Source of the DNA: Frigoribacterium sp. VKM Ac-2836
GTDB taxonomy: Bacteria; Actinomycetota; Actinomycetes; Actinomycetales; Microbacteriaceae
DNA: 64,000 nucleotides
NCBI RefSeq assembly: GCF_013248995.1
Contig: NZ_JABRPK010000002.1
Coordinates: 558,001 to 622,000 of the forward strand
Direction: 5' to 3'
This document shows, piece by piece, positions 1 through 64,000 of this stretch. The notes beneath the pieces are model-generated. The model ran no database searches and was not told the origin of the DNA. It was given only the letters and a program-made list of their open reading frames with translations. Within the stretch, counting starts at the first letter, position 1. Each line of letters opens with the position of its first letter. The position numbers and the translations under genes are program-made.

Positions 1-1
1 C

Positions 2-34
2 TCGTCGAGTTCGGACTACTACGGCGGGTACTGA
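2..34 (+). CDS. 3' end of an unidentified gene cut by the window edge
   Basis: An open frame reads SSSSDYYGGY and stops with TGA at 32-34. The Ser then Gly/Tyr tail looks like a plausible C-terminus, and the palindrome immediately downstream would suit a transcript end. Only ten codons are visible, so no function can be given and the frame itself is not certain. Confidence 0.35.
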   Translation, partial: SSSSDYYGGY

Positions 35-59
35 CCCGCGCCTCGCCTCGGTGACGCAT

Positions 60-115
60 CGAGTGGGCGGAAGTCGTCGTTCCCGCGCAGGCGGATGACG
101 CTTTCCGCCCACTCG
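60..115. repeat. 56-bp intergenic palindrome (type A hairpin)
   Basis: The arms CGAGTGGGCGGAA (60-72) and TTCCGCCCACTCG (103-115) are perfectly complementary over 13 bp. Inside them GTCGTC and GATGAC can form a weaker inner stem. The site lies between two convergent gene ends, so it may terminate transcription both ways, but it has no T-tract. A related palindrome with arms built on CGAGTGGGCAGAA occurs at 20671-20734. Confidence 0.7.
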
Positions 116-154
116 TCCGTCACGGCAGGGGTGTCGAGCCGGGGCCCGGAAGGC

Positions 155-1348
155 TCAGACCAGCCGCTCGCAGAGAAGTGCCGTGTGCCGACCGGCGACC
201 CGGGTCAGCACGAGGGTCGCCGACCCGGTCCCCTGCAACGAGAGCCGTTTGCGGAACGTCGCGGGGTCGACGTCGACCCCGCGCTTCTTGATCTCGAGGC
301 GCCCGATGCCGCGCGCTCGCAGCTCGCGCTTCAGCGTCCGCTCGTCGAGCGGGAAGGTCTCGAGCACGCGGAAACCCTGGGCGAAGGGGGTGTCGACCCG
401 CGCCTCCGTCGTCAGCCAGGCGATGTCTCGGCTGATCATGCGGGCGCCGATCGAGCGTGCGAGGTCGCCGATGAGGCGGGCCCGGATCACGGCACCGTCG
501 GGCTCGTAGAGGTATTCGCCGAGGTCGCCCGTGTCGACGTCGTCGGAGTCGGCCGCGGCCGTCAGCTCGGCCGCCCCGGATGCGCTGACCACCAGCGCCG
601 ACCGGCCCACCCCCGGCCGTGCGAGGGGACCGAACCACACGCCGACCTCGACCACGTCGCGGTCGACCGAGATCCACTGGCACTCGGCGTCGGTCGGCAG
701 CAGCTCGCGGTCGACGCCCGGACCGAGCTTGACGCCGGTGGGCAGACGCTCGGCGAAACCGAACGCGACGTCGAGGCCGGGCGACCAGTCGGCCGGGTCG
801 GCGAGTCGCTTCGTGGCGTTGTGGCCGGACGTCCGGCGGGCAGGGTCGAGGAAGACCCCCTCGACGCCCCCGAGGTCGGTCGTCTCGGCGTCGCCCTGCT
901 CGACTCGTGACGACGGCCACGGCGCGAGGTTGTACGAGGCCACGGCCGCGGTGACCTCGTCTCGGTCGACGGCGAGAACGTCGAGGTCGAGGGCGGCGAA
1001 GGCCAGGGCGTCACCACCGATTCCGCAACCGAGGTCGGCCACGCTGCCGAGGCCGGCGGCGGCGTAGCGACCGGCGTGGCGTGCGGCGACCGGGAGGCGC
1101 GTGGCCTGTTCGAGGCCCGCCTCGGTGAACAGCATGCGGCTGGCGAACTCGCCGAACTTGGTCGCGGCCCGGCCACGGAGTCGGGCCTGCGTGAGCACCG
1201 CCGACACGAGGGCGGGGGAGTGGCCCTGCTTCCGCAGCGCGGCCACGGTGCCGACGACGTCGTCGGCGATGCCGCCGCCCGTCGGCAGCGAATCGAGCAG
1301 CCGCAGCCCCTCGGGGGAGAGGACTTCGAGCAGCTCGGAGGAATCCAT
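155..1348 (-). CDS. SAM-dependent methyltransferase, THUMP-like domain protein
   Basis: A 397-aa class I methyltransferase. The SAM-binding loop is VADLGCGIGGDALAF, followed by LAVDRDEVT at the end of strand 2 and VFLDPARRTSGHNATKR, a DPPR-like catalytic loop. The C-terminal third (from about VLETFPLDERTLKRELRARGIGR) matches the THUMP-like domain seen in actinobacterial homologues, which suggests a nucleic-acid substrate; the substrate itself is unknown. The frame is open to 1387, but ATG at 1348 (MDSSELLEVL) was chosen because the longer version would run into the CIRCE/groES promoter region. It is transcribed divergently from groES. Confidence 0.85.
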   Translation of the reverse strand: MDSSELLEVLSPEGLRLLDSLPTGGGIADDVVGTVAALRKQGHSPALVSAVLTQARLRGRAATKFGEFASRMLFTEAGLEQATRLPVAARHAGRYAAAGLGSVADLGCGIGGDALAFAALDLDVLAVDRDEVTAAVASYNLAPWPSSRVEQGDAETTDLGGVEGVFLDPARRTSGHNATKRLADPADWSPGLDVAFGFAERLPTGVKLGPGVDRELLPTDAECQWISVDRDVVEVGVWFGPLARPGVGRSALVVSASGAAELTAAADSDDVDTGDLGEYLYEPDGAVIRARLIGDLARSIGARMISRDIAWLTTEARVDTPFAQGFRVLETFPLDERTLKRELRARGIGRLEIKKRGVDVDPATFRKRLSLQGTGSATLVLTRVAGRHTALLCERLV

Positions 1349-1380
1349 GTCGTCCAGTGTGACGCACGCGGGCCGGGGAG

Positions 1381-1407
1381 TTGGCACTCGGATTGACCGA
1401 GTGCCAG
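1381..1407. promoter_or_regulatory. CIRCE operator 1 (HrcA) upstream of groES
   Basis: TTGGCACTC, 9 nt, GAGTGCCAG. This matches the CIRCE consensus TTAGCACTC-N9-GAGTGCTAA in its actinobacterial G/C-rich form. The 9-nt spacer contains the groES -35 box, so bound HrcA would block RNA polymerase. Confidence 0.93.
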
Positions 1408-1421
1408 TCTCGTCCTACAGT
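1393..1421 (+). promoter_or_regulatory. groES promoter (TTGACC-N17-TACAGT)
   Basis: TTGACC at 1393-1398 and TACAGT at 1416-1421 are separated by exactly 17 nt. The -35 lies inside CIRCE 1 and the predicted transcription start (about 1427-1429) falls at the first bases of CIRCE 2. Confidence 0.85.
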
Positions 1422-1425
1422 TGTT

Positions 1426-1452
1426 CTGGCACTCGCCCCCGGCAAGTGCCAG
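1426..1452. promoter_or_regulatory. CIRCE operator 2 (HrcA), at the groES transcription start
   Basis: CTGGCACTC, 9 nt, AAGTGCCAG, a second CIRCE element with one imperfect arm position. It begins about where transcription should start, so it would lie in the 5' UTR DNA. Two CIRCE sites imply cooperative or tight HrcA repression. Confidence 0.88.
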
Positions 1453-1492
1453 CCCCCATGTTTTCGTAGCACCGAGAAAGAAGAGGTCACCC

Positions 1493-1789
1493 GTGTCGGT
1501 CAGCATCAAGCCGCTCGAAGATCGCATCGTCATTCGTCAGGTCGAAGCCGAGCAGACCACTGCTTCGGGCCTCGTGATCCCCGACACCGCCAAAGAGAAG
1601 CCCCAAGAGGGTGAAGTGGTGGCGGTCGGACCGGGCCGCATCGACGACAACGGCAACCGCGTGCCGCTCGACGTCGCCGTCGGCGACAAGGTCATCTACA
1701 GCAAGTACGGCGGAACCGAGGTGAAGTACGGCGGAGAAGACCTGCTCGTGCTCTCGGCTCGCGACGTCCTGGCGGTCATCGTCCGCTAG
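1493..1789 (+). CDS. groES: Co-chaperonin GroES (Hsp10)
   Basis: A 98-aa Hsp10, the family's usual length, beginning [16 protein letters not shown] and containing the mobile-loop region [19 protein letters not shown] and the conserved [16 protein letters not shown]. It forms the heptameric lid of the GroEL folding chamber in the cytoplasm. GTG at 1493 was chosen over the upstream ATG because an AGAGG ribosome site lies just before it and the longer frame would cover the CIRCE element. No groEL follows; a terminator does, so groEL must lie elsewhere, as in many actinobacteria. Confidence 0.97.
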
Positions 1790-1838
1790 CGCCTTGGCAC
1801 GGCTGAGACCGTGCCCCGCGACCTCGGTCGCGATCCCG

Positions 1839-1863
1839 AAGGCCCCTGCTCCGGCAGGGGCCT
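1839..1863 (+). terminator. groES terminator
   Basis: AAGGCCCCTGC and GCAGGGGCCTT form a perfect 11-bp stem with a 3-nt loop, about 50 nt after the groES stop. It isolates groES as a monocistronic unit. Confidence 0.85.
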
Positions 1864-1974
1864 TCGTCGTGTCACCGGCTCGCCGAGCGGTCGTCCGCTT
1901 GTCCCCGGGCGTGATCGTCCGTCGATCGATCCACGGTGGCAGGAGTGGCCGTTCCCGCCGGGTGCGCAGCCACC

Positions 1975-1980
1975 TAGAGT
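1975..1980 (+). promoter_or_regulatory. -10 box TAGAGT of the rarD-like gene (leaderless)
   Basis: TAGAGT ends 6 nt before GTG 1987 and no Shine-Dalgarno sequence is present, so transcription probably starts at the start codon. This supports the chosen start. Confidence 0.6.
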
Positions 1981-1986
1981 CGCCTG

Positions 1987-2967
1987 GTGACCTCGACCCG
2001 CGCCTCCTCGTCCCCGACCACGCCGACCTCGGGGCTCGGCGTCGCCGGGGCCGGCGGGGCCGGCCTGGCCTACGCCCTGGGGGCGTACGGGCTCTGGGGC
2101 GTCCTGCCGGTCTACTTCTTGCTCCTGGCACCTGCCGGCCCGTTCGAGATCGTCGCCTGGCGGGTGCTGTTCTCGCTCGTGTTCTGTGCGGTGCTGCTCG
2201 TCGTGACCGGGGCTCTGCGTTCGTTCCTGGCCCTGCTGCGGCAGCCGCGCGTGGTGGGCACCATGGGGCTGGCCGGGGCGTTCATCGTCGTCAACTGGAC
2301 GGTCTTCATCTCGGCGACCCTCAGCGGGCACGTGGTCGAGGCGGCCCTCGGCTACTTCATCAACCCGATCGTGACGGTCCTGCTCGGCGTGGTGGTGCTG
2401 AGAGAACGCCTCCGCACGACCCAGTGGGTGGCCGTCGGGCTGAGCGCCGTCGCCGTCCTCGTGATCGCCATCGGGTCGGGCAGGCCGCCCGTCATCTCGC
2501 TCGTGCTCGCTTTCTCGTTCGGGCTCTACGGTCTGGTCAAGAAGCAGGTCGGCGGCCGGGTCGACGCGGTCGGCGGGCTCACGCTCGAGACATTGTGGAT
2601 CGCGCCGTTCGCTGCCGCGACCTTGATCGTCCTGCATGTGACGGGCCTCGGGGGCGGCGTCGTGCTCGGCAGCGTGAGCGTCGGGCACACCGTCGCCACG
2701 ATCGGCACCGGCGTGATCACCGCCGTGCCCCTGTTGCTGTTCGCTTCGGCGACGCGGCGCCTGCCCCTGACCACCGTGGGGCTGACGCAGTACCTCGCCC
2801 CGGTGCTGCAATTCGTGGTCGGGGTCGTCGTGCTCGGCGAGCACATGTCGGTCGCACGCTGGGTCGGCTTCGCCGTCGTCTGGGTCGCGTCCGTCGTGCT
2901 CACGGTCGACATGGTCCGCGTGGGGCGTCGGTCGCGACGACCGCTCGCCGTGGCGCCGACGACCTAG
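1987..2967 (+). CDS. RarD/EamA-type DMT superfamily permease
   Basis: A 326-aa integral membrane protein with about ten hydrophobic segments forming two EamA halves. Family landmarks are YALGAYGLWGVLPVYF in the first helix, FEIVAWRVLFSLVF, and the C-terminal LTQYLAPVLQFVVGVVVLGE. RarD proteins are drug/metabolite exporters; the original E. coli RarD phenotype is chloramphenicol sensitivity, and the substrate here cannot be read. The first 20 residues are Thr/Ser/Pro-rich and contain a copy of the CCGCGCCTCC decamer (1998-2007). Alternative later starts are possible, but the leaderless promoter favours this one. Confidence 0.88.
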   Translation: MTSTRASSSPTTPTSGLGVAGAGGAGLAYALGAYGLWGVLPVYFLLLAPAGPFEIVAWRVLFSLVFCAVLLVVTGALRSFLALLRQPRVVGTMGLAGAFIVVNWTVFISATLSGHVVEAALGYFINPIVTVLLGVVVLRERLRTTQWVAVGLSAVAVLVIAIGSGRPPVISLVLAFSFGLYGLVKKQVGGRVDAVGGLTLETLWIAPFAAATLIVLHVTGLGGGVVLGSVSVGHTVATIGTGVITAVPLLLFASATRRLPLTTVGLTQYLAPVLQFVVGVVVLGEHMSVARWVGFAVVWVASVVLTVDMVRVGRRSRRPLAVAPTT

Positions 2968-2983
2968 AACCGACCATCTCTCG

Positions 2984-3021
2984 CAAAGTCACGAATGGCT
3001 AACGAAACGTCACTTTGACGT
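2984..3021. promoter_or_regulatory. Possible operator upstream of the amino acid binding protein
   Basis: Two overlapping dyads lie in this AT-richer intergenic stretch. CAAAGTCACG (2984-2993) faces CGTCACTTTG (3008-3017) with one mismatch, and ACGTCA-CTT-TGACGT (3007-3021) is a perfect 6-3-6 palindrome. They sit about 110 nt before the downstream ATG. The regulator is not identified. Confidence 0.4.
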
Positions 3022-3129
3022 CGAGAACACACGCCAGAAACATTCGACCCCTAGTTTCGGACCAATCGCGGCAGGTTCGACCGCCACCGGTCGGGCTGCA
3101 CTGCCGCTGTCCACGAAAGGGTTCCACGG

Positions 3130-4452
3130 ATGATCCGATCCAGCACCGCCCTCCGAGCACTGGCTCTCGCCGGCGCAGCCTCCGTGCTGCTCGCTGCCTG
3201 TTCGACGGCATCTCCCTCCGACGACGCCTCGTCGTCGTCGTCGGCCAAGGCCGATCCCGCCGCGAAGTGCGAGGTCGGGACGCCCAGCACCGATCCGTTC
3301 GCGATCGGCACGATGCTGCCGTTGACCGGAACCCTGGCCTACCTCGGCCCGCCCGCCATCGCCGGGGCGAACCAGGCCATCAGCGACATCAACGCCGCCG
3401 GCGGAGTGCTCGACCAGCCCGCCGAGATCTCGACCAGCACCGACTCGGGCGACAGCAACGACATGACCGTGTCGAGCAACGCCGCGACTCAGCTGATCGA
3501 CGCCGAGGTGCCCGTCGTGCTCGGGGCCGAGTCGTCGAGCGTCACGCTCAACGTGGTCGACCAGCTCACCAGCAACTGCATCATCGAGATCTCGCCCGCC
3601 AACACGGCGAGCTCGCTCAGCGGATACTCGTCGTACTACTACCGGACGGCTCCGCCGGACTCGGTCCAGGGCTCGGCGCTCGGTCAGCAGATCACCGCCG
3701 ACGGCAACGCCAACGTCGCGTTCCTCGTCTTCAACGACACCTACGGCACGGGCCTCCGCGACTCGACGCAGGAGTCGATCGAGAGCTCGGGCGGAACGGT
3801 CGTCTACGGCGGTTCGGGCAAGGGCGAAGAGTTCCCCCCCGGTCAGACCACCTTCTCGTCCGAGGTCTCGGCTGCCATCGCCGCCGAGCCCGACGCGATC
3901 GTGATCCTCGCCTTCGACGAGACCAAGTCGATCGTGCCCGAGCTGAAGAGCCAGGGCTGGGACATGAGCAAGGTCTACATGTCCGACGGCAACACGGCCG
4001 ACTACAGCGCCGACTTCGACCCGGGCACCCTCGAGGGTGCCAAGGGCACGATCCCCGGTGCCGACGCCAGCGCCGACTTCAAGGCGAAGCTCGCCGCGGG
4101 GTACCAGCAGAGCGAGGGCCAGACGCTGGCCGACTACTCGTACGCTGCCGAGTCGTACGACGCCGTCATCCTGACCGCCCTCGCGGCGCAGGCCGGTGGC
4201 GGCACCGACGCCGGGACGATCCAGGCCAACATGGCCGCGGTCTCCGGCGCCAACGGGGGCACCTCGTGCACCACGTTCGCGGACTGCAAGACCGCGCTCG
4301 ACGCCGGTGACGACATCCACTACACCGGCCCCTCGGGCATCGGACCGTTCAACGACAACAACGACCCGTCGTCCGCCTCGATCGGTGTCTACACGTTCGA
4401 CGCCGACAACAAGCCCGTCTACCAGACCGGCATCGAAGGTCAGGTCGAATAA
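3130..4452 (+). CDS. Branched-chain amino acid/amide ABC transporter substrate-binding lipoprotein
   Basis: A 440-aa periplasmic-binding type I (LivJ/LivK-like) protein. The signal peptide ends in a lipobox, SVLLAACS, so Cys24 would be lipidated and the protein anchored outside the membrane. The mature start FAIGTMLPLTGTLAYLGPP and the later SSSVTLNVVDQL and FNDTYGTGLRDS segments are typical of the ligand-binding cleft. A Ser/Asp-rich linker follows the lipid anchor. An unusually Ala/Ser/Asp-rich surface is typical of secreted actinobacterial proteins. The cognate permease and ATPase genes (livHMGF) are encoded downstream on the other strand, convergent with this gene. The substrate could also be urea or short amides. 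Confidence 0.92.
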   Translation: MIRSSTALRALALAGAASVLLAACSTASPSDDASSSSSAKADPAAKCEVGTPSTDPFAIGTMLPLTGTLAYLGPPAIAGANQAISDINAAGGVLDQPAEISTSTDSGDSNDMTVSSNAATQLIDAEVPVVLGAESSSVTLNVVDQLTSNCIIEISPANTASSLSGYSSYYYRTAPPDSVQGSALGQQITADGNANVAFLVFNDTYGTGLRDSTQESIESSGGTVVYGGSGKGEEFPPGQTTFSSEVSAAIAAEPDAIVILAFDETKSIVPELKSQGWDMSKVYMSDGNTADYSADFDPGTLEGAKGTIPGADASADFKAKLAAGYQQSEGQTLADYSYAAESYDAVILTALAAQAGGGTDAGTIQANMAAVSGANGGTSCTTFADCKTALDAGDDIHYTGPSGIGPFNDNNDPSSASIGVYTFDADNKPVYQTGIEGQVE

Positions 4453-4477
4453 CAGCACCACGCACCACGCACCACCG

Positions 4478-4507
4478 GGGCCCGGCACGAGTCATCGTGC
4501 CGGGCCC
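4478..4507 (+). terminator. Strong terminator of the binding-protein gene
   Basis: GGGCCCGGCACGA and TCGTGCCGGGCCC form a perfect 13-bp stem with a GTCA loop, followed by TTT, 25 nt after the stop codon. Confidence 0.92.
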
Positions 4508-4520
4508 TTTGGCGTGCCGG

Positions 4521-4585
4521 GGAGGCGCGGTGCCGGGCCGCCAGGAAGGTCGCGACGTCCGCGTCCTCCGGCACACCGCGCCTCC
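4521..4585. repeat. Inverted pair of GGAGGCGCGG decamers
   Basis: GGAGGCGCGGTGCCGG at 4521-4536 faces a reverse copy ending in CCGCGCCTCC at 4576-4585, with a two-base interruption (CCGGCACA...). It lies between two convergent terminators. The decamer is the dispersed repeat found at least 17 times in the window. Confidence 0.7.
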
Positions 4586-4614
4586 TCGTCCCCGAGCCTG
4601 CGGGGCGCACGCAC

Positions 4615-4650
4615 GAGGCCCCGACCACGCCAACGCGTGATCGGGGCCTC
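4615..4650 (-). terminator. Terminator of the livHMGF operon
   Basis: GAGGCCCCGA and TCGGGGCCTC form a perfect 10-bp stem, extended imperfectly inward by CCACGC/GCGTGA, 24 nt beyond the livF stop. No T-tract follows, as is common in this genome. Confidence 0.75.
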
Positions 4651-4673
4651 AGGACAGGACCTCAGGGAGGGCG

Positions 4674-5480
4674 TCAGGCGCCTTCGACGTCCTTCGCCAG
4701 GGTGCCGAGGTACAGCTCGATGACCTTGGGGTCGTCGGCGAGCTCACGACCGGTGCCCGAGTAGGCGTTGCGGCCCTGGTCGAGGACGTAGCCGCGGTCG
4801 CAGATCTGCAGGCAACGGCGGGCGTTCTGCTCGACCATGATGACCGAGACGCCGGCCTTGTTGATCCGGCGCGTGCGGATGAACGTCTCGTCCTGGCGCA
4901 CCGGCGACAGGCCGGCGGACGGCTCGTCGAGCAGCAGCACTTTGGGGTCCATCATCAGGGCCCGGGCCATGGCGACCGACTGACGTTCGCCGCCCGAGAG
5001 CGATCCGGCCCGCTGGCCGCGACGCTCGGCGAGCACCGGGAAGAGGTCGTAGATGACCTCGAGGCGCTCGGTGAACTTCTTGGGCCGCAGGAACATGCCC
5101 ATCTGCAGGTTCTCCTCGATGGTGAGCGAGGGGAACACGTTGTTCGTCTGCGGCACGAAGCCGACACCCGCCTCGACCAACTTGTTGGCCTTGAGGTTCG
5201 TGATGTCGGTGCCACCGAGGGTGACCGAGCCCGAGTGGATCTTGACCTGGCCGAAGAGGGCCTTGAGCAGCGTCGACTTGCCGGCGCCGTTCGGGCCGAT
5301 GATGCCGATCAGTTCGCCGGGATAGCAGACGAGGTCGCACCCGTTGAGGATGTTCACGCCCGGCAGGTAGCCCGCGACGAGGTCCGTCGCGTTCATCACC
5401 GGCTCGACGCCGGCGAACTTCTCGGTGCCCGGGTGCTTGGGCGCGGTGGTGGCGCCCGCTCCGTCCTGTGCGGTGCTCAT
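4674..5480 (-). CDS. livF: ABC transporter ATP-binding protein LivF
   Basis: A 268-aa ATPase of the branched-chain amino acid transporter. It has Walker A GPNGAGKS, the LivF-type signature LSGGERQSVAMARAL, Walker B VLLLDEPSAGLSP and the H-loop region replaced by the usual VIMVEQNARR. It works with LivG as the cytoplasmic ATPase pair driving LivH/LivM. ATG at 5480 overlaps the livG stop (ATGA), showing translational coupling; the longer open frame upstream is only an accident of G+C content. About 25 residues precede the ABC domain. Confidence 0.95.
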   Translation of the reverse strand: MSTAQDGAGATTAPKHPGTEKFAGVEPVMNATDLVAGYLPGVNILNGCDLVCYPGELIGIIGPNGAGKSTLLKALFGQVKIHSGSVTLGGTDITNLKANKLVEAGVGFVPQTNNVFPSLTIEENLQMGMFLRPKKFTERLEVIYDLFPVLAERRGQRAGSLSGGERQSVAMARALMMDPKVLLLDEPSAGLSPVRQDETFIRTRRINKAGVSVIMVEQNARRCLQICDRGYVLDQGRNAYSGTGRELADDPKVIELYLGTLAKDVEGA

Positions 5481-6643
5481 CGCTTGTCTCCGCTCTGCTG
5501 CCCGTCGGACAGCTGGTCGTCGGCCGCGTTCGTGGCCTGCGGGGTCGAGGGGTCGGGGTGGCCGGGAAGATCGCGTCCCGCGACCCCGCCCGTGGACGAG
5601 GAGGCGCTGGTCGTCTCGGCCGCGCGGGCCGCGTCCTCGCGGATCACCTCTTCTTCGAGTTGCTCGAGCGCGGCGTCGTCGAGCAGCGAGTCGTCGCCCA
5701 GGTCGGTGTCGTGGTGCGCGCCGAGGTAGGCGTCGATGACCGCCTGGTCGTCCATGACCGTGTCGGCCGGGCCCTCGGCGACGATGCGCCCCTCGGCCAT
5801 GACGATCACCCAGTCCGAGATGTGGCGGACCATGTGCATGTCGTGCTCGACGAAGAGCACCGTGGTGCCGTCGTCGCGCAGGCTCTGGATGTGCCCGAGC
5901 AGCGATTGCGTCAGCGCGGGGTTCACGCCGGCCATCGGCTCGTCGAGCATGATCATGGCCGGGTCGCTCATCAGGGCGCGGGCCATCTCGAGCAGCTTGC
6001 GCTGGCCGCCCGACAGGCTGCCGGCGAAGTCGTCCTTCTTCTCGAGCAGCTTGAACCGGGCGAGCAGGTCCTCTGCCTTGAGTTCGATCTCGCGTTCGCG
6101 CTTCCGCCAGAGCGGCGCGACGATCGCGACGAAGAAGTTCTCGCCGGGCTGGTCCTTGGCACCGAGCAGCATGTTCTGCATGACGGTCAGCCGCGAGAGG
6201 GCCTTGGTCAGCTGGAACGTCCGCACCATTCCCGAGCGGGCGACCTTGGCGGCGCCTACGTTGCCCATGGCCTTGCCCTCGAAGACCCACTTCGCGACGC
6301 CGGCACCGCTGCGCTTGAACGCGGTGGGGGCCGACGAGGCCTTGTCGAACCCGGTGAGCAGGTTGAAGAACGTCGTCTTGCCGGCGCCGTTCGGGCCGAT
6401 GAGGGCCGTGATGGCGCCGCGCTGCACCTCGACGTGTCCGACGTCGACGGCGGTCATGCCGCCGAAGCGTCGCACGACGTTGTCGACCGTCAGGATCGGG
6501 TCGGGCTTGGCCGAGCCAGGGGTCTTCTCGACCGTGGCGAGCTTGGAGCGCAGCACGGTGCGGTCGTAGTCGTACCCTTCGCGACGCGGCCGGGTGCTGC
6601 CGCTCGCCGTGAGGGGCGTGGTGGTGCTCGAGGTGTCAGACAC
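5477..6643 (-). CDS. livG: ABC transporter ATP-binding protein LivG, with long acidic C-terminal tail
   Basis: A 388-aa ATPase, compared with about 255 in typical LivG. Walker A GPNGAGKT lies near residue 83-90, the signature is SLSGGQRKLLEMARAL, Walker B is MIMLDEPMAGVNP, and FVEHDMHMV supplies the H-loop histidine. An N-terminal extension of about 45 residues is rich in Ser/Thr and Arg. From about residue 306 an 80-residue hydrophilic tail, first acidic then Ser/Pro/Gln-rich, has no match I recognise. It overlaps livF by 4 nt and livM by 8 nt in the operon livH-livM-livG-livF. Confidence 0.93.
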   Translation of the reverse strand: MSDTSSTTTPLTASGSTRPRREGYDYDRTVLRSKLATVEKTPGSAKPDPILTVDNVVRRFGGMTAVDVGHVEVQRGAITALIGPNGAGKTTFFNLLTGFDKASSAPTAFKRSGAGVAKWVFEGKAMGNVGAAKVARSGMVRTFQLTKALSRLTVMQNMLLGAKDQPGENFFVAIVAPLWRKREREIELKAEDLLARFKLLEKKDDFAGSLSGGQRKLLEMARALMSDPAMIMLDEPMAGVNPALTQSLLGHIQSLRDDGTTVLFVEHDMHMVRHISDWVIVMAEGRIVAEGPADTVMDDQAVIDAYLGAHHDTDLGDDSLLDDAALEQLEEEVIREDAARAAETTSASSSTGGVAGRDLPGHPDPSTPQATNAADDQLSDGQQSGDKR

Positions 6644-7619
6644 TGAACGCCAACTCCTTCTTCTTTCCGAGGATGCCCTGTGGCCTGAAGATGATCAGCA
6701 GCATCAGGGCGATGCCGACGAGGACGTACGAGAACTGTTCGGCCTGCTGCCCGTTCATGATGCTCGACGGGATGAAGTCGCCGGCGAGGGTGCGCACCAG
6801 CAGGCGGGTCACGAAGAACAGGATCGCGCCGAGGACGGGCCCGAAGACCGTCGCCGCGCCTCCCAGCAACAGCGCGGTCCAGATGAAGAACGTCATGGAG
6901 CGGCCCATGCTGTCCGGCTGCACCGAACTCGGCAACACGTAGATGATGCCCGCGAGCGATCCCATCAGGGCACCGAGCACGAGTGCCTGCATCTTGTACG
7001 AGTAGACGTTCTTGCCGAGGCTGCGCACGGCGTCCTCGTCCTCGCGGATGCCCTTGAGCACGCGGCCCCACGGGCTGCGGCTGAGCAGGAACACCAGCAG
7101 GCAGAGCAGGGCGACGATGCTCCAGCCGACGATGCGGATCCACCAGCCGTTGACGCCGTTGTTCTCGTAGCTGAACCAGAGGATCGTGGTCTGGCCGTCG
7201 GGAAGCGGCGAGAGAGCCGTGAAGGCCTCGCGATACGAGGCGCCGGGGATGCCGTTCGATCCACCGGTCGTCGAGGTCAGGACGCTCGAGCGACCGACGT
7301 ACCGGATGATCTCGGCAGAACAGATGGTGACGATGGCGAGGTAATCGCCCCGCAGCTTCAGGGTCGGCACACCGAGGATCAACGCGAAGACGAGCGAGCA
7401 GACCAGGGCGATGATGACCGCCAGCCCGAGCGGCAGGCCGTTGCTGATCGAGATGGCGAAACCGTAGGCGCCCAGCAGCAGGAACGCCGCCTGGCCCATG
7501 TTGATCAGTCCGGTGAAGCCGAAGTGGATGTTCAGGCCGATCGCCGCGATGGCGAAGGCGGCCGTCGTGGGCGCGAGGGCCTCGGCGCTCAGCGCCCGGA
7601 GGAGTTCGATGAAGTACAT
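6636..7619 (-). CDS. livM: ABC transporter permease LivM
   Basis: A 327-aa inner-membrane permease with about nine to ten hydrophobic segments. Family hallmarks are NIHFGFTGLINMGQAAFLLLGAY, the EAA-like PWGRVLKGIREDEDAVRSLGKNVYSYKMQALVLGA, and the conserved C-terminal FRPQGILGKKKE. It pairs with LivH to form the pore. It begins 12 nt after livH ends and overlaps livG. Confidence 0.95.
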   Translation of the reverse strand: MYFIELLRALSAEALAPTTAAFAIAAIGLNIHFGFTGLINMGQAAFLLLGAYGFAISISNGLPLGLAVIIALVCSLVFALILGVPTLKLRGDYLAIVTICSAEIIRYVGRSSVLTSTTGGSNGIPGASYREAFTALSPLPDGQTTILWFSYENNGVNGWWIRIVGWSIVALLCLLVFLLSRSPWGRVLKGIREDEDAVRSLGKNVYSYKMQALVLGALMGSLAGIIYVLPSSVQPDSMGRSMTFFIWTALLLGGAATVFGPVLGAILFFVTRLLVRTLAGDFIPSSIMNGQQAEQFSYVLVGIALMLLIIFRPQGILGKKKELAFSV

Positions 7620-7631
7620 GGTCGTGTCCCC

Positions 7632-8990
7632 TTAGCCCACTCGTTCTTTTCGCCCGAAGATGCCCTGTGGTCTGAACACGAGGATCAGGATCAGGATCAG
7701 CAGGGCCGTCGCGTACTTGAAGTCGCCGGGCAGCCAGATGTTGGTCAGCTCGACGATGATTCCGATGATCAGCGAACCGACCAGGGCGCCGAAGGCCGTG
7801 CCCAGGCCTCCCAGGGTGACGGCGGCGAAGATCAGCAGCAGGATCTGCAGGCCGGTCATCCAGTTGACGCCGTTCAGCACGAGGCCGAGCATGACGCCCG
7901 AGAGCCCCGCGAGTCCGGCGGCCAGCGTCCAGACCAGGCGGATGATGCGGTCGACGTCGATGCCCGAGGCGGCGGCCAGGGCCGGGTTGTCCGACACGGC
8001 TCGCGTGGCGCGACCGGTGCGGGTCTTGAGCAGGAAGAGCCCGGTGCCGACGAGCACGACCACCGAGATCGCCATGGCGACGTAGGACTGCACCGTCAGC
8101 GTGACGCCCAGGAAGTCCACGGTCGTCGGGTTGGCCCGGTCGATGCGGACGGTGCCCGCGCCGTAGAAGTACTGGAACGCGTACTGCAGGGCGATCGAGA
8201 GGCCGATGGTCACGATCATCAGCTGCGTCAGGCTGAGCCGGCGTTTCCGCAGGGGTTTCCAGATCGCGAGGTCCTGGAGGTATCCGGTCGCCGCGCAGAT
8301 CACCGTGCTCAGCACCGCGGCCAGGATCAGGGGCACCCCGATCGAGGTGAACGAGTACGCCAGCAGACCGCCGAGGGTCACCTGCTCACCGTGCGAGAAG
8401 CTGCTGAGGCCCGTCGTGCCGTAGATCAGCGAGAGGCCGATGGCCGCGAGGGCGAGCAGCAGGCCGAGCCTGATGCCCGAGGCGAACTGCTGGGCGAAGC
8501 GGTCCCAGTTGAAGCTCGTGGCGGCGGCCTCGCCGCTCGTGGCACCTTCTTCTGCGGTCAGGGCGAAGAGGGCGCTCGCCGTGGCCCCGAGGTTCACGTT
8601 GACGGTGCGCTCGGCGTTGTCGGCGTTCACCAGGAACTGGCCGTCGGGAAGCGTGTCCTGGTCGACCGTGACGGTGTAGCTGCCGGCCTCGGTCACCGCG
8701 ATGCTCCAGCGGCCGGTGTCGTCGGTGGTCGCGGTCTGCTCGTCGCCGGCGGCGTTCGTCGCCGTCACGTCGACGCCCGAGGCGGGCTCGCGATCACTGT
8801 CGTTGATGGTGCCCTGGATGCACCCGGTCGCCGTGTCGGTCGTGCAGGCCGCGGCAGCGGCGTGGGCGGACGTCGGGACGAACGCGGTCGCCATGAAGGT
8901 CGCCAGGAGTCCGAGCAGTACGGCGGAGGCCGTCACGATCAGGGACTGCCGCAGCCGGGGCCGCGACGCGATGGTCGTCGAGAGTCTCAC
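7632..8990 (-). CDS. livH: ABC transporter permease LivH fused to an N-terminal secreted beta-sandwich domain
   Basis: A 452-aa protein from GTG at 8990, preceded by a strong AGGAGG. Residues about 15-45 form a signal/anchor helix ending SAHA. Residues about 57-115 resemble a carboxypeptidase regulatory-like domain (GCIQGTINDSDREPASGVDV, then TDDTGRWSIAVTEAGSYTVTV). The LivH permease occupies about 165-452, with IGLSLIYGTTGLSSFSHGEQVTLGG, the EAA loop TGRATRAVSDNPALAAASGID and C-terminal FRPQGIFGRKE. Typical LivH is about 300 aa, so the extra 150 residues are an extracytoplasmic module that may interact with the binding protein. Upstream in-frame codons to 9191 lack any start signal. Confidence 0.92.
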   Translation of the reverse strand: MRLSTTIASRPRLRQSLIVTASAVLLGLLATFMATAFVPTSAHAAAAACTTDTATGCIQGTINDSDREPASGVDVTATNAAGDEQTATTDDTGRWSIAVTEAGSYTVTVDQDTLPDGQFLVNADNAERTVNVNLGATASALFALTAEEGATSGEAAATSFNWDRFAQQFASGIRLGLLLALAAIGLSLIYGTTGLSSFSHGEQVTLGGLLAYSFTSIGVPLILAAVLSTVICAATGYLQDLAIWKPLRKRRLSLTQLMIVTIGLSIALQYAFQYFYGAGTVRIDRANPTTVDFLGVTLTVQSYVAMAISVVVLVGTGLFLLKTRTGRATRAVSDNPALAAASGIDVDRIIRLVWTLAAGLAGLSGVMLGLVLNGVNWMTGLQILLLIFAAVTLGGLGTAFGALVGSLIIGIIVELTNIWLPGDFKYATALLILILILVFRPQGIFGRKERVG

Positions 8991-10851
<1,861 letters not shown>

Positions 10852-10870
10852 ACCACAGCCGTCCCAGAAG

Positions 10871-10928
10871 CGGGCGAGTTCGTCGCACACGGTCGTCCCT
10901 GGGCGACCGGTCACGACGAACTCGCCCG
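10871..10928. repeat. 58-bp intergenic palindrome (type B hairpin) after guaB
   Basis: Arms CGGGCGAGTTCGTCG (10871-10885) and CGACGAACTCGCCCG (10914-10928) pair perfectly over 15 bp. Nested inside, GGTCG (10891-10895) pairs with CGACC (10904-10908). The layout is shared with 12004-12063. It may terminate guaB transcription but lacks a T-tract. Confidence 0.85.
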
Positions 10929-11053
10929 TTCTCGTCGGACGTCGTCGAACGGGCCACCGGACGTCTCGTCCCCCACCCAGGAGGCGCGGGTCGCCATCCA
11001 CAGAAGACGTCCGTCCCTCTCGTCGCCGGGCCGCGTTCCGGCACCGTGGTGTC

Positions 11054-12091
11054 GTGCTCATCACGCCGCGCCACCCCGATCTCCTGCTGAGCCGCGACCT
11101 GGCGGCACTGGGCCTGGACGACGCGCGGCTGCGAGTCGCCTGTCGGCGCGGCGACCTGGTCCGCGTCCGTCGAGGCGCCTACGTCGAGGCCGGCCGCTGG
11201 GCCGCGCTGGGGATCGAGGGGCGGTACCGGCTGACCGTCGTCGCAGCCGCCGCCTCGTGCCGGACCCGGGTGCTCGTCAGCCATGTCTCGGCCGCGGTGC
11301 TGCACGGTCTGCCGCTGGTGGGGGCTCCGCCCCGCCGGGTGCACGTCCTCGTCCCTCCTGCCGGCGGAAGTCGGCAGGAGCACGGGTTCGTCAAGCACGC
11401 ACGCGACGACCACGAGCGCCCCGACGCCCTCGACGTCGAGGGCGTGCACGTCACGCCCCTCGACGCGACCATCGTCGACGTCTGCCTGACCGAGCCCTTC
11501 GTCCGGGCCGTCGTGATGACGGACCACGCGCTGCACCAGGGGGCGGTCACGCCCGAGTCGCTCGCGACGGAGTTCGCTCGGCGAGGCACTCGACGAGGCT
11601 CGAAGAAGGTGGCGGCCGTACTCGAGTTCGCGACTCCCCTCGCCGACCGCCCACTCGAGTCGATCAGCCGGGTCGGGTTCCGGCTGCTCGGGCTGCCGGA
11701 CCCCGTTCTGCAGCACCCGCTCTTCGACGAGACGGGGCGACGGGTGGCGATCGTCGACAACTGGTGGCCCGGGTTCGGAGTCGTCGGCGAGTCCGACGGC
11801 CGAGTGAAGTACACCGATCCCGAGATGATGGCCGGCCGCACGACGGCCCAGGTGGTGATGGACGAGAAGGACCGCGAGGACGACATCCGGGCCCTGCCCG
11901 AGGTGCGTGGCTTCGCTCGCTGGGGCTGGGACGTCGCCCTCGACGTCCGCCGCCTCGGTCCCGTTCTCGCTCGCGCCGGCGTCGTGCCCCTCGGACCGAC
12001 CGGACGGGCGACTTCGTCGTCGACGGTCGAGAACGACCGCCCGGGATCGACGAAGTCGCCCGTTCCCGCGCCGGGCGGGCCCGCCCGGTAA
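11054..12091 (+). CDS. AbiEi-like antitoxin-domain protein with nuclease-fold-like C-terminus, orphan
   Basis: A 345-aa protein. The N-terminal about 70 residues (PDLLLSRDLAALGLDDARLRVACRRGDLVRVRRGAYVEAG) are the winged-helix module typical of AbiEi-family proteins and transcription-regulator-like proteins of actinobacteria. The C-terminal half (VAIVDNWWPGFGVVGESDGRVKY, then EKDREDDIRALPEVRGFARWGWD) resembles the Vsr/DUF559-like endonuclease fold common in this group. No AbiEii toxin gene is adjacent, so a toxin-antitoxin role is not supported. The last about 25 codons run through a type B palindrome, suggesting the repeat extended the ORF. GTG 11054 is the only reasonable start. Confidence 0.7.
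   Translation: MLITPRHPDLLLSRDLAALGLDDARLRVACRRGDLVRVRRGAYVEAGRWAALGIEGRYRLTVVAAAASCRTRVLVSHVSAAVLHGLPLVGAPPRRVHVLVPPAGGSRQEHGFVKHARDDHERPDALDVEGVHVTPLDATIVDVCLTEPFVRAVVMTDHALHQGAVTPESLATEFARRGTRRGSKKVAAVLEFATPLADRPLESISRVGFRLLGLPDPVLQHPLFDETGRRVAIVDNWWPGFGVVGESDGRVKYTDPEMMAGRTTAQVVMDEKDREDDIRALPEVRGFARWGWDVALDVRRLGPVLARAGVVPLGPTGRATSSSTVENDRPGSTKSPVPAPGGPAR
12004..12063. repeat. 60-bp palindrome (type B hairpin) inside the 3' end of the AbiEi-like gene
   Basis: Arms ACGGGCGACTTCGTCG (12004-12019) and CGACGAAGTCGCCCGT (12048-12063) are perfectly complementary over 16 bp; GGTCG (12025-12029) and CGACC (12034-12038) form the inner stem. Relative to 10871-10928 one stem pair has flipped from G-C to C-G, so structure is conserved although sequence changed. 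Confidence 0.85.
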
Positions 12092-12094
12092 GGT
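12089..12094 (+). promoter_or_regulatory. -10 box TAAGGT of guaB3 (leaderless)
   Basis: TAAGGT overlaps the TAA stop context of the preceding gene and ends 6 nt before GTG 12101, with no Shine-Dalgarno sequence; guaB3 is probably translated from a leaderless mRNA. Confidence 0.6.
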
Positions 12095-12100
12095 GGCACG

Positions 12101-13222
12101 GTGACTGAGGTAGAGATCGGCGTCTCCAAGCGAGCCCGCCGCGCGTACGCGTTCGACGACATCGCCATCGTTCCGAGCAGGCGTACCCGCGACCCACGCG
12201 ACGTCTCGGTCGGCTGGTCGATCGACGCGTTCCAGTTCGAGTCGCCGGTCATCGCCGCCCCCATGGACTCGGTGGTCAGTCCGGCCACGGCCATCCGCAT
12301 CGGCCAGCTCGGCGGTCTCGGCGTGCTCGACCTCGAAGGCGTCTGGACGCGGTACGACGACCCCGAACAGGTCCTCGCCGAGATCCGTGAGCTGCCCGAA
12401 GAGGACTCGGTCGCCCGCATGCAAGAGATCTACAGCGAGCCGATCAAGCCCGAGCTCGTGCGCGACCGTCTGGCCGAGATCCGTGCGGCCGGGGTCACCG
12501 TCGCCGGTGCCCTCAGCCCCCAGCGCACCCAAGACCTGTACCAGACGGTCGTCGACGCCGGTGTCGACCTCTTCGTCATCCGGGGCACGACGGTCAGCGC
12601 CGAACACGTCTCGAAGAGCAGCGAACCGCTCAACCTCAAGAAGTTCATCTACGAGCTCGACGTCCCCGTCATCGTCGGCGGGGCCTCGACCTACACGGCT
12701 GCTCTGCACCTGATGCGCACCGGCGCCGCGGGCGTCCTCGTCGGGTTCGGGGGCGGCGCGGCCAGCACGACCCGCGCCTCCCTGGGCATCCACGCGCCGA
12801 TGGCGAGTGCCGTGGCCGACGTCGCGGGTGCACGCCGCGACTACCTCGACGAGTCGGGCGGGCGCTACGTGCACGTCATCGCCGACGGGGGTCTCGGCAC
12901 CTCGGGCGACCTGGTCAAGGCCATCGCCTGCGGCGCCGACGCCGTCATGCTCGGTGCCGCCCTGGCGCGGGCCGACGACGTGCCCGGTGGGGGGTACCAC
13001 TGGGGTGCCGAAGCGCACCACCCCGAGCTGCCCCGCGGCCGTCGCATGCAGGTCGGCACGATCGGCTCCCTCGAGAAGATCCTCTACGGGCCCGCCACGA
13101 CCGTCGACGGCACGTCGAACATCATGGGTGCATTGCGCCGCTCGATGGCGACCACGGGCTACAGCGACCTGAAAGAGTTCCAACGGGTCGAAGTGGTTGT
13201 GGCCCCCTACCAGCCTCACTAG
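12101..13222 (+). CDS. guaB3: GuaB3 family IMP dehydrogenase-related protein
   Basis: A 373-aa CBS-less relative of IMPDH, the usual actinobacterial GuaB3 size. Landmarks are ARRAYAFDDIAIVPSRRTRDP at the N-terminus, VIAAPMDSVVSPATAIRIG, and VIADGGLGTSGDLVKAIACGADAVMLGAALA. The loop GFGGGAASTTRASLG takes the place of the canonical IMPDH catalytic-Cys loop, so dehydrogenase activity is doubtful; related GuaB3 enzymes have been described as GMP reductases, which I infer only from family knowledge. It lies between guaB and guaA. Confidence 0.9.
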   Translation: MTEVEIGVSKRARRAYAFDDIAIVPSRRTRDPRDVSVGWSIDAFQFESPVIAAPMDSVVSPATAIRIGQLGGLGVLDLEGVWTRYDDPEQVLAEIRELPEEDSVARMQEIYSEPIKPELVRDRLAEIRAAGVTVAGALSPQRTQDLYQTVVDAGVDLFVIRGTTVSAEHVSKSSEPLNLKKFIYELDVPVIVGGASTYTAALHLMRTGAAGVLVGFGGGAASTTRASLGIHAPMASAVADVAGARRDYLDESGGRYVHVIADGGLGTSGDLVKAIACGADAVMLGAALARADDVPGGGYHWGAEAHHPELPRGRRMQVGTIGSLEKILYGPATTVDGTSNIMGALRRSMATTGYSDLKEFQRVEVVVAPYQPH

Positions 13223-13282
13223 CGTTTGATGGGGTGGTCCGGTCGAGAGGCCGGGCCACCGAATCCAACGATGGAGGCTCGC

Positions 13283-15142
13283 ATGGTCAAGTCCGCGTCC
13301 GTTTCGCTCTCCACGAAGCTCGGCCCCGACGAACGGGCCGCAGCCGTCGAGGCGTTGAAGACGAAAGAACTCGACATCCTCGTGATCGGGGGTGGCATCG
13401 TCGGTGCGGGGTCCGCGCTCGACGCCGTGACCCGGGGCCTGAGCGTGGGCATCGTCGAGGCCCGTGACTGGGGATCGGGCACGTCGAGCCGTTCGTCCAA
13501 GCTCGTGCACGGGGGCATCCGGTACCTCGAGCAGTTGAACTTCCGTCTCGTCCGCGAGGCGTTGATCGAACGTGGCCTGCTGCTGCAGCGTCTCGCGCCG
13601 CACCTGGTCAAGCCCGTGCGGTTCCTCTACCCGCTGAGCAAGCCGGTCTACGAGCGGTTCTACATCGGGGCCGGCATGGCCCTGTACGACATCTTCAGCT
13701 GGACAGGAGGCCGCCCGCCCGGCGTTCCCCACCACCGACACCTCAGCAAGACGCAGGTGCTACGCGCCATCCCGAGCCTGTCGAAGGACGCCGTCGTCGG
13801 CGGTCTCACCTACTACGACGCCCAGGTCGACGACGCCCGCTACGTCTCGTCGCTGGTGCGCACCGCCTCCAGCTACGGTGCCCACGCCGCGAGCCGCATC
13901 CGGGTCGAGGGGTTCGTCAAGGTCGGCGAGCGGGTCGTCGGCGTCAAGGCGCATGACTACCACACCGGCGAGCACTTCGAGATCCGCGCCAAGCAGGTCG
14001 TCAACGCGACCGGTGTGTGGACCGATGACACGCAGGCGATGGTCGGTGAGCGGGGCCAGTTCAAGGTGCGGGCGTCGAAGGGCGTGCACCTCGTCGTGCC
14101 GCGCGACCGCATCCACTCCGACATGGGCATGATCTTCCGCACCGAGAAGAGCGTCCTGTTCGTCATCCCGTGGGGCCGGCACTGGCTCGTCGGCACGACC
14201 GACACCGACTGGGACCTCGACAAGGCCCACCCCGCGGCGACGGCGGCCGACATCGACTACATCCTCGAGCACGTCAACAAGGTGATGGCCGTTCCGCTCA
14301 CCCGTGCCGACGTCGAGGGCGTCTACGCCGGCCTGCGTCCGCTGCTCGCGGGCGAGTCCGACCAGACGTCGAAGTTGTCACGCGAGCACATCGTCGCTCA
14401 CACCGTGCCGGGACTCGTCGTCGTGGCCGGCGGCAAGTGGACGACCTACCGGGTCATGGCCGAGGACGCCATCGACGAGGCCGTGGCGGCCCTCGACGGG
14501 CGCATCCCGTCGAGCACGACGATGGAGATCCCGCTGATCGGCGCCGAGGGCTACCACGCGGCATGGAACAAGCGCGGCAAGATCGCCAAGGCCTTCGGCG
14601 TGCACAAGGTGCGCATCGAGCACCTGCTCAACCGGTACGGCACCACGACCGACGAGATCCTCGACCTCATCCGAGACGACCCCTCGCTCGCCGAGCCGCT
14701 GCCCGGCGCCGACGACTACATCCGGGCCGAGGTCGTCTACGCCGCCAGCCACGAGAGCGCCCTGCACCTCGAGGACGTCCTGGCGCGTCGCACGCGCATC
14801 TCGATCGAGGCCTGGGACCGCGGTGAGTCCGCCGCCCCCGTCGCCGCCAAGCTGATGGCCGGCGTGCTCGGCTGGAGTGACGACGAGGCCGAGGCCGAGG
14901 TCGCCAACTACCTGAAGCGCGTCGCCGCCGAGCGCGCGAGCCAGCTCGAGCCCGACGACGAGTCGGCCGATCGTGTCCGCCTCGAGGCGCCCGACATCAC
15001 CTTCGGCTTCGACGAGGACGACATGGTCGTCGCCGGAGCCGACCAAGGAGGCGCGCCCAAGCCGGGTGAGAAGGTCACCGAGCCGGCGGGCACGCCGGGC
15101 GACGACACGTCGGCGGGCAGCCCGGGCGGCCGCCAGGGTTGA
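13283..15142 (+). CDS. glpD: Aerobic glycerol-3-phosphate dehydrogenase
   Basis: A 619-aa FAD enzyme oxidising sn-glycerol-3-phosphate to dihydroxyacetone phosphate at the membrane and passing electrons to quinone. The FAD dinucleotide fold is ILVIGGGIVGAGSALDAVTRG; GSGTSSRSSKLVHGGIRYLEQL is the family signature. The DAO and C-terminal DAO_C domains fill the rest, and the last about 50 residues are a low-complexity tail. ATG 13283 has an ideal GGAGG 5 nt upstream; the in-frame ATG at 13226 has none. A TAGCGT at 13220-13225, overlapping the guaB3 stop, may be its -10. The downstream glpQ homologue (21926) could supply substrate. Confidence 0.96.
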   Translation: MVKSASVSLSTKLGPDERAAAVEALKTKELDILVIGGGIVGAGSALDAVTRGLSVGIVEARDWGSGTSSRSSKLVHGGIRYLEQLNFRLVREALIERGLLLQRLAPHLVKPVRFLYPLSKPVYERFYIGAGMALYDIFSWTGGRPPGVPHHRHLSKTQVLRAIPSLSKDAVVGGLTYYDAQVDDARYVSSLVRTASSYGAHAASRIRVEGFVKVGERVVGVKAHDYHTGEHFEIRAKQVVNATGVWTDDTQAMVGERGQFKVRASKGVHLVVPRDRIHSDMGMIFRTEKSVLFVIPWGRHWLVGTTDTDWDLDKAHPAATAADIDYILEHVNKVMAVPLTRADVEGVYAGLRPLLAGESDQTSKLSREHIVAHTVPGLVVVAGGKWTTYRVMAEDAIDEAVAALDGRIPSSTTMEIPLIGAEGYHAAWNKRGKIAKAFGVHKVRIEHLLNRYGTTTDEILDLIRDDPSLAEPLPGADDYIRAEVVYAASHESALHLEDVLARRTRISIEAWDRGESAAPVAAKLMAGVLGWSDDEAEAEVANYLKRVAAERASQLEPDDESADRVRLEAPDITFGFDEDDMVVAGADQGGAPKPGEKVTEPAGTPGDDTSAGSPGGRQG

Positions 15143-15170
15143 CCACGGGTCGCCGAGGCGACCGTCTGAA

Positions 15171-15207
15171 GGAGGCGCGGTGCCCGTTCGTCGGGCACCG
15201 CGCCTCC
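15171..15207 (+). terminator. glpD terminator made of two GGAGGCGCGG decamers
   Basis: GGAGGCGCGGTGCCCG and CGGGCACCGCGCCTCC form a perfect 16-bp stem with a TTCGT loop, 28 nt after the glpD stop. The stem base is the dispersed decamer, so the repeat here doubles as a terminator. Confidence 0.85.
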
Positions 15208-15343
15208 CACGGTTTCTCCGTCCGAGAACGCGGGAACACCTGTGGAGGGTGGCGGGTTGTCCCCACCGTGAGCAGCCCGGCTGCCGCGGCCGAACCCGCC
15301 GCTAGGCTGAGACGACTGCCCCCGAGTCCACTGGAGACGAACC

Positions 15344-15874
15344 ATGGTTGACGTGCGTCGAGTCAAGCTCCCCGGCGTGGGTGTGCTGCACACCTTCATC
15401 ACCGACGACGGCGGCAAGTGCGGTGTCATCACGCACCGATCGGGCCACAGCGACCTCATCACGTTCAGCGACGACGTCGACGGCGACCACGTCACGAAGG
15501 TCTCGCTGCGACTCAGCGAAGACGAGGCCCACACCCTCGCCGAACTGCTCGGCGGCACCCGCATCACCGAGTCGCTCTCGGCGCTCGACCAGATCCCCGG
15601 CCTCAGCATCGACTGGTTCACGGTCGACTACGACGACCACATCGCGGGGCAACCGCTCGGCGACCTCGGCGCCAAGGGGGTCGTGGGTCTGACCGTCGTC
15701 GCGGTCGTCCGCGGCGACGCGGCCAACCCGGCACCGTCGGGCGACTTCAAGGTGTTCCCCGGCGACACGCTCGTCGTGGCCGGTTCGCCCGAGAAGGTCG
15801 CCAAGGCGTTCTCGTTCTACCGCACGGGCGAGCTCAAGCACCGCTCGCCGGTCGACGCCCCGCCCGGGGGCTAG
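15344..15874 (+). CDS. TrkA-C (RCK_C) regulatory subunit of K+/H+ antiporter, KhtT-like
   Basis: A 176-aa cytoplasmic protein. The N-terminal half begins VDVRRVKLPGVGVLHTFITDDG, as in KhtT-type subunits; the C-terminal RCK_C domain runs LGDLGAKGVVGLTVVAVVRG to FKVFPGDTLVVAGSPEKVAK. It would gate the adjacent antiporter by ligand binding (c-di-AMP or pH in characterised KhtT). It ends 4 nt before the transporter gene, and a TAGGCT box at 15303-15308 is a likely -10. Confidence 0.88.
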   Translation: MVDVRRVKLPGVGVLHTFITDDGGKCGVITHRSGHSDLITFSDDVDGDHVTKVSLRLSEDEAHTLAELLGGTRITESLSALDQIPGLSIDWFTVDYDDHIAGQPLGDLGAKGVVGLTVVAVVRGDAANPAPSGDFKVFPGDTLVVAGSPEKVAKAFSFYRTGELKHRSPVDAPPGG

Positions 15875-15878
15875 GCCC

Positions 15879-17387
15879 ATGCACCTGGGTGAAGAGCTGA
15901 TCGTCCTCGGCATCCTGCTGCTGATCGCCTACGTGCTCGGCCGAGCCGGCAAGCTCATCGGCCTGCCGTCGATCCCGATCTACATGATCGTGGGGCTGCT
16001 CGCCAGCACGAACACGGGGTGGTTCCCGCTCAGCTTCGAGTCCGACAACATCGAGCTGATCGCGATCTTCGGTCTGATCCTGTTGCTGTTCAACCTCGGC
16101 CTCGAGTTCGACCAGGACGAGTTCTTCTCGAACGCGGGGCGGCTGATCGTCTCGGGCGGCAGCTACATCGCCATCAACATGGGTGTCGGGCTGGTCTTCG
16201 GCTTCATGCTCGGCTGGGGCACGCGCGAAGCCCTGATCATCGCCGGCATGACGGCGACGTCGTCGAGTGCGATCGTCACCAAGCTGCTCATCGAGCTCAA
16301 CCGCCTGGCCAACCGAGAGACGCCGATGATCCTCGGCGTGACGGTGGTCGAAGACATCTTCATCGCCATCTACCTCGCGATCGTCTCGGTCGTGCTCAGC
16401 GGCGAGACCGACCCCGGGCCGGTCATCCTCAAGCTCGGCATCGCCTTCGCGTTCCTCGTCGTGATGTTCGGTGTCGCGAGGTGGGGCGGGCGGGTCGTGT
16501 CGAGGCTGATGCGCACCCGCGACGACGAGCTCTTCACCGTGCTCTTCTTCGGCCTGGCCGTCCTCTTCGCCGGGCTCGGTGAGGTCCTCGGCGTGACCGA
16601 CGCGATCGGTGCCTTCCTCATCGGCCTCATCATCGGGGCGACGAAGTTCCGCAACCGGGTCGAGCAGTTCGCCCTGCCCATGCGCGACGTCTTCGGGGCG
16701 TTCTTCTTCCTCAACTTCGGCCTCGGGCTGAACCCGGCACTCTTCCCGAGCGTGCTCGGGCCCGTCGCCATCGCCGTCGGCATGACCGTGCTGCTGAACA
16801 TCGGTGCGGGGCAGTTCGTGGCGTGGCTCAACAAGCTCGGGCCGCAGGCCGGCATCAACACGACGGTGATCCTGGTGAACCGGGGCGAGTTCGCGCTGAT
16901 CCTGGCGACCTTGTCGGCCGGTGCCGGGCTCGACGAGCGGTTGCAGCCCTTCGCCGGCCTGTACGTGCTCATCATGGCTGTGCTCGGCCCGGTGTTGGCG
17001 GCGAACAGCGAGCGCATCGGCTCGGTCGTGCTCAGGTCGCGCAAGAAGGCCGAGCGAGCCGAGGCCGAGGCTCGTCGCCTCGAACGCGAGGCACGCGGCG
17101 GCGACGAGATCGCCCTGATGGAGGCCGCGCTCGCCGGTGACGACCTCGACCAGACCGAGGTCACCGAAGACGACGACGAACGCGAGACCGAGCGCGTCCG
17201 GGCCGGCACGGCGCGGGCCGCCGCCGGGCGCGGTGACGCGTCGCGGCGCGCGGTCGACGACGACGCTGACGACGACGACCTGGACGACCTCGACGCGATG
17301 GACGCCGACGAGGCCCGGCTCTGGGCCGAGCAGGCCGGACAGCAGAGCGACCAGCGGGCCGCGCGTCGGCGCGACCCCGAGTACTGA
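15879..17387 (+). CDS. CPA2 family monovalent cation:H+ antiporter, KhtU/KefB-like
   Basis: A 502-aa membrane protein with about 12 hydrophobic segments over the first 380 residues. CPA2 features include LILLLFNLGLEFDQDEF, the ATSSSAIVTKLL helix break and LINTTVILVNRGEFALIL-like C-terminal helices (GPQAGINTTVILVNRGEFAL). The final about 110 residues are a highly charged cytoplasmic tail dominated by Asp, Glu, Ala and Arg. It is coupled to the KhtT-like subunit 4 nt upstream and probably exports K+ in exchange for H+. Confidence 0.9.
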   Translation: MHLGEELIVLGILLLIAYVLGRAGKLIGLPSIPIYMIVGLLASTNTGWFPLSFESDNIELIAIFGLILLLFNLGLEFDQDEFFSNAGRLIVSGGSYIAINMGVGLVFGFMLGWGTREALIIAGMTATSSSAIVTKLLIELNRLANRETPMILGVTVVEDIFIAIYLAIVSVVLSGETDPGPVILKLGIAFAFLVVMFGVARWGGRVVSRLMRTRDDELFTVLFFGLAVLFAGLGEVLGVTDAIGAFLIGLIIGATKFRNRVEQFALPMRDVFGAFFFLNFGLGLNPALFPSVLGPVAIAVGMTVLLNIGAGQFVAWLNKLGPQAGINTTVILVNRGEFALILATLSAGAGLDERLQPFAGLYVLIMAVLGPVLAANSERIGSVVLRSRKKAERAEAEARRLEREARGGDEIALMEAALAGDDLDQTEVTEDDDERETERVRAGTARAAAGRGDASRRAVDDDADDDDLDDLDAMDADEARLWAEQAGQQSDQRAARRRDPEY

Positions 17388-17426
17388 CCCCGCCGAGGTC
17401 CCAGCGAGCTCGTCGACGGCGAGAGG

Positions 17427-17432
17427 TACGAT
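17427..17432 (+). promoter_or_regulatory. -10 box TACGAT of the SURF1 gene (leaderless)
   Basis: TACGAT ends 7 nt before GTG 17440; there is no Shine-Dalgarno sequence. It decides the SURF1 start against the longer open frame. Confidence 0.6.
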
Positions 17433-17439
17433 CGCCTGC

Positions 17440-18291
17440 GTGACCCGGACCGAGCAGCGCCCCGCCCTCCTCGGCGTCGACGGCGAGCCGCTGCCGGCGA
17501 CCATGTGGCACGTCGCCCGACGTCCCCGGTGGATCGCCCTCCTCGGCCTCGCCCTCGTGGTGGCAGGCATCTTCGCCTGGCTCGGGCACTGGCAGATCGA
17601 GCGCAGCGTCGAGAGCGTGCAGGTCGTCAACCCCGAGACCGAGACCACCAAGGTGCTCTCAGCGGTCGCCACCCCGCAGGCCCCGTTCGCCGACTCGCTC
17701 GGTGCCCAGCGGGTGTCGGTCACGGGTGAGTTCGACCCCGACGACTTCGCCGTGGTCGGCGACCGGGTCAATGGCAGCGAGACCGGTTACTGGCTGATCG
17801 GTCGCTTCGTCGACGACGCCAACGGCGCCTCGCTGCCCGTGGGGCTCGGCTGGTCCGCGACCCGCGGGGGTGCCGAGGCCGCAGAGCCCTCGGTGGCCGC
17901 GACCTCCACCGTCACGGTCGAGGGGCGGTACTTCCCGTCCGAGTCACCGACCGAGAGCGACTTCGAGAGCGGTGCGCAGACCGTCGTCTCGGTGGCCGCA
18001 CTCATCAACGAGTGGCCCGGCTTCGACGGCCAGGTCTACGGCGGCTACGTCGTCTCCGACGTCGCGCCCGCCGCGCTGAGCGAGATCGACTCGGCCCCGC
18101 CGGCTTCCGACGTCCAGTTCAACTGGCTCAACGTCTTCTACGCGATCGAGTGGGTCGTCTTCGCCGGCTTCGCCGTCTTCCTCTGGTTCCGGCTCGTGCG
18201 CGACGCGTTCGAGCGCGAGCACGAAGAAGCCGAGGAGGCGCGGGCCGAGGCGGACGCGCGCGGCGCGACCCAGCCCACCCGCGCCTCCTGA
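17440..18291 (+). CDS. SURF1 family cytochrome c oxidase assembly protein
   Basis: A 283-aa protein with one transmembrane helix near each end (WIALLGLALVVAGIFAWLGHWQIERS and FYAIEWVVFAGFAVFLWFRLVRD) and a large extracytoplasmic domain between. GHWQIERS after helix 1 and NWLNVFYAIEW before helix 2 are SURF1 hallmarks. SURF1 helps insert haem a into cytochrome c oxidase. The C-terminal tail is charged and ends in two GGAGGCGCGG-type decamers (18234 and 18279). GTG 17440 is preferred because the longer frame overlaps the antiporter tail. Confidence 0.9.
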   Translation: MTRTEQRPALLGVDGEPLPATMWHVARRPRWIALLGLALVVAGIFAWLGHWQIERSVESVQVVNPETETTKVLSAVATPQAPFADSLGAQRVSVTGEFDPDDFAVVGDRVNGSETGYWLIGRFVDDANGASLPVGLGWSATRGGAEAAEPSVAATSTVTVEGRYFPSESPTESDFESGAQTVVSVAALINEWPGFDGQVYGGYVVSDVAPAALSEIDSAPPASDVQFNWLNVFYAIEWVVFAGFAVFLWFRLVRDAFEREHEEAEEARAEADARGATQPTRAS

Positions 18292-18377
18292 CCCCTCGCG
18301 TCTCGGCCCCCGCCGGGCGGTGGGTCGGCCTCGTTCGACGTCGACAGGTGCCGTCCTGGCGCGTCGGCGGGCGCGGC

Positions 18378-18383
18378 TAGAAT
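18378..18383 (+). promoter_or_regulatory. -10 box TAGAAT of the DUF3817-guaA operon (leaderless)
   Basis: TAGAAT ends 7 nt before ATG 18391 with no ribosome-binding site; likely drives a leaderless DUF3817-guaA transcript. Confidence 0.65.
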
Positions 18384-18390
18384 CGTGCCC

Positions 18391-18831
18391 ATGCCTTTGA
18401 AGCCCCGGCAACGCGACATCCCGAAGATCCCGGGTGCCGTCAAGTTCTACAAGATCTCGGCGTACGTCACCGGCGTGATGCTGTTGCTGCTCATCTTCGA
18501 GATGGTCTTCAAGTACACGCCGCTGCAGCTCGAGATGCAGCTCGGCGGCCAGGGCGGGTTCCTCGTCCCGGTCGACTCGACCACCGGCTTCAACCTGTCG
18601 ACGGCGATCCTCATCGCGCACGGTTGGTTGTACGTCGTCTACCTCTTCGCCGACTTCCGCCTCTGGAGCCTCATGAGGTGGCCGTTCTCGCGGTTCTTCC
18701 TCATCGCGCTCGGCGGTGTCGTACCGCTGCTCTCGTTCTTCGTCGAGAGCCACATGACCAAGCTCGCGACGCAGCAGTACGACGCGCTGACCGCCGAGAC
18801 CACCCCCACGACCGAGGGAGCCCCCGCGTGA
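18391..18831 (+). CDS. DUF3817 domain membrane protein
   Basis: A 146-aa protein with three hydrophobic helices: [36 protein letters not shown] and [18 protein letters not shown]. The order and the C-terminal FFVES signature fit DUF3817 (also called integral membrane YfcC-like or YdzA-like in some annotations). Function is unknown. Its stop overlaps the guaA GTG, so the two are translationally coupled. An in-frame GTG at 18385 is less likely because it would lie too close to the -10 box. Confidence 0.85.
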
Positions 18832-20477
18832 CCGACGCACCCGAGACCGCCGAGGAGTCGGCGACCACCGCCGCCACGGCACCCGCACCGGCCGATCGCG
18901 CCCCCGAGACGGCGCAGAGCCCCGTGCTCGTGGTCGACTTCGGCGCGCAGTACGCGCAGCTGATCGCCCGCCGCGTCCGCGAGGCCAACGTCTACAGCGA
19001 GATCGTGCCCCACACGATCACCGCGGCCGAGATCGCCGAGAAGAACCCCGTGGGCATCGTGCTCAGCGGTGGGCCGTCGAGCGTCTACGAAGAGGGCGCG
19101 CCGAGCATCGACGCGGGCATCTTCGACCTCGACATCCCCGTGCTGGGCATCTGCTACGGCTTCCAGGCGATGGCCAAGGCGCTCGGCGGCGAGGTCTCGC
19201 AGACCGGCCAGCGCGAGTACGGCGCCACCGACGTGACGCTCGCCGAGGGCGACAGCACGTTGTTGTCGGGCCAGCCGACCTCGCAGACGACGTGGATGAG
19301 CCACGGCGACTCGGTGTCGAAGGCGCCCGAGGGCTTCGACGTGTTGGCCTCGAGCGCCTCGACCCCCGTCGCCGCGTTCTCGAGCGACGCGCGCAAGCTC
19401 TACGGCGTGCAGTGGCACCCCGAGGTCAAGCACTCGTCGTACGGCCAGGCGGTGCTCGAGAACTTCCTGCACCGGGCCGCCGGCATCCCCGCCGACTGGA
19501 ACAGCGGCAACGTCATCGCCGAGCAGGTCGCCCGCATCCGCGAGCAGGTCGGTGACGCCCGCGTCATCTGCGGCCTCTCGGGCGGTGTCGACTCCGCAGT
19601 CGCGGCTGCGATCGTGCACGAGGCCGTCGGCGACCAGCTGATCTGCGTCTTCGTCGACCACGGTCTGCTGCGGGCCGACGAGCGTCGTCAGGTCGAAGAG
19701 GACTACGTCGCCTCGACCGGTGTGCGCCTCGTCACGATCGATGCCGAGCAGCAGTTCCTTGACGCCCTCGCCGGGGTCACCGATCCCGAGCAGAAGCGCA
19801 AGATCATCGGCCGCGAGTTCATCCGCAGCTTCGAGGCCGCCGCCGAGGCGCTCGTGCTCGAGGCCGCGGCCGAGGGCGACTCGGCCGTGAAGTTCCTCGT
19901 GCAGGGCACGCTCTACCCCGACGTCGTCGAGAGCGGTGGCGGCACGGGCACGGCCAACATCAAGAGCCACCACAACGTGGGCGGGCTGCCCGAAGACCTG
20001 CAGTTCGAGCTCGTCGAGCCGCTGCGCACGTTGTTCAAGGACGAGGTGCGAGCCATCGGTCGCGAGCTCGGTCTGCCCGAGGTCATCGTGGGCCGCCAGC
20101 CGTTCCCCGGCCCGGGGCTCGGCATCCGCATCGTGGGCGAGGTCACGCACGAGCGTCTCGAGTTGCTGCGCGCGGCCGACGCCATCGCGCGGGCCGAGCT
20201 GACCGCCGCCGGTCTGGACGACGAGATCTGGCAGTGCCCCGTGGTGCTGCTGGCCGACGTCCGTTCGGTGGGCGTCCAGGGCGACGGTCGCACTTACGGT
20301 CACCCGATCGTGCTGCGTCCGGTGTCCTCCGAAGACGCCATGACCGCCGACTGGACGCGTCTTCCCTACGACGTGCTGGCCCGCATCTCGAACCGCATCA
20401 CGAACGAGGTGGACGGCGTCAACCGCGTCCTGCTCGACGTCACCTCGAAGCCCCCGGGCACCATCGAATGGGAATGA
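18828..20477 (+). CDS. guaA: GMP synthase (glutamine-hydrolysing)
   Basis: A 549-aa enzyme that aminates XMP to GMP using glutamine and ATP. The glutamine amidotransferase domain has [16 protein letters not shown], the nucleophile loop [10 protein letters not shown] and the His/Glu pair in [11 protein letters not shown]. The ATP-pyrophosphatase domain has the P-loop [13 protein letters not shown], and the dimerisation domain ends [19 protein letters not shown] 25-residue Ala/Thr/Glu-rich N-terminal extension precedes the usual start. GTG overlaps the DUF3817 stop. Confidence 0.97.
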
Positions 20478-20519
20478 TCAGGCCGTTTTCGGCGCGGAGC
20501 GCCGAGGCCTGATCATTCC
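20471..20519 (+). terminator. Hairpin spanning the guaA stop codon
   Basis: GGAATGATCAGGCC (20471-20484) pairs perfectly with GGCCTGATCATTCC (20506-20519), and TCGGCGC/GCGCCGA forms a nested 7-bp stem with a GGA loop. The left arm contains the guaA TGA (20475-20477), so translating ribosomes would melt the structure until release. Confidence 0.75.
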
Positions 20520-20598
20520 GGGGGAGCCTGCGACCCCGGTGCCCACCAGTAGCCGCGAACGTGGAGTGAGGGAGACCTCCCGCGAAGCGCAGTGACGC

Positions 20599-20632
20599 GA
20601 AACCCCCTCTGGCATGTGCCCGAGGGGGTTTC
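20599..20632 (+). terminator. Second terminator downstream of guaA
   Basis: GAAACCCCCTC and GAGGGGGTTTC form a perfect 11-bp stem with a 12-nt loop, ending in TTTC; the classical intrinsic-terminator shape for the guaA transcript. Confidence 0.8.
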
Positions 20633-20670
20633 GTCAATCCTGGATCTCTCCGTGGGTGGGGGCAAGGACC

Positions 20671-20734
20671 CGGTCGAGTGGGCAGAACGTGCTGCTCAGC
20701 CGAGCACGAACAGCACCTTCTGCCCACTCGACCG
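20671..20734. repeat. 64-bp intergenic palindrome (type A hairpin)
   Basis: Arms CGGTCGAGTGGGCAGAA (20671-20687) and its exact complement (20718-20734) give a 17-bp stem; CGTGCT (20688-20693) and AGCACG (20703-20708) form an inner stem. Same outer-arm core as 60-115. It lies between convergent guaA and the BI-1 family gene. Confidence 0.85.
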
Positions 20735-20753
20735 TCGGCCCGCACACATAGAA

Positions 20754-20785
20754 GCGGGGCCCGCCCCTCTCGGAACGAGCCCCGC
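20754..20785 (-). terminator. Terminator of the BI-1 family gene
   Basis: GCGGGGC (20754-20760) and GCCCCGC (20779-20785) form a 7-bp stem around an imperfectly paired G/C-rich loop, 31 nt beyond the stop of the leftward gene. Confidence 0.6.
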
Positions 20786-20815
20786 CTCGGGGTGGTGCTG
20801 GTGGTACCGTGGTGA

Positions 20816-21652
20816 CTAGTCGCTGCCTCGCAGGATCGCGAGCATGCGCAGGATCTCGACATAGAGCCAGATGACCGTCATGACGATGCTGAAGGCGGCC
20901 GACCAGGCGTAGATGCGGGGGGCGCCGCGCTCGACGCCGGTCTTGACCTGGTCGAAGTCGAGGACCAGCGAGTACGCGGCCATCAGGACGACGAGGATGC
21001 CCAGGAAGAAGCCGAGCGGGATGCCGAAGATCTCGACAGAACCGCGCAGGCCCCACGGGTTGCTGTTGGCACCGAAGGCCATGAGGCCGAGGTTGAGCAG
21101 CGAGAAGACGGCGTAGCCGACCATGCCGATCAGGAAGATCTTGGTGGCCTTGGCCGAGGCGCGTACCTTGCCGCTCTTGAAGAGCAGCAGGGTCACGACG
21201 AAGACCGCCGCGGTGCCGAGCAACGCCTGGGTGACGATGCCGTCGAACTGAGCCTCGAAGATCGAGGAGATGCCACCGACGAAGAGGCCCTGTGCTGCCG
21301 AGTAGGCGAGCACCAGCCCGGGGGAGGGCTTCTTCTTGAAGATGTTGACGAGCGCCAGCACGAAGCCCGCGATGGCGCCGACGAACGCGAGGGCCGGGAC
21401 GAACCAGCCCACGGCGGCGAAGACGAGAACGACGCCGAAGGCGAGCAACGTCTTCGAGATCGTGTCTTCGTACGTCATGCGGTCGGTCTGCGTGGGGCCG
21501 GCGGCGGGCTGCGAGTAGAGCTGCTGCAGCTGCTCGGCGGTCATGCCGTTGTACTCGACCGGCTGGGCGGCGCCCTGCTGCTGACGGATGACGGGCCCGC
21601 CGTTCTTCGAGAAGGCCGGCGACTGACTGAAGCCGGGATTCGAGAATGCCAA
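20816..21652 (-). CDS. Bax inhibitor-1/YccA family membrane protein
   Basis: A 278-aa protein whose first about 65 residues are a hydrophilic, Gln/Pro-rich N-terminus (TAEQLQQLYSQPA). Seven hydrophobic helices follow, including FGVVLVFAAVGWFVPALAFVGAIAG and YAWSAAFSIVMTVIWLYVEILRMLAIL. This order and the final helix fit the actinobacterial YccA/BI-1 (UPF0005) group; the role is unclear, with pH-sensitive ion leak known for a bacterial relative. TTG at 21652 is proposed as start because AGAGGAA precedes it; no ATG is near and the open frame continues much further without signals. Confidence 0.85.
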   Translation of the reverse strand: MAFSNPGFSQSPAFSKNGGPVIRQQQGAAQPVEYNGMTAEQLQQLYSQPAAGPTQTDRMTYEDTISKTLLAFGVVLVFAAVGWFVPALAFVGAIAGFVLALVNIFKKKPSPGLVLAYSAAQGLFVGGISSIFEAQFDGIVTQALLGTAAVFVVTLLLFKSGKVRASAKATKIFLIGMVGYAVFSLLNLGLMAFGANSNPWGLRGSVEIFGIPLGFFLGILVVLMAAYSLVLDFDQVKTGVERGAPRIYAWSAAFSIVMTVIWLYVEILRMLAILRGSD

Positions 21653-21913
21653 GGGGTTCCTCTTCTGATCGCTAGGGATGTGTGGACCGCCCGCGCAGGT
21701 GCACGAGAGCGGTTCCGTACACATGAGGCTAACCGTGCCGTGCAACGAATGGCTGAAGATCTGCCTGATGAGAGCCGCATTCTCGCAGGGCGAACGTGCA
21801 TGGCGTGCAGTCTTTTGCGTCTGCGGTGGGTGGGACGCCTCGTCCCCAAGGCCCGCGCCTCCTCGGTGGCCCACAGCCCACGAGCGGCTCGGGCCGTGCA
21901 CGGGCACGCCCGT

Positions 21914-21919
21914 TAGCGT
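21914..21919 (+). promoter_or_regulatory. -10 box TAGCGT of the glycerophosphodiesterase gene (leaderless)
   Basis: TAGCGT ends 6 nt before GTG 21926, with no Shine-Dalgarno sequence in between. Confidence 0.55.
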
Positions 21920-21925
21920 GGCCGG

Positions 21926-22918
21926 GTGTCCACCTCGCCTCTCGTCATCGCCCACCGCGGCGCCAGCGGCCACCGACCCGAGCACGGCGAGGACGCCTAC
22001 CGCCTCGCGATCGAGCTCGGGGCCGACGCCATCGAGCCCGACCTGGTCGCGTCGAGCGACGGCGTGCTCGTCCTGCGGCACGAGAACGAGATCTCGGGCA
22101 CGACCGACGTCGCCGACCACGACGAGTTCCGACACCGGCGCACCACCAAGACCATCGACGGCACCACGGTCACGGGCTGGTTCACCGAAGACTTCACCTG
22201 GGACGAGCTCAGCACGCTGCGCATCCGCGAGCGACTGCCCGAACTGCGACCCGAGAGCGCCGCGCACGACGGCGAGGGGCGCATCCAGCGGCTGGGCGAC
22301 CTGCTCGACCTGCTGGACGCCGCCGATCGCCCGGTCGGACTCGTGGCCGAGGTGAAGCACGCCACGTACTTCGACTCCATCGGCCTGCCGCTCGGCGAGC
22401 TGCTCGCCGACGAGTTGCGGCAGCGGCGCTGGGTCGACGACCCGCGGTTGACGATCGAGTCGTTCGAGCAGACCGTGCTCGGCCGGCTGGCCGACCAGCG
22501 ACTCGGGGCCCGGCTCGTCTATCTGCTCGAGAAGGCCGGTACGGCGGCCGACCTCGTGGCCGCGGGGCGCGCCTCCGTGGGGTATCGCGACCAGCTGCAC
22601 GCCGAGTCGCTCGAGTCGTTCGTCGACGCGGGGCTGTACGGCGTCAGCCTCGACAAGCGCACGCTCCTCGACGCCAAGGGGGCGACCGACGGTCGGGTCG
22701 TCGATCGGGCGCACGCGGCCGGTCTCGACGTCTTCACCTGGACGCTGCGGGCCGAGAACGCGTTCCTGGCCAAGGCCAATCGCGGGCCCGGCGGCAAGGC
22801 CGCCTTCGGCGACTGGCGGGCCGAGTTCACCTCGCTCATGGCGCTCGGCGTCGACGGAGTCTTCGCCGACCAGCCCGAGCTCGCCGAGGAGGCGCGGGTC
22901 GCCTTCGCGTCCCGCTGA
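21926..22918 (+). CDS. Glycerophosphodiester phosphodiesterase
   Basis: A 330-aa GDPD TIM-barrel enzyme that hydrolyses glycerophosphodiesters to glycerol-3-phosphate and an alcohol. Catalytic motifs are VIAHRGASGHRPEHGEDAY (His and Arg), IEPDLVASSDGVLVLRHENE (Glu, Asp and second His), and the Glu in LVAEVKHATY. There is no signal peptide, so it acts in the cytoplasm. Its product could feed GlpD encoded 8 kb away. A GGAGGCGCGGGTCG copy (22888) lies in its last codons. Confidence 0.93.
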   Translation: MSTSPLVIAHRGASGHRPEHGEDAYRLAIELGADAIEPDLVASSDGVLVLRHENEISGTTDVADHDEFRHRRTTKTIDGTTVTGWFTEDFTWDELSTLRIRERLPELRPESAAHDGEGRIQRLGDLLDLLDAADRPVGLVAEVKHATYFDSIGLPLGELLADELRQRRWVDDPRLTIESFEQTVLGRLADQRLGARLVYLLEKAGTAADLVAAGRASVGYRDQLHAESLESFVDAGLYGVSLDKRTLLDAKGATDGRVVDRAHAAGLDVFTWTLRAENAFLAKANRGPGGKAAFGDWRAEFTSLMALGVDGVFADQPELAEEARVAFASR

Positions 22919-22983
22919 CCCCGCCCGACGCCTCCCGTGACCGTGGTCGACCTGCACCCCCTCACGATGTCGGCGGTCGCGCT

Positions 22984-22989
22984 TAGACT
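22984..22989 (+). promoter_or_regulatory. -10 box TAGACT of pcrA (leaderless)
   Basis: TAGACT ends 9 nt before the pcrA ATG; no ribosome-binding site is visible. Confidence 0.5.
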
Positions 22990-22998
22990 CGACGGGCC

Positions 22999-25419
22999 AT
23001 GACGATCGTGCTCGAGCCCTCTGACGCTGCCGGCGGTTCCGGCGACCCCCTGACCGCCGGTCTCAACCCCCAGCAGAAAGAGGCGGTCGAGTACCGCGGG
23101 CAGTCGCTGCTGATCGTGGCCGGTGCCGGCTCGGGCAAGACCAGCGTGCTCACCCGTCGCATCGCCGGGCTGCTGGCGACGCGCGAGGCGTGGCCCAGCC
23201 AGATCCTCGCCATCACCTTCACCAACAAAGCCGCGGCCGAGATGCGCGAGCGCGTGGCGCACCTCGTCGGTCAGGCCGGCGAGGGCATGTGGATCAGCAC
23301 GTTCCACTCGGCGTGCGTGCGCATCCTGCGACGTGAGGCCGAACAGTTCGGCTTCACCAAGAGCTTCACGATCTACGACTCCGCCGACTCGCGGGCGCTG
23401 CTCAAGCGCATCCTGAAAGAGCTCGACGCCGACCAGCTCGGGCTCACCGTCAGCATGGCGTCGGGCAAGATCTCCAAGCTCAAGAACGAGCTCAGCGACG
23501 TCGAGTCGTACTCGCGCCAGATCAACATGAACGACCCGCAAGAGGTCATGTTCCTCGAGATCTTCCGGCAGTACACCCGCGAGCTGCAGCGGGCCAACGC
23601 CTTCGACTTCGACGACCTCATCGCGCAGACCGTCTACCTGTTCCGGGCCTTCCCGCATGTGGCCGCTCAGTACCAACGCCGGTTCCGGCACATCCTGGTC
23701 GACGAGTACCAAGACACCAACCACGCGCAGTACTCGCTCATCCGCGAGCTGACCCGACCCGTCCAGGCCGACCTCGTCGACGAACTCGAACGCGGCGGCC
23801 AGTTCGTCCAATCGATGCGCGACGGCAGCGGTGGCATCCCCGGGGCGTCGCTCACCGTGGTCGGCGACTCCGACCAGTCGATCTATGCGTTCCGTGGTGC
23901 CGACATCCGCAACATCGTCGAGTTCGAACGCGACTTCCCCAACTCGAAGGTCATCTTGCTCGAGCAGAACTACCGCTCGACGCAGAACATCCTCGACGCG
24001 GCCAACGCGGTCATCTCGAACAACTTCGACCGTCAGGCCAAGAACCTCTTCACCACGGTCGGTGCCGGCAGCAAGATCGTCGGGTTCACCGGCTACACCG
24101 GGCACGACGAGGCCCAGTTCGTCGCGGACGAGATCGCGGCTCTGCACGAGTCCGGCACCGACTACAAAGACATGGCCGTCTTCTATCGCACCAACTCGCA
24201 GACGCGTGCTCTCGAAGAGATCTTCATCCGCTCGGCCATCCCGTACCGCGTGCTCGGCGGCACCAAGTTCTACGAGCGTGCCGAGATCAAGGACGCCATG
24301 GCGTACCTGATCACCGTCGCCAACCCGGCCGACCCGCTCGCGCTGCGGCGCATCATGAACGTGCCCAAGCGCGGCATCGGTCCGGCGACCGAGACCGCGA
24401 TGCAGCGCTGGGCCGACACGAACGAGGCGCCGCTGCGTGACGCGATGCGCAACGCCGGCCAGCTCGGTCTCGGGCCGAAGGTGACCGGTGCGATCACGGG
24501 TCTGGCGAAGCTGCTCGACGACGTGCAGGCCACGGCGGCGACCGCGCCCGTGCACGAGATCCTGTCAGCGCTGATCGCGGGCAGTGGCCTGGTCGAGGTG
24601 CTGCGCGCGTCGCGTGACCCGCAGGACGAGGCCCGTGCCGAGAACATCGACGAGCTCGTCGCGGTCACGAAAGAGTTCCAGAAGAACAACCCCGACGGCA
24701 CGCTGCTCGACTTCCTCACCGAGGTCACGCTGGTGGCGGCGGCCGACGACCTCGACGACACGAGCGGCACGGTGTCGCTGATGACGCTGCACACCGCCAA
24801 GGGGCTCGAGTACGAGGCGGTGTTCCTCACCGGTGTCGAAGAAGACCTGTTGCCGCACCGTATGTCGGCCAGCGAGCCCGGTGGCCCGTCCGAAGAGCGG
24901 CGGCTGTTCTACGTGGGCATCACCCGCGCCCGCCAGCGGCTGTTCTTGTCGCTCGCGATGACGCGGGCGCAGTTCGGCGAGGTCAACGTGGCGATGCCGT
25001 CGCGGTACCTGCAAGAGATCCCCGTCGAGCTGATCGACTGGAAGCAGTCGCCCGGCATGGCGAACAGCCGCGGCGGCACGCAGCCGAGGGCGCTCAACGC
25101 CCGTCGCGAGGGTGGCGACGGCAACCGGGGTGCGACGCCGCGGGCGTCGGGCGGCTACGGTTCGGGCAGCTACGACCGGGCCACGGCGGCGGCGAAGACC
25201 AAGCCGAAGACCGAGTGGGCCAACCGGGTCACGGGCACCGTCCGCGACAACGGCGACATGGAGCTCGAGGCCGGCGACCGCATCTCGCACGTCGACTTCG
25301 GCGAGGGCCGCGTCATGGCCGTCACCGGCATCGGCGCCCGCCGCATCGCCGAGGTCCTCTTCGACGGCGCCGGCCGCAAGAAGTTGCTGATCAAGGTCGC
25401 GCCGATTGAAAAAATTTAG
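22999..25419 (+). CDS. pcrA: ATP-dependent DNA helicase PcrA/UvrD
   Basis: An 806-aa superfamily 1A 3'-5' helicase for nucleotide excision repair, plasmid replication and RecA removal. Motifs in order: LNPQQKEAVEY (Q), AGAGSGKTSVLTRRIA (I), AITFTNKAAAEMRERV (Ia), VDEYQDTNHAQY (II), VVGDSDQSIYAFRGAD (III), ILLEQNYRSTQNIL (IV), MTLHTAKGLEYEAVFLTG (V) and VGITRARQRL (VI). The C-terminal Tudor-like module (GDRISHVDFGEGRVMAVTG to KKLLIKVAPIEKI), which binds RNA polymerase in characterised PcrA, is intact. The last codons are abruptly A-rich: the gene's end coincides with the left edge of the accessory island, so its final two or three codons may be supplied by the insertion. Confidence 0.97.
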   Translation: MTIVLEPSDAAGGSGDPLTAGLNPQQKEAVEYRGQSLLIVAGAGSGKTSVLTRRIAGLLATREAWPSQILAITFTNKAAAEMRERVAHLVGQAGEGMWISTFHSACVRILRREAEQFGFTKSFTIYDSADSRALLKRILKELDADQLGLTVSMASGKISKLKNELSDVESYSRQINMNDPQEVMFLEIFRQYTRELQRANAFDFDDLIAQTVYLFRAFPHVAAQYQRRFRHILVDEYQDTNHAQYSLIRELTRPVQADLVDELERGGQFVQSMRDGSGGIPGASLTVVGDSDQSIYAFRGADIRNIVEFERDFPNSKVILLEQNYRSTQNILDAANAVISNNFDRQAKNLFTTVGAGSKIVGFTGYTGHDEAQFVADEIAALHESGTDYKDMAVFYRTNSQTRALEEIFIRSAIPYRVLGGTKFYERAEIKDAMAYLITVANPADPLALRRIMNVPKRGIGPATETAMQRWADTNEAPLRDAMRNAGQLGLGPKVTGAITGLAKLLDDVQATAATAPVHEILSALIAGSGLVEVLRASRDPQDEARAENIDELVAVTKEFQKNNPDGTLLDFLTEVTLVAAADDLDDTSGTVSLMTLHTAKGLEYEAVFLTGVEEDLLPHRMSASEPGGPSEERRLFYVGITRARQRLFLSLAMTRAQFGEVNVAMPSRYLQEIPVELIDWKQSPGMANSRGGTQPRALNARREGGDGNRGATPRASGGYGSGSYDRATAAAKTKPKTEWANRVTGTVRDNGDMELEAGDRISHVDFGEGRVMAVTGIGARRIAEVLFDGAGRKKLLIKVAPIEKI
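25401..25412 (+). repeat. Left 12-bp direct repeat (candidate attL) inside the pcrA end
   Basis: GCCGATTGAAAA, coding for the P-I-E-K of the pcrA terminus. An exact copy in the same orientation lies at 28236-28247. Composition shifts from strongly G+C-rich to much more A+T-rich exactly here. Confidence 0.65.
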
Positions 25420-25703
25420 GCCCAAAGGGCTCGGTCAAGTTCGAGTCACTCGATTCACAACCTCTGGGGTCGAATTGAGTTTGGTTGACGATGAATATGA
25501 GGACTTTCTTGCCGGTCTAGAGCCGTTTCACGCTTCGGGGCTGCCCGAAGTTCCTAGGCAATAGAAGCCATCAGTAAGGCCGCATTTTATTTTATTTCCG
25601 AGCTCGAACGGCGCGTTCTGCTTTGACTGCGAGCCCACTGACTCCCTAACGTGCTGACGCGGAGTGGTGCGTTGTCGATAGCGGCTACAAGTTGCGCGCG
25701 GAG
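25420..25703. other. A+T-rich intergenic stretch, no gene recognised
   Basis: Between the pcrA stop and the end of the DUF4145 gene. A 29-codon frame beginning TTG at 25475 exists but has no ribosome-binding site or recognisable product. No tRNA, terminator stem or inverted terminal repeat was found; a TTCGAGTC resembling a tRNA T-arm has no cloverleaf around it. Confidence 0.6.
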
Positions 25704-26333
25704 TTAGCGAGATTCGCGCTTAGCTCGAATACGTTCTAAGCGAGCGGGGTCTTGAAACACCTCGGTTAAGACCGACGCCATAAGAGCGAGAATCTCTTCG
25801 GAGTCGATCGCATCTGGAACTACGTCGATGTCACCATGAGCCATATCGTTCCCGGCGTAGCGGACTTCGTGCGCTTGATCAGCGACCGCTCGCCTGATAA
25901 GTTGATTATCCTTCATTGTATTGATTTTCTTGGACAGGTCGCCGTTCGAAATGCCTTGCGCCTTGGCTGTCGCCTCGATAACTGTTCTAGCCATCAGAAT
26001 CGAGGCCATGTGGTTCCCGACGGAGGCACTCGAGTAAGCCTCCCGTGCCGCCCTACCTATTGCCTCAGGGACGTCCACCACTTCGGGCGCATCGGCGGCT
26101 GTGGGGAGCCATTGAATATGAGTCGCTTTCTCAATTTGACGACTCGATGCGTGGAGTTCAATCTCGTCGCCGCGCGGGCTGGGATTGCCGCCCGAACCCT
26201 CACCGATTGACAGTCGCGAGCAGAAGTCGCAACTTACAGCGACACGGGTACGTTCGCCATTCGAATGGACTTCCCCCCAACGCACTGTGACGTGGCTGTG
26301 CTTGTGGCAATAAGGGCAAAGGATGGCAACCAT
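25704..26333 (-). CDS. Zinc-ribbon DUF4145 (HEPN-like) protein
   Basis: A 209-aa protein, second gene of the island operon. The N-terminus carries a treble-clef or ribbon-type metal site, CPYC near residue 6 and CDFC near residue 35. A linker of about 50 residues follows. Residues about 90-190 fit DUF4145: EAYSSASVGNHMASILMART is the first helix pair with the conserved IEATAKAQGI, then LSKKINTMKDNQLI, and the family signature RYAGNDMAHGD. DUF4145 is generally regarded as HEPN-related, and the Arg...His pair could be an RNase-type site, but this is inference. The gene starts 62 nt after the 528-aa gene stops. Composition is foreign to the genome. Confidence 0.75.
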   Translation of the reverse strand: MVAILCPYCHKHSHVTVRWGEVHSNGERTRVAVSCDFCSRLSIGEGSGGNPSPRGDEIELHASSRQIEKATHIQWLPTAADAPEVVDVPEAIGRAAREAYSSASVGNHMASILMARTVIEATAKAQGISNGDLSKKINTMKDNQLIRRAVADQAHEVRYAGNDMAHGDIDVVPDAIDSEEILALMASVLTEVFQDPARLERIRAKRESR

Positions 26334-26395
26334 GATGTCATTGTGCCTGAAGCGGAATGAAATCGGTCGATGCCCAACTACAGCTCTTTCTGCCG

Positions 26396-27982
26396 CTAGT
26401 TCGTAGACTTATTCGGGACCAGGTAATGCGGTCCGATGAGGCCGACATGTACCTTTTTCGTCGTTCCGCCTGTGTCGTCGTGGAAATACACACGAGGCGC
26501 CAGGCTTCCGCCGCCTTCAGAAATCTTCAGGTGCGCCAGCATTTTGGCTTCGCCTGATGCGTCGACCTTCTTATCGACCTTGAAAACTCGGGTGCGAATG
26601 AGCTTCTCACTGTTCTGAACCGACTCGCTCTCTGTCATCGCAAGCTTCTTGCTGGTGGCTGGCCATCCGAGTAGTGGGCCTGAAGCGCACCATTCCCAGA
26701 ACCCACCCTTGTCCCATCCGGCAGCTCGATCTTCGGCGTAGGCAGCAAGCGCACGAAGCCCTCGCCACGTCTTGTTCCCCCAGTTGTAGGCCTCTGGTGA
26801 GCTATCTATATCTTCGAGTTCTCTGATCGCTGAATCCGGGAGTGCGAGCCAGTCCGATAGATAAGCCTGCGCGGCCATCGCGGACTCCGAGGCGTCTTGT
26901 ACTGCGTCTGGAGTAGAGGATGCCTCCTCGTGTTGAGTGCCCCACAAGAGGTCGGCGTGCCCCTGGTCGATCAGCACCTTCTTTAGGCGTGCAAGATGCC
27001 CGTTGGCGCTAGACAGTTCTCGCTCGACAGAGCTCTGCTCGTCCCGGGCAAGCTCGGACGCAAAATCCCAGTTCTCACGCGCTTCCACTAGCGACTGTGC
27101 TGAGATCATCCCGTTCGAAGAACCAGACGGAATGCTGCCCTGAACGTCAAATAGGCGGAAAGCTTCCGGTACTCGACGCCTAGTCGAAAGTTGAGCTACG
27201 GAGTACACGATCCGGTCTATCGTCGACTGTCGTGCCTGCTCCAAACGCGACCCAAGATAATAGCGGTGCTGCCAACCATCCGAGTCCCCCACGACTACGC
27301 CTGGCGCGTAAATACGCACTCCGCCGTCCCAGATAGCGAGTGATCCAATGTGTCGTCGGAACTCCACCGCGGCGCTTAGCCCCAGTGTGATCACGACGGC
27401 AATGCCTTCGACACGTGCCGCAATTATGTCCGCAGTTCGAAGCCAAACGTCGGCGTGAGGGCCGGTCGGCTCGGCGCAAACGATGATCGGAAGGCTTCGG
27501 GTCGGATCTGCGAGCAAGTCTGTCAAGATGGCAATTCCGTTGGCAGGTAGGTCGAGAGGCCCCAGGAGGAGACGGCTGCCACCAAGACGAGGCTTCTCGA
27601 CCGCAGCGAGCAGTTCATGAACGACTTTTGGCCGGCCGACTGAGACTCGACGTGCTAGATCGTCGGAAGACATGCTCAACTCGACAAGTGTGTGCACGCC
27701 CTTCTGGTCCGCGATGACACGGATCACCGTCGCCCACTCGGTCGGGTCGCCGGGAACTTCGTCTGTGGCTACGATTTCGAAGGCTTCGGGAGTGACAGTT
27801 CGGAGTGCGACAGTTCTTATGCGCCCCTGCGACACCTCGAAGGTGCTTTCTCCTTCTGGCAGAGGCTCCGGATCAGGTCGATCCTGAATCCACTTAGCGG
27901 CGCAATCCTTGAGGGCTTGCGTGACCGGTTCTCTGTCTCCTTCCGTTGTGTCCGACCACACGGCTCGATAAAGAACACTCAT
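26396..27982 (-). CDS. 528-aa protein of unknown function, first gene of the pcrA island
   Basis: I do not recognise a named family. The N-terminal about 110 residues (MSVLYRAVWSDTTEGDREP) are alpha/beta. Residues about 120-270 look like a Rossmann-type or nucleotide-pocket domain: LPIIVCAEPTGPHADVW, then IIAARVEGIAVVITLGLSAA and AIWDGGVRIYAPGV. A coiled-coil-prone stretch follows (about 295-335, ELARDEQSSVERELSSANG). The C-terminal about 60 residues form a compact beta-rich module containing AHLKISEGG, PRVYFHDDTGG and KKVHVGLIGPHYLVPN. No Walker A, HNH or PD-ExK motif is evident. An AGAGGA sits 9 nt before the ATG. Sensor-plus-effector pairing with the DUF4145 protein is my inference. Confidence 0.7.
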   Translation of the reverse strand: MSVLYRAVWSDTTEGDREPVTQALKDCAAKWIQDRPDPEPLPEGESTFEVSQGRIRTVALRTVTPEAFEIVATDEVPGDPTEWATVIRVIADQKGVHTLVELSMSSDDLARRVSVGRPKVVHELLAAVEKPRLGGSRLLLGPLDLPANGIAILTDLLADPTRSLPIIVCAEPTGPHADVWLRTADIIAARVEGIAVVITLGLSAAVEFRRHIGSLAIWDGGVRIYAPGVVVGDSDGWQHRYYLGSRLEQARQSTIDRIVYSVAQLSTRRRVPEAFRLFDVQGSIPSGSSNGMISAQSLVEARENWDFASELARDEQSSVERELSSANGHLARLKKVLIDQGHADLLWGTQHEEASSTPDAVQDASESAMAAQAYLSDWLALPDSAIRELEDIDSSPEAYNWGNKTWRGLRALAAYAEDRAAGWDKGGFWEWCASGPLLGWPATSKKLAMTESESVQNSEKLIRTRVFKVDKKVDASGEAKMLAHLKISEGGGSLAPRVYFHDDTGGTTKKVHVGLIGPHYLVPNKSTN

Positions 27983-28235
27983 GATGCTGATCCTCTGAGG
28001 TTAAAGTCGAAGTTGTCTACGCCGACAGCATGACCATAGGATCAAACTCCGTAGAGGGCGAGCCTCAACTCCTACGAAGCAGGAACGACGGAGCTTGGAC
28101 GGTCCGCTGGACGCGCCAGGGATTCTTCCGCATCCTATGGCGGGCTAAGGCGCGGCGTTGCGATGGCCATCGAGCTCGTCCTTTCCTGTGCCGCCATCGC
28201 GGTGCGCCCACGGGACTTTGTTCGAGAGGCTAGGT

Positions 28236-28247
28236 GCCGATTGAAAA
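28236..28247 (+). repeat. Right 12-bp direct repeat (candidate attR)
   Basis: GCCGATTGAAAA, identical to and in the same orientation as 25401-25412. Flanking bases differ on both sides, so exactly 12 bp are shared. G+C-rich sequence resumes shortly after it. Confidence 0.65.
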
Positions 28248-28383
28248 GGATCTCTGGCACGCTCGTCAGTCGCCTGCCGGGCAGAAGCCTTGTTCTATGG
28301 AGAACAGCTGTGCGCCTCTTCGCGCACCACGCCTCCTTTGTTCGGATGACGAAGGCGACCGGCGGGGGACGAGCCGTGACGCG

Positions 28384-28420
28384 ACGACGCCCCCGTCGCG
28401 AGCTGCGGCGGGGGCGTCGT
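28384..28420 (-). terminator. Terminator of the leftward SnoaL-like/acidic protein pair
   Basis: ACGACGCCCCCG (28384-28395) and CGGGGGCGTCGT (28409-28420) form a perfect 12-bp stem 20 nt beyond the stop of the acidic-protein gene. Confidence 0.85.
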
Positions 28421-28440
28421 GAGACGGTGGTGACCTCAGG

Positions 28441-28674
28441 TCACTCGGTCTCGTCGAGGTCGATGTCGTCGCCCTCGAGGTCGTTCGAGGCGTACTCGGG
28501 CGAGCCCTCGCGGGGCGCGCCACCGGTCGGGCCGTCGTTGCCCTCGCCGACGCCGGGGAAGACCGTCTCGCCAGCAACCGCGTCGTTGGTTGCGATCTGC
28601 TCGGACTCGGCGAACTCGTCGGCCTGGTCGTAGGGCTGCTCGCCCGATGCTGCTGGGGTGTTCGTGTCGCTCAT
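28441..28674 (-). CDS. Small acidic protein of unknown function
   Basis: A 77-aa protein, very rich in Asp, Glu and Gly, without hydrophobic segments and probably disordered (EYASNDLEGDDIDLDETE at the end). An AGAGGA sequence precedes the ATG, and a strong terminator follows the stop, both of which support a real gene. It lies 43 nt downstream of the SnoaL-like gene and may be co-transcribed. No family recognised. Confidence 0.6.
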   Translation of the reverse strand: MSDTNTPAASGEQPYDQADEFAESEQIATNDAVAGETVFPGVGEGNDGPTGGAPREGSPEYASNDLEGDDIDLDETE

Positions 28675-28717
28675 GATGCGTCCTCTCGAAGGTGGTGCGG
28701 GGTGGTGGGGGAGCGGC

Positions 28718-29128
28718 TCAGGCGAGGCCGAGCTGCTGCTTCATGCCGGCCTCGTCGGTGGCGCCCCAGCGCTCGACGAGCAGGCCGTCCTCGTCGAAGC
28801 GGCCGACCTGGATGCCACGGACCGTGAACGACTTGCCCGTGGGCTCCGCGCCCTGGAACGTGCCGGTGTGCGTGCCCGAGATCGTGAAGACCGCGGTGAC
28901 GTTCTCGTCGTCGGCGACGAGCGTCTCGACCTGCAGGTCTGCGTCGGGGAACGCCGTGAAGAACTCGGTCCAGAAGGCCTGGATGCCGGCGAGTCCGGCG
29001 GGCGCGTCGGGGGCCGGGTCGTGGTCGACGACGTCGGCGTGGAAACCCTCGCCCAGACGGTCGATCTCGCGGGCGGTCAAGATCTCGCCGAGGCGTTGCT
29101 GCGTGGCGATGTTCTTCTCTTTTGACAT
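28718..29128 (-). CDS. SnoaL-like ester cyclase family protein
   Basis: A 136-aa member of the SnoaL/ester-cyclase branch of the NTF2-like fold. Typical features are [40 protein letters not shown] and [19 protein letters not shown], giving the alpha+beta barrel pocket. Members are often small hydrolases, isomerases or stress-linked proteins and the substrate is not predictable. It is the first gene of a leftward pair divergent from sucC. Confidence 0.85.
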
Positions 29129-29340
29129 GCGTGTCTCCGTCTTCTCGTCCTGTCGGGGTGTCTCTCGTCTACTCCCCAGGCGCGCACCAGCCGCCGATGC
29201 TCACAGCAGACGCGACGCTCGGCGTACCCCTCGGCTCGCCCGCTAGGCTGACCGCTGGCCCATTGTCTTCATGTCGAGATGGCTCGATGTCGAGACGGAT
29301 CATGGTGAGACGACGCAGCGATGCGGATTGGAAGAACAGC

Positions 29341-30504
29341 GTGGATCTTTTCGAATACCAGGCCAGAGACCTGTTCGAGCAGTACGGCGTGCCCGTGCTG
29401 CCGGGCATCGTGGCCGACACCCCCGAGGAGGCGCGAGCGGCGTCCGAGAAACTGGGTGGCGTCACCGTCGTCAAGGCCCAGGTCAAGGTCGGCGGTCGCG
29501 GCAAGGCCGGCGGCGTCAAGGTCGCGAAGACCCCGGACGACGCCGAGGCCGCGGCGAAGGACATCCTCGGGCTCGACATCAAGGGTCACGTCGTCAAGCG
29601 CGTCATGATCGCCGGCGGCGCCCAGATCGCCCAGGAGTTCTACTTCTCGGTGCTGCTCGACCGCGCCAACCGCTCGTACCTCTCGCTCTGCAGCGTCGAG
29701 GGCGGCATGGAGATCGAGCAGCTCGCCGTCGAGAAGCCCGACGCCCTGGCCCGCATCGAGGTCGACCCCCGCGCCGGCATCGACCTGGCGAAGGCAACCG
29801 AGATCGCGCGAGCCGGCGGATTCCCCGACGAGCTCATCGAGAAGGTCGCGCCCGTCCTGGTGAAGCTCTACGCCGTCTACGAGGGCGAGGACGCGACGCT
29901 CGTCGAGGTCAACCCGCTCGTGCTGACCGAACAGGGCGACATCGTCGCCCTCGACGGCAAGGTCTCGATCGACGAGAACGCCGAGTTCCGTCACCCGGGC
30001 CATGCCGAACTGGAGGACGCCGACGCAGCCGACCCGCTCGAGGCGAAGGCCAAGGCGGCCGGCCTCAACTACGTGAAGCTCGACGGCGAGGTCGGCATCA
30101 TCGGCAACGGCGCCGGGCTCGTCATGTCGACGCTCGACGTCGTCGCCTACGCCGGTGAGGCCCACGGCGGCGTCAAGCCCGCCAACTTCCTCGACATCGG
30201 CGGCGGAGCGAGCGCCGAGGTCATGGCGGCCGGGCTCGACGTGATCCTGGGCGACGCCCAGGTCAAGAGCGTGTTCGTCAACGTCTTCGGCGGCATCACC
30301 GCGTGCGATGCGGTCGCCAACGGCATCGTCGCCGCCCTCGGCATCCTCGGCGACGCGGCCACCAAGCCGCTCGTCGTGCGGCTCGACGGCAACAACGTCG
30401 ACGAGGGTCGGCGCATCCTGGCGGAGGCGGCGCACCCGCTGGTCACCGTCGTCGCGACCATGGACGAGGCTGCCGACAAGGCCGCCGAGCTGGCTTCGAA
30501 GTAA
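29341..30504 (+). CDS. sucC: Succinyl-CoA synthetase beta subunit (ADP-forming)
   Basis: A 387-aa ATP-grasp subunit of the TCA-cycle enzyme interconverting succinyl-CoA and succinate with ADP/ATP. It begins [22 protein letters not shown] and shows [27 protein letters not shown] and the C-terminal [16 protein letters not shown] phosphate-site region. GTG 29341 matches the family start; the frame is open another 73 codons but a TAGGCT promoter-like box at about 29242 lies inside that extension, giving a 5' UTR of about 90 nt. It is followed by sucD after 15 nt. Confidence 0.97.
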
Positions 30505-30519
30505 GGACTGCACAGAACA

Positions 30520-31407
30520 ATGTCGATCTTCCTCAACAAGGACAGCAAAGTCATCGTCCAGGGCATCACCGGCGGCGAGGGCACCAAGCACACCGCCCTC
30601 ATGCTCAAGGCCGGCACGCAGGTCGTGGGCGGCGTCAACGCCCGCAAGGCCGGTACGACCGTCACCCACGGTGACGTCGAGCTGCCCGTCTTCGGCACCG
30701 TGACCGAGGCCGTCGCCGAGACCGGCGCCGACGTCTCGATCGTCTTCGTGCCGCCGGCGTTCGCCAAGGACGCCGTCGTCGAGGCCATCGAGGCCGAGGT
30801 GCCGCTCGTCGTCGTCATCACCGAGGGCATCCCCGTGCAAGACAGTGCCGAGTTCTGGGCCCTTGCCAAGGCCAAGGGCGGCACGACGCGCATCATCGGC
30901 CCGAACTGCCCCGGCATCATCACGCCCGGCGAGTCGCTGGTCGGCATCACGCCCGCCTCGATCTCGGGCTCCGGCCCCATCGGCCTGGTCTCGAAGTCGG
31001 GCACCCTGACGTACCAGATGATGTTCGAACTGCGCGACCTCGGCTTCTCGACCGCCATCGGCATCGGTGGCGACCCCGTCATCGGCACGACGCACATCGA
31101 CGCGCTCGAAGCGTTCGAAGCCGACCCCGACACCAAGGCGATCGTCATGATCGGCGAGATCGGTGGCGACGCCGAAGAGCGTGCCGCCGACTACATCAAG
31201 GCGCACGTCACCAAGCCCGTCGTCGGCTACGTCGCGGGCTTCACCGCCCCCGAGGGCAAGACGATGGGCCACGCCGGCGCGATCGTGTCCGGCTCGGCCG
31301 GTACCGCACAGGCCAAGAAAGAGGCACTCGAGGCGGCCGGCGTCAAGGTCGGCAAGACGCCGAGCGAGACCGCTGCCCTGCTGCGCGAGGTCTACGCCTC
31401 CCTCTAG
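30520..31407 (+). CDS. sucD: Succinyl-CoA synthetase alpha subunit
   Basis: A 295-aa subunit that binds CoA and carries the phospho-histidine. CoA-binding residues lie in [45 protein letters not shown] and SRSGTLTYQ-type [17 protein letters not shown] are conserved; the active-site His is in [13 protein letters not shown]. It forms the heterodimer or heterotetramer with SucC. Length is normal. Confidence 0.98.
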
Positions 31408-31426
31408 GGGCCGACCCGCGCCTCCT

Positions 31427-31490
31427 CGACGGGCGTGTTCGTCACGGCCGGTCGTCCTCGGACGCCCGGCCACGACGGACACGCCCGTCG
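31427..31490. repeat. 64-bp intergenic palindrome (type B hairpin) after sucD
   Basis: Arms CGACGGGCGTGTTCGTC (31427-31443) and GACGGACACGCCCGTCG (31474-31490) pair over 17 positions with one G-T wobble; GGCCGG (31446-31451) pairs with CCGGCC (31466-31471) inside. An exact CCGCGCCTCC decamer abuts the left arm (31416-31425). Confidence 0.85.
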
Positions 31491-31561
31491 TCGTCCGACC
31501 CGGACGCACGGCGTCGTCGTCGCGGGCGGCGGGGCAGCAGCCCCGGCCCGCCCGGCACCGG

Positions 31562-31567
31562 TACAGT
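31562..31567 (+). promoter_or_regulatory. -10 box TACAGT of the PerM-like gene (leaderless)
   Basis: TACAGT ends 8 nt before ATG 31576; no Shine-Dalgarno sequence. It fixes the start 47 codons into a longer open frame. Confidence 0.55.
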
Positions 31568-31575
31568 CGCTCGCG

Positions 31576-33099
31576 ATGAACCGCCCAGTCACCGCCCTCT
31601 TCGCCGCGCTCGAAGCCCTGCTCGTCGTGGGCATCGGCGTCGGCATCCCCCTCGTCGTGCTGACGTCGCTCTGGGCGTTCCAGTACGGCCTGCAGATCGA
31701 CTGGATCGTGTTCTGGCGTGCGGCCGTCGACTCCTGGCTCGTCGGTCACGGGGCCGACCTCACCCTGCAACTCAGCTCCGACGCGGCTGCGGCGACCGGC
31801 ATCGCCGGAGCCGACGCCCCCGTCGTCGTCTCGCTGGCCGCGCTCGGATTCGCCCTGCTCACGGTCTCGATGGGAGTCCGCGCCGGCCGGGCGGCGGCCG
31901 AGACCGCCCACCGGGTGACCGGTGTGCTCGTGACCATCGGCACCTTCGCGCTGCTGTCCCTCGCCCTCGCGGCCTCGGCACAGCACGAACTCGCGCGCCC
32001 GTCGTTGTGGCAGGGCACGCTGCTGCCCGCGCTCGTCTACGCCGTACCCGTCGTGGCCATGGCCGAGATCACCCGCCGTCGTCGAGGCGAGGCGCCCGAC
32101 CCGGTGACCGGCATGGTGATCGGGCTGCTGACGCGACTGCCCGGTCAGGTGACCGGCATCGCCTCCGCCGGGCTGCGCCTCGGCGCCGTGGCAGCGTCCA
32201 CCGTGATCGCCGTGTCGGCCCTGATCGTCTCGGTGCTGATCGTGACGAACTACGCCGAGATCATCACCCTGTACGAAGGCGCGCACGGTGGGTTCCTGGG
32301 CGGGCTCGCGCTGACGCTCGCCCAACTCGCGCTCCTCCCCGACGTCGTCGTCTGGGCGGCGTCATGGCTCGTCGGACCCGGCTTCGCCATCGGCACCGGG
32401 TCGTCCATCTCGCCGCTGGGCACCGCGGTCGGCCCGATGCCCGCGATCCCGTTCTTGGGCGCCCTGCCGACCGCCGACCTGTCGTTCGGCTTCGTCGGTC
32501 TGCTGGTGCCGATCGTCGCCGCCTACGTCTGCGCGACACTGCTGAGGCCCCGACTGCAGCGCATGCTCGCCGGGCACGGTGTCGACGACCTGGTCCGCCG
32601 CATCGTCGTCGCGGTCGTCGGAGGTCTCGTCGGGGGAGTGCTGCTGGGCCTGCTCGCCTGGGCCGCCTCGGGTTCGGCCGGGCCCGGGCGACTGACCGAG
32701 GTCGGCCCCGACCCGCTGCTGGTCGGCGGCTTCGCGGCGCTCGAGTTCGCCGTCGCCGGAGTCCTGGCCATGGTCGTGACGCCTCCGAGGTTCGCAGGCG
32801 ACCGGGCCGAGACCTCCTCGGGCGGGCTCGGTACCGACCGGCAGGACGATCGCGTCACCGAGAAGACCCCAAAGACCGAGAAGACCGAGAAGACCGAGAA
32901 GGCCGACACGGCCGGAAGACCCAGCAGGGCCTGGAAAGCCTGGAAGGCCGGACGTGCCGAGGGGACCGACCGGGGCGACGGCCTCCGAGGGGCCGACGAG
33001 CTCGCGACGTCCCCGGCGCGCGAGTCCGCGACGGCGCCGCCCTCCGCCCCGCGACCCGACGGCGACGACACCGAGCGCATCGAGGGCATCACGCGCTGA
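31576..33099 (+). CDS. DUF6350 (PerM-like) multi-pass membrane protein
   Basis: A 507-aa protein with roughly nine to ten hydrophobic segments over the first 400 residues, beginning MNRPVTALFAALEALLVVGIGV. The segment ALLPDVVVWAASWLVGPGFAIGTGSSISP is the conserved DUF6350 core. Its place between sucCD and purN is conserved in related actinobacteria, where mycobacterial relatives (PerM) are linked to cell division under stress. The last about 105 residues are a charged tail with an EKT tandem repeat and AWKAWKAG. Confidence 0.85.
   Translation: MNRPVTALFAALEALLVVGIGVGIPLVVLTSLWAFQYGLQIDWIVFWRAAVDSWLVGHGADLTLQLSSDAAAATGIAGADAPVVVSLAALGFALLTVSMGVRAGRAAAETAHRVTGVLVTIGTFALLSLALAASAQHELARPSLWQGTLLPALVYAVPVVAMAEITRRRRGEAPDPVTGMVIGLLTRLPGQVTGIASAGLRLGAVAASTVIAVSALIVSVLIVTNYAEIITLYEGAHGGFLGGLALTLAQLALLPDVVVWAASWLVGPGFAIGTGSSISPLGTAVGPMPAIPFLGALPTADLSFGFVGLLVPIVAAYVCATLLRPRLQRMLAGHGVDDLVRRIVVAVVGGLVGGVLLGLLAWAASGSAGPGRLTEVGPDPLLVGGFAALEFAVAGVLAMVVTPPRFAGDRAETSSGGLGTDRQDDRVTEKTPKTEKTEKTEKADTAGRPSRAWKAWKAGRAEGTDRGDGLRGADELATSPARESATAPPSAPRPDGDDTERIEGITR
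32857..32901 (+). repeat. 9-bp tandem repeat in the PerM-like tail
   Basis: Five 9-bp units based on ACCGAGAAG (the second degenerate) encode a run of T-E-K triplets. In-frame copy-number change would only lengthen or shorten the disordered tail. Confidence 0.85.
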
Positions 33100-33148
33100 G
33101 GCCGTCCCGGGCGGACCACCTGCCCCGCGGGGCGGGCGACCGGCCCGC

Positions 33149-33154
33149 TAGGCT
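33149..33154 (+). promoter_or_regulatory. -10 box TAGGCT of purN (leaderless)
   Basis: TAGGCT ends 6 nt before GTG 33161, with no ribosome-binding site; purN-purH is probably a leaderless operon. Confidence 0.6.
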
Positions 33155-33160
33155 TGCCGG

Positions 33161-33754
33161 GTGCTGAAGCTCGTGGTGCTCATCTCCGGTGGCGGCTCGA
33201 ACCTGCGGGCGCTGCTCGAGGCCGCGAGCGACGCCGAGTACCCCGCTCGAGTGGTCGCCGTCGGCGCCGACCGTGAGGCCGACGGCTTCGAGCACGCCGA
33301 GCACTTCGGGGTGCCGAGCTTCTCGGTGTCGTTCTCGAACTTCGCCGACCGTGCCGCCTGGGGCGACGAGCTGCTGGCCCAGATCGCTCAGTGGCAGCCC
33401 GACCTCGTCGTGCTCAGTGGTTTCATGCGGCTCGTGCCGCCGCGTGTCGTCGAGGCCCTCGCCCCGAACCTGATCAACACGCATCCCGCCTACCTGCCCG
33501 AGTTCCCCGGGGCTCACGGCGTCCGGGACGCGCTCGCGGCCGGGGTCCAGCAGACCGGCGCCAGCGTGATCGTCGTCGACGAGGGGGTCGACAGCGGCCC
33601 CGTCCTCGCACAGCGTCGCATCCCCGTGCTTCCCGGCGACGACGAGTCGTCGCTGCACGACCGCATCAAGGTCGTCGAACGCGAACTGCTCGTGCAGACC
33701 GTGCTCGACATCGCCAACGGAACGATCTCTCTCGAACAGGAGCCCACCGCATGA
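33161..33754 (+). CDS. purN: Phosphoribosylglycinamide formyltransferase
   Basis: A 197-aa folate-dependent enzyme for the third step of IMP synthesis, transferring formyl from 10-formyl-THF to GAR. Landmarks: [18 protein letters not shown] (GAR site), [17 protein letters not shown], and the catalytic Asn-His-Asp set in [23 protein letters not shown] and [19 protein letters not shown]. Start GTG is dictated by the leaderless promoter. The stop overlaps the purH ATG by 4 nt. Confidence 0.97.
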
Positions 33755-35415
33755 GCGGCCACGCCATCGATCCCAGCCTCTACCGCGACCGTGACGCCGT
33801 GCCCGTGCGTCGGGCCCTGATCAGCGTCAGCGACAAGACGGGCCTGCTCGACCTGGCAGGCGCCCTGTCGGCCTCCGGGGTCGAGATCGTGTCGACCGGC
33901 TCGACCGCCCGGACCATCCGCGACGCCGGGCACGCCGTCACCGAGGTCAGCAGCGTCACCGGGTTCCCCGAGTCGCTCGACGGCCGGGTCAAGACGTTGC
34001 ACCCCGCGGTGCACGCCGGCATCCTCGCGGACCTGCGTCTCGAGTCGCACGAGGCGCAGCTGGCCGAACTCGACATCGCCGCGTTCGAGCTCGTCGTCGT
34101 CAACCTGTACCCGTTCGTCGAGACCGTGGCGTCGGGTGCCGACGTTCCCACCGTCGTCGAGAACGTCGACATCGGGGGCCCCGCGATGGTGCGGGCCGCC
34201 GCCAAGAACCACGCCAACGTCGCGATCGTGGTCTCGCCGTCCAACTATCCGCAGGTCGTCAAGGCGCTCACGCTCGGCGGCACGACCCTGGCCCAACGGC
34301 AGCGTCTCGCGGGGGAGGCCTTCGCCCACACGGCCGCGTACGACACGGCAGTCGCGGCGTACTTCGCCGCACACGTGGGTGTGCGGGCCGAGGCCGACGC
34401 GTCCGCCTCGGCGACCAGCGCCTCCTCGTCCGTCGCCGACCAGCAGGAGGCGCGGGCCGGCTTCGACCCCGAGGTCACCCTCTCGGCCGAGTTGCAGCAC
34501 ACCCTCCGCTACGGCGAGAACGCCCACCAGGCCGCCGCGATCTACGCCACGCCCGACGGGCACGGCATCGCCCAGGCGACGCAACTGCACGGCAAAGAGA
34601 TGTCGTACAACAACTACGTCGACGCCGACGCGGCCCTGCGCGCCGCCTTCGACTTCGACGAGCCCGCCGTCGCGATCATCAAGCACGCGAACCCCTGCGG
34701 CATCGCCGTCGCCTCGGTCGACGCCGTCGACGCCATCGCCGACGCGCACCAGCGGGCACACGCCTGCGACCCCGTCTCGGCGTTCGGCGGCGTCATCGCG
34801 GCCAACCGCCCCGTGACCCGGGCCATGGCCGAGACCGTCGCGGACATCTTCACCGAGGTCGTCATCGCTCCGGCGTTCGATCCCGAGGCCGTCGAGATCC
34901 TCAGCGCGAAGAAGAACATCCGCCTGCTCACCTTGCCGGCCGGCTTCGCCCGCGAGGCCCGCGAGATCAAGCAGATCTCGGGTGGCCTGCTCGTCCAGGA
35001 CGCCGACCGGTTCGACGGTTTCGCGTCCGACGGCTGGACGCTCGTCGCCGGCGACGAGGCCGACGCCGCGACGCGCGCCGACCTCGAGTTCGCCTGGAAG
35101 GCCTCACGCGCCGTCAAGTCGAACGCGATCCTGCTCGCCTCGGGTGGGGCGTCCGTCGGCGTGGGCATGGGCCAGGTCAACCGGGTCGACTCCTGCCACC
35201 TCGCCGTCGACCGCGCCGGCGCCCGGGCCACCGGGTCGGTGGCGGCCTCGGACGCGTTCTTCCCGTTCGCCGACGGGCTGCAGGTGCTGCTCGACGCCGG
35301 GGTGGCCGCGGTGGTGCAACCCGGAGGGTCGATCCGTGACGACGAGGTCGTGGCCGCGGCGAAGGCCGCCGGCGTGACGATGTACTTCACGGGCGAGCGC
35401 CACTTCTTCCACTAG
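33751..35415 (+). CDS. purH: Bifunctional AICAR transformylase/IMP cyclohydrolase
   Basis: A 554-aa enzyme for the last two steps of IMP synthesis. The N-terminal MGS-like cyclohydrolase domain has [24 protein letters not shown] and [13 protein letters not shown]; the transformylase domain has [25 protein letters not shown] and [13 protein letters not shown], ending [14 protein letters not shown]. At about residues 213-238 an Ala/Ser-rich insertion ([20 protein letters not shown]) corresponds to a palindromic pair of the GCGCCTCC repeat and lies at a surface position between domains. Translationally coupled to purN (ATGA). Confidence 0.97.
34417..34455. repeat. GGAGGCGCGG repeat pair inserted in purH
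   Basis: AGCGCCTCCT (34417-34426) faces AGGAGGCGC (34445-34453), a 9-bp stem; the right arm is part of an exact GGAGGCGCGG decamer (34446-34455). The insertion keeps the purH frame open. Confidence 0.75.
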
Positions 35416-35446
35416 GACGCCGTCCACGATTCCGAACGATTCAGTC

Positions 35447-35476
35447 TTGCGGCGGAGTCGACCGCACACATATCCT
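35447..35476 (+). promoter_or_regulatory. Promoter of the ABC exporter leader (TTGCGG-N18-TATCCT)
   Basis: TTGCGG (35447-35452) and TATCCT (35471-35476) with an 18-nt spacer. The transcript would start near 35483, about 320 nt before the first exporter gene, and contain the small ORF at 35542 and a GGTCG/CGACC hairpin ahead of it. Confidence 0.6.
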
Positions 35477-35541
35477 GTAAGGCTGCTCACAGCCGGTCGG
35501 TCACGACCGCACGGACGGACGACGACACTCAGGAGGACATG

Positions 35542-35640
35542 ATGACGACGACGACACTGACCACGGTGGGTACGGCCACCGACGGTGTCCGCGTGGGTCG
35601 CGCCTCCTCGGCGTACCCGAGCCCGGCGCCGCTCGGCTAG
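35542..35640 (+). CDS. 32-codon leader ORF upstream of the ABC exporter
   Basis: Starts [19 protein letters not shown] and ends [10 protein letters not shown] perfect AGGAGG (35531-35536) precedes the ATG by 5 nt, the strongest ribosome site in the neighbourhood. The peptide begins with a Thr run and contains the GCGCCTCC repeat in its middle. The 164 nt to the next gene hold a GCCCGG/CCGGGC hairpin. A translated leader controlling exporter expression by attenuation is plausible. A secreted peptide exported by the transporter is an alternative, but no double-Gly or core-peptide features are visible. Confidence 0.5.
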
Positions 35641-35804
35641 ACGAGACGGCCTGCCGCCCGCCAGCACCACCCCGCCACCCCTGCCCGGCGACCTCCCGGG
35701 CGCGACCGCGCGTCCTCCCCGGACGCTCGCGGCACCACCTCTCTCCACAACGGGTCAGCGTCCAGCGCTCTCGCCTGTGCCAGATCACGACACTTGGATC
35801 ACCC

Positions 35805-37640
35805 ATGTCTCAGAAGTCCTCGTCCGCCCGTCCGCCCGACGCCGGCAAGCGCCCCTCCACGGTGCAGTCGCTCGCCCGGCTGTACCCCTACGTCAAGCCG
35901 GCCCTGCCCCGCATCGTGCTCGGCATGGTCGCGGCCCTGCTCGCCGCCGTCGTCGCCCTGCTGATCCCCCTCGTCCTGCAACTGCTCGTCGACGGACCGC
36001 TGTCGAGCGGTGATCGATCGCAGGTGTGGCCCGCCTTCGCCGTCGTGCTCGGCCTCGGCGTGGCCGAGGCGATCATGATCGGTGCTCGCCGCCGACTCGT
36101 GCTCACGCCGAGCACCCACGTCGAGGCGACCATGCGCAACGCCCTGTACGCCAAGCTGCAAGACCTGCCGGTGGCGTTCCACGACCGGTGGCAGAGCGGT
36201 CAACTGTTGAGCCGATCGGTCAGCGACCTCAGCCTCATCCGTCGCTGGCTCGCGTTCGGCGTCGTGCTGCTCGTGGTCAACGTGCTCACCATCGTCGTCG
36301 GCTTCGTCGTGCTGTTCTCGTACAGCTGGGTCCTCGGTCTCGTCTTCCTCGTCGCGTCGCTGCCCGTGTTCTTCGTCAGCTTCGCGTTCGAGAAGCGGTA
36401 CTCGGTCGTCGCCCGTCGGTCCCAGGACCAGGTCGGTGACCTGGCGACCAGCGTGGAAGAGAGCGTCCACGGAATCCGGGTGCTCAAGGCCTTCGGTCGC
36501 GGCAAGCACTCGCTGCGGGAGTTCGCGAAGCAGGCCGAAGACCTGCGCGGCACCGAGATCGAGAAGGCCAAGGCCATCTCGAAACTGTGGCTCTGGCTGC
36601 TGCTCGTTCCCGACGTGGCCTTCGCGCTCTGTCTGCTCGGCGGCGTCTGGCTCGCCGCCGACGGCCAGTTGACCGTGGGGCAGCTCTTCGCCTTCTTCGC
36701 CACGGCGACGGTGCTGCGCTGGCCGGTCGAGTCGATCGGGTTCCTGCTCTCGATGACCTTCGACACCCGCACGGCCGTCGACCGGTACTTCGAGGTGATG
36801 GACAGCGAGAACACGGTCACCGACCCCGAGAGCCCGTCGACGATCGCCGAACCCCACGGACGCCTCGAGTTCAAGAACACCCACTTCCGCTACCAGGACT
36901 CACCGGCCCAGTTCTCCGATCTCGTCAACGGGGTCGACCTGGTCGTCGAGCCGGGCGAGACGATGGCGCTCGTCGGTCTCACCGGGTCGGGCAAGACCAC
37001 GCTCTTGTCACTCGTGTCGCGGCTCTACGACGTCACGGGCGGGCAGGTGCTGATCGACGGTGTCGACGTGAGAGACCTCAGCCGCGAAGAACTCCGCCGT
37101 CACATCGGCATGGCGTTCGAGGACGCGACGCTGTTCAGCGCGTCCGTGCGTGACAACGTGCTGCTGGGGCGGCCCGACCTCGCGGAAGACCCCGACGAGG
37201 CCGACCGGGTCATGCGCGAGGCGCTCGAGATCGCCCAGGCAGACTTCGTCGAGAGGTTGCCCGAGGGCGTCGACACCCGGGTGGGCGAAGAAGGTCTCAG
37301 CCTGTCCGGCGGTCAACGTCAACGCCTCGCGCTGGCGCGGGCCATCGCGGCTCGTCCGGCCGTGCTGGTCCTCGACGACCCGCTGTCGGCCCTCGACGTC
37401 GACACCGAAGCACGTGTCGAGGCCGGCCTGAGACGCGTCCTCGCATCGACGACGTCCCTGATCGTCGCCCATCGACCGTCGACGGTCACCCTGGCCGACC
37501 GGGTCGCCCTGCTCGAGAACGGCACGGTCACCGCGGTGGGCCGTCACTCCGACCTCATCGCGAGCAACCAGCACTACCGCTACGTCATCTCGTCGCTCGA
37601 CGACGACTCCACCACCAGCCGAGAGGAGGTGCTCGCATGA
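35805..37640 (+). CDS. ABC exporter half-transporter with degenerate ATPase site
   Basis: A 611-aa type IV (multidrug-type) ABC exporter: six-helix transmembrane domain over about residues 25-320 ([21 protein letters not shown] onwards), then the nucleotide-binding domain with Walker A GLTGSGKT, signature [14 protein letters not shown] and Walker [13 protein letters not shown]. The catalytic Glu after Walker B is Asp, the mark of the non-hydrolytic subunit in heterodimeric exporters such as TmrAB or BmrCD. Its stop overlaps the start of the partner gene (ATGA). Substrate is unknown. Confidence 0.93.
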
Positions 37641-39562
37641 CCGACACGACACTCGAGGACGACCGTCCCGACCGTCCGGCAGCCGCCGACGGCCCCGTCG
37701 AGCGCGAGGCGCTCGACGGCCGCACACCCGCCGAGAAGCGCGCCGAGCAGGGCTCGACGACGCAGGGCGTCCGCGGCGAAGAGCGCGAGAACTTCACCAA
37801 GGACGAGAGCAAGAGGCTGCGCCGTCGTTCGCTGCGCCTCCTCGGCTCGCTCGTGCACCCGCTTCGCTGGCGTCTCGCGCTGATGGGCGTCGTCGTCGTG
37901 ATCAGCACGGCCTCGCAGGTCGCGGGGCCCGCCCTGATCGCGATCGGCATCGACACCGCCCTGCCGGCGCTGATGGACGACCAGGACTGGGCGCCGGCGA
38001 TCCTCGTCGTGGTCGCCTACCTGGTCACCGGCGTCATCGGCGCGGTGTTGATGGCCCAGTACACGGTGCTGTCGGCGCGCATCAGCCAGGCGATCCTGTT
38101 CGACCTGCGCAAACGGTTGTTCCTCCACACGCAACGCCTCAGTCTCGAGTTCCACGAGACGTACACGTCGGGCCGCATCATCTCGCGCCAGACGAGCGAC
38201 CTGGACTCCATCCGAGAGCTGCTGGACTCCGGCATCAACCAGCTCGTCTCGGGCCTGCTCTACATGGTCTTCACCGCGGTCGCCCTGGTCGCACTCGACC
38301 CGCAGAGCGGGCTCGTGCTCGCCGTCGCGCTCGTGCCGCTCGTGGCGTTGACGCGGTGGTTCCAGGTGCGCTCGCAGAAGCTGTTCCGGGCCACACGCGT
38401 CACGAGCGCCCGCGTCATCGTGCACTTCGTCGAGACGATGACGGGCATGCGCGCGGTGCAGGCGTTCCGCAAAGAGGCTCGCAACGAGAAGGAGTACGCC
38501 GGACACGTCGAGGACTACCGCCAGGCCAACTCGAAGGTGTTCACCCTCTTCGGCACCTTCGACCCGGGCCTGGTACTGATCGGCAACGCCACCCTGGCGG
38601 CGGTCGTGCTCTTCGGCGGCTTCCGGGTGATCGACGGCTCGCTCGAGATCGGCGCCCTGCTCGCGGTGGCGCTGTACGCGAAACGGTTCTTCGACCCCGC
38701 CGAAGAGATGGCCATGTTCTACAACGGTTACCAGTCGGCGTCGGCCGCGCTCGAGAAGATCTCGGGCGTGCTCGAGGAGCAGCCGAGCGTGCCCGACCCG
38801 ACACGTCCGGTCGACCTGTGGGACGCCAAGGGCCAGGTGCACTTCGACGACGTCGAGTTCGCCTACAACGCCGACACGGTCGTGCTGCCCGGGTTCGACC
38901 TGCACGTGCCGGCAGGGCAGACCATCGCCCTCGTCGGCTCGACCGGAGCGGGCAAGTCGACGCTGGCCAAGCTCATCTCGCGTTTCTACGACCCGACGCG
39001 CGGTGCGGTGACGCTCGACGGCGTCGACCTGCGTGACCTGCACCCGAAAGACCTGCGCCGCGCGATCGTCATGGTCACGCAAGAGGCCTACCTCTTCTCG
39101 GGATCGGTGGCAGACAACATCTCGCTGGGCAAGCCCGACGCGACGCGTGACGAGATCGTGCGGGCGGCGAAGGCCGTCGGCGCGCACGAGTTCATCGAAG
39201 CGCTGCCGGACGGGTACGACACCGACGTGAACAAGCGCGGTGGCCGGGTGTCGGCCGGGCAACGTCAGTTGCTCTCGTTCGCTCGGGCGTTCATCGCGAA
39301 CCCGAGCGTGCTGATCCTCGACGAGGCGACGGCGTCCCTCGACATCCCGTCCGAGCGCATGGTGCAAGAGGCTCTGCAGACCCTGCTCGCCGACCGTACG
39401 GCCGTCATCATCGCCCACCGGTTGTCGACGGTCGCGATCGCCGACCGGGTGCTCGTCATGGAGCACGGCAAAATCGTCGAGGACGGCACCCCGGACGACC
39501 TGATCGCGGGCACGGGCCGTTTCGCCCAGCTGCACGCGGCCTGGCGCGATTCGCTCGTGTGA
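37637..39562 (+). CDS. ABC exporter half-transporter with canonical catalytic Glu
   Basis: A 641-aa partner of the preceding protein. An N-terminal hydrophilic stretch of about 65 residues precedes the six-helix domain ([25 protein letters not shown]). The nucleotide-binding domain has Walker A GSTGAGKS, Walker [13 protein letters not shown] with intact Glu, but an altered signature, [14 protein letters not shown] (SAGQ for SGGQ). Together the two make one canonical and one degenerate ATP site, as expected of a heterodimer. Confidence 0.94.
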
Positions 39563-39575
39563 GAACCAGTCACCG

Positions 39576-40364
39576 ATGACCGACGCGACGAACTACCTGC
39601 AGGCCTACGACGAGCAACTCCGCACCGACGCCGAGACGCCGAGCGCCGTCGCCGTCACCCGGCTGGGTCCGCTCCGACTCGTCACCTTCGCCGGAGGCCG
39701 CGGGTTCGTCACCTACCGCGACCTCGGCGGGGCGGATGCCGAGGCCGTGCGCGAGCTCGTGGCGGACGCCGTCGCCCAGTTCCGGGCCGACGGCGAGATC
39801 ACGCGTGTCGAGTGGAAGAGCCGTGGTCACGACGAGGCGCCGGGCTTGCACGATGCGCTCGTGGACTCGGGCTTCGCACCCGGCGAGCCCGAGTCGATCA
39901 TGATCGGGCCGCTCACGGCGCTCGCCGGCCTCGGCGAAGTGCCCGAAGGGGTGACGGTCCGTCGGGTCACCACCGAGGCGGACGTGCGGGCGATGAGCGC
40001 GATGGTCAACGAGGCGTTCGGCGAAGCGGTCGACGCGCGGATGGCCGACGCGTTGCTCTCGCGACTCGGTCGCGGCGACGGCATGGAGCTCTGGGTCGCC
40101 GAGGTCGACGGCCGGATGGTCAGCGGCGGCCGACTCGAACCCGTCCCCGGCACGGACTTCGTCGGCATCTGGGGTGGTGCCACCCTCGAGGCCCATCGTC
40201 ACCGCGGCATCTACCGTGCGCTCACCGCCGTGCGGGCTCGCTCGGCTCTGGCGCAGGGCAAGACCCTCGTGCACAGCGACTCGACCGAGGACTCGCGTCC
40301 GATCCTCGAACGGTCGGGCCTGGTCGCGGTGTCGACGACGACCCCGTACGACTGGACTCGCTGA
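39576..40364 (+). CDS. GNAT family N-acetyltransferase
   Basis: A 262-aa protein. The C-terminal 125 residues form the GNAT fold: VRRVTTEADVRAMSAMVNEAFGE at strand 1/helix 1, LWVAEVDGRMVSGGRLEPVPG, and the acetyl-CoA loop ATLEAHRHRGIYRALTAVRARSAL (a variant of RxxGxG/A). The N-terminal half is probably a degenerate GNAT-like or accessory domain. It follows the ABC exporter by 13 nt and may be co-transcribed, which would fit a detoxification role; the substrate is unknown. Confidence 0.85.
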   Translation: MTDATNYLQAYDEQLRTDAETPSAVAVTRLGPLRLVTFAGGRGFVTYRDLGGADAEAVRELVADAVAQFRADGEITRVEWKSRGHDEAPGLHDALVDSGFAPGEPESIMIGPLTALAGLGEVPEGVTVRRVTTEADVRAMSAMVNEAFGEAVDARMADALLSRLGRGDGMELWVAEVDGRMVSGGRLEPVPGTDFVGIWGGATLEAHRHRGIYRALTAVRARSALAQGKTLVHSDSTEDSRPILERSGLVAVSTTTPYDWTR

Positions 40365-40370
40365 GGTCTG

Positions 40371-40739
40371 TCAGGGACGGTAGGAGGCGCGCTCGAGATC
40401 GACGCGGAAGGTGCCCGCCCGGCTCCACAACAGTGGCGTACCCTCGACGCGGTACCTCTCGAGGGCGCGCTGCTCGTGATCGCGCGGGGCATGGCCCGAC
40501 GCGCGGATCACCCGCCACCAGGGCAGGTCGGCCCCCGCGTACGCCATCACCTGGCCGACGCCTCGTGAGGCCCGGGAGCCCAGGGCTGCCGCGACCGAGC
40601 CGTAGGTCATCACGTGGCCCGGCGGGATCGACTCGACCACGGCGATGACCTGCGAGGCGAAGTCGTCGGGGTGGGGCCCGGGTCCGGGTGCGACTGCGTG
40701 GCCGGACTCGTTGCAGGGGATGGGCTCGTCCGGGGTCAC
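40371..40739 (-). CDS. Alkyltransferase-like (ATL) MGMT-family DNA-binding protein
   Basis: A 122-aa protein with the MGMT DNA-binding domain: FASQVIAVVESIPPGHVMTYGSVAAALG and SRASRGVGQVMAYAG. The alkyl-acceptor PCHRV motif is replaced by PWWRVIRASG, Trp instead of the reactive Cys, so it cannot repair O6-alkylguanine itself. Characterised ATLs bind the lesion and direct it to nucleotide excision repair. The first about 25 residues look non-conserved and the true start could be later. It is convergent with the GNAT gene. Confidence 0.88.
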   Translation of the reverse strand: MTPDEPIPCNESGHAVAPGPGPHPDDFASQVIAVVESIPPGHVMTYGSVAAALGSRASRGVGQVMAYAGADLPWWRVIRASGHAPRDHEQRALERYRVEGTPLLWSRAGTFRVDLERASYRP

Positions 40740-40764
40740 GTCGTCGGGCTCACGCCGTGCCGGC

Positions 40765-41235
40765 TCAGGCCTGCGACGACGCCAGCGTCAGCCCCGCGAC
40801 GTGTTCGCCGTAGGGCGTCTCGGAGATGACCTCGAAGCCGATGTGGCGGAAGAACTCTTCTGGCCCGTCGTCGCCGGGCTCGTAGATGACGGTGACGCGG
40901 TCGAAGCCGCGGCTGCGGGCCTCGTCGGCGAGGGCGTGCACGGCGAACCGCCCGATGCCCCGGCCCTGGGCGTCGGCCTCGACGTTGATGCGCCAGATGC
41001 CGCTGCGCAGAGCTTCGTCGTCGGCTTCGGCGTCGAAGTTGCCCATGATGAAGCCGACGACCGTGTCGTCGTCGTCGACGACGACCCGGGGCCAGGCGGT
41101 CGTCGGGTTGACGTAGGCCTCGGCGATCGAGTGCGAGACGGGCGCGACGAACTGTTCTTGCCCCGGTTTGAGCGTGAGGTTGTTGGCCGCGACGACGGTG
41201 GCGGCGGACAGTTCTTCGAGGCGCAGACCAGACAT
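40765..41235 (-). CDS. GNAT family N-acetyltransferase
   Basis: A 156-aa single-domain GNAT starting MSGLRLEELSAATVVAANNLTLK. LKPGQEQFVAPVSHSIAEAYV and PRVVVDDDDTVVGFIMGNFD resemble the diamine/spermidine N-acetyltransferase subgroup; the acetyl-CoA loop is VEADAQGRGIGRFAVHALADEA. ATG 41235 is preferred to the longer frame for fit to family length. It is 25 nt upstream of the ATL gene in the same direction and likely in one operon with it. Confidence 0.88.
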   Translation of the reverse strand: MSGLRLEELSAATVVAANNLTLKPGQEQFVAPVSHSIAEAYVNPTTAWPRVVVDDDDTVVGFIMGNFDAEADDEALRSGIWRINVEADAQGRGIGRFAVHALADEARSRGFDRVTVIYEPGDDGPEEFFRHIGFEVISETPYGEHVAGLTLASSQA

Positions 41236-41333
41236 GGCTTCAGGGTAACGGCGCCTCCCGACGGGCACCACCGTCGGGCGGATGACGGCACGACGTGCGC
41301 GCGATGCCCCCGACGTCGTGGATGATGACGAGA

Positions 41334-42608
41334 ATGAACCGCGGGACGAACCTGCCGGCGATCGGCGGCTACAACCGATCGGTCGTCCTCGACGCGATCC
41401 GTCGAGAGAGCGCGGGGCTCAGCCGGACCGAGATCGCCGGGCGCACCGGACTCAGCCCCCAGGCCGTGACGAACGTCTCGCGTCGATTGATCGAGGCGGG
41501 CCTGATCCGTGAGAGCGGCACCGTCATCAGCGGCCCCGGCAAGCCCCGCACCATGCTGCAGCTCGAGTCCCGGGGGCGCTTCGCGATCGGCGTGCACGTC
41601 GACCCCGCCGTGTTGACCTTCGTGCTGCTCGACCTCGTCGGCACCGTGGTGGCGCACGCTCGCGAGCTGACCCCGTCGGCCGTCGAACCCGACGAGGTGG
41701 TGGCGCTGATGGCCCGGGCCATCGACGGCTTGGTCGTCGCGAGCGGTGTCGACCGCGACCTGTTGCTCGGGGTGGGCATCGCCTCACCGGGACCGGTCGA
41801 CATCGAGCCCGGCCTCGTGCTCGACCCGCCGATGATGCCGCTCTGGCGGCACGTGCCGCTGCGCCGGGCGCTCAGCGAGGCCACCGGCCTGCCGGTCCTG
41901 CTCGAGAAGGACGTCACGGCCTGCGCGGTAGCCGAGCTCTGGCTGAGCGACGGAGGCGCGGGGGAGCGCAGCGACTTCGCCTTCGTCTACTACGGCACCG
42001 GGTACGGCACCGGTCTCGTGCTCGGCGGTGACGTGCTGCGCGGGGCCAGCGCGAACGCGGGGGATTCGGGGCACGTGATGGTGGACGACCACGGCCACCG
42101 TTGTACCTGCGGCCGGATCGGCTGCGTGGGCGAGCTGATCACACCGCACGCCCTCGTGCGAGAGGCCGTCGCCGCGGGTGTGCTGGTCGAGGGAGACGTG
42201 TCGCACGACGCGCTCGTCGAGTCGGCGCGCAGCGGGGACGACGTCGACATGCGTCGCATCGACGAGGCGTTCGCCGCCCTGGTCGGAAAGGCCGACGCCG
42301 CCGACGCCGGGGCGTTGCGGGTGCTGCACGGAGCCGGGCGACACCTGGCCCGTGCCCTCGTGACGATCGTCAACCTGCTCGACCTCGACGAGGTCGTCTT
42401 CGGCGGGCCGTTCTGGGCGCCGTTGTCACGGCACGTCCTCGCGGTGCTGCCGACCGCGCTCCGCGAGGACCCTGCGTTGATCCCGAAGCACTCGATCCGG
42501 CTCGTCGAGTCGTCGATCGGCGTCGACGTGGCGGCCGTGGGGGCGGCCTGCCTGGTGCTCGACCAGACGTTCTCGCCGCGACCGTCCGCCCTGCTGATCC
42601 GGGCCTGA
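41334..42608 (+). CDS. ROK family transcriptional regulator of the mannoside module
   Basis: A 424-aa repressor-type ROK protein. The N-terminal winged helix reads GYNRSVVLDAIRRESAGLSRTEIAGRTGLSPQAVTNVSRRLIEAG. The sugar-kinase-like domain has LGVGIASPGPVDIEPG and the zinc motif CTCGRIGCVGE. Kinase ATP loop residues are weak, as usual for regulators. It lies directly upstream of an ABC sugar operon with a palindromic operator, so it probably represses that operon until an inducing sugar binds. The start is uncertain: ATGs at 41322, 41325 and 41334; the last matches a leaderless start 7 nt after GATGAT. Confidence 0.9.
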   Translation: MNRGTNLPAIGGYNRSVVLDAIRRESAGLSRTEIAGRTGLSPQAVTNVSRRLIEAGLIRESGTVISGPGKPRTMLQLESRGRFAIGVHVDPAVLTFVLLDLVGTVVAHARELTPSAVEPDEVVALMARAIDGLVVASGVDRDLLLGVGIASPGPVDIEPGLVLDPPMMPLWRHVPLRRALSEATGLPVLLEKDVTACAVAELWLSDGGAGERSDFAFVYYGTGYGTGLVLGGDVLRGASANAGDSGHVMVDDHGHRCTCGRIGCVGELITPHALVREAVAAGVLVEGDVSHDALVESARSGDDVDMRRIDEAFAALVGKADAADAGALRVLHGAGRHLARALVTIVNLLDLDEVVFGGPFWAPLSRHVLAVLPTALREDPALIPKHSIRLVESSIGVDVAAVGAACLVLDQTFSPRPSALLIRA

Positions 42609-42618
42609 CGCAGCCGAC

Positions 42619-42651
42619 CCGCGCCTCCTGCGGTTCCCGACCCGCGCCTCC
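42619..42651. repeat. Two tandem CGACCCGCGCCTCC repeats
   Basis: Exact CCGCGCCTCC decamers at 42619-42628 and 42642-42651, both preceded by CGAC, 13 nt apart, directly after the ROK gene stop. Direct tandem copies are the exception; elsewhere they are single or inverted. Confidence 0.85.
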
Positions 42652-42691
42652 CGGTCGTCGGGCCGTTACCGGACCGTTGCCCGCGAGGATC

Positions 42692-42720
42692 TTGACACGA
42701 GTTACTCCATACGATGTAGT
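42692..42720 (+). promoter_or_regulatory. Promoter of the mannoside ABC operon (TTGACA-N17-TGTAGT)
   Basis: TTGACA (42692-42697) and TGTAGT (42715-42720), 17-nt spacing, about 60 nt before the binding-protein ATG. Confidence 0.8.
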
Positions 42721-42722
42721 AA
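42702..42722. promoter_or_regulatory. Candidate ROK operator over the mannoside promoter
   Basis: TTACTCCAT (42702-42710) and ATGTAGTAA (42714-42722) are inverted arms with one mismatch and a 3-nt spacer. The palindrome fills the spacer and -10 of the promoter, the expected place for a repressor. Confidence 0.7.
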
Positions 42723-42780
42723 TCGCATCGCGGTCGGGCAGAGCAGCTCGGCGTCGTCGCGGATGGAGCAAAGGAGCACC

Positions 42781-44169
42781 ATGTCACGCACGTTCACCTC
42801 GGCCCGGGGGCGCAAGCGCGCACTGGCCGTCGCCGCCGCGGCGGTCGCCACGGCCCTGCTGGCCTCGGGATGCTCGGGGGGCGCCGGCAGCGGCGACTCC
42901 GACACGATCAAGGTCGCCTACCAGAAGTTCGGCACGTTCACCCAGATGGACGCCCACATGAAAGAGACCGCGAAGACCTTCGAGGCGGCGAACCCCGGCA
43001 TGAAGGTCGAGTTCGTGCCCATCGCGGCGCAGAACGACGACTACTTCACCAAGCTGGCGCTGATGAACCGATCGGCGGCCACCGCACCCGACGTGATGTA
43101 CGAGGACACGTTCAAGGTGAAGAGCGACGCGGCGGCCGGCTACCTGCTGCCGCTCGACGAGTACACCGACGCCTGGGACGACTGGGACAAGTTCTACGAC
43201 AACGCCAAAGAGGCCGGCGTCGGCGAGGACGGCAAGACCTACGGCATCCCGATGGGCACCGACACGCGCGCCCTCTGGTACAACAAGGACCTCTTCGCCC
43301 AGGCGGGCCTGCCCGTTCCGTGGGAGCCGACGACCTGGCAGGACGTGCTCGACGCCGCCGAGACGGTCAAGGCGAAGGTGCCCGACGTGGTCCCGCTCAA
43401 TGTCTACTCGGGCAAGCCGCAGGGCGAGGGCGCGACCATGCAGGGCTTCGAGATGCTGCTCTACGGCACGCCGACCGGCACCCTCTACGACGACGAGACC
43501 GGCAAGTGGCTCACCGACTCGCAGGGTTTCGTCGACTCGCTCGGCTTCATCCAGGACGTGTACCAGGGCGGCATCGGGCCCAAGCCCGAGGAGGCGCTGG
43601 ACACCAACATCGCCACCATCGTCGGTGGTGAGTGGCTTCCGCAGGGCAAGCTCGCCATCGCCCTCGACGGCTCGTGGATGAGCGGCACCTGGCTCGAGAC
43701 CGGCACCAACCCGTGGCCCGAGTGGAACGACGTGATGGGCCAGGCGCCCATGCCCACCCAGGACGGCGCGAAGCCGGGTGCGACGAGCATGTCGGGCGGC
43801 TGGACGTTGGCCGTCGGCTCGAAGACGAAGAACCCCGACAAGGCGTTCGAGTTCATCGCCGACGCCCTCGACAAGGACGGCTCGCAGAGCTACGACATCG
43901 CCGCCAGCCAGATCGCGGTGCGCAGCGACGTCGCCGAAGACCCCGAGTACGTCGGCAGCAACCCGACCTTCGAGTTCTTCTCGTCGATCGTGCCGGTGAC
44001 GCACTTCCGTCCGGCGACCACCGACTACAGCCGCATCTCGAACGAGATCACCGTCGCGATGGAGGCCGTCATGACCGGCCAGCAGACGCCCGAGGAGGCG
44101 GCGGCCGCGTTCGACGACCAGCTGGTCGGGATCGTCGGCGAGGACCAGACGCAGAAGGCGAAGGACTAG
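42781..44169 (+). CDS. Sugar ABC transporter substrate-binding lipoprotein
   Basis: A 462-aa family 1 extracellular solute-binding protein. Signal peptide with lipobox LLASGCSG. The N-lobe begins TIKVAYQKFGTFTQMDAHMKETAKTFEAANPGMKVEFVPI; DVMYEDTFKVKSDAAAGYLLPLDEY and the Trp/Tyr-rich pocket WYNKDLFAQAGLPVPWEPTTW are typical of oligosaccharide binders. AAGGAG is 4 nt before ATG 42781. Followed by two permeases and an alpha-mannosidase, so the ligand is probably an alpha-mannoside. No ATPase gene is included; such systems share an MsiK-type ATPase. Confidence 0.93.
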   Translation: MSRTFTSARGRKRALAVAAAAVATALLASGCSGGAGSGDSDTIKVAYQKFGTFTQMDAHMKETAKTFEAANPGMKVEFVPIAAQNDDYFTKLALMNRSAATAPDVMYEDTFKVKSDAAAGYLLPLDEYTDAWDDWDKFYDNAKEAGVGEDGKTYGIPMGTDTRALWYNKDLFAQAGLPVPWEPTTWQDVLDAAETVKAKVPDVVPLNVYSGKPQGEGATMQGFEMLLYGTPTGTLYDDETGKWLTDSQGFVDSLGFIQDVYQGGIGPKPEEALDTNIATIVGGEWLPQGKLAIALDGSWMSGTWLETGTNPWPEWNDVMGQAPMPTQDGAKPGATSMSGGWTLAVGSKTKNPDKAFEFIADALDKDGSQSYDIAASQIAVRSDVAEDPEYVGSNPTFEFFSSIVPVTHFRPATTDYSRISNEITVAMEAVMTGQQTPEEAAAAFDDQLVGIVGEDQTQKAKD

Positions 44170-44173
44170 CCAC

Positions 44174-45160
44174 ATGGCGACCATCGCCCCCACCCCGGTC
44201 GGCCGTGAGAGCGGCCGACCGGGGGCCCCCGGGCCCGGCCCCGGGCCCCATGGCGAGAAGCCGGGCCGCCGGGCGGGTGCCTCGAAGGCGCGCGCCCTGC
44301 GTACCGGCGCACGCACCCTGCCGCTCGTCCCGGCCTTCGTCCTGCTGGCCCTGTTCCTGCTGGGGCCGGTCGTCTCGAGCTTCTACGGCTCGTTCACCGA
44401 CGCCTCGTTGACCGGCTACGCCGCCGGCGGCTCGGAGTTCATCGGCCTGCGCAACTACACCGAGTTGTTCGCCGACCCGGACTTCCCGAAGTCGGTGCTG
44501 CTGACGCTCGCCTTCGTCTTCTTCTCGGCCGTGGTCGGCCAGAACCTCGTCGGCCTGGGCCTCGCCCTGCTGATGCGGAACGGCCACAAGGTCGTGCGCT
44601 CGATCGTCGGCACGTTCGTGATCGCCGCGTGGGTGCTGCCCGAGATCGTCGCCGCTTTCGCGGCGTACGCGTTCTTCAACGACGCGGGCACCTTGAACAC
44701 CGTCCTGTCATGGTTCGGGATCACGGGGGCCAACTGGCTCTACGAGCTGCCCATGCTCTCGGTGATCCTCGCGAACGTCTGGCGCGGGGCCGCCTTCTCG
44801 ATGCTCGTCTACTCGGCGGCAGTGCAGGAGGTGCCGCCCGAGATCACCGAGTCGGCGGAGGTCGACGGCGCCACCGGCTGGCAACGCCTGGTCTACATCA
44901 CGCTGCCGGTCATCCGACGCAGCATCTCGACCAACCTCATGCTGACCACGTTGCAGACGCTCTCGGTCTTCACGCTGATCTACGTGATGACCGGAGGTGG
45001 ACCGGGCACGAACAGCACGACGCTGCCGATCCTGGCCTACCAGGAGGCCTTCCAGTTCTCGCAACTGGGCTTCGGCACGGCCATCGCCACGATCATGCTG
45101 CTCGTCGGCGCCGTCTTCTCGATCATCTACATCAGGGCCCTGAAACCGGAGGTCGACTGA
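44174..45160 (+). CDS. Sugar ABC transporter permease (MalF-type)
   Basis: A 328-aa CUT1 permease with six hydrophobic helices after a Pro/Gly/Arg-rich N-terminus of about 45 residues. The cytoplasmic EAA loop is EITESAEVDGATGWQRLVYITLPVIRR. It starts 4 nt after the binding-protein stop. N-terminal length is longer than in most homologues. Confidence 0.94.
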   Translation: MATIAPTPVGRESGRPGAPGPGPGPHGEKPGRRAGASKARALRTGARTLPLVPAFVLLALFLLGPVVSSFYGSFTDASLTGYAAGGSEFIGLRNYTELFADPDFPKSVLLTLAFVFFSAVVGQNLVGLGLALLMRNGHKVVRSIVGTFVIAAWVLPEIVAAFAAYAFFNDAGTLNTVLSWFGITGANWLYELPMLSVILANVWRGAAFSMLVYSAAVQEVPPEITESAEVDGATGWQRLVYITLPVIRRSISTNLMLTTLQTLSVFTLIYVMTGGGPGTNSTTLPILAYQEAFQFSQLGFGTAIATIMLLVGAVFSIIYIRALKPEVD

Positions 45161-45162
45161 CC

Positions 45163-45999
45163 ATGGCCATGACCTCACCCAGCGGCCGCAGCATGAAGGC
45201 CGTCTCGAACGTCGTGCTGATCGTCATCGCGATCTGCTTCGCCGTTCCGCTCGCCTGGTTGCTGCTGGCGTCCTTCGACCCGTCGGCCACGCTGTCGGCC
45301 AAGGTGCCGTCGCAGTTCACGCTCGACAACTTCACCGCCGTGCTGACGCCCGAGATCTCGTTCGTGCCGCTCGCCAACAGCCTCATCGTCTCGGGTGGCT
45401 GCGCCCTGGTGACCGTGGTCGTCGCGATCCTCGCCGCCTACCCGCTCTCGCGGTACCGGATGCGCATCAACAAGCCGTTCCTCTACGGCATCCTGTTCGG
45501 CACCGGCCTGCCGATCACCGCGATGATGGTGCCGGTCTACAGCCTGTTCGTCTCGCTGAACCTGATCGACTCGATCGGCGGCACGGTGTTCTTCCTGGCC
45601 GCGACCAGCCTGCCGATGGCGATCTGGATGGCCAAGAACTTCATGGACTCGGTGCCGATCTCGCTCGAGGAGGCAGCCTGGACCGACGGAGCCTCGATGT
45701 TCTCCACCCTGACGCGCATCGTCGTGCCGCTCATGCGGCCGGGCATCGCCGTGGTGTTCATCTTCGTGTTCATCCAGGCGTGGGGGAACTTCTTCGTGCC
45801 CTTCGTGCTCTTGCTGAGCCCCGACAAACAGCCCGCGGCCGTGAGCATCTTCAACTTCTTCGGTCAGTACGGCTCGGTCGCCTACGGGCAGCTCGCCGCG
45901 TTCTCGATCGTCTACTCGGTGCCCGTCATCGCGTTGTACGTGCTCGTCTCGCGGACCCTCGGCGGCTCGAACGCGCTGGCCGGCGCCGTGAAGGGGTGA
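45163..45999 (+). CDS. Sugar ABC transporter permease (MalG-type)
   Basis: A 278-aa CUT1 permease. Six helices; the EAA loop is SLEEAAWTDGASMFSTLTRIVVPLMRPG, and the C-terminus ends GGSNALAGAVKG as in MalG-type subunits. ATG 45163 lies 2 nt after the stop of its partner permease. Confidence 0.95.
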   Translation: MAMTSPSGRSMKAVSNVVLIVIAICFAVPLAWLLLASFDPSATLSAKVPSQFTLDNFTAVLTPEISFVPLANSLIVSGGCALVTVVVAILAAYPLSRYRMRINKPFLYGILFGTGLPITAMMVPVYSLFVSLNLIDSIGGTVFFLAATSLPMAIWMAKNFMDSVPISLEEAAWTDGASMFSTLTRIVVPLMRPGIAVVFIFVFIQAWGNFFVPFVLLLSPDKQPAAVSIFNFFGQYGSVAYGQLAAFSIVYSVPVIALYVLVSRTLGGSNALAGAVKG

Positions 46000-46093
46000 C
46001 ACGCCTCCCCACCAGTGCCCCTCACGCCCTCTCGCTCCACAGAACGACCCGCCCCACCGTGCGCTTCGGCGCGCCCGTCAGGAGACTGATCCC

Positions 46094-49000
46094 ATGCACG
46101 ACAACACCGTCCTCGTCGAGGCCCGCATCGACCGCTTCGTCCGCGACCGCATCACGCCGGCCGTCTACCGCCGGTCCGTCCCGTTGACGATCACGGCCTG
46201 GGAGGCCCCGGGTGAGCCGGTCCCCTTCGCCGAGGCCGTCTCGCAGCCCTACCAGCCGTTCGCGGTCGGCTCTCCGTGGAGCCGGCCGTGGGGCACGACG
46301 TGGTTCCACGTCACGGGCACGGTGCCCGACGACTTCGGCACCGATCCGGCGACCGCACTCGAACTCGTGGTCGACCTGGGCTTCAGCATCCGCCAGCCCG
46401 GCTTCCAGGCCGAGGGCCTCGTCTGGCGACCGGACGGCACGATCGTCAAGGCGATCGAGCCGTACAACGGCTACGTGCCGTTGACGGCGATCGGGGCGGG
46501 TGCCACCCCGGGCAGCACGATCGACGTCTACGTCGAGGCCGCCTCGAACCCCGACATCGGCGGTGACGACTTCCACGGCGAGACACCGCTGGGCGACCCC
46601 GAGACCGCGGGCGACGCCCCGATCTACGCCCTGCGCGGCATCGTGCTCGCCGAACGCGACGAGGTGGTCGCCGAACTCGATCGCGACGTGTGGACGCTGG
46701 TCGGGCTGATGCGCACGCTCGAGCTCACCTCTCCGCGGCGGCACGAGATTCTGCGGGCCCTCGACCGGATGTGCGACGTGGTCGATCACGCCGACGTCGC
46801 GGGGTCGTCGACGGCCGCTCGGGCCGCGCTCGCCGACGTGCTCGCGGCGCCGGCGAACGCGAGCGCGCACCGGGTCGTCGCGACCGGCCACGCGCACATC
46901 GACTCGGCCTGGCTCTGGCCCGTCCGCGAGACACAGCGGAAGGTCGCCCGCACCTTCTCGAACGTCGTCGCGCTGATGGATGACGACCCCGATTTCGTGT
47001 TCGCCGCCTCGAGCGCCCAGCAGTACGCCTGGTTGAAAGAGCGCTACCCGGAGCTGTTCGACCGGGTCAAGCAGAAGGTCGCCGAGGGCCGGTTCGTGCC
47101 CGTCGGCGGCATGTGGGTCGAGTCCGACACCAACATGCCCGGCGGTGAGGCGCTCGCCCGCCAGTTCGTCGCGGGCAAGGGGTTCTTCCTCCGCGAGTTC
47201 GGCGTCGACGCCGACGAGGTCTGGCTGCCCGACTCGTTCGGCTACACGGGGGCCATGCCGCAGATCGCCCGTGCGGCCGGCGCCAGCTCGTTCTTCACGC
47301 AGAAGGAGTCCTGGAACGAGACGAACCGCATGCCGCACCACACCTTCCTCTGGGAGGGCATCGACGGCAGCCGTGTGTTCACGCACTTCCCGCCCGTCGA
47401 CACCTACAACTCCGACCTCTCGCCGGCCGAACTCGCCCACGCCGAACGCGGCTACGCCGAGAAGGGCTTCTCCAACGTCTCGATCGTCCCGTTCGGCTGG
47501 GGTGACGGCGGTGGTGGCCCGACCCGCGAGATGATGGCGGCCGCTCGTCGGGCCGGTGACCTCGAGGGCTCGCCGCGCGTGACCGTCGACACCCCCGCCT
47601 CCTTCTTCGCCCAGGCACGCGACGAACTCGCGGACCCGGCCGTCTGGTCGGGCGAGATGTACCTCGAGTTCCACCGTGGCACCTACACGTCACAGGCCCG
47701 CACCAAGCAGGGCAACCGCCGCAGCGAGCACCTGCTGCGCGAGGCCGAGCTCTGGAGCGCCACGGCGTCCGCCCGCGGCCTTCTCGACTACCCCTACGAC
47801 GAACTCGAAGAGATCTGGCACGTCGTGCTCTTGCAGCAGTTCCATGACATCCTGCCCGGGTCGTCGATCGCCTGGGTGCACCACGAGGCCGAACGGCACT
47901 ACGCCCGCGTCGCCGAACAGCTCGAGACGATCATCGGCGCGGCGCAGCGCGCGCTCGCCGGGTCGGGGTCGGCGACGACCACGTTCAACGCCGGTCCGGT
48001 GCCGGCGGCCGGGGTCGTCGCCTCGGGTGGCTCGGTCGAGGGTCGCGCCCAGGAGGCGGGGGTCGGATCGGTGGCGCCGGTCGCCTCCGACGGCGGTTGG
48101 GTGATCGACAACGGGCTCGTCCGTGCCGTGTTCGACGGTGACGGCCTGGTCGCCTCTCTCCTCGACGCCTCGTCGGGGCGTGACCTCGTCGCTCCGGGCG
48201 CGCGGCTCGGTCTGCTGCAGCTCTTCCGTGACACGCCCAACCAGTGGGACGCGTGGGACGTCGACCAGGCCTACAAGAACGTGCGCACCGACCTGGTCGA
48301 GGCCGAGTCGGTGGTCGCCGACGGCGGGGCCCTCGTCGTGACACGGCGATTCGGCGGGTCGACCGTCGTGCAGCGGTGGTGGCTGGACGACGGCGAGGCC
48401 GAGTTGCACGTGCAGACCGTCGTCGACTGGCACGAGAGGCAGAAGCTGTTGAAGCTCGCGTTCCCGCTCGACGTGCACGCCGACCGGGCGGCCTCCGAGG
48501 TGCAGTTCGGCCACGTCCAGCGACCGACCCACCAGAACACGTCCTGGGACTTCGCCCGGTTCGAGACCGTCGCGCACCGCTGGGTGCACGTCACGGAGCC
48601 CGGTTTCGGTGTGGCCGTGGCGAACGACGCCACGTACGGCCACGACATCACGCGCAGCACCCGCGACACGGCCGACGGCGGCGACGGCGGCACGACGACG
48701 CTCGTGCGGCAGTCGCTGCTGCGGGCACCGACCTTCCCCGATCCGCACGCCGACCAGGGGCGGCACGTGCTGCGCTCGTCGGTGCGGGTCGCGCCCGACG
48801 TGCTCGACGCGGCGACGGCCGGCTACCGACTCAACCTGCCCGTCCGCCGGGTCGACGGGTCCTCGGGTGCGGCGGTGGCACCCCTCGTCACGTCGTCGTC
48901 GCCCGCCGTGCTGGTCGAGGCGGTCAAGCTGGCCGAGGACCGCTCGGGTGACCTGATCGTGCGCTTGTACGAGGCACGCGGGGCGCGGGCGGCGACCACG

Positions 49001-49168
49001 ATCACGGTGGACGCCGACAGCGGGTTCGGTGAGGCGTGGCGCACCGACCTGATCGAGCGCGAGCTGGCCGACGGCACGGCTGGTGCGGGCCGGTGGGCGG
49101 CTGGTTCGGCGGTCGAGCTGACGCTTCGCCCGTTCGAGATCGTGACGCTGCGGGTGGCCCGGGCGTAG
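46094..49168 (+). CDS. GH38 alpha-mannosidase
   Basis: A 1024-aa glycoside hydrolase family 38 enzyme removing alpha-linked mannose from imported oligosaccharides; no signal peptide, so cytoplasmic. The zinc/catalytic motif is ATGHAHIDSAWLWPVRET, the nucleophile Asp lies in WLPDSFGYTGAMPQIA, and VHHEAERHY and LLQQFHDILPGSSIAWVH complete the active-site region. The C-terminal beta domains begin about residue 640, with a Gly/Ser-rich linker (VVASGGSVEGRAQEAGVGS). Last gene of the ROK-controlled module. Confidence 0.95.
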   Translation: MHDNTVLVEARIDRFVRDRITPAVYRRSVPLTITAWEAPGEPVPFAEAVSQPYQPFAVGSPWSRPWGTTWFHVTGTVPDDFGTDPATALELVVDLGFSIRQPGFQAEGLVWRPDGTIVKAIEPYNGYVPLTAIGAGATPGSTIDVYVEAASNPDIGGDDFHGETPLGDPETAGDAPIYALRGIVLAERDEVVAELDRDVWTLVGLMRTLELTSPRRHEILRALDRMCDVVDHADVAGSSTAARAALADVLAAPANASAHRVVATGHAHIDSAWLWPVRETQRKVARTFSNVVALMDDDPDFVFAASSAQQYAWLKERYPELFDRVKQKVAEGRFVPVGGMWVESDTNMPGGEALARQFVAGKGFFLREFGVDADEVWLPDSFGYTGAMPQIARAAGASSFFTQKESWNETNRMPHHTFLWEGIDGSRVFTHFPPVDTYNSDLSPAELAHAERGYAEKGFSNVSIVPFGWGDGGGGPTREMMAAARRAGDLEGSPRVTVDTPASFFAQARDELADPAVWSGEMYLEFHRGTYTSQARTKQGNRRSEHLLREAELWSATASARGLLDYPYDELEEIWHVVLLQQFHDILPGSSIAWVHHEAERHYARVAEQLETIIGAAQRALAGSGSATTTFNAGPVPAAGVVASGGSVEGRAQEAGVGSVAPVASDGGWVIDNGLVRAVFDGDGLVASLLDASSGRDLVAPGARLGLLQLFRDTPNQWDAWDVDQAYKNVRTDLVEAESVVADGGALVVTRRFGGSTVVQRWWLDDGEAELHVQTVVDWHERQKLLKLAFPLDVHADRAASEVQFGHVQRPTHQNTSWDFARFETVAHRWVHVTEPGFGVAVANDATYGHDITRSTRDTADGGDGGTTTLVRQSLLRAPTFPDPHADQGRHVLRSSVRVAPDVLDAATAGYRLNLPVRRVDGSSGAAVAPLVTSSSPAVLVEAVKLAEDRSGDLIVRLYEARGARAATTITVDADSGFGEAWRTDLIERELADGTAGAGRWAAGSAVELTLRPFEIVTLRVARA

Positions 49169-49218
49169 TCGCCGCGTCGCTCAGCTCGGGTGGGTCGAAT
49201 CCGTCACGGCACCACGCC

Positions 49219-49258
49219 ATGGGCACGGCGCCAGGTTTTCTCCTGGCGCTGTGCCCAT
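49219..49258. terminator. Bidirectional terminator between mannosidase and ROK kinase
   Basis: ATGGGCACGGCGCCAGG and CCTGGCGCTGTGCCCAT pair over 17 positions with one G-T wobble around the loop TTTTCT. It lies between two convergent genes. Confidence 0.85.
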
Positions 49259-49312
49259 CGCCTGGCGGAGTGGTCGTGGCGGTGAGTGCGGCAGAGGTTC
49301 CGCACGCAGAGG

Positions 49313-50233
49313 TCAGACGGCGGCTGCGGTGGCGGTCCCGCGGGCCCCGACCGTCGCGGCACCGACGGCCGCCACGGGGAATCCCGGTGGCAGCAGCTCG
49401 ATGCGCGACGAGAGGTCGAGCGAGGCGAGGAACGCTGATCCGGCGGCCCAGCGGTCCAGTACGCCGGCGACGTCGTCGAGCAGAGGGCGTCCGAGGTTGC
49501 TGAGCCCGCCTCCGATCACGACGGAGTCCACGTCGATCGCCAGGACCAGGAGGCGCACCGCGGCCGCCACCCCCGCCGCGAGGTCGGCACGGACGCGCAC
49601 GGCCTCGGGGTCACCTGCGTCGGCCGCCGTGAACAGCGCCACGGCCGGGTGCGCTCCCTCGGTCGGCCAGTGGCGTGCCACCGCGGCGCCGGCCGCGACG
49701 GTCTCGAGGCACCCGCGCTGCCCGCACGGGCAGAGTTCGCCGCCGGGGTCGACGGGGACGTGGCCGATCTCGCCCGAGACGCCCCGCGAGCCGCGCCAGA
49801 GCTCACCGTCGACGACGAGGCCGGCGGCGAGGCCGGTTCCGAGGTTGAGGTAGCCGACCGACCCCGACAGCGACATCGCGAGGTACGCGCCGAGGGCGGC
49901 CGCGTTGACGTCGTTCTCGACCCGGACCGGCACCCCGAGCCGGGCGTTCAGCGCGGACCCCACCGCGACGTCGTCGAAACCGATGTTCACGGCGTGCCGC
50001 ACGCGACCCGTGGCGCCGTCGACGAGGCCGGGGATGCCGACGCCCACCGACTCGAAGGCCGAGACCTCGACGCCGGCTCGACGGGCCAGCGAGGTCACGG
50101 CGGTGGTCGCGTTCGCCAGCACGGCCTCGGGGCCGAACCCCGTCGGCAGACGCAGCCGGTGCACGGGCGCACCGGACCCGTCGACGACCACCGCGTCGAT
50201 CTTGGTGCCTCCGATGTCGAGGCCGACCCTCAC
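49313..50233 (-). CDS. ROK family sugar kinase, probable N-acetylglucosamine kinase
   Basis: A 306-aa ROK kinase starting VRVGLDIGGTKIDAVVVDG with the ATP phosphate loop, VGIPGLVDGATG, the substrate-binding ENDVNAAALGAY, LNLGTGLAAGLVVDGE, and the zinc motif GHVPVDPGGELCPCGQRGCLE. It lacks the N-terminal winged helix of ROK repressors, so it is an enzyme. Its divergent placement from a GlcNAc-type uptake operon suggests GlcNAc kinase; glucose or mannose cannot be excluded. GTG 50233 has a GGAG upstream; the long open frame beyond is a shadow. Confidence 0.88.
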   Translation of the reverse strand: MRVGLDIGGTKIDAVVVDGSGAPVHRLRLPTGFGPEAVLANATTAVTSLARRAGVEVSAFESVGVGIPGLVDGATGRVRHAVNIGFDDVAVGSALNARLGVPVRVENDVNAAALGAYLAMSLSGSVGYLNLGTGLAAGLVVDGELWRGSRGVSGEIGHVPVDPGGELCPCGQRGCLETVAAGAAVARHWPTEGAHPAVALFTAADAGDPEAVRVRADLAAGVAAAVRLLVLAIDVDSVVIGGGLSNLGRPLLDDVAGVLDRWAAGSAFLASLDLSSRIELLPPGFPVAAVGAATVGARGTATAAAV

Positions 50234-50374
50234 GGTCGCTCCGCCGTCTCGATCGAGGAGCCGTCGACCGAGGAGCCGTCGGTCGGAGGGGCGCCGGTCG
50301 GAGGGGCGCCGGGCAGGCCGAGGCGTGACCCGTCGAGCGGGGCGACGGACGCGATGGCGGGCCGGGACATGTTT

Positions 50375-50393
50375 GTTAGTAAAGCTTACGAAC
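50375..50393. promoter_or_regulatory. Candidate ROK operator 1 over the kinase promoter
   Basis: GTTAGTAA (50375-50382), 3 nt, TTACGAAC (50386-50393): inverted arms with one mismatch. It overlaps the -10 of the leftward kinase promoter. Confidence 0.75.
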
Positions 50394-50406
50394 CAGGCTC
50401 CGGCAA
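50378..50406 (-). promoter_or_regulatory. Promoter of the ROK kinase gene (TTGCCG-N17-TTTACT)
   Basis: On the minus strand TTGCCG (50406-50401) and TTTACT (50383-50378) are separated by 17 nt. The -10 hexamer equals that of the divergent promoter at 50486. Confidence 0.7.
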
Positions 50407-50485
50407 GCGGTCGGCCCTGACGGTCCGTGATGTTTCGGGTGTTGACCCGCGGTGTTTCGTGTGCGTAAACTCGCCGCCACGCACC

Positions 50486-50514
50486 TTGACACGTGTTTGT
50501 AAGGCCCATTTACT
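50486..50514 (+). promoter_or_regulatory. Promoter of the GlcNAc-type operon (TTGACA-N17-TTTACT)
   Basis: TTGACA (50486-50491), 17 nt, TTTACT (50509-50514); 102 nt before the ROK regulator start, so the leader is about 95 nt. Confidence 0.8.
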
Positions 50515-50517
50515 AAC
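50495..50517. promoter_or_regulatory. Candidate ROK operator 2 over the GlcNAc-type promoter
   Basis: GTTTGTAA (50495-50502) and TTACTAAC (50510-50517), inverted arms with one mismatch and a 7-nt spacer, filling the space from -35 to -10. The half-site GTTNGTAA is shared with operator 1 about 120 nt away. Confidence 0.75.
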
Positions 50518-50615
50518 GGCACGCCACCACGGCGACGCCACCTCGGCACCGCTGCCGACGGGCCCTCCACCCGGGTCCGAGGTCGGCGACGATGCCGAGA
50601 AGAGAGGACGCGCCC

Positions 50616-51743
50616 GTGACCACCACGACGATCAGCAGGCAGCAGCAGCCGCCCCTCCGCGCACACAACCGCTCGCTCGTCCTCGAGGCGCTCTACCGCG
50701 ACGGCTCGATGAGTCGGGCCGACCTCGCCCGTCGCTCGGGCTTGACTCGGCCCACGGTCTCGGCCCTCGTCTCCGACCTGATCGACGACGGCATCGCTCG
50801 CGAGCTCGGAGTCCGGGACGACGCCCGGGTCGGCAAGCCGGCGACGCTCGTCGGCATCGAGTCGGACGCCTTCCACATCGTCACGGTCGATCTGTCGAGC
50901 GCCGAACGTTTCGTCGGGGCCGTCGTCGACCTGCGGGGCGGGGTCGTCGAGCGCGCCAGCGTCGAGCTCGACGGTGCCGTCGGCGAGGCCGCGGTGGGCC
51001 TGGTCGAGCGGCTCGTGGACGATCTCGGCTCGCTCACGACGCGTCCGCTGCTCGGGATCGGGGTGGCGACCCCGGGCATCGTCGACCACGAGGGGGTCGT
51101 GCGCACCGCCGTCCACCTGGGGTGGTACGACCTCGACCTGAGGTCCCGTCTCTCCGATCACGTCGGGCTGCCCGTCCACGTCGGCAACGACTCGAACGCG
51201 GCGGCCGTGGGCATCCGCACCTTCGGCGAGACGACGGGGCAGGCCGCCGCCGGCCAGAGCCTCATGGTGGTCACGATCGACCACGGCGTCGGCGTCGGGC
51301 TGGTCGTCGCCGGTGCGCTCGTCGAGGGGGACCAGTTCTCGGCCGGAGAGATCGGGCACGTGACGGTCGACGAGAACGGCGACGTGTGCGCGTGCGGTCG
51401 ACGCGGTTGCCTGGAAGAGGTCCTGGCGGCCCCGCAACTGAGGTCCCGCCTCCGTCAGCACGACGAGGGGTCGCGGGGCGCCGTCCTGAACGACGCCGGG
51501 CGCGCTCTCGGTCTGGTGCTCGCGCCCATCATCAGTGCGCTGAACCTGAACGAGGTCGTGCTGTCGGGCCCCGCCGACCTGGTCGAGGGCGCTCTGTTGC
51601 GGGCCGCCCGCGAGACCGTCCGTCAGCGGACGTTGTCGGCCGTCAGCAACGGCCTGATCATGCGCATCGCGGGCAGCGGCACCGACTTGGCCCTGCTGGG
51701 CGCCGCGTCGTTCGTGCTGCAGGCCGAACTGGGGCTGACGTGA
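50616..51743 (+). CDS. ROK family transcriptional regulator of the GlcNAc-type module
   Basis: A 375-aa ROK repressor. The winged helix is NRSLVLEALYRDGSMSRADLARRSGLTRPTVSALVSDLIDDG; the sugar-binding part has LGIGVATPGIVDHEG, GNDSNAAAVG and the zinc motif CACGRRGCLEE. It probably binds the GTTNGTAA palindromes on both divergent promoters and releases them when GlcNAc or its phosphate binds. GTG 50616 with GAGAGGA upstream is preferred over ATG 50592. Confidence 0.92.
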   Translation: MTTTTISRQQQPPLRAHNRSLVLEALYRDGSMSRADLARRSGLTRPTVSALVSDLIDDGIARELGVRDDARVGKPATLVGIESDAFHIVTVDLSSAERFVGAVVDLRGGVVERASVELDGAVGEAAVGLVERLVDDLGSLTTRPLLGIGVATPGIVDHEGVVRTAVHLGWYDLDLRSRLSDHVGLPVHVGNDSNAAAVGIRTFGETTGQAAAGQSLMVVTIDHGVGVGLVVAGALVEGDQFSAGEIGHVTVDENGDVCACGRRGCLEEVLAAPQLRSRLRQHDEGSRGAVLNDAGRALGLVLAPIISALNLNEVVLSGPADLVEGALLRAARETVRQRTLSAVSNGLIMRIAGSGTDLALLGAASFVLQAELGLT

Positions 51744-51899
51744 GCCCGCGGGGCTCCGGCCCGACCACAGACCTCGGGGGACCACCCCCGGAGGCGGCGA
51801 GGGCTTCGGCCCGGGCCGCATTCCCGACCCGACGCTTGTGCGAGCGCGGGCCGGGACCACAGCGATGCGGCATCCCCGCTTCGAGAACGAGGAGATGAC

Positions 51900-53222
51900 A
51901 TGCGAAACCAACGCTACACGGCGGTCGGGGCCCTGGGCCTGGCCGCGGCACTCGCCCTGACCGCCTGCTCGAGCTCGGGCACGGGCGGCAGTTCGTCCGA
52001 CGAACCCCAGGCCGTGCCCACCACCAAGGGTGACGGCAAGACCCTGACGGTCTGGGTGATGACGGGTGACTACACGCCCGAGACCATCGACGCCATCAAC
52101 GAGGAGTTCACCGCTCAGACGGGCGCCGACGTCGACGTCCAGATCCAGCAGTGGGACGGCATCACCACCAAGATCAGCACGGCGCTCGCCACCAAGACAC
52201 CGCCCGACGTGCTCGACCTCGGCAACACGCAGGTCGCCAGCTATGCCGCCAACGGTGCGCTGCTCGACCTGACGTCCTACCGGGACGACCTGGAACAGGG
52301 GCAGACCTGGCTGACCGGCCTCGAGGAGCCCGCCACCGTCGACGATTCGCTCTACGCCGTGCCTGGTTTCGCCGGTGCCCGCGCCGTCATCTACAACAAG
52401 ACGATGTGGGCCGAGGCGGGCGTCACCGAGGCCCCCACCACCTACGACGAGCTCACGGCCGACCTCGACAAGGTGAAGGCCGCCAACACGGCGTCCGACT
52501 TCTCGGCGTTCTACCTGCCCGGTCAGTACTGGTACGCGGGCATGCAGTTCGTCTGGGACGCCGGTGGCGAGATCGCCACGTCGAGCGACGGCACCTGGAC
52601 CGCCGGTCTCGAGAGCAAGGAGGCGCAGCAGGGCCTCGAGGACTTCACCGAGTTCCAGAACGCCTACTCGACCCCTGCCTCGCAGACCCTCGACACCGAC
52701 GCCCCCGACCAGACGCAGGTCTTCGCCGACGGCAAGACCGCGACGATCCTGCACACGAACGGCTCGATCGACCTGATCCAGAAGGCCAACCCCGCCCTGA
52801 CCGACGACGACTTCGGCACCTTCCCGATGCCGGGCAAGTCGGGCGAGACGCAGCCCGTCATGCTGGGCGGCTCGGACTGGGGCATCGCCGCGAAGAGCCA
52901 GAACACTGACCTCGCCCTGCAGTGGACGAAGATCGCGACGAGCCCCGACATCCAGAACGAGTGGGTGGTCGGCAACGACGGCTGGATCCCCAACAGCGAA
53001 GAGGGCATCAAGGCGGCGGGCAGCGTGGTGACGCCCATCCAGAAGGGCTTCTTCGATGCCGCGCTCAACTCGAAGGCCACGCCGGCCAGCGCGAACTGGG
53101 CCGCCCTCGAGGGCGACAAGAGCATCAACCAGCTCTTCTCCGCGGTGGTCTCGGGCTCCAAATCGGCCGAGGCCGCGGCCACGTCGTTCGACGAGGCGAC
53201 CGACAAGGCGCTGAACGACTGA
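51900..53222 (+). CDS. Sugar ABC transporter substrate-binding lipoprotein
   Basis: A 440-aa family 1 binding protein with lipobox ALALTACSSS. LTVWVMTGDYTPETIDAINEEFTAQTGADVDVQIQQWDG is the usual N-lobe start; VIYNKTMWAEAGVTEAPTTYDEL the hinge region. AGGAG precedes the ATG. In the same operon as a hexosaminidase and NagB, so the ligand is probably chitobiose or another GlcNAc oligosaccharide (NgcE/DasA-like role). Confidence 0.93.
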   Translation: MRNQRYTAVGALGLAAALALTACSSSGTGGSSSDEPQAVPTTKGDGKTLTVWVMTGDYTPETIDAINEEFTAQTGADVDVQIQQWDGITTKISTALATKTPPDVLDLGNTQVASYAANGALLDLTSYRDDLEQGQTWLTGLEEPATVDDSLYAVPGFAGARAVIYNKTMWAEAGVTEAPTTYDELTADLDKVKAANTASDFSAFYLPGQYWYAGMQFVWDAGGEIATSSDGTWTAGLESKEAQQGLEDFTEFQNAYSTPASQTLDTDAPDQTQVFADGKTATILHTNGSIDLIQKANPALTDDDFGTFPMPGKSGETQPVMLGGSDWGIAAKSQNTDLALQWTKIATSPDIQNEWVVGNDGWIPNSEEGIKAAGSVVTPIQKGFFDAALNSKATPASANWAALEGDKSINQLFSAVVSGSKSAEAAATSFDEATDKALND

Positions 53223-53317
53223 CGAGCATCCCGGCGGAGCGTCGCATGACCATCCGATCACGCGACGCTCCCGCCCTCTCGACCCGCACCTCCTTGACTC
53301 GAACCGAAAGAGGAACC

Positions 53318-54322
53318 GTGGCCCTCTCGACAGCCCCCGGTCTCACCGAGACCCCGCCCGGCGCGGCTCCCGATCACCCGGGCGGCGGCAGGCGTCCGAA
53401 GGTGGAGCGGCAGGCCCCGGTCCGGCCGGGGAAGAAGCGTCAGCTCGCCCCGCTCTGGCTGCTCTCGCCCGCCGGCATCGTGCTGCTCGCCGTGACCGTC
53501 GCGCCCATCGTCTTCTTGGTCTTCACCTCGTTCACGGACTACGACCAGCGGTCGCTCTTCACCGGCGCCTACGACTCGGTCGGGGTGGGGCAGTACACGA
53601 CGCTGTTGGCCGACACCGACTTCTGGTGGTCCCTCGTCCGCACCCTGGTGTTCACGGCGGCGATGGTCGGAGGCAGCGTGCTGATCGGCACGGGCGTCTC
53701 GCACCTGCTCACCCGCCTCGGAGCGCCGATGCGGTACACGGTCACCGTCGTGTTGATCCTCGCCTGGGCCATGCCGAACGTGGCGTCGTCGATCGTCTGG
53801 AAATGGCTCTTCCAACCCGGTTACGGCGTCGTCAACTGGCTGCTCACCCAGACCGGCCTGGTCGGCGACATGACCAACGTCGACTGGTCGAACGACGCCG
53901 CTCTCGCCTACACGAGCATCTGGATGCTGATCGTCTGGCAGGCCGTTCCGTTCATCGCCCTGACGATGTACGCCGCCGAGACGCAGATCCCGCTCGAGTA
54001 CAAAGAAGCCGCGCGGCTCGACGGCGCGAGCGAGTGGCGCGTCTACCGGACCGTCACCCTGGTGTTCCTCAAGCCGACGCTGCTGCTGATCACGATCTTG
54101 TCGATCATCTGGGACTTCAACGTCTTCAACCAGATCTGGCTCGTCTCGGCCGGTGGGCCCGACGACGCCACCTCGACTCTCGGCGTCTTCACCTACGTCA
54201 CCGCCTTCGTCGGTTTCGACATCGGGCAGGGCGCCGCCATCTCGGTGGTCACCACCCTGCTGCTCGTCGTGCTGACCGCGTTCTACGTCCGCAACCTCGT
54301 CCGATCCGGAGAAGACCTGTGA
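53318..54322 (+). CDS. Sugar ABC transporter permease (MalF-type)
   Basis: A 334-aa CUT1 permease; N-terminal about 45 residues are Pro/Arg-rich, then six helices (LWLLSPAGIVLLAVTVAPIVF). EAA loop IPLEYKEAARLDGASEWRVYRTVTLVFLKP. GTG 53318 with AAAGAGGA upstream is favoured over ATG 53246. Overlaps the next permease (GTGA). Confidence 0.93.
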   Translation: MALSTAPGLTETPPGAAPDHPGGGRRPKVERQAPVRPGKKRQLAPLWLLSPAGIVLLAVTVAPIVFLVFTSFTDYDQRSLFTGAYDSVGVGQYTTLLADTDFWWSLVRTLVFTAAMVGGSVLIGTGVSHLLTRLGAPMRYTVTVVLILAWAMPNVASSIVWKWLFQPGYGVVNWLLTQTGLVGDMTNVDWSNDAALAYTSIWMLIVWQAVPFIALTMYAAETQIPLEYKEAARLDGASEWRVYRTVTLVFLKPTLLLITILSIIWDFNVFNQIWLVSAGGPDDATSTLGVFTYVTAFVGFDIGQGAAISVVTTLLLVVLTAFYVRNLVRSGEDL

Positions 54323-55212
54323 CCACGACCGCACCCACCGGCGTCGGCACCACGACGACCGAGACCGTCGCCCGCCCGACCCGTCGCCGCCGGAAGCCCC
54401 GCTGGGTCAGCAACGCGATCGCGATCGTCTTCAGCCTGGTCTGGCTGTTCCCCGTCTACTGGATGGTGAACACGGCCTTCAAGCCGCGCCCCGAGGTCAT
54501 GACGTCGACCCCGCTCTTCTGGCCGCAGAACCCGACCTTCGACAACTTCGTCGTCGCGGTCACGCAGTCCGACTTCTTCACGAACCTGCGCAACAGCGTG
54601 ATCGTCGTGGTCGGGGCCGTCGTCTTCTCGATCGTGCTCGGTCTCTTCGCCTCGGCCGCCCTGTCGCGGTTCCGGTTCCGAGGGCGTCGCACGATCATGG
54701 TGTTCATCCTGATCGTGCAGATGCTGCCGGCGACGGCGCTGCTGATCCCGCAGTTCTTGATCTTCAACAGCCTCGGGCTGCTCGGCACCTACGGCGGGCT
54801 CATCCTGGCGTACGTCGCGGCGACGTTGCCGTTCTCCATCTGGGTGATGCGCGGGTTCTTCCTGGCGATCCCGGTCGAGGTCGAGGAGGCCGCTCAGCTC
54901 GACGGAGCGAGCACCTGGCAGGTGCTGACGCGCATCATGTTCCCGCTCGTGCTGCCCGGCATGATCGCGACGAGCATCTTCGCCTTCATCGCCGCCTGGA
55001 ACGACTACCTCGTGGCCTACACGTTCATGAAGGACCAGTCGATGTACACGCTGCCGGTCTGGTTGGCCTCGTTCAGCACGCCGACCAGCGGCACCGACTT
55101 CGGCGGGCAGATGGCGGCCTCGGTGCTGTTCTCGTTGCCCGTCGTCGTCTTCTTCATGATCATCCAACGCAACCTGGTGACCGGCATGTCCGCCGGCGCC
55201 GTGAAGGGCTGA
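54319..55212 (+). CDS. Sugar ABC transporter permease (MalG-type)
   Basis: A 297-aa CUT1 permease with six helices, EAA loop VEVEEAAQLDGASTWQVLTRIMFPLVLPG and C-terminus NLVTGMSAGAVKG. Translationally coupled to its partner and 4 nt from the GH20 gene. Confidence 0.95.
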   Translation: MTTTAPTGVGTTTTETVARPTRRRRKPRWVSNAIAIVFSLVWLFPVYWMVNTAFKPRPEVMTSTPLFWPQNPTFDNFVVAVTQSDFFTNLRNSVIVVVGAVVFSIVLGLFASAALSRFRFRGRRTIMVFILIVQMLPATALLIPQFLIFNSLGLLGTYGGLILAYVAATLPFSIWVMRGFFLAIPVEVEEAAQLDGASTWQVLTRIMFPLVLPGMIATSIFAFIAAWNDYLVAYTFMKDQSMYTLPVWLASFSTPTSGTDFGGQMAASVLFSLPVVVFFMIIQRNLVTGMSAGAVKG

Positions 55213-55216
55213 CCCC

Positions 55217-56938
55217 GTGACGACCCCATCCTCCACCCGCTCGATCACCGCACCGACCGGCACCGTGACCCCCGAGACCGCACCGGTCGCGATCGTCCCG
55301 CGCCCCGCCCGGCTGACCCGCTCCTCCGGGGCGTTCCGCCTCGACTCGGCGACACGGGTCTCGGCGCCCGACGAGCTCGCCGGTGTCGTCGCCTGGTTGC
55401 AGCAGGCGTTGCGACCGGCGACCGGGTTGCCGCTGCGCGAGGGCAGTGCCGACGGCACCGGCATCTCGTTCGATCTCGACGACTCGCTCGGGGCCGAGGC
55501 CTACCGGCTGGAGGCGCGACCCGCCGGAGTGCGCATCACCGGGGGCGACGTGGCCGGCGCGTTCCACGGGGCGCAGGTGTTGCGTCAGCTGCTGCCCGCC
55601 GCCGTGTACCGGACGGCCCTCGTGACCGGGGTCGACTGGGTCGTGCCCGCCGTCGACGTCGAGGACCGTCCGCGGTTCGGATGGCGGGGGACCCACCTCG
55701 ACGTCGCCCGGCACTTCCTGCCGAAGCACGACGTGCTGCGGTTCGTCGACCTGATGGCGCTGCACCGGTTGAACACGCTGCACTGGCACCTCACCGAGGA
55801 CCAGGGCTGGCGCATCGAGATCACGAAGTACCCGCGCCTGACCTCGGTCGGCGCCTGGCGGGGGTCGTCGCAGGTGGGGGCCGGACCGGACGCCACACAG
55901 GACGGTCGGCCACACGGCGGCTTCTACACACAGGACGACATCCGCGAGGTCGTCGCCTACGCCGCCGCCCGCCACATCACGGTCGTGCCCGAGGTCGACG
56001 TGCCCGGCCACTCGATGGCAGCGATCACGGCGTACCCGCACCTGGGCGTCGGCGCCGTCGAGGTCGGCGGTGCAGCCGTGGCGGAGCCGAGGCAGATCGC
56101 CGTCGGCACCGAGTGGGGCATCTTCGAGGACGTCCTCAACACCGAGCTGTCGACCGTCGAGTTCTACACCGACGTGCTCGACGAGGTGATGGAGCTCTTC
56201 CCGGGCACCTGGATCGGCATCGGCGGAGACGAGTGCCCGAAGGCCCAGTGGCAGGCCGACCCCCGCACGCAAGAGCTCATGCGCGAGCGGGGCCTCGCCG
56301 ACGAGGAGGAGCTGCAGGCGTGGTTCATCGGACGGCTGGACGCCCACCTGGCCGCGGCCGGGCGCCGCACCTTCGGCTGGGACGAGATCCTCGAGGGGAA
56401 CGGCACGATGTCGCCCGGCGCGACGGTCGCGTCGTGGCGCGGCATGACGGGTGCCGTCACGGCGGCACGGCGCGGGTACGACGTCGTCGCCTGCCCGGAC
56501 GACCAGGTCTACCTCGACTACCGGCAGTCCGAGGGGCCGGACGAGCCGATCCCCGTGTCGATCCCGCTCACCCTCGCCGACGTCTACGCCTTCGAGCCGG
56601 TGCCCCCTCAGCTGACCGAGGACGAGTCGCGCCACGTGCTCGGCGGTCAGGCCAACATCTGGACCGAGCACATGGACTCGCCCCGCACCGTGGACTTCTT
56701 CGCCTTCCCACGGCTGTGCGCCGTGGCCGAGGCGCTGTGGACCACCGAACCGCGGGACTTCGACGACTTCTTCACACGCCTCGCCGTGCACCTCGATCGC
56801 CTCGACGCGATCGGCGTCGAGTACCGACACGAGTCGGGGCCGCTACCGTGGCAGCGGCGTCCGGGCGTGCCCGGGCGGCCGGCCTCGCGAGAAGAACGCG
56901 AGGCGTACATCGCGTCGGTCGTGGCCAACATCAGCTGA
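55217..56938 (+). CDS. GH20 beta-N-acetylhexosaminidase
   Basis: A 573-aa enzyme releasing terminal GlcNAc from oligosaccharides by substrate-assisted catalysis. The N-terminal GH20b domain (AIVPRPARLTRSSGAF) precedes the barrel: RFGWRGTHLDVARHFLPKHD, LNTLHWHLTEDQGWRIEI, VVPEVDVPGHSMAAI, and the catalytic Asp-Glu in WIGIGGDECPK. GGQANIWTEHMDSPRTVDFFAFPRLCAVAE closes the pocket. No signal peptide, so it acts on imported sugars. Starts with GTG 4 nt after the permease stop. Confidence 0.96.
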   Translation: MTTPSSTRSITAPTGTVTPETAPVAIVPRPARLTRSSGAFRLDSATRVSAPDELAGVVAWLQQALRPATGLPLREGSADGTGISFDLDDSLGAEAYRLEARPAGVRITGGDVAGAFHGAQVLRQLLPAAVYRTALVTGVDWVVPAVDVEDRPRFGWRGTHLDVARHFLPKHDVLRFVDLMALHRLNTLHWHLTEDQGWRIEITKYPRLTSVGAWRGSSQVGAGPDATQDGRPHGGFYTQDDIREVVAYAAARHITVVPEVDVPGHSMAAITAYPHLGVGAVEVGGAAVAEPRQIAVGTEWGIFEDVLNTELSTVEFYTDVLDEVMELFPGTWIGIGGDECPKAQWQADPRTQELMRERGLADEEELQAWFIGRLDAHLAAAGRRTFGWDEILEGNGTMSPGATVASWRGMTGAVTAARRGYDVVACPDDQVYLDYRQSEGPDEPIPVSIPLTLADVYAFEPVPPQLTEDESRHVLGGQANIWTEHMDSPRTVDFFAFPRLCAVAEALWTTEPRDFDDFFTRLAVHLDRLDAIGVEYRHESGPLPWQRRPGVPGRPASREEREAYIASVVANIS

Positions 56939-56960
56939 CGCCTCGGCAGCAAGGAGCACC

Positions 56961-57746
56961 ATGGAGATCATCATCGTCCGCGACGCCGACGAGGTCGGTC
57001 GTGTCGCCGCCCTCAAGATCGCGTCGGTCGTCCAGCGCCGGCCCGAGGCCGTGCTGGGCCTCGCGACCGGGTCGTCACCGACCGGCATCTACGCCTCGCT
57101 CGCGGCCCGGGTCGCGGCGGGCGAGCTCGACTTCTCCCGCGCCTCCGGGTTCGCCCTCGACGAGTACGTGGGCATCCCGCTCGAGCACCCCGAGAGCTAC
57201 GCCTCGGTGATCCACCGCGACGTCGTCGTGCCGCTGGGCATGGACGCGTCGAGGGTCCACGTGCCCGACGGGCGGGCGGCCGACGTCGAGGCCGCGGTCG
57301 TCGACTACGAGCAGGCGATCGTCGCGGCAGGGGGCATCGACATCCAGATCCTCGGCATCGGTGCGAACGGGCACATCGGGTTCAACGAGCCCACCTCGTC
57401 GTTCGCGTCGCGCACGCGCATCAAGACGCTCGCGCCGCAGACCCGGGCCGACAACGCCCGCTTCTTCGACGACCCGTCGCAGGTGCCCACCCACTGCCTG
57501 ACCCAGGGTCTCGGCACGATCCTCGACGCGCACGAGGTCGTGCTCGTGGCCCAGGGGGCGGCCAAGGCGTCGGCCGTGGCCGGCATGGTCGAGGGGCCGC
57601 TCGGCGCGATGTGCCCGGGCAGCGCACTGCAGATGCACCGGCACGCCACCGTCGTCGTCGACGAGGCCGCCGCGTCCGAGCTGCAGCTGGCCGACTACTA
57701 CCGCTACACCTACGCCAACAAGCCCGAGTGGCAGCGCTTCGAGTAG
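56961..57746 (+). CDS. nagB: Glucosamine-6-phosphate deaminase
   Basis: A 261-aa enzyme converting glucosamine-6-phosphate to fructose-6-phosphate and ammonia. MEIIIVRDADEVGRVAALKI, LGLATGSSPTGIYASL, FALDEYVGIPLEHPESY (catalytic Asp), ILGIGANGHIGFNEP (His/Glu) and the C-terminal RYTYANKPEWQRF are canonical. AAGGAG precedes the ATG. nagA, needed between GlcNAc-6-P and NagB, is not in the window. Confidence 0.97.
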   Translation: MEIIIVRDADEVGRVAALKIASVVQRRPEAVLGLATGSSPTGIYASLAARVAAGELDFSRASGFALDEYVGIPLEHPESYASVIHRDVVVPLGMDASRVHVPDGRAADVEAAVVDYEQAIVAAGGIDIQILGIGANGHIGFNEPTSSFASRTRIKTLAPQTRADNARFFDDPSQVPTHCLTQGLGTILDAHEVVLVAQGAAKASAVAGMVEGPLGAMCPGSALQMHRHATVVVDEAAASELQLADYYRYTYANKPEWQRFE

Positions 57747-57869
57747 CGCACCCGTGACGGTGCTCTCGTGACGGTGCTCGTGACGGCGGCCGGGTGCGCG
57801 TGACGACGCCGGTGTCCTCGGCAGGGCGGGAGGCACGCTCGGCGTCGACCCCGGGCCCCCCGCCGACGC

Positions 57870-57955
57870 GTGCACATCGCGACAGTCGACGGGCGACACG
57901 CCGCCTCGGCGCGAAGGTGAGCGGCGTGCCGGCCTACAGATGTCGCGATTTGCAC
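57870..57955. repeat. 86-bp two-tier palindrome after nagB (type C)
   Basis: GTGCACATCGCGACA (57870-57884) and TGTCGCGATTTGCAC (57941-57955) pair with one mismatch over 15 bp; nested within, CACGCCGC (57897-57904) and GCGGCGTG (57921-57928) pair perfectly. It has the same outer-plus-inner design as types A and B but different sequence. Confidence 0.8.
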
Positions 57956-58073
57956 ACGTTTGGGGTGCTGGGTGGTCGGGTTCGGTCCGGGGGCGGGGGC
58001 GGGGGCTGTTCAGACGACTCTCGGCCCGGTCTTGGGTGAGCGGTGTTCGCTTTCCTGAACGACAGGAGGCGCG

Positions 58074-58700
58074 ATGAAGGTTCTGGTGCTGGGAGCGACC
58101 GGGGGCACGGGCTCACACGTTCTGCGGGTCGCCCAGTCGGCGGGGCACGAGGTGATGGTGCTCGTCCGGGACGCGTCCGCCCTCGACGTGACCGACGGCG
58201 TCCGGGTGCTCACCGGGGACGCGACCTCGGCCGAGGACGTCCGCGCCGCGGTGGTGGGACAGGGCGCCGTGCTCAACGCGGTCGGCTCGCGGAACATCCG
58301 GCACCCGATCGAGGTCGAGGTCGGCCGGGCCCTGCTGCCGGCGATGCATGACGCGGGGGTCGATCGCCTCGTCGTCTGTTCTGCCTTCGGCGTCGGCGAC
58401 AGCCAGGCCGACGCGAACACCTTGCAGAGAGTGTTCTTCCACACCGTGCTCGGCAAGGTGTACGCCGCCAAGGAGGTCGCCGACGCCGAGGTGCGCGCGA
58501 GCGGTCTCGACTGGACGCTGGTCTACCCGACGCGCCTCACCGACGAACCGGCGACCGGGTCGCTCGCCACGGGGGAGCGGCTGCCCGGGGGTGCGGGCAT
58601 CCACGTCACCCGAGCCGACGTGGCCCGCTTCATGCTGGCCCAGCTGACCGACGCGACGTGGTCACGGAAGACCGTGGTCGTGACGGGCGCGGCCGACTGA
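58074..58700 (+). CDS. NAD(P)H-binding atypical SDR family protein
   Basis: A 208-aa Rossmann protein with the nucleotide loop VLVLGATGGTGSHVLRVAQSAGHEV and LDWTLVYPTRLTDEP, resembling NmrA/BVR-B-like atypical short-chain dehydrogenases. The Tyr-Lys catalytic pair is not evident, so it may be a sensor or flavin/biliverdin-type reductase. Its ribosome site AGGAGG is part of a near-copy of the dispersed decamer (GGAGGCGCGATG). Confidence 0.85.
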   Translation: MKVLVLGATGGTGSHVLRVAQSAGHEVMVLVRDASALDVTDGVRVLTGDATSAEDVRAAVVGQGAVLNAVGSRNIRHPIEVEVGRALLPAMHDAGVDRLVVCSAFGVGDSQADANTLQRVFFHTVLGKVYAAKEVADAEVRASGLDWTLVYPTRLTDEPATGSLATGERLPGGAGIHVTRADVARFMLAQLTDATWSRKTVVVTGAAD

Positions 58701-58777
58701 GCCCGCGCCTCCTGCGGTGGTGTCGTCGCGTTCGACGTCCGGCCGGGAGGCAGGTCGGGTTGCCGGGCTGCCGGGCG

Positions 58778-59182
58778 TCAGGTGAGGATGGCCAGCGCGT
58801 CGATCTCGACGAGCATGGCCTCGTTCGGCAGTTCGACGAAGACCGTCGTGCGGGTGGGGAACACGCCGCTCGGGACGTTCTGCAGGAGGTAGGTCTCGTA
58901 CGCGGCGTTCATCTCGGCGAAGTCGTCGCGCGTGGTCAGGAAGACCCGCAGCGAGACGACGTCGTCGAAGGTGCCGCCGGCGCCCTCGACGATCGCCTTG
59001 ACGTTGTCGAGGGTGCGGACGGTCTGCGACGTGAGGTCGCCGGGATGCAGGTACTCGCTCGTGGCGGGGTCTTGCGGGCCCTGACCGGAGACACTGAGGA
59101 AGCCGTTCTTGAGCACGCCCTGCGAGAAGGTCGAGATGGGGGTGGGGGCGCCGCCGGTGCGGACTTCGGTCTTCTCGCTCAC
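58778..59182 (-). CDS. RidA family reactive intermediate deaminase
   Basis: A 134-aa YjgF/YER057c/UK114 protein. FSQGVLKNGFLSVSGQGPQDP, TRTLDNVKAIVEGAGGTFDDVVSLRVFL and PTRTTVFVELPNEAMLVEIDALA are canonical; the Arg in FPTRTTV is the residue needed for deaminase activity. It hydrolyses 2-aminoacrylate and related imines from PLP enzymes. It is divergent from a PLP-dependent D-amino acid enzyme, a sensible functional partner. Confidence 0.92.
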   Translation of the reverse strand: MSEKTEVRTGGAPTPISTFSQGVLKNGFLSVSGQGPQDPATSEYLHPGDLTSQTVRTLDNVKAIVEGAGGTFDDVVSLRVFLTTRDDFAEMNAAYETYLLQNVPSGVFPTRTTVFVELPNEAMLVEIDALAILT

Positions 59183-59321
59183 AGGTCTGCTCTTCTCTGA
59201 TCGATGGTCGATGCGCCCGACGTGATGTGTCGTGTGTCGGGGGTGACTGCAAAGCTACCGTCAGGCACCGACACACGGCCTGACCGCAGCACGTCCCCGA
59301 ACCGCCCCGTCGGAAGGCACC

Positions 59322-60821
59322 ATGACCACGTCATCCTGGACCCCGTCCGCCCCCGGCCTCACCTCGGCCACCAAGGTCGGCTTCGGTCGTGAACCGCGCC
59401 CCGTCCCGCTGATCGACCTCGCGACCCCGCTGCTGACGATCGACCTCGACGCCCTCGACCACAACGTCGGCACCATGGCGGCCTGGTGTCGCGAGGCCGG
59501 GGTCGACCTGGCGCCGCACGGCAAGACGACCATGGCGCCCGAGATCTGGCGACGGCAGCTCGACGCCGGGGCGTGGGGCATCACGCTCGCGACGGCGTTC
59601 CAGGTCGCCGTGGCGCGCGAGGCCGGGGTGCCGACTGTCGTCATGGCGGGCACCGCGTTCGCGCCCGCGACCCTGGCGGCGCTCGCCGCCCCCGGGGTCG
59701 ACGTGCTCATGTGGGTCGACTCGGTCGAGACCGTGCGGCTCGTCGACGCCGCCCTGGCGCGGGCCGAGGCCGACCGTCCGCTCGCCGTGCTGGTCGAGTT
59801 CGGGTCGCCGCTCGGTCGGACCGGGGCCCGATCGGTGCGCGAGGCCCTGCTCGTCGTCGAGGCCGTGACGGCCGCACCGCACCTCGTCCTGGCCGGCGTC
59901 GCCGGATACGAGGGCGCCCTCACGCACGACGTCGATCCCGCCGGCATCGCCGTCGTCGACGACTACCTGCGGGGCCTCCTCGAGGTGTTCGACGGCATCG
60001 ACGGCCCGGCCTTCGATCCGTGGCTGTCGTCCGGCCACGACGTGGTGGTGAGCGCCGGCGGCAGCGTCTACTTCGACCGCGTCGTGGCGGTGCTCGGTGG
60101 CCGCCACGACCCCTCGGGCCTGCAAGGGCCACGGACCCGTGTCGTGCTGCGGTCGGGTTCGTACGTCGCCCACGACCACGACCTCTACCGACGGCTGACA
60201 CCGTTCGCCCGCGACACCGTGCCGACCACCGCAGGAGGCGCGGCCGGCACGGACGCAGACGTCACGGTGGTCGTCGGCGACGGTTCCGCCGGCACGGCGG
60301 CCGATCGTGAGATGGGTGGCCCCACAGACGGCGAGCTGACCGGGCTCGACGGCGCGGCCGAGGGTTTCGGGCCCGAACGGTCGAGCGGGGTGCGGGCGGG
60401 GGCGTCGGGCGAGGGGGCGGCCGGGGCCGCGTCCGGCCCGTCGTTCCTGCCGGCCCTCGAGCTGTGGGCCTCCGTGGTGTCGCGCCCCGAGCCGGGCCTG
60501 GCCTTGCTCAACGTCGGGCGGCGTGACACGTCCGACGACGAGGGCTTGCCGGTGCCCCTCGAGGCGTGGCGTCCGCAGGCGGCCGACCGGCGCCTCCCCG
60601 GGGTGCTCGACGGGTCGCACGTGTCGGCGCTCAACGACCAGCACGCCTTCCTCCGGCTCGATCCGTCGTCGGGGCTGCAGGTCGGCGACCTGGTCCGTCT
60701 CGGCGTCTCGCACCCCTGCACCACGATCGACAAGTGGAACGAGATCGCCACGGTGCGGGGTGCGGCCGACCGCCGCGGTGTGCCGCCCGTGGTCGAGGGC
60801 GGCATCACCACGCGGTTCTGA
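59322..60821 (+). CDS. D-threonine aldolase/D-serine dehydratase-like PLP enzyme
   Basis: A 499-aa fold-type III PLP enzyme of the alanine racemase-like N-domain plus D-serine dehydratase-like C-domain group. The PLP Lys is in DLAPHGKTTMAPEIW, the phosphate site follows VLAGVAGYEGAL, and the metal ligands are in SALNDQHAFL and VSHPCTTIDKWNE. An Ala/Gly-rich insertion of about 75 residues at about 300-373 (GGAAGTDADVTVVVGDGS onward) contains an exact GGAGGCGCGG decamer. Pairing with RidA favours a dehydratase/deaminase activity. Confidence 0.88.
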   Translation: MTTSSWTPSAPGLTSATKVGFGREPRPVPLIDLATPLLTIDLDALDHNVGTMAAWCREAGVDLAPHGKTTMAPEIWRRQLDAGAWGITLATAFQVAVAREAGVPTVVMAGTAFAPATLAALAAPGVDVLMWVDSVETVRLVDAALARAEADRPLAVLVEFGSPLGRTGARSVREALLVVEAVTAAPHLVLAGVAGYEGALTHDVDPAGIAVVDDYLRGLLEVFDGIDGPAFDPWLSSGHDVVVSAGGSVYFDRVVAVLGGRHDPSGLQGPRTRVVLRSGSYVAHDHDLYRRLTPFARDTVPTTAGGAAGTDADVTVVVGDGSAGTAADREMGGPTDGELTGLDGAAEGFGPERSSGVRAGASGEGAAGAASGPSFLPALELWASVVSRPEPGLALLNVGRRDTSDDEGLPVPLEAWRPQAADRRLPGVLDGSHVSALNDQHAFLRLDPSSGLQVGDLVRLGVSHPCTTIDKWNEIATVRGAADRRGVPPVVEGGITTRF

Positions 60822-60892
60822 CCGGCAGAGGGCGGTTCTTGACCGACACAGGGCGGTTGTGACCGGCACGGAGCGGTTCTGCCCGGTGCCGG
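60812..60892. repeat. Four degenerate tandem copies of a 20-21-bp unit
   Basis: Units start with GCGGTTCTGACCGGCA (60812), GCGGTTCTTGACCGACA (60832), GCGGTTGTGACCGGCA (60853) and GCGGTTCTGCCCGGTG (60873). The first straddles the stop codon of the PLP enzyme gene. Confidence 0.8.
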
Positions 60893-60924
60893 GCGCCTCC
60901 GGCCGGCCGGTCGCGACCGGCGAC

Positions 60925-61776
60925 CTACGAGCCCGAGCCGTCCTCGGTGCCGGGGGTGGGCGTCGGTGCGTCCGCCGGAGGGGTGGGCGCGTCGGTCGGC
61001 GGGGCGGGGCGGTCGGAGTCGTCCTCGGTGTCGCCGGAGTCCGTCTTCGGGCCGCCCTTCTCGGGGCCGTGGCCGTGGCCCGGGCCACCCTTCGGGCCAC
61101 CCGCCGCCGGGCCACCCGCCGCGGGGCCACCGTCGGCAGGACCGCCCTCGGGCGCGTCGGGCAGGGCCTTCCCGTCGGGGCCGGTGCCCGGGGTCGGCAG
61201 GGCCTTCCCGTCGGGGCCGGTGCCCTCGGCAGGAGCGTCTCCGTCCGAGTCGTCGCCCGCGGCCGGCGGGGTCGGCGCGTCGGTGGGCGCACCGGTGGCA
61301 CCCTCGTCGGAGCCTCGTCCTCCGGGGCCCTGTCGTGAGTCGTCGCCCTGGTTCGCGCCGTCGTCCTGGCCCGGCGTGGCGCTCGCGGAGGCGCTGGTCG
61401 AGCCCCCGGCGTTCGACACGGCGACCGCGGTGCTCGTGCCGACCAGGGCGAGTCCGGCCGCGGCGATGCCGATGCCGACGAGCAGGCGCTTCGTGGGTCG
61501 GCGGCGGGTGGCCGTCCCCCCGGTGCCTGCGGTGGTGTCGGCTCGGAACGCGCTGCCCTCGGCGGGCAAATCGCGGGTGCGCTGGTCGTCGGCGACGATC
61601 GGCGTGGTCGGGGCCGTCGGCTGACCGGGTGCCGCGGCAGGCAGCTCGGTGGTGGCGCGGGCGTCCTCGTCCTCGTCCTCGCGGCGCAGCCGTTCGGCCC
61701 AGGCATCGTCCTGCGCGGGGCTGTGCTCGTCGCGACGGCCGTCGTCGCGGCCGTCGGGGGTGGTGTCCTTCGCCAT
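60925..61776 (-). CDS. Single-pass membrane protein with Pro/Gly/Asp-rich outer domain
   Basis: A 283-aa protein of unknown function. About 110 hydrophilic, Asp/Arg/Ala-rich residues are followed by one transmembrane helix (LLVGIGIAAAGLALVGTSTAVAV) after RRRPTKR, and then about 150 low-complexity extracytoplasmic residues rich in Gly, Pro, Asp and Thr. Two copies of GTGPDGKALP and runs of GGPAAGGP are internal repeats. ATG 61776 has CTGGAGA upstream. No family recognised; it could be a cell-surface or stalk-like protein. Confidence 0.7.
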   Translation of the reverse strand: MAKDTTPDGRDDGRRDEHSPAQDDAWAERLRREDEDEDARATTELPAAAPGQPTAPTTPIVADDQRTRDLPAEGSAFRADTTAGTGGTATRRRPTKRLLVGIGIAAAGLALVGTSTAVAVSNAGGSTSASASATPGQDDGANQGDDSRQGPGGRGSDEGATGAPTDAPTPPAAGDDSDGDAPAEGTGPDGKALPTPGTGPDGKALPDAPEGGPADGGPAAGGPAAGGPKGGPGHGHGPEKGGPKTDSGDTEDDSDRPAPPTDAPTPPADAPTPTPGTEDGSGS

Positions 61777-61966
61777 GGTGTCTCCAGATGTCGGGTGCCG
61801 GGCGAGCCGCGATGCGGCTGGCGGTCGGGGCGTTCCCGCCGGCACACACCACTCTCGGAACCGAATCTGAAGCGGGGCTTAAGTCACGTCGGCCCCGGCC
61901 GCTGCCGCCACCGGGGCACGGAGCGACGCGTCCGGGCCCCCGTACCGCCAGCCGACGGTCGGAAGG

Positions 61967-62248
61967 TCAGCGGCCTCCGGTCGATTCGTGCCGCCGCAGC
62001 GCGGCGACGACCTGGTCCAGGAAGTCGTCGACCTCGTCCTGGTCGTAGCCCTCCTTGAACTTCGTCGGTCGGAAGCGTGAGTCGACGACGTCGACGGCCG
62101 TCAGGACGCCGGAGGCCGTCCCCTGCTCGTAGGCCGCGAGAGTCGTCCGGATGCGTTCGAGGAACGCGTCCACGTCGTCCATCGCGTACCCGCCACGGAA
62201 TCGGACCGGGGTGAACCCCTTCTCGGTCACGTCTCGTGCGAACACCAT
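61967..62248 (-). CDS. Double DivIVA-motif protein
   Basis: A 93-aa protein made of two DivIVA N-terminal motifs in tandem: FTPVRFRGGYAMDDVDAFLERI and FRPTKFKEGYDQDEVDDFLDQV. Each carries the conserved F-x-x-x-x-F/Y-x-x-G-Y...VD.FL signature. It has no coiled-coil tail, unlike Wag31/DivIVA. It may bind membrane or DivIVA partners at cell poles; the function is not established. Confidence 0.85.
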   Translation of the reverse strand: MVFARDVTEKGFTPVRFRGGYAMDDVDAFLERIRTTLAAYEQGTASGVLTAVDVVDSRFRPTKFKEGYDQDEVDDFLDQVVAALRRHESTGGR

Positions 62249-62318
62249 GCCCCCTGTCTCCCGGCCGGTTCGTCACGGCCGAGCTCCCCGATCTTTCCAC
62301 GGACCGAGGCCCGCGGGG

Positions 62319-63215
62319 TCAGAGGGTGGTGCTCCCGGACGTCGGCGTCGGGTCGGACTCGCGTGCCTCCAGCAGGATCGTGCGCAGTCGTCGAGCGAGC
62401 TCCGCGGCCACGACGCGATCGACGCGATCTGCCGCATGCCCCTCGGTCGATGCTTCGACGGCGCCCGTCACGGCCTCGAGCTGGTCGAGCGGCACGACGA
62501 ACCACGGGTCTCGGGTGACGTCGACGTCGACATCGCCACCTCCGGCGTCCTGCTCGAGCGCCCAGGCGGTCCACGCGATGCGTCGTGCACCGACGGCAGC
62601 GGTGCTCGCCGGGTCGGGCCGGGGTGCAGGCGCATCGCGGGCGGCACGGGCGGCCCGACGCGACCAGGCGAGCGCGTCCGGCGCGGCGAAGCCGATCTCC
62701 CTGGCCGGGTCAGGGGCACCGGAGTCCTCGGCGTTCGCCTGCAGCGCGGCCGACATCATCAGGAGGTCCTGGGTGGAGAACGCCACGACGATCTCTCTCT
62801 TCGGGCCGATCGGGCCGTCGCCTCGGTCGTCGACGAGCAGGTGCTCGAGGGTCTCGTCGGCGTCGACTCGACGGAGGACCGGGACGACCCGGTCGACCCA
62901 GGCGTGGCGGCGCCGGGAAACGACAGGGGCGACATGCGGGTCCCGGGGGATCGGAGCCTGCCGCCGCTGGAACGGCCAGAGGCTCGGAGACCTGTGGCCG
63001 CCCGGGGTGCCTCCAGGAGGATCGTCGCGCTCGGCGATGACGAGCAAGAACAACCAGAGGGCGACCAGGAAGAGCCCGAACGAGACGAACCCGACGGTCA
63101 GGGAGGCCGAAGGCCACCGGGCCGAGACGGGCACACCGAGCCAGACCGACGACAGGGACAGCCCCAGCAGGACGCCGCCGGCGACGAGCTGGCGGCGTCG
63201 ACGCGGTGTCCCCAT
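62319..63215 (-). CDS. Two-helix membrane protein of unknown function
   Basis: A 298-aa protein. After MGTPRRRRQL come two hydrophobic helices (VAGGVLLGLSLSSVWLGV and VGFVSFGLFLVALWLFLLVIA) and a large cytoplasmic domain rich in Asp, Arg, Ala and Pro. No enzymatic motif is recognised. It precedes the double-DivIVA gene in the same direction with a 70-nt gap and is divergent from the response regulator. Confidence 0.7.
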   Translation of the reverse strand: MGTPRRRRQLVAGGVLLGLSLSSVWLGVPVSARWPSASLTVGFVSFGLFLVALWLFLLVIAERDDPPGGTPGGHRSPSLWPFQRRQAPIPRDPHVAPVVSRRRHAWVDRVVPVLRRVDADETLEHLLVDDRGDGPIGPKREIVVAFSTQDLLMMSAALQANAEDSGAPDPAREIGFAAPDALAWSRRAARAARDAPAPRPDPASTAAVGARRIAWTAWALEQDAGGGDVDVDVTRDPWFVVPLDQLEAVTGAVEASTEGHAADRVDRVVAAELARRLRTILLEARESDPTPTSGSTTL

Positions 63216-63299
63216 GGGCCGACCCTAGCGGGAGCCGTTCCGGCCGCGACACACACCCGCCACCCAGCCGGCCCATAGCCTCCGCCCACCGGCCGCACC

Positions 63300-63305
63300 T
63301 ACCGT
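63300..63305 (+). promoter_or_regulatory. -10 box TACCGT of the response-regulator gene (leaderless)
   Basis: TACCGT ends 7 nt before ATG 63313; GTG 63304 would lie inside it, which favours the ATG. Confidence 0.45.
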
Positions 63306-63312
63306 GCGAAGA

Positions 63313-63981
63313 ATGCTCAGCCCCGCCCGTGTCCTCGTGATCGACGACGACGAGACCATCCGCACCGCCGTCGTCGCCGCGCTCGGTGCCGAGGGCTTCG
63401 CCGTGCACGGCCTGGCCGACGGGTCCGACCTGCCGGATCAGCTCAAGGCCTTCGTGCCCGACCTGGTCGTGCTCGACTGGATGCTGCCCGGGGCCAGCGG
63501 CATCCGCCTGGCGGGCACGATCCGCACCTCGTCCGACGCGGCGGTCGTCATGCTCACCGCCCGCGACGAGGTCGACGACCGGCTCCGTGGTTTCTCCGAG
63601 GGCGTCGACGACTACGTGGTGAAACCCTTCGCCGTCGCCGAGCTGATCGCGCGGGTCACGGCCGTCCTGCGTCGCCGCGGTCGCATCCCCTCGGTGATCG
63701 AGATCGGTGACCTCGTTCTCGACCCCGAAGCGGCCCGCATCACGCGCGGCGGCGAATCCCTCGACCTCACGGCGACCGAGTTCCGTCTGCTCGGGTTCCT
63801 CGCCGAGAGCCGTGGGCGCACCGTCTCGAAGACCCAGATCCTCACGCAGGTCTGGGGCTACGACGACTACGACCCCAACCTCGTCGAGGTGCACCTCAGC
63901 GCCCTCCGCCGCAAGATGGAGATCCGCGGCCCCCGCCTGATCCACACCGTCCGCGGCCTCGGCTACCGGATGAGCGCGTGA
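63313..63981 (+). CDS. OmpR/PhoB-type response regulator
   Basis: A 222-aa two-component regulator. The receiver domain begins ARVLVIDDDETIRTAVVAAL with the acidic pocket, the phosphoacceptor Asp in LVVLDWMLPG, the Thr in VVMLTAR and the Lys in DYVVKPF. The C-terminal winged-helix domain has LDLTATEFRLLGFLAESRGRTVSKTQIL and VEVHLSALRRKME to HTVRGLGYRM. Its stop overlaps a second ORF, presumably the sensor kinase. Confidence 0.95.
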   Translation: MLSPARVLVIDDDETIRTAVVAALGAEGFAVHGLADGSDLPDQLKAFVPDLVVLDWMLPGASGIRLAGTIRTSSDAAVVMLTARDEVDDRLRGFSEGVDDYVVKPFAVAELIARVTAVLRRRGRIPSVIEIGDLVLDPEAARITRGGESLDLTATEFRLLGFLAESRGRTVSKTQILTQVWGYDDYDPNLVEVHLSALRRKMEIRGPRLIHTVRGLGYRMSA

Positions 63982-64000
63982 TCCGCCGCCGCCGAGCCTC
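63978..64000 (+). CDS. Start of a probable sensor histidine kinase, cut by the window edge
   Basis: GTG overlaps the response-regulator stop (GTGA) and opens VIRRRRA, the Arg-rich residues that usually precede a first transmembrane helix. Only seven codons are visible; identity is inferred from gene order. Confidence 0.5.

Follow-up and report, generated by a model that had tools for sequence, protein, structure and literature searches.

How did an A+T-richer block come to lie directly behind the helicase gene pcrA of Frigoribacterium sp. VKM Ac-2836, and what does it bring with it? In the window, i.e., the whole stretch of 64,000 nucleotides that was analyzed, pcrA occupies positions 22999–25419 of the plus strand and codes for a UvrD/PcrA helicase of 806 aa (Pfam UvrD-helicase and PcrA_UvrD_tudor). 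The G+C content is 0.73 before the block, about 0.53–0.62 within it, and about 0.70 beyond, and the block is flanked by two copies of the 12-mer GCCGATTGAAAA, both on the plus strand, at 25401–25412 and 28236–28247. The left copy lies within the last codons of pcrA. The compositional switch, the repeat pair in the same orientation, and the coding of the PcrA end by the left copy had all been described in a sequence-only reading of this DNA, and all three were confirmed. These two copies are the sole exact ones in the whole 3.27-Mb genome, and no further match with at most one mismatch was found in the window (0.09 expected). The block carries two genes in the minus orientation, coding for proteins of 528 aa (26396–27982) and 209 aa (25704–26333). 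The claim of two co-directional genes and no integrase holds for what was scanned, as no integrase or other recombinase was recognized by Pfam in these two genes and a 52-aa ORF. That 52-aa ORF (25406–25564, plus strand), which starts with a TTG in the left repeat and overlaps the pcrA end by 14 bp, had been overlooked. Our reading, to which we assign a probability of roughly 60%, is that the block (about 25407–28323) is an acquired defence cassette in a core-bounded exchange site, situated between pcrA and a 77-aa ORF upstream of sucCD.

Occupancy of the pcrA–sucCD interval in the genus

The interval downstream of pcrA was compared in 16 Frigoribacterium genomes, one per species, with the source genome designated G000 and its closest relative G011. 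Thirteen of them contain an ESX/type VII secretion locus at this place (proteins identified in G011), whereas the locus is absent from this place in the source window, and in three genomes of separate clades (G000, G003, and G007) unrelated cargo stands in its place. The G000 cargo consists of the HEC-07-like 528-aa protein and the HEPN (DUF4145) protein of 209 aa, and that of G007 is a Gabija system with adjacent genes (PADLOC; GajA, E 1.7e-232; GajB, E 6.8e-205). G003 carries a protein with a Pfam PIN-TPR-GreABC domain, whose defence role is read from the Pfam family alone, as the cargo had no PADLOC match. Lower G+C is among the features of the island cargos. A survey of the same place for other cargos, which the earlier reading had proposed, was thus rewarded in two related species. 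Its other expectation, an empty site with a single 12-mer joining pcrA to the sequence at 28248–28440, found no counterpart in any of the 16 genomes, as 13 have the type VII locus and three have islands.

The pcrA tree forces three separate changes (AU p 6.8e-6 for a single island clade), with every one of the island strains branching from among type VII carriers. The three acquisitions are independent, and the same flanks enclose different defence cargo, as in core-bounded defence hotspots. An event within a species is invisible here because each species is represented by one genome. Of the 12,050 bp of the type VII locus, G007 matches only 272 bp, and in G003 the locus was not detected. A search of six genomes for the FtsK/SpoIIIE-type ATPase of the locus gave best matches of at most 39% identity in G000 and at most 51% in G007; ATPase paralogues at similar identity also occur in genomes that carry the type VII locus. 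In G003, a 65% ATPase homologue is encoded elsewhere in the genome, and the locus may therefore have changed its place in this strain instead of being lost. G007 retains a fragment (aa 29–101) of a 645-aa gene from the right end of the type VII locus, a gene without a Pfam family.

All three islands are headed by a homologous ORF of 52–58 aa, located at the stop region of pcrA or within it. For the three pairs of these ORFs, similarity as high as that observed arose in 0, 1, and 0 of 5000 shuffles, and their DNA identity is only about 59–66%. Such divergence would suit old alternative alleles, in which the small ORF and a cargo were the ancestral neighbor of pcrA and the type VII locus took over in most lineages. 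We regard this as very improbable, as the cargos are unrelated and the island strains are nested among type VII carriers, and the type VII end-gene fragment in G007 already weakens this reading. In the exchange site that we favor, the type VII locus would instead be ancestral and would have been lost three times.

Conserved flanking core genes and exchangeable defence cargo are the marks of core defence hotspots, and the pcrA site shares both. It differs from the hotspots of Pseudomonas aeruginosa, an example of core-gene-bounded defence hotspots (PMC10250203), in the genus and the flanks, in the related small ORFs with which the cargos start at a fixed edge, and in the type VII locus that relatives have at the same place.

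Edges of the block and routes of joining

The exchange site has a fixed left edge and a variable right edge. On the left, all three islands begin in the last pcrA codons. In G000, pcrA ends with the sense codons ATT GAA AAA ATT, all four of which differ at the third base from the closest relative G011, while the protein end PIEKI is kept; these four positions are among only 17 differences in the 392 bp that end at the stop codon. The pcrA end of the relatives is mostly CCGATCGAGAAG, and an inspection by eye, made after the fact, showed that the end departs from ATCGAGAAG[A/G]TCTA[A/G] in all three island strains as compared with one of the 13 others (G014). The last four sense codons of pcrA look as if they had been supplied by incoming DNA, an origin that we infer from the sequence comparison.

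On the right, DNA homology to relatives covers 28324–28680, a flank with a terminator and the acidic 77-aa ORF (28441–28674, minus strand), followed by a 136-aa ORF (28718–29128, minus strand) and then sucCD. The flank is 89–92% identical in G011, G008, G006, and G005, and overlapping pieces of it are 91–95% identical in G009. In these five closest relatives tested, homology resumes at 28324 and not at 28248, directly after the repeat; for nine further genomes of the comparison, the point of return lies between 28371 and 28443. The intervening 76 bp (28248–28323) match neither these five type VII-bearing relatives nor other loci compared. The right end of the island lies near 28324 in G000, on the left side of the remnant of the 645-aa gene in G007, and close to the terminator of the 77-aa ORF in G003. 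An extra short G007 match at 28362–28418 is to a second copy of the terminator.

A classical site-specific island would account for part of this. A tyrosine or serine recombinase, since lost or acting in trans, would have inserted a circular DNA at the 3' end of pcrA; the two copies of GCCGATTGAAAA would be attL and attR, and the type VII locus would have been deleted separately. The 12-mer does stand at both ends of the block and nowhere else in the genome, the left edge is the same in three strains, and the 3' end of pcrA is recoded, as is typical of gene-end integration. Against this stand the lack of a recombinase among the scanned genes, and a right copy that has the recoded letters, unlike the pcrA end of the relatives, and lies within non-core DNA, 76 bp from core homology. 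Furthermore, the tested zones of G003 and G007 contained no direct repeat of at least 8 bp, and where 10-mers from the pcrA end recur in these two islands, they are located within the cargo or well away from its edge. Repeats of at least 12 bp arose between the junction zones in 7 of 5000 dinucleotide shuffles, but the repeat is suggestive rather than decisive, because an equally long one is held by 31 of 2616 zone pairs of the same size elsewhere in the window. With no empty site, the type VII locus in 13 genomes, mostly CCGATCGAGAAG in the relatives, the 76-bp gap, and no comparable repeat in G003 and G007, the simple attL/attR reading, and with it the duplicated core that the earlier reading had assumed, is unproven, and we consider the site-specific island unlikely. 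The broader part of that reading is supported: the block is compact, looks foreign, lacks an integrase among the scanned genes, is probably defensive, and occupies a fixed position where pcrA ends.

Islands at the 3' ends of genes, such as trmE, have been described (PMC8409611). The pcrA site resembles them in that the insertion lies where a conserved gene ends, and it differs in that no integrase was found, no consistent flanking repeat is present, and the right end varies.

The varying right ends, together with the disappearance of the resident locus each time, would also fit homology-anchored illegitimate recombination, e.g., after DNA uptake, in which an exchange within pcrA would bring in DNA of an island-bearing donor on the left, and a random join on the right would delete the type VII locus in part or entirely. 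However, the pcrA of G000 agrees with its clade until the last codons are reached, and the exchanged pcrA tract would therefore have to be tiny, and the small ORFs, at the low DNA identity given above, would be poor homology arms for each other. This route is possible but doubtful. For the acquired cassette in an exchange site, we propose that incoming DNA with a pcrA-like 3' end and a small ORF would have joined at the pcrA 3' end, either by a recombinase in trans or by exchange at pcrA with a less precise join on the right, and that the joining would have regenerated the C-terminus of PcrA and removed the resident type VII locus.

The small ORF and the search for similar sites

The small ORF has no Pfam or NCBIfam match, and no convincing homologue beyond the three strains was found in 398 family genomes (14 with E of at most 0.1, 11 of them weak) or in an overlapping set of 396 order genomes (20 with E of at most 0.01, 19 of them weak). 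Neither did IMG/VR contain a convincing homologue, plasmids gave one weak match, and one peptide pattern searched in GTDB species contigs returned only the record of G007 itself, Frigoribacterium sp. Leaf263. The weak matches that were inspected by eye (9 of 23 in the order search) were judged to be in-gene, antisense, or chance frames. The small ORF appears to be a novel part of the site. As the sole recognized component common to three independent exchanges, it is directly testable. One speculation, which we would not expect to hold, is that the 52–58-aa protein is translated with PcrA, perhaps binds it, and guides or licenses exchange at the 3' end as a functional element in integrase-less cassettes of a new kind, and that unrelated defence modules could thus repeatedly replace the secretion locus at a fixed left edge. 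To our knowledge, how defence islands move without a visible mobility gene is an open question, and it is, as far as we know, unusual that likely phage defence is traded against type VII secretion genes at a single place.

Outside the genus, copies of the pcrA 3' end were sought in 103 pcrA-downstream sequences. Four of the 29 matches are no more than 150 bp away from pcrA; G089 has two of them, and G105 and G142 have one each. A reversed control pattern gave four matches in all 1.03 Mb, none of them that close. We rejected the reading of these near-pcrA copies as mobile inserts: five of eight genomes of the genus of G089 share them as units of about 65 bp, and since the copies look inherited, they were not counted as support. 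A 12–13-bp copy in two genomes of another genus (g49) appears to sit inside a gene. Judged by G+C content and the distance to sucC, no further island of the same type was recognized in 87 family loci downstream of pcrA, of which 60 extend up to 10 kb and 27 up to 1.5 kb, several ending at contig ends and one of the 27 being G003. Among the literature matches listed, judged by title and the start of the abstract, no account of a pcrA 3'-end site was recognized, and none was found on type VII secretion in Frigoribacterium, HEC-07 in PADLOC, NsnC of Menshen, or TPR-GreAB with PIN.

The HEC-07-like and HEPN proteins

The 209-aa protein has two CxxC pairs (C6/C9 and C35/C38), and its residues 98–172 match DUF4145 (PF13643, E 5.3e-13) with 49.3 bits, well above the gathering score of 23.1. 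The catalytic R...H motif of HEPN proteins has a spacing of four to six residues, and a candidate recognized by eye, R158 and H166, has seven residues in between. DUF4145 has been classified as a HEPN family, and its fusion with a zinc ribbon has been reported (PMC3710099). The protein thus shares domain and zinc ribbon with known DUF4145-family HEPN proteins and differs in having a HEC-07-like partner gene.

The 528-aa protein is matched by the PADLOC models HEC-07 (E 4.1e-18) and NsnC (E 6.7e-5). HEC stands for Hma-embedded candidate (PMC12988326). The HEC-07 model PDLC04161 aligns with the N-terminal half, at profile positions 35–300 of 553 only, and a difference from HEC-07 is the downstream gene for the zinc-ribbon DUF4145 protein. 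The C-terminal about 100 residues match NsnC, a component of the Menshen system. The likeness to Menshen is limited to this part, as the two scanned proteins of the island have no match to NsnA or NsnB. The NsnC match recurs in all 11 C-terminal pieces examined, that of this protein included. HEC-07-like relatives are encoded in 10 other genomes among 298 of the family, and an alignment with two longer relatives showed about 24% identity to the 528-aa protein. Structure prediction gave mean pLDDT values of 42.0 (single-sequence model) and 40.6 (eight-sequence model) and a mere hint that the C-terminal domain may adopt a RelE-like toxin fold. The leucine-rich-repeat likeness of residues 54–213 among the top fold comparisons was not trusted.

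The pair could act in the style of abortive infection, read from 27982 towards 25704, in that the HEC-07-like protein would sense or respond to infection and the zinc-ribbon HEPN protein would act as an RNase. That both form one system is inferred from a single locus, because no DUF4145-like neighbor was recognized by eye in the short flanks of 11 other HEC-07-like loci, one of them in the same genome. The pcrA 3' end of Frigoribacterium may yield new defence genes, of which this pair would be an example. The island DNA had no match among plasmids, and the 528-aa protein (P0002) had no relatives in phage records. At the protein level, it has relatives in eight plasmid records, none covering 80% of the protein, and in IMG/VR at nine loci when an alignment was used for the search but at none with the single protein. 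Relatives of the 209-aa protein (P0001) were found in six plasmid records and, weakly, in one phage record.

A type VII locus behind pcrA, probably replaced more than once

In 13 of the 16 Frigoribacterium genomes, which are all that the search of the genus returned, the DNA after pcrA is homologous to a roughly 12-kb locus of G011, the closest relative of our strain (G000), with 5,661 to 12,049 of its 12,050 bases matched, G011 itself counted. The proteins of this type VII secretion locus include FHA, WXG100 and FtsK/SpoIIIE members and a borderline T7SS-signal match, and in 12 of the 13 carriers the interval could be followed as far as the 77-aa ORF and sucCD, the stretch of G004 ending earlier. 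The carriers are not all independent, because the pcrA rows of G005 and G006 are identical. The island strains G000, G003 and G007 lack the type VII locus at this place and share a related small ORF, and they represent three independent changes: the pcrA tree groups G000 with G011 (95/95), G007 with G014 (100/98), and G003 with G012, G013 and G015 (100/100), which forces three changes, and a single island clade is rejected (p-AU 6.8e-6). What is new is the small ORF common to the three islands, together with the probable replacement, more than once, of the type VII locus.

In G003 and G007, A+T-rich cargo fills the interval and is followed by the right flank common to the other genomes. The G003 cargo is a protein of 1234 aa that has a PIN-TPR-GreABC domain and no PADLOC match, and that of G007 is Gabija GajA/GajB (PADLOC). 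With different cargo at the same place, the general idea of the sequence-only reading, an exchange site for defence genes, is well supported. The GajA of G007 (L055, 830-3448) contains a long alanine/aspartate and then an alanine/glycine dipeptide run near its N-terminus.

The resident type VII locus would have been lost. When 280 aa of its ATPase were searched against six genomes, the best match was 39% in G000, a paralogue that G011 also has, and 51% in G007, present in G014 too; G003 holds a 65% homologue elsewhere in its genome. Residues 29-101 of a 645-aa gene from the right end of the locus remain in G007, so that the locus was probably once present there.

A second insertion place was observed within the same interval, where about 0.6-4 kb of extra DNA is flanked by whole or partial copies of the 77-aa ORF or of its terminator. 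It lies right of the type VII locus in G009 (L058/L070), G011 (L056/L069), G013 (L063/L075) and G015 (L061/L073); in G007 (L055), a duplicated terminator surrounds about 1.3 kb.

A fixed left edge and a variable right edge

The 12-mer GCCGATTGAAAA does occur at both ends of the block, at 25401-25412 and, in the same orientation, at 28236-28247; allowing one mismatch, the window has no other match, and the 3.27-Mb genome has no further exact copy. The DNA between the two copies is A+T-richer and carries two minus-strand genes. As an island signature the repeat is only suggestive, because a 12-bp repeat was reached in 7 of 5000 shuffles of the junction zones, and 31 of 2616 real zone pairs within the window carry one as long. 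Its proposed role as a duplicated attachment core is not well supported: besides these controls, the right copy sits 76 bp inside non-core DNA, and G003 and G007 have no repeat of at least 8 bp between the zones tested. Possibly, this site received an earlier insertion that has since decayed, and the right copy is its left end.

All three islands share a fixed left edge and end at different positions on the right. Right-side homology starts at 28324 for G011, G009, G008, G006 and G005, and further right for the other nine genomes compared. On the left, pcrA (22999..25419, plus strand) shows 17 differences between G000 and G011 over its final 392 bp, stop codon included. Four of them fall on the third positions of its four final sense codons, so the pcrA end was probably acquired together with the island, with the protein end preserved. 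By eye and after the fact, this end differs from ATCGAGAAG[A/G]TCTA[A/G] in all three island strains and in one of the 13 others (G014). No recombinase was found among the two genes and the 52-aa ORF of the island; joining at the pcrA 3' end may have used a recombinase in trans, or exchange at pcrA with imprecise joining on the right.

Genes of the island

The earlier account correctly gave two genes and missed a third, a 52-aa ORF that overlaps pcrA and has its TTG start at 25406 within the left repeat. Homologues directly follow pcrA in G003 and G007; for the three strain pairs, 0, 1 and 0 of 5000 shuffles scored as high, and no convincing homologue beyond these strains appeared in family and order genomes, GTDB species contigs, IMG/VR or plasmids.

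The N-terminal half of the 528-aa protein (27982-26396, minus strand) matches PADLOC HEC-07 (E 4.1e-18) and its C-terminus NsnC (PADLOC), a model that every one of the 11 C-terminal pieces scanned, including that of this protein, also matches. Of 299 family genomes, 11 have a match to the protein, the genome of the window among them. A poor model hints at a RelE-like fold of the C-terminus, for which a search for sequence support found none. One of the family matches is a second HEC-07-like gene of G000 (C3:288452-290320, about 650 aa), which by eye is almost identical to a gene of G010.

The 209-aa protein (26333-25704, minus strand) combines two CxxC pairs with a DUF4145 domain, a HEPN family described as fused or adjacent to restriction and defence genes (PMC3710099). 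Gene order suggests an operon of both genes; by eye, no DUF4145-like neighbour was recognised in the short flanks of 11 other HEC-07-like loci. The cargo would act in defence, with the putative HEPN RNase as effector.

The pcrA 3' end in other genera

Two to three tandem copies of the pcrA 3' end occur in the genus of G089, in G105 and in G142 (L148 150-500; L210-L214 for the genus of G089; L124; L166), with hairpins ahead of the copies by eye. In five of eight genomes of the G089 genus they are arranged as hairpin-bearing units of about 65 bp; G105 and G142 each have one extra copy, 42-64 bp downstream of pcrA. In one family member, G063 (L186), a 246-aa gene directly follows the pcrA stop, which from its sequence we take to resemble DUF3800.
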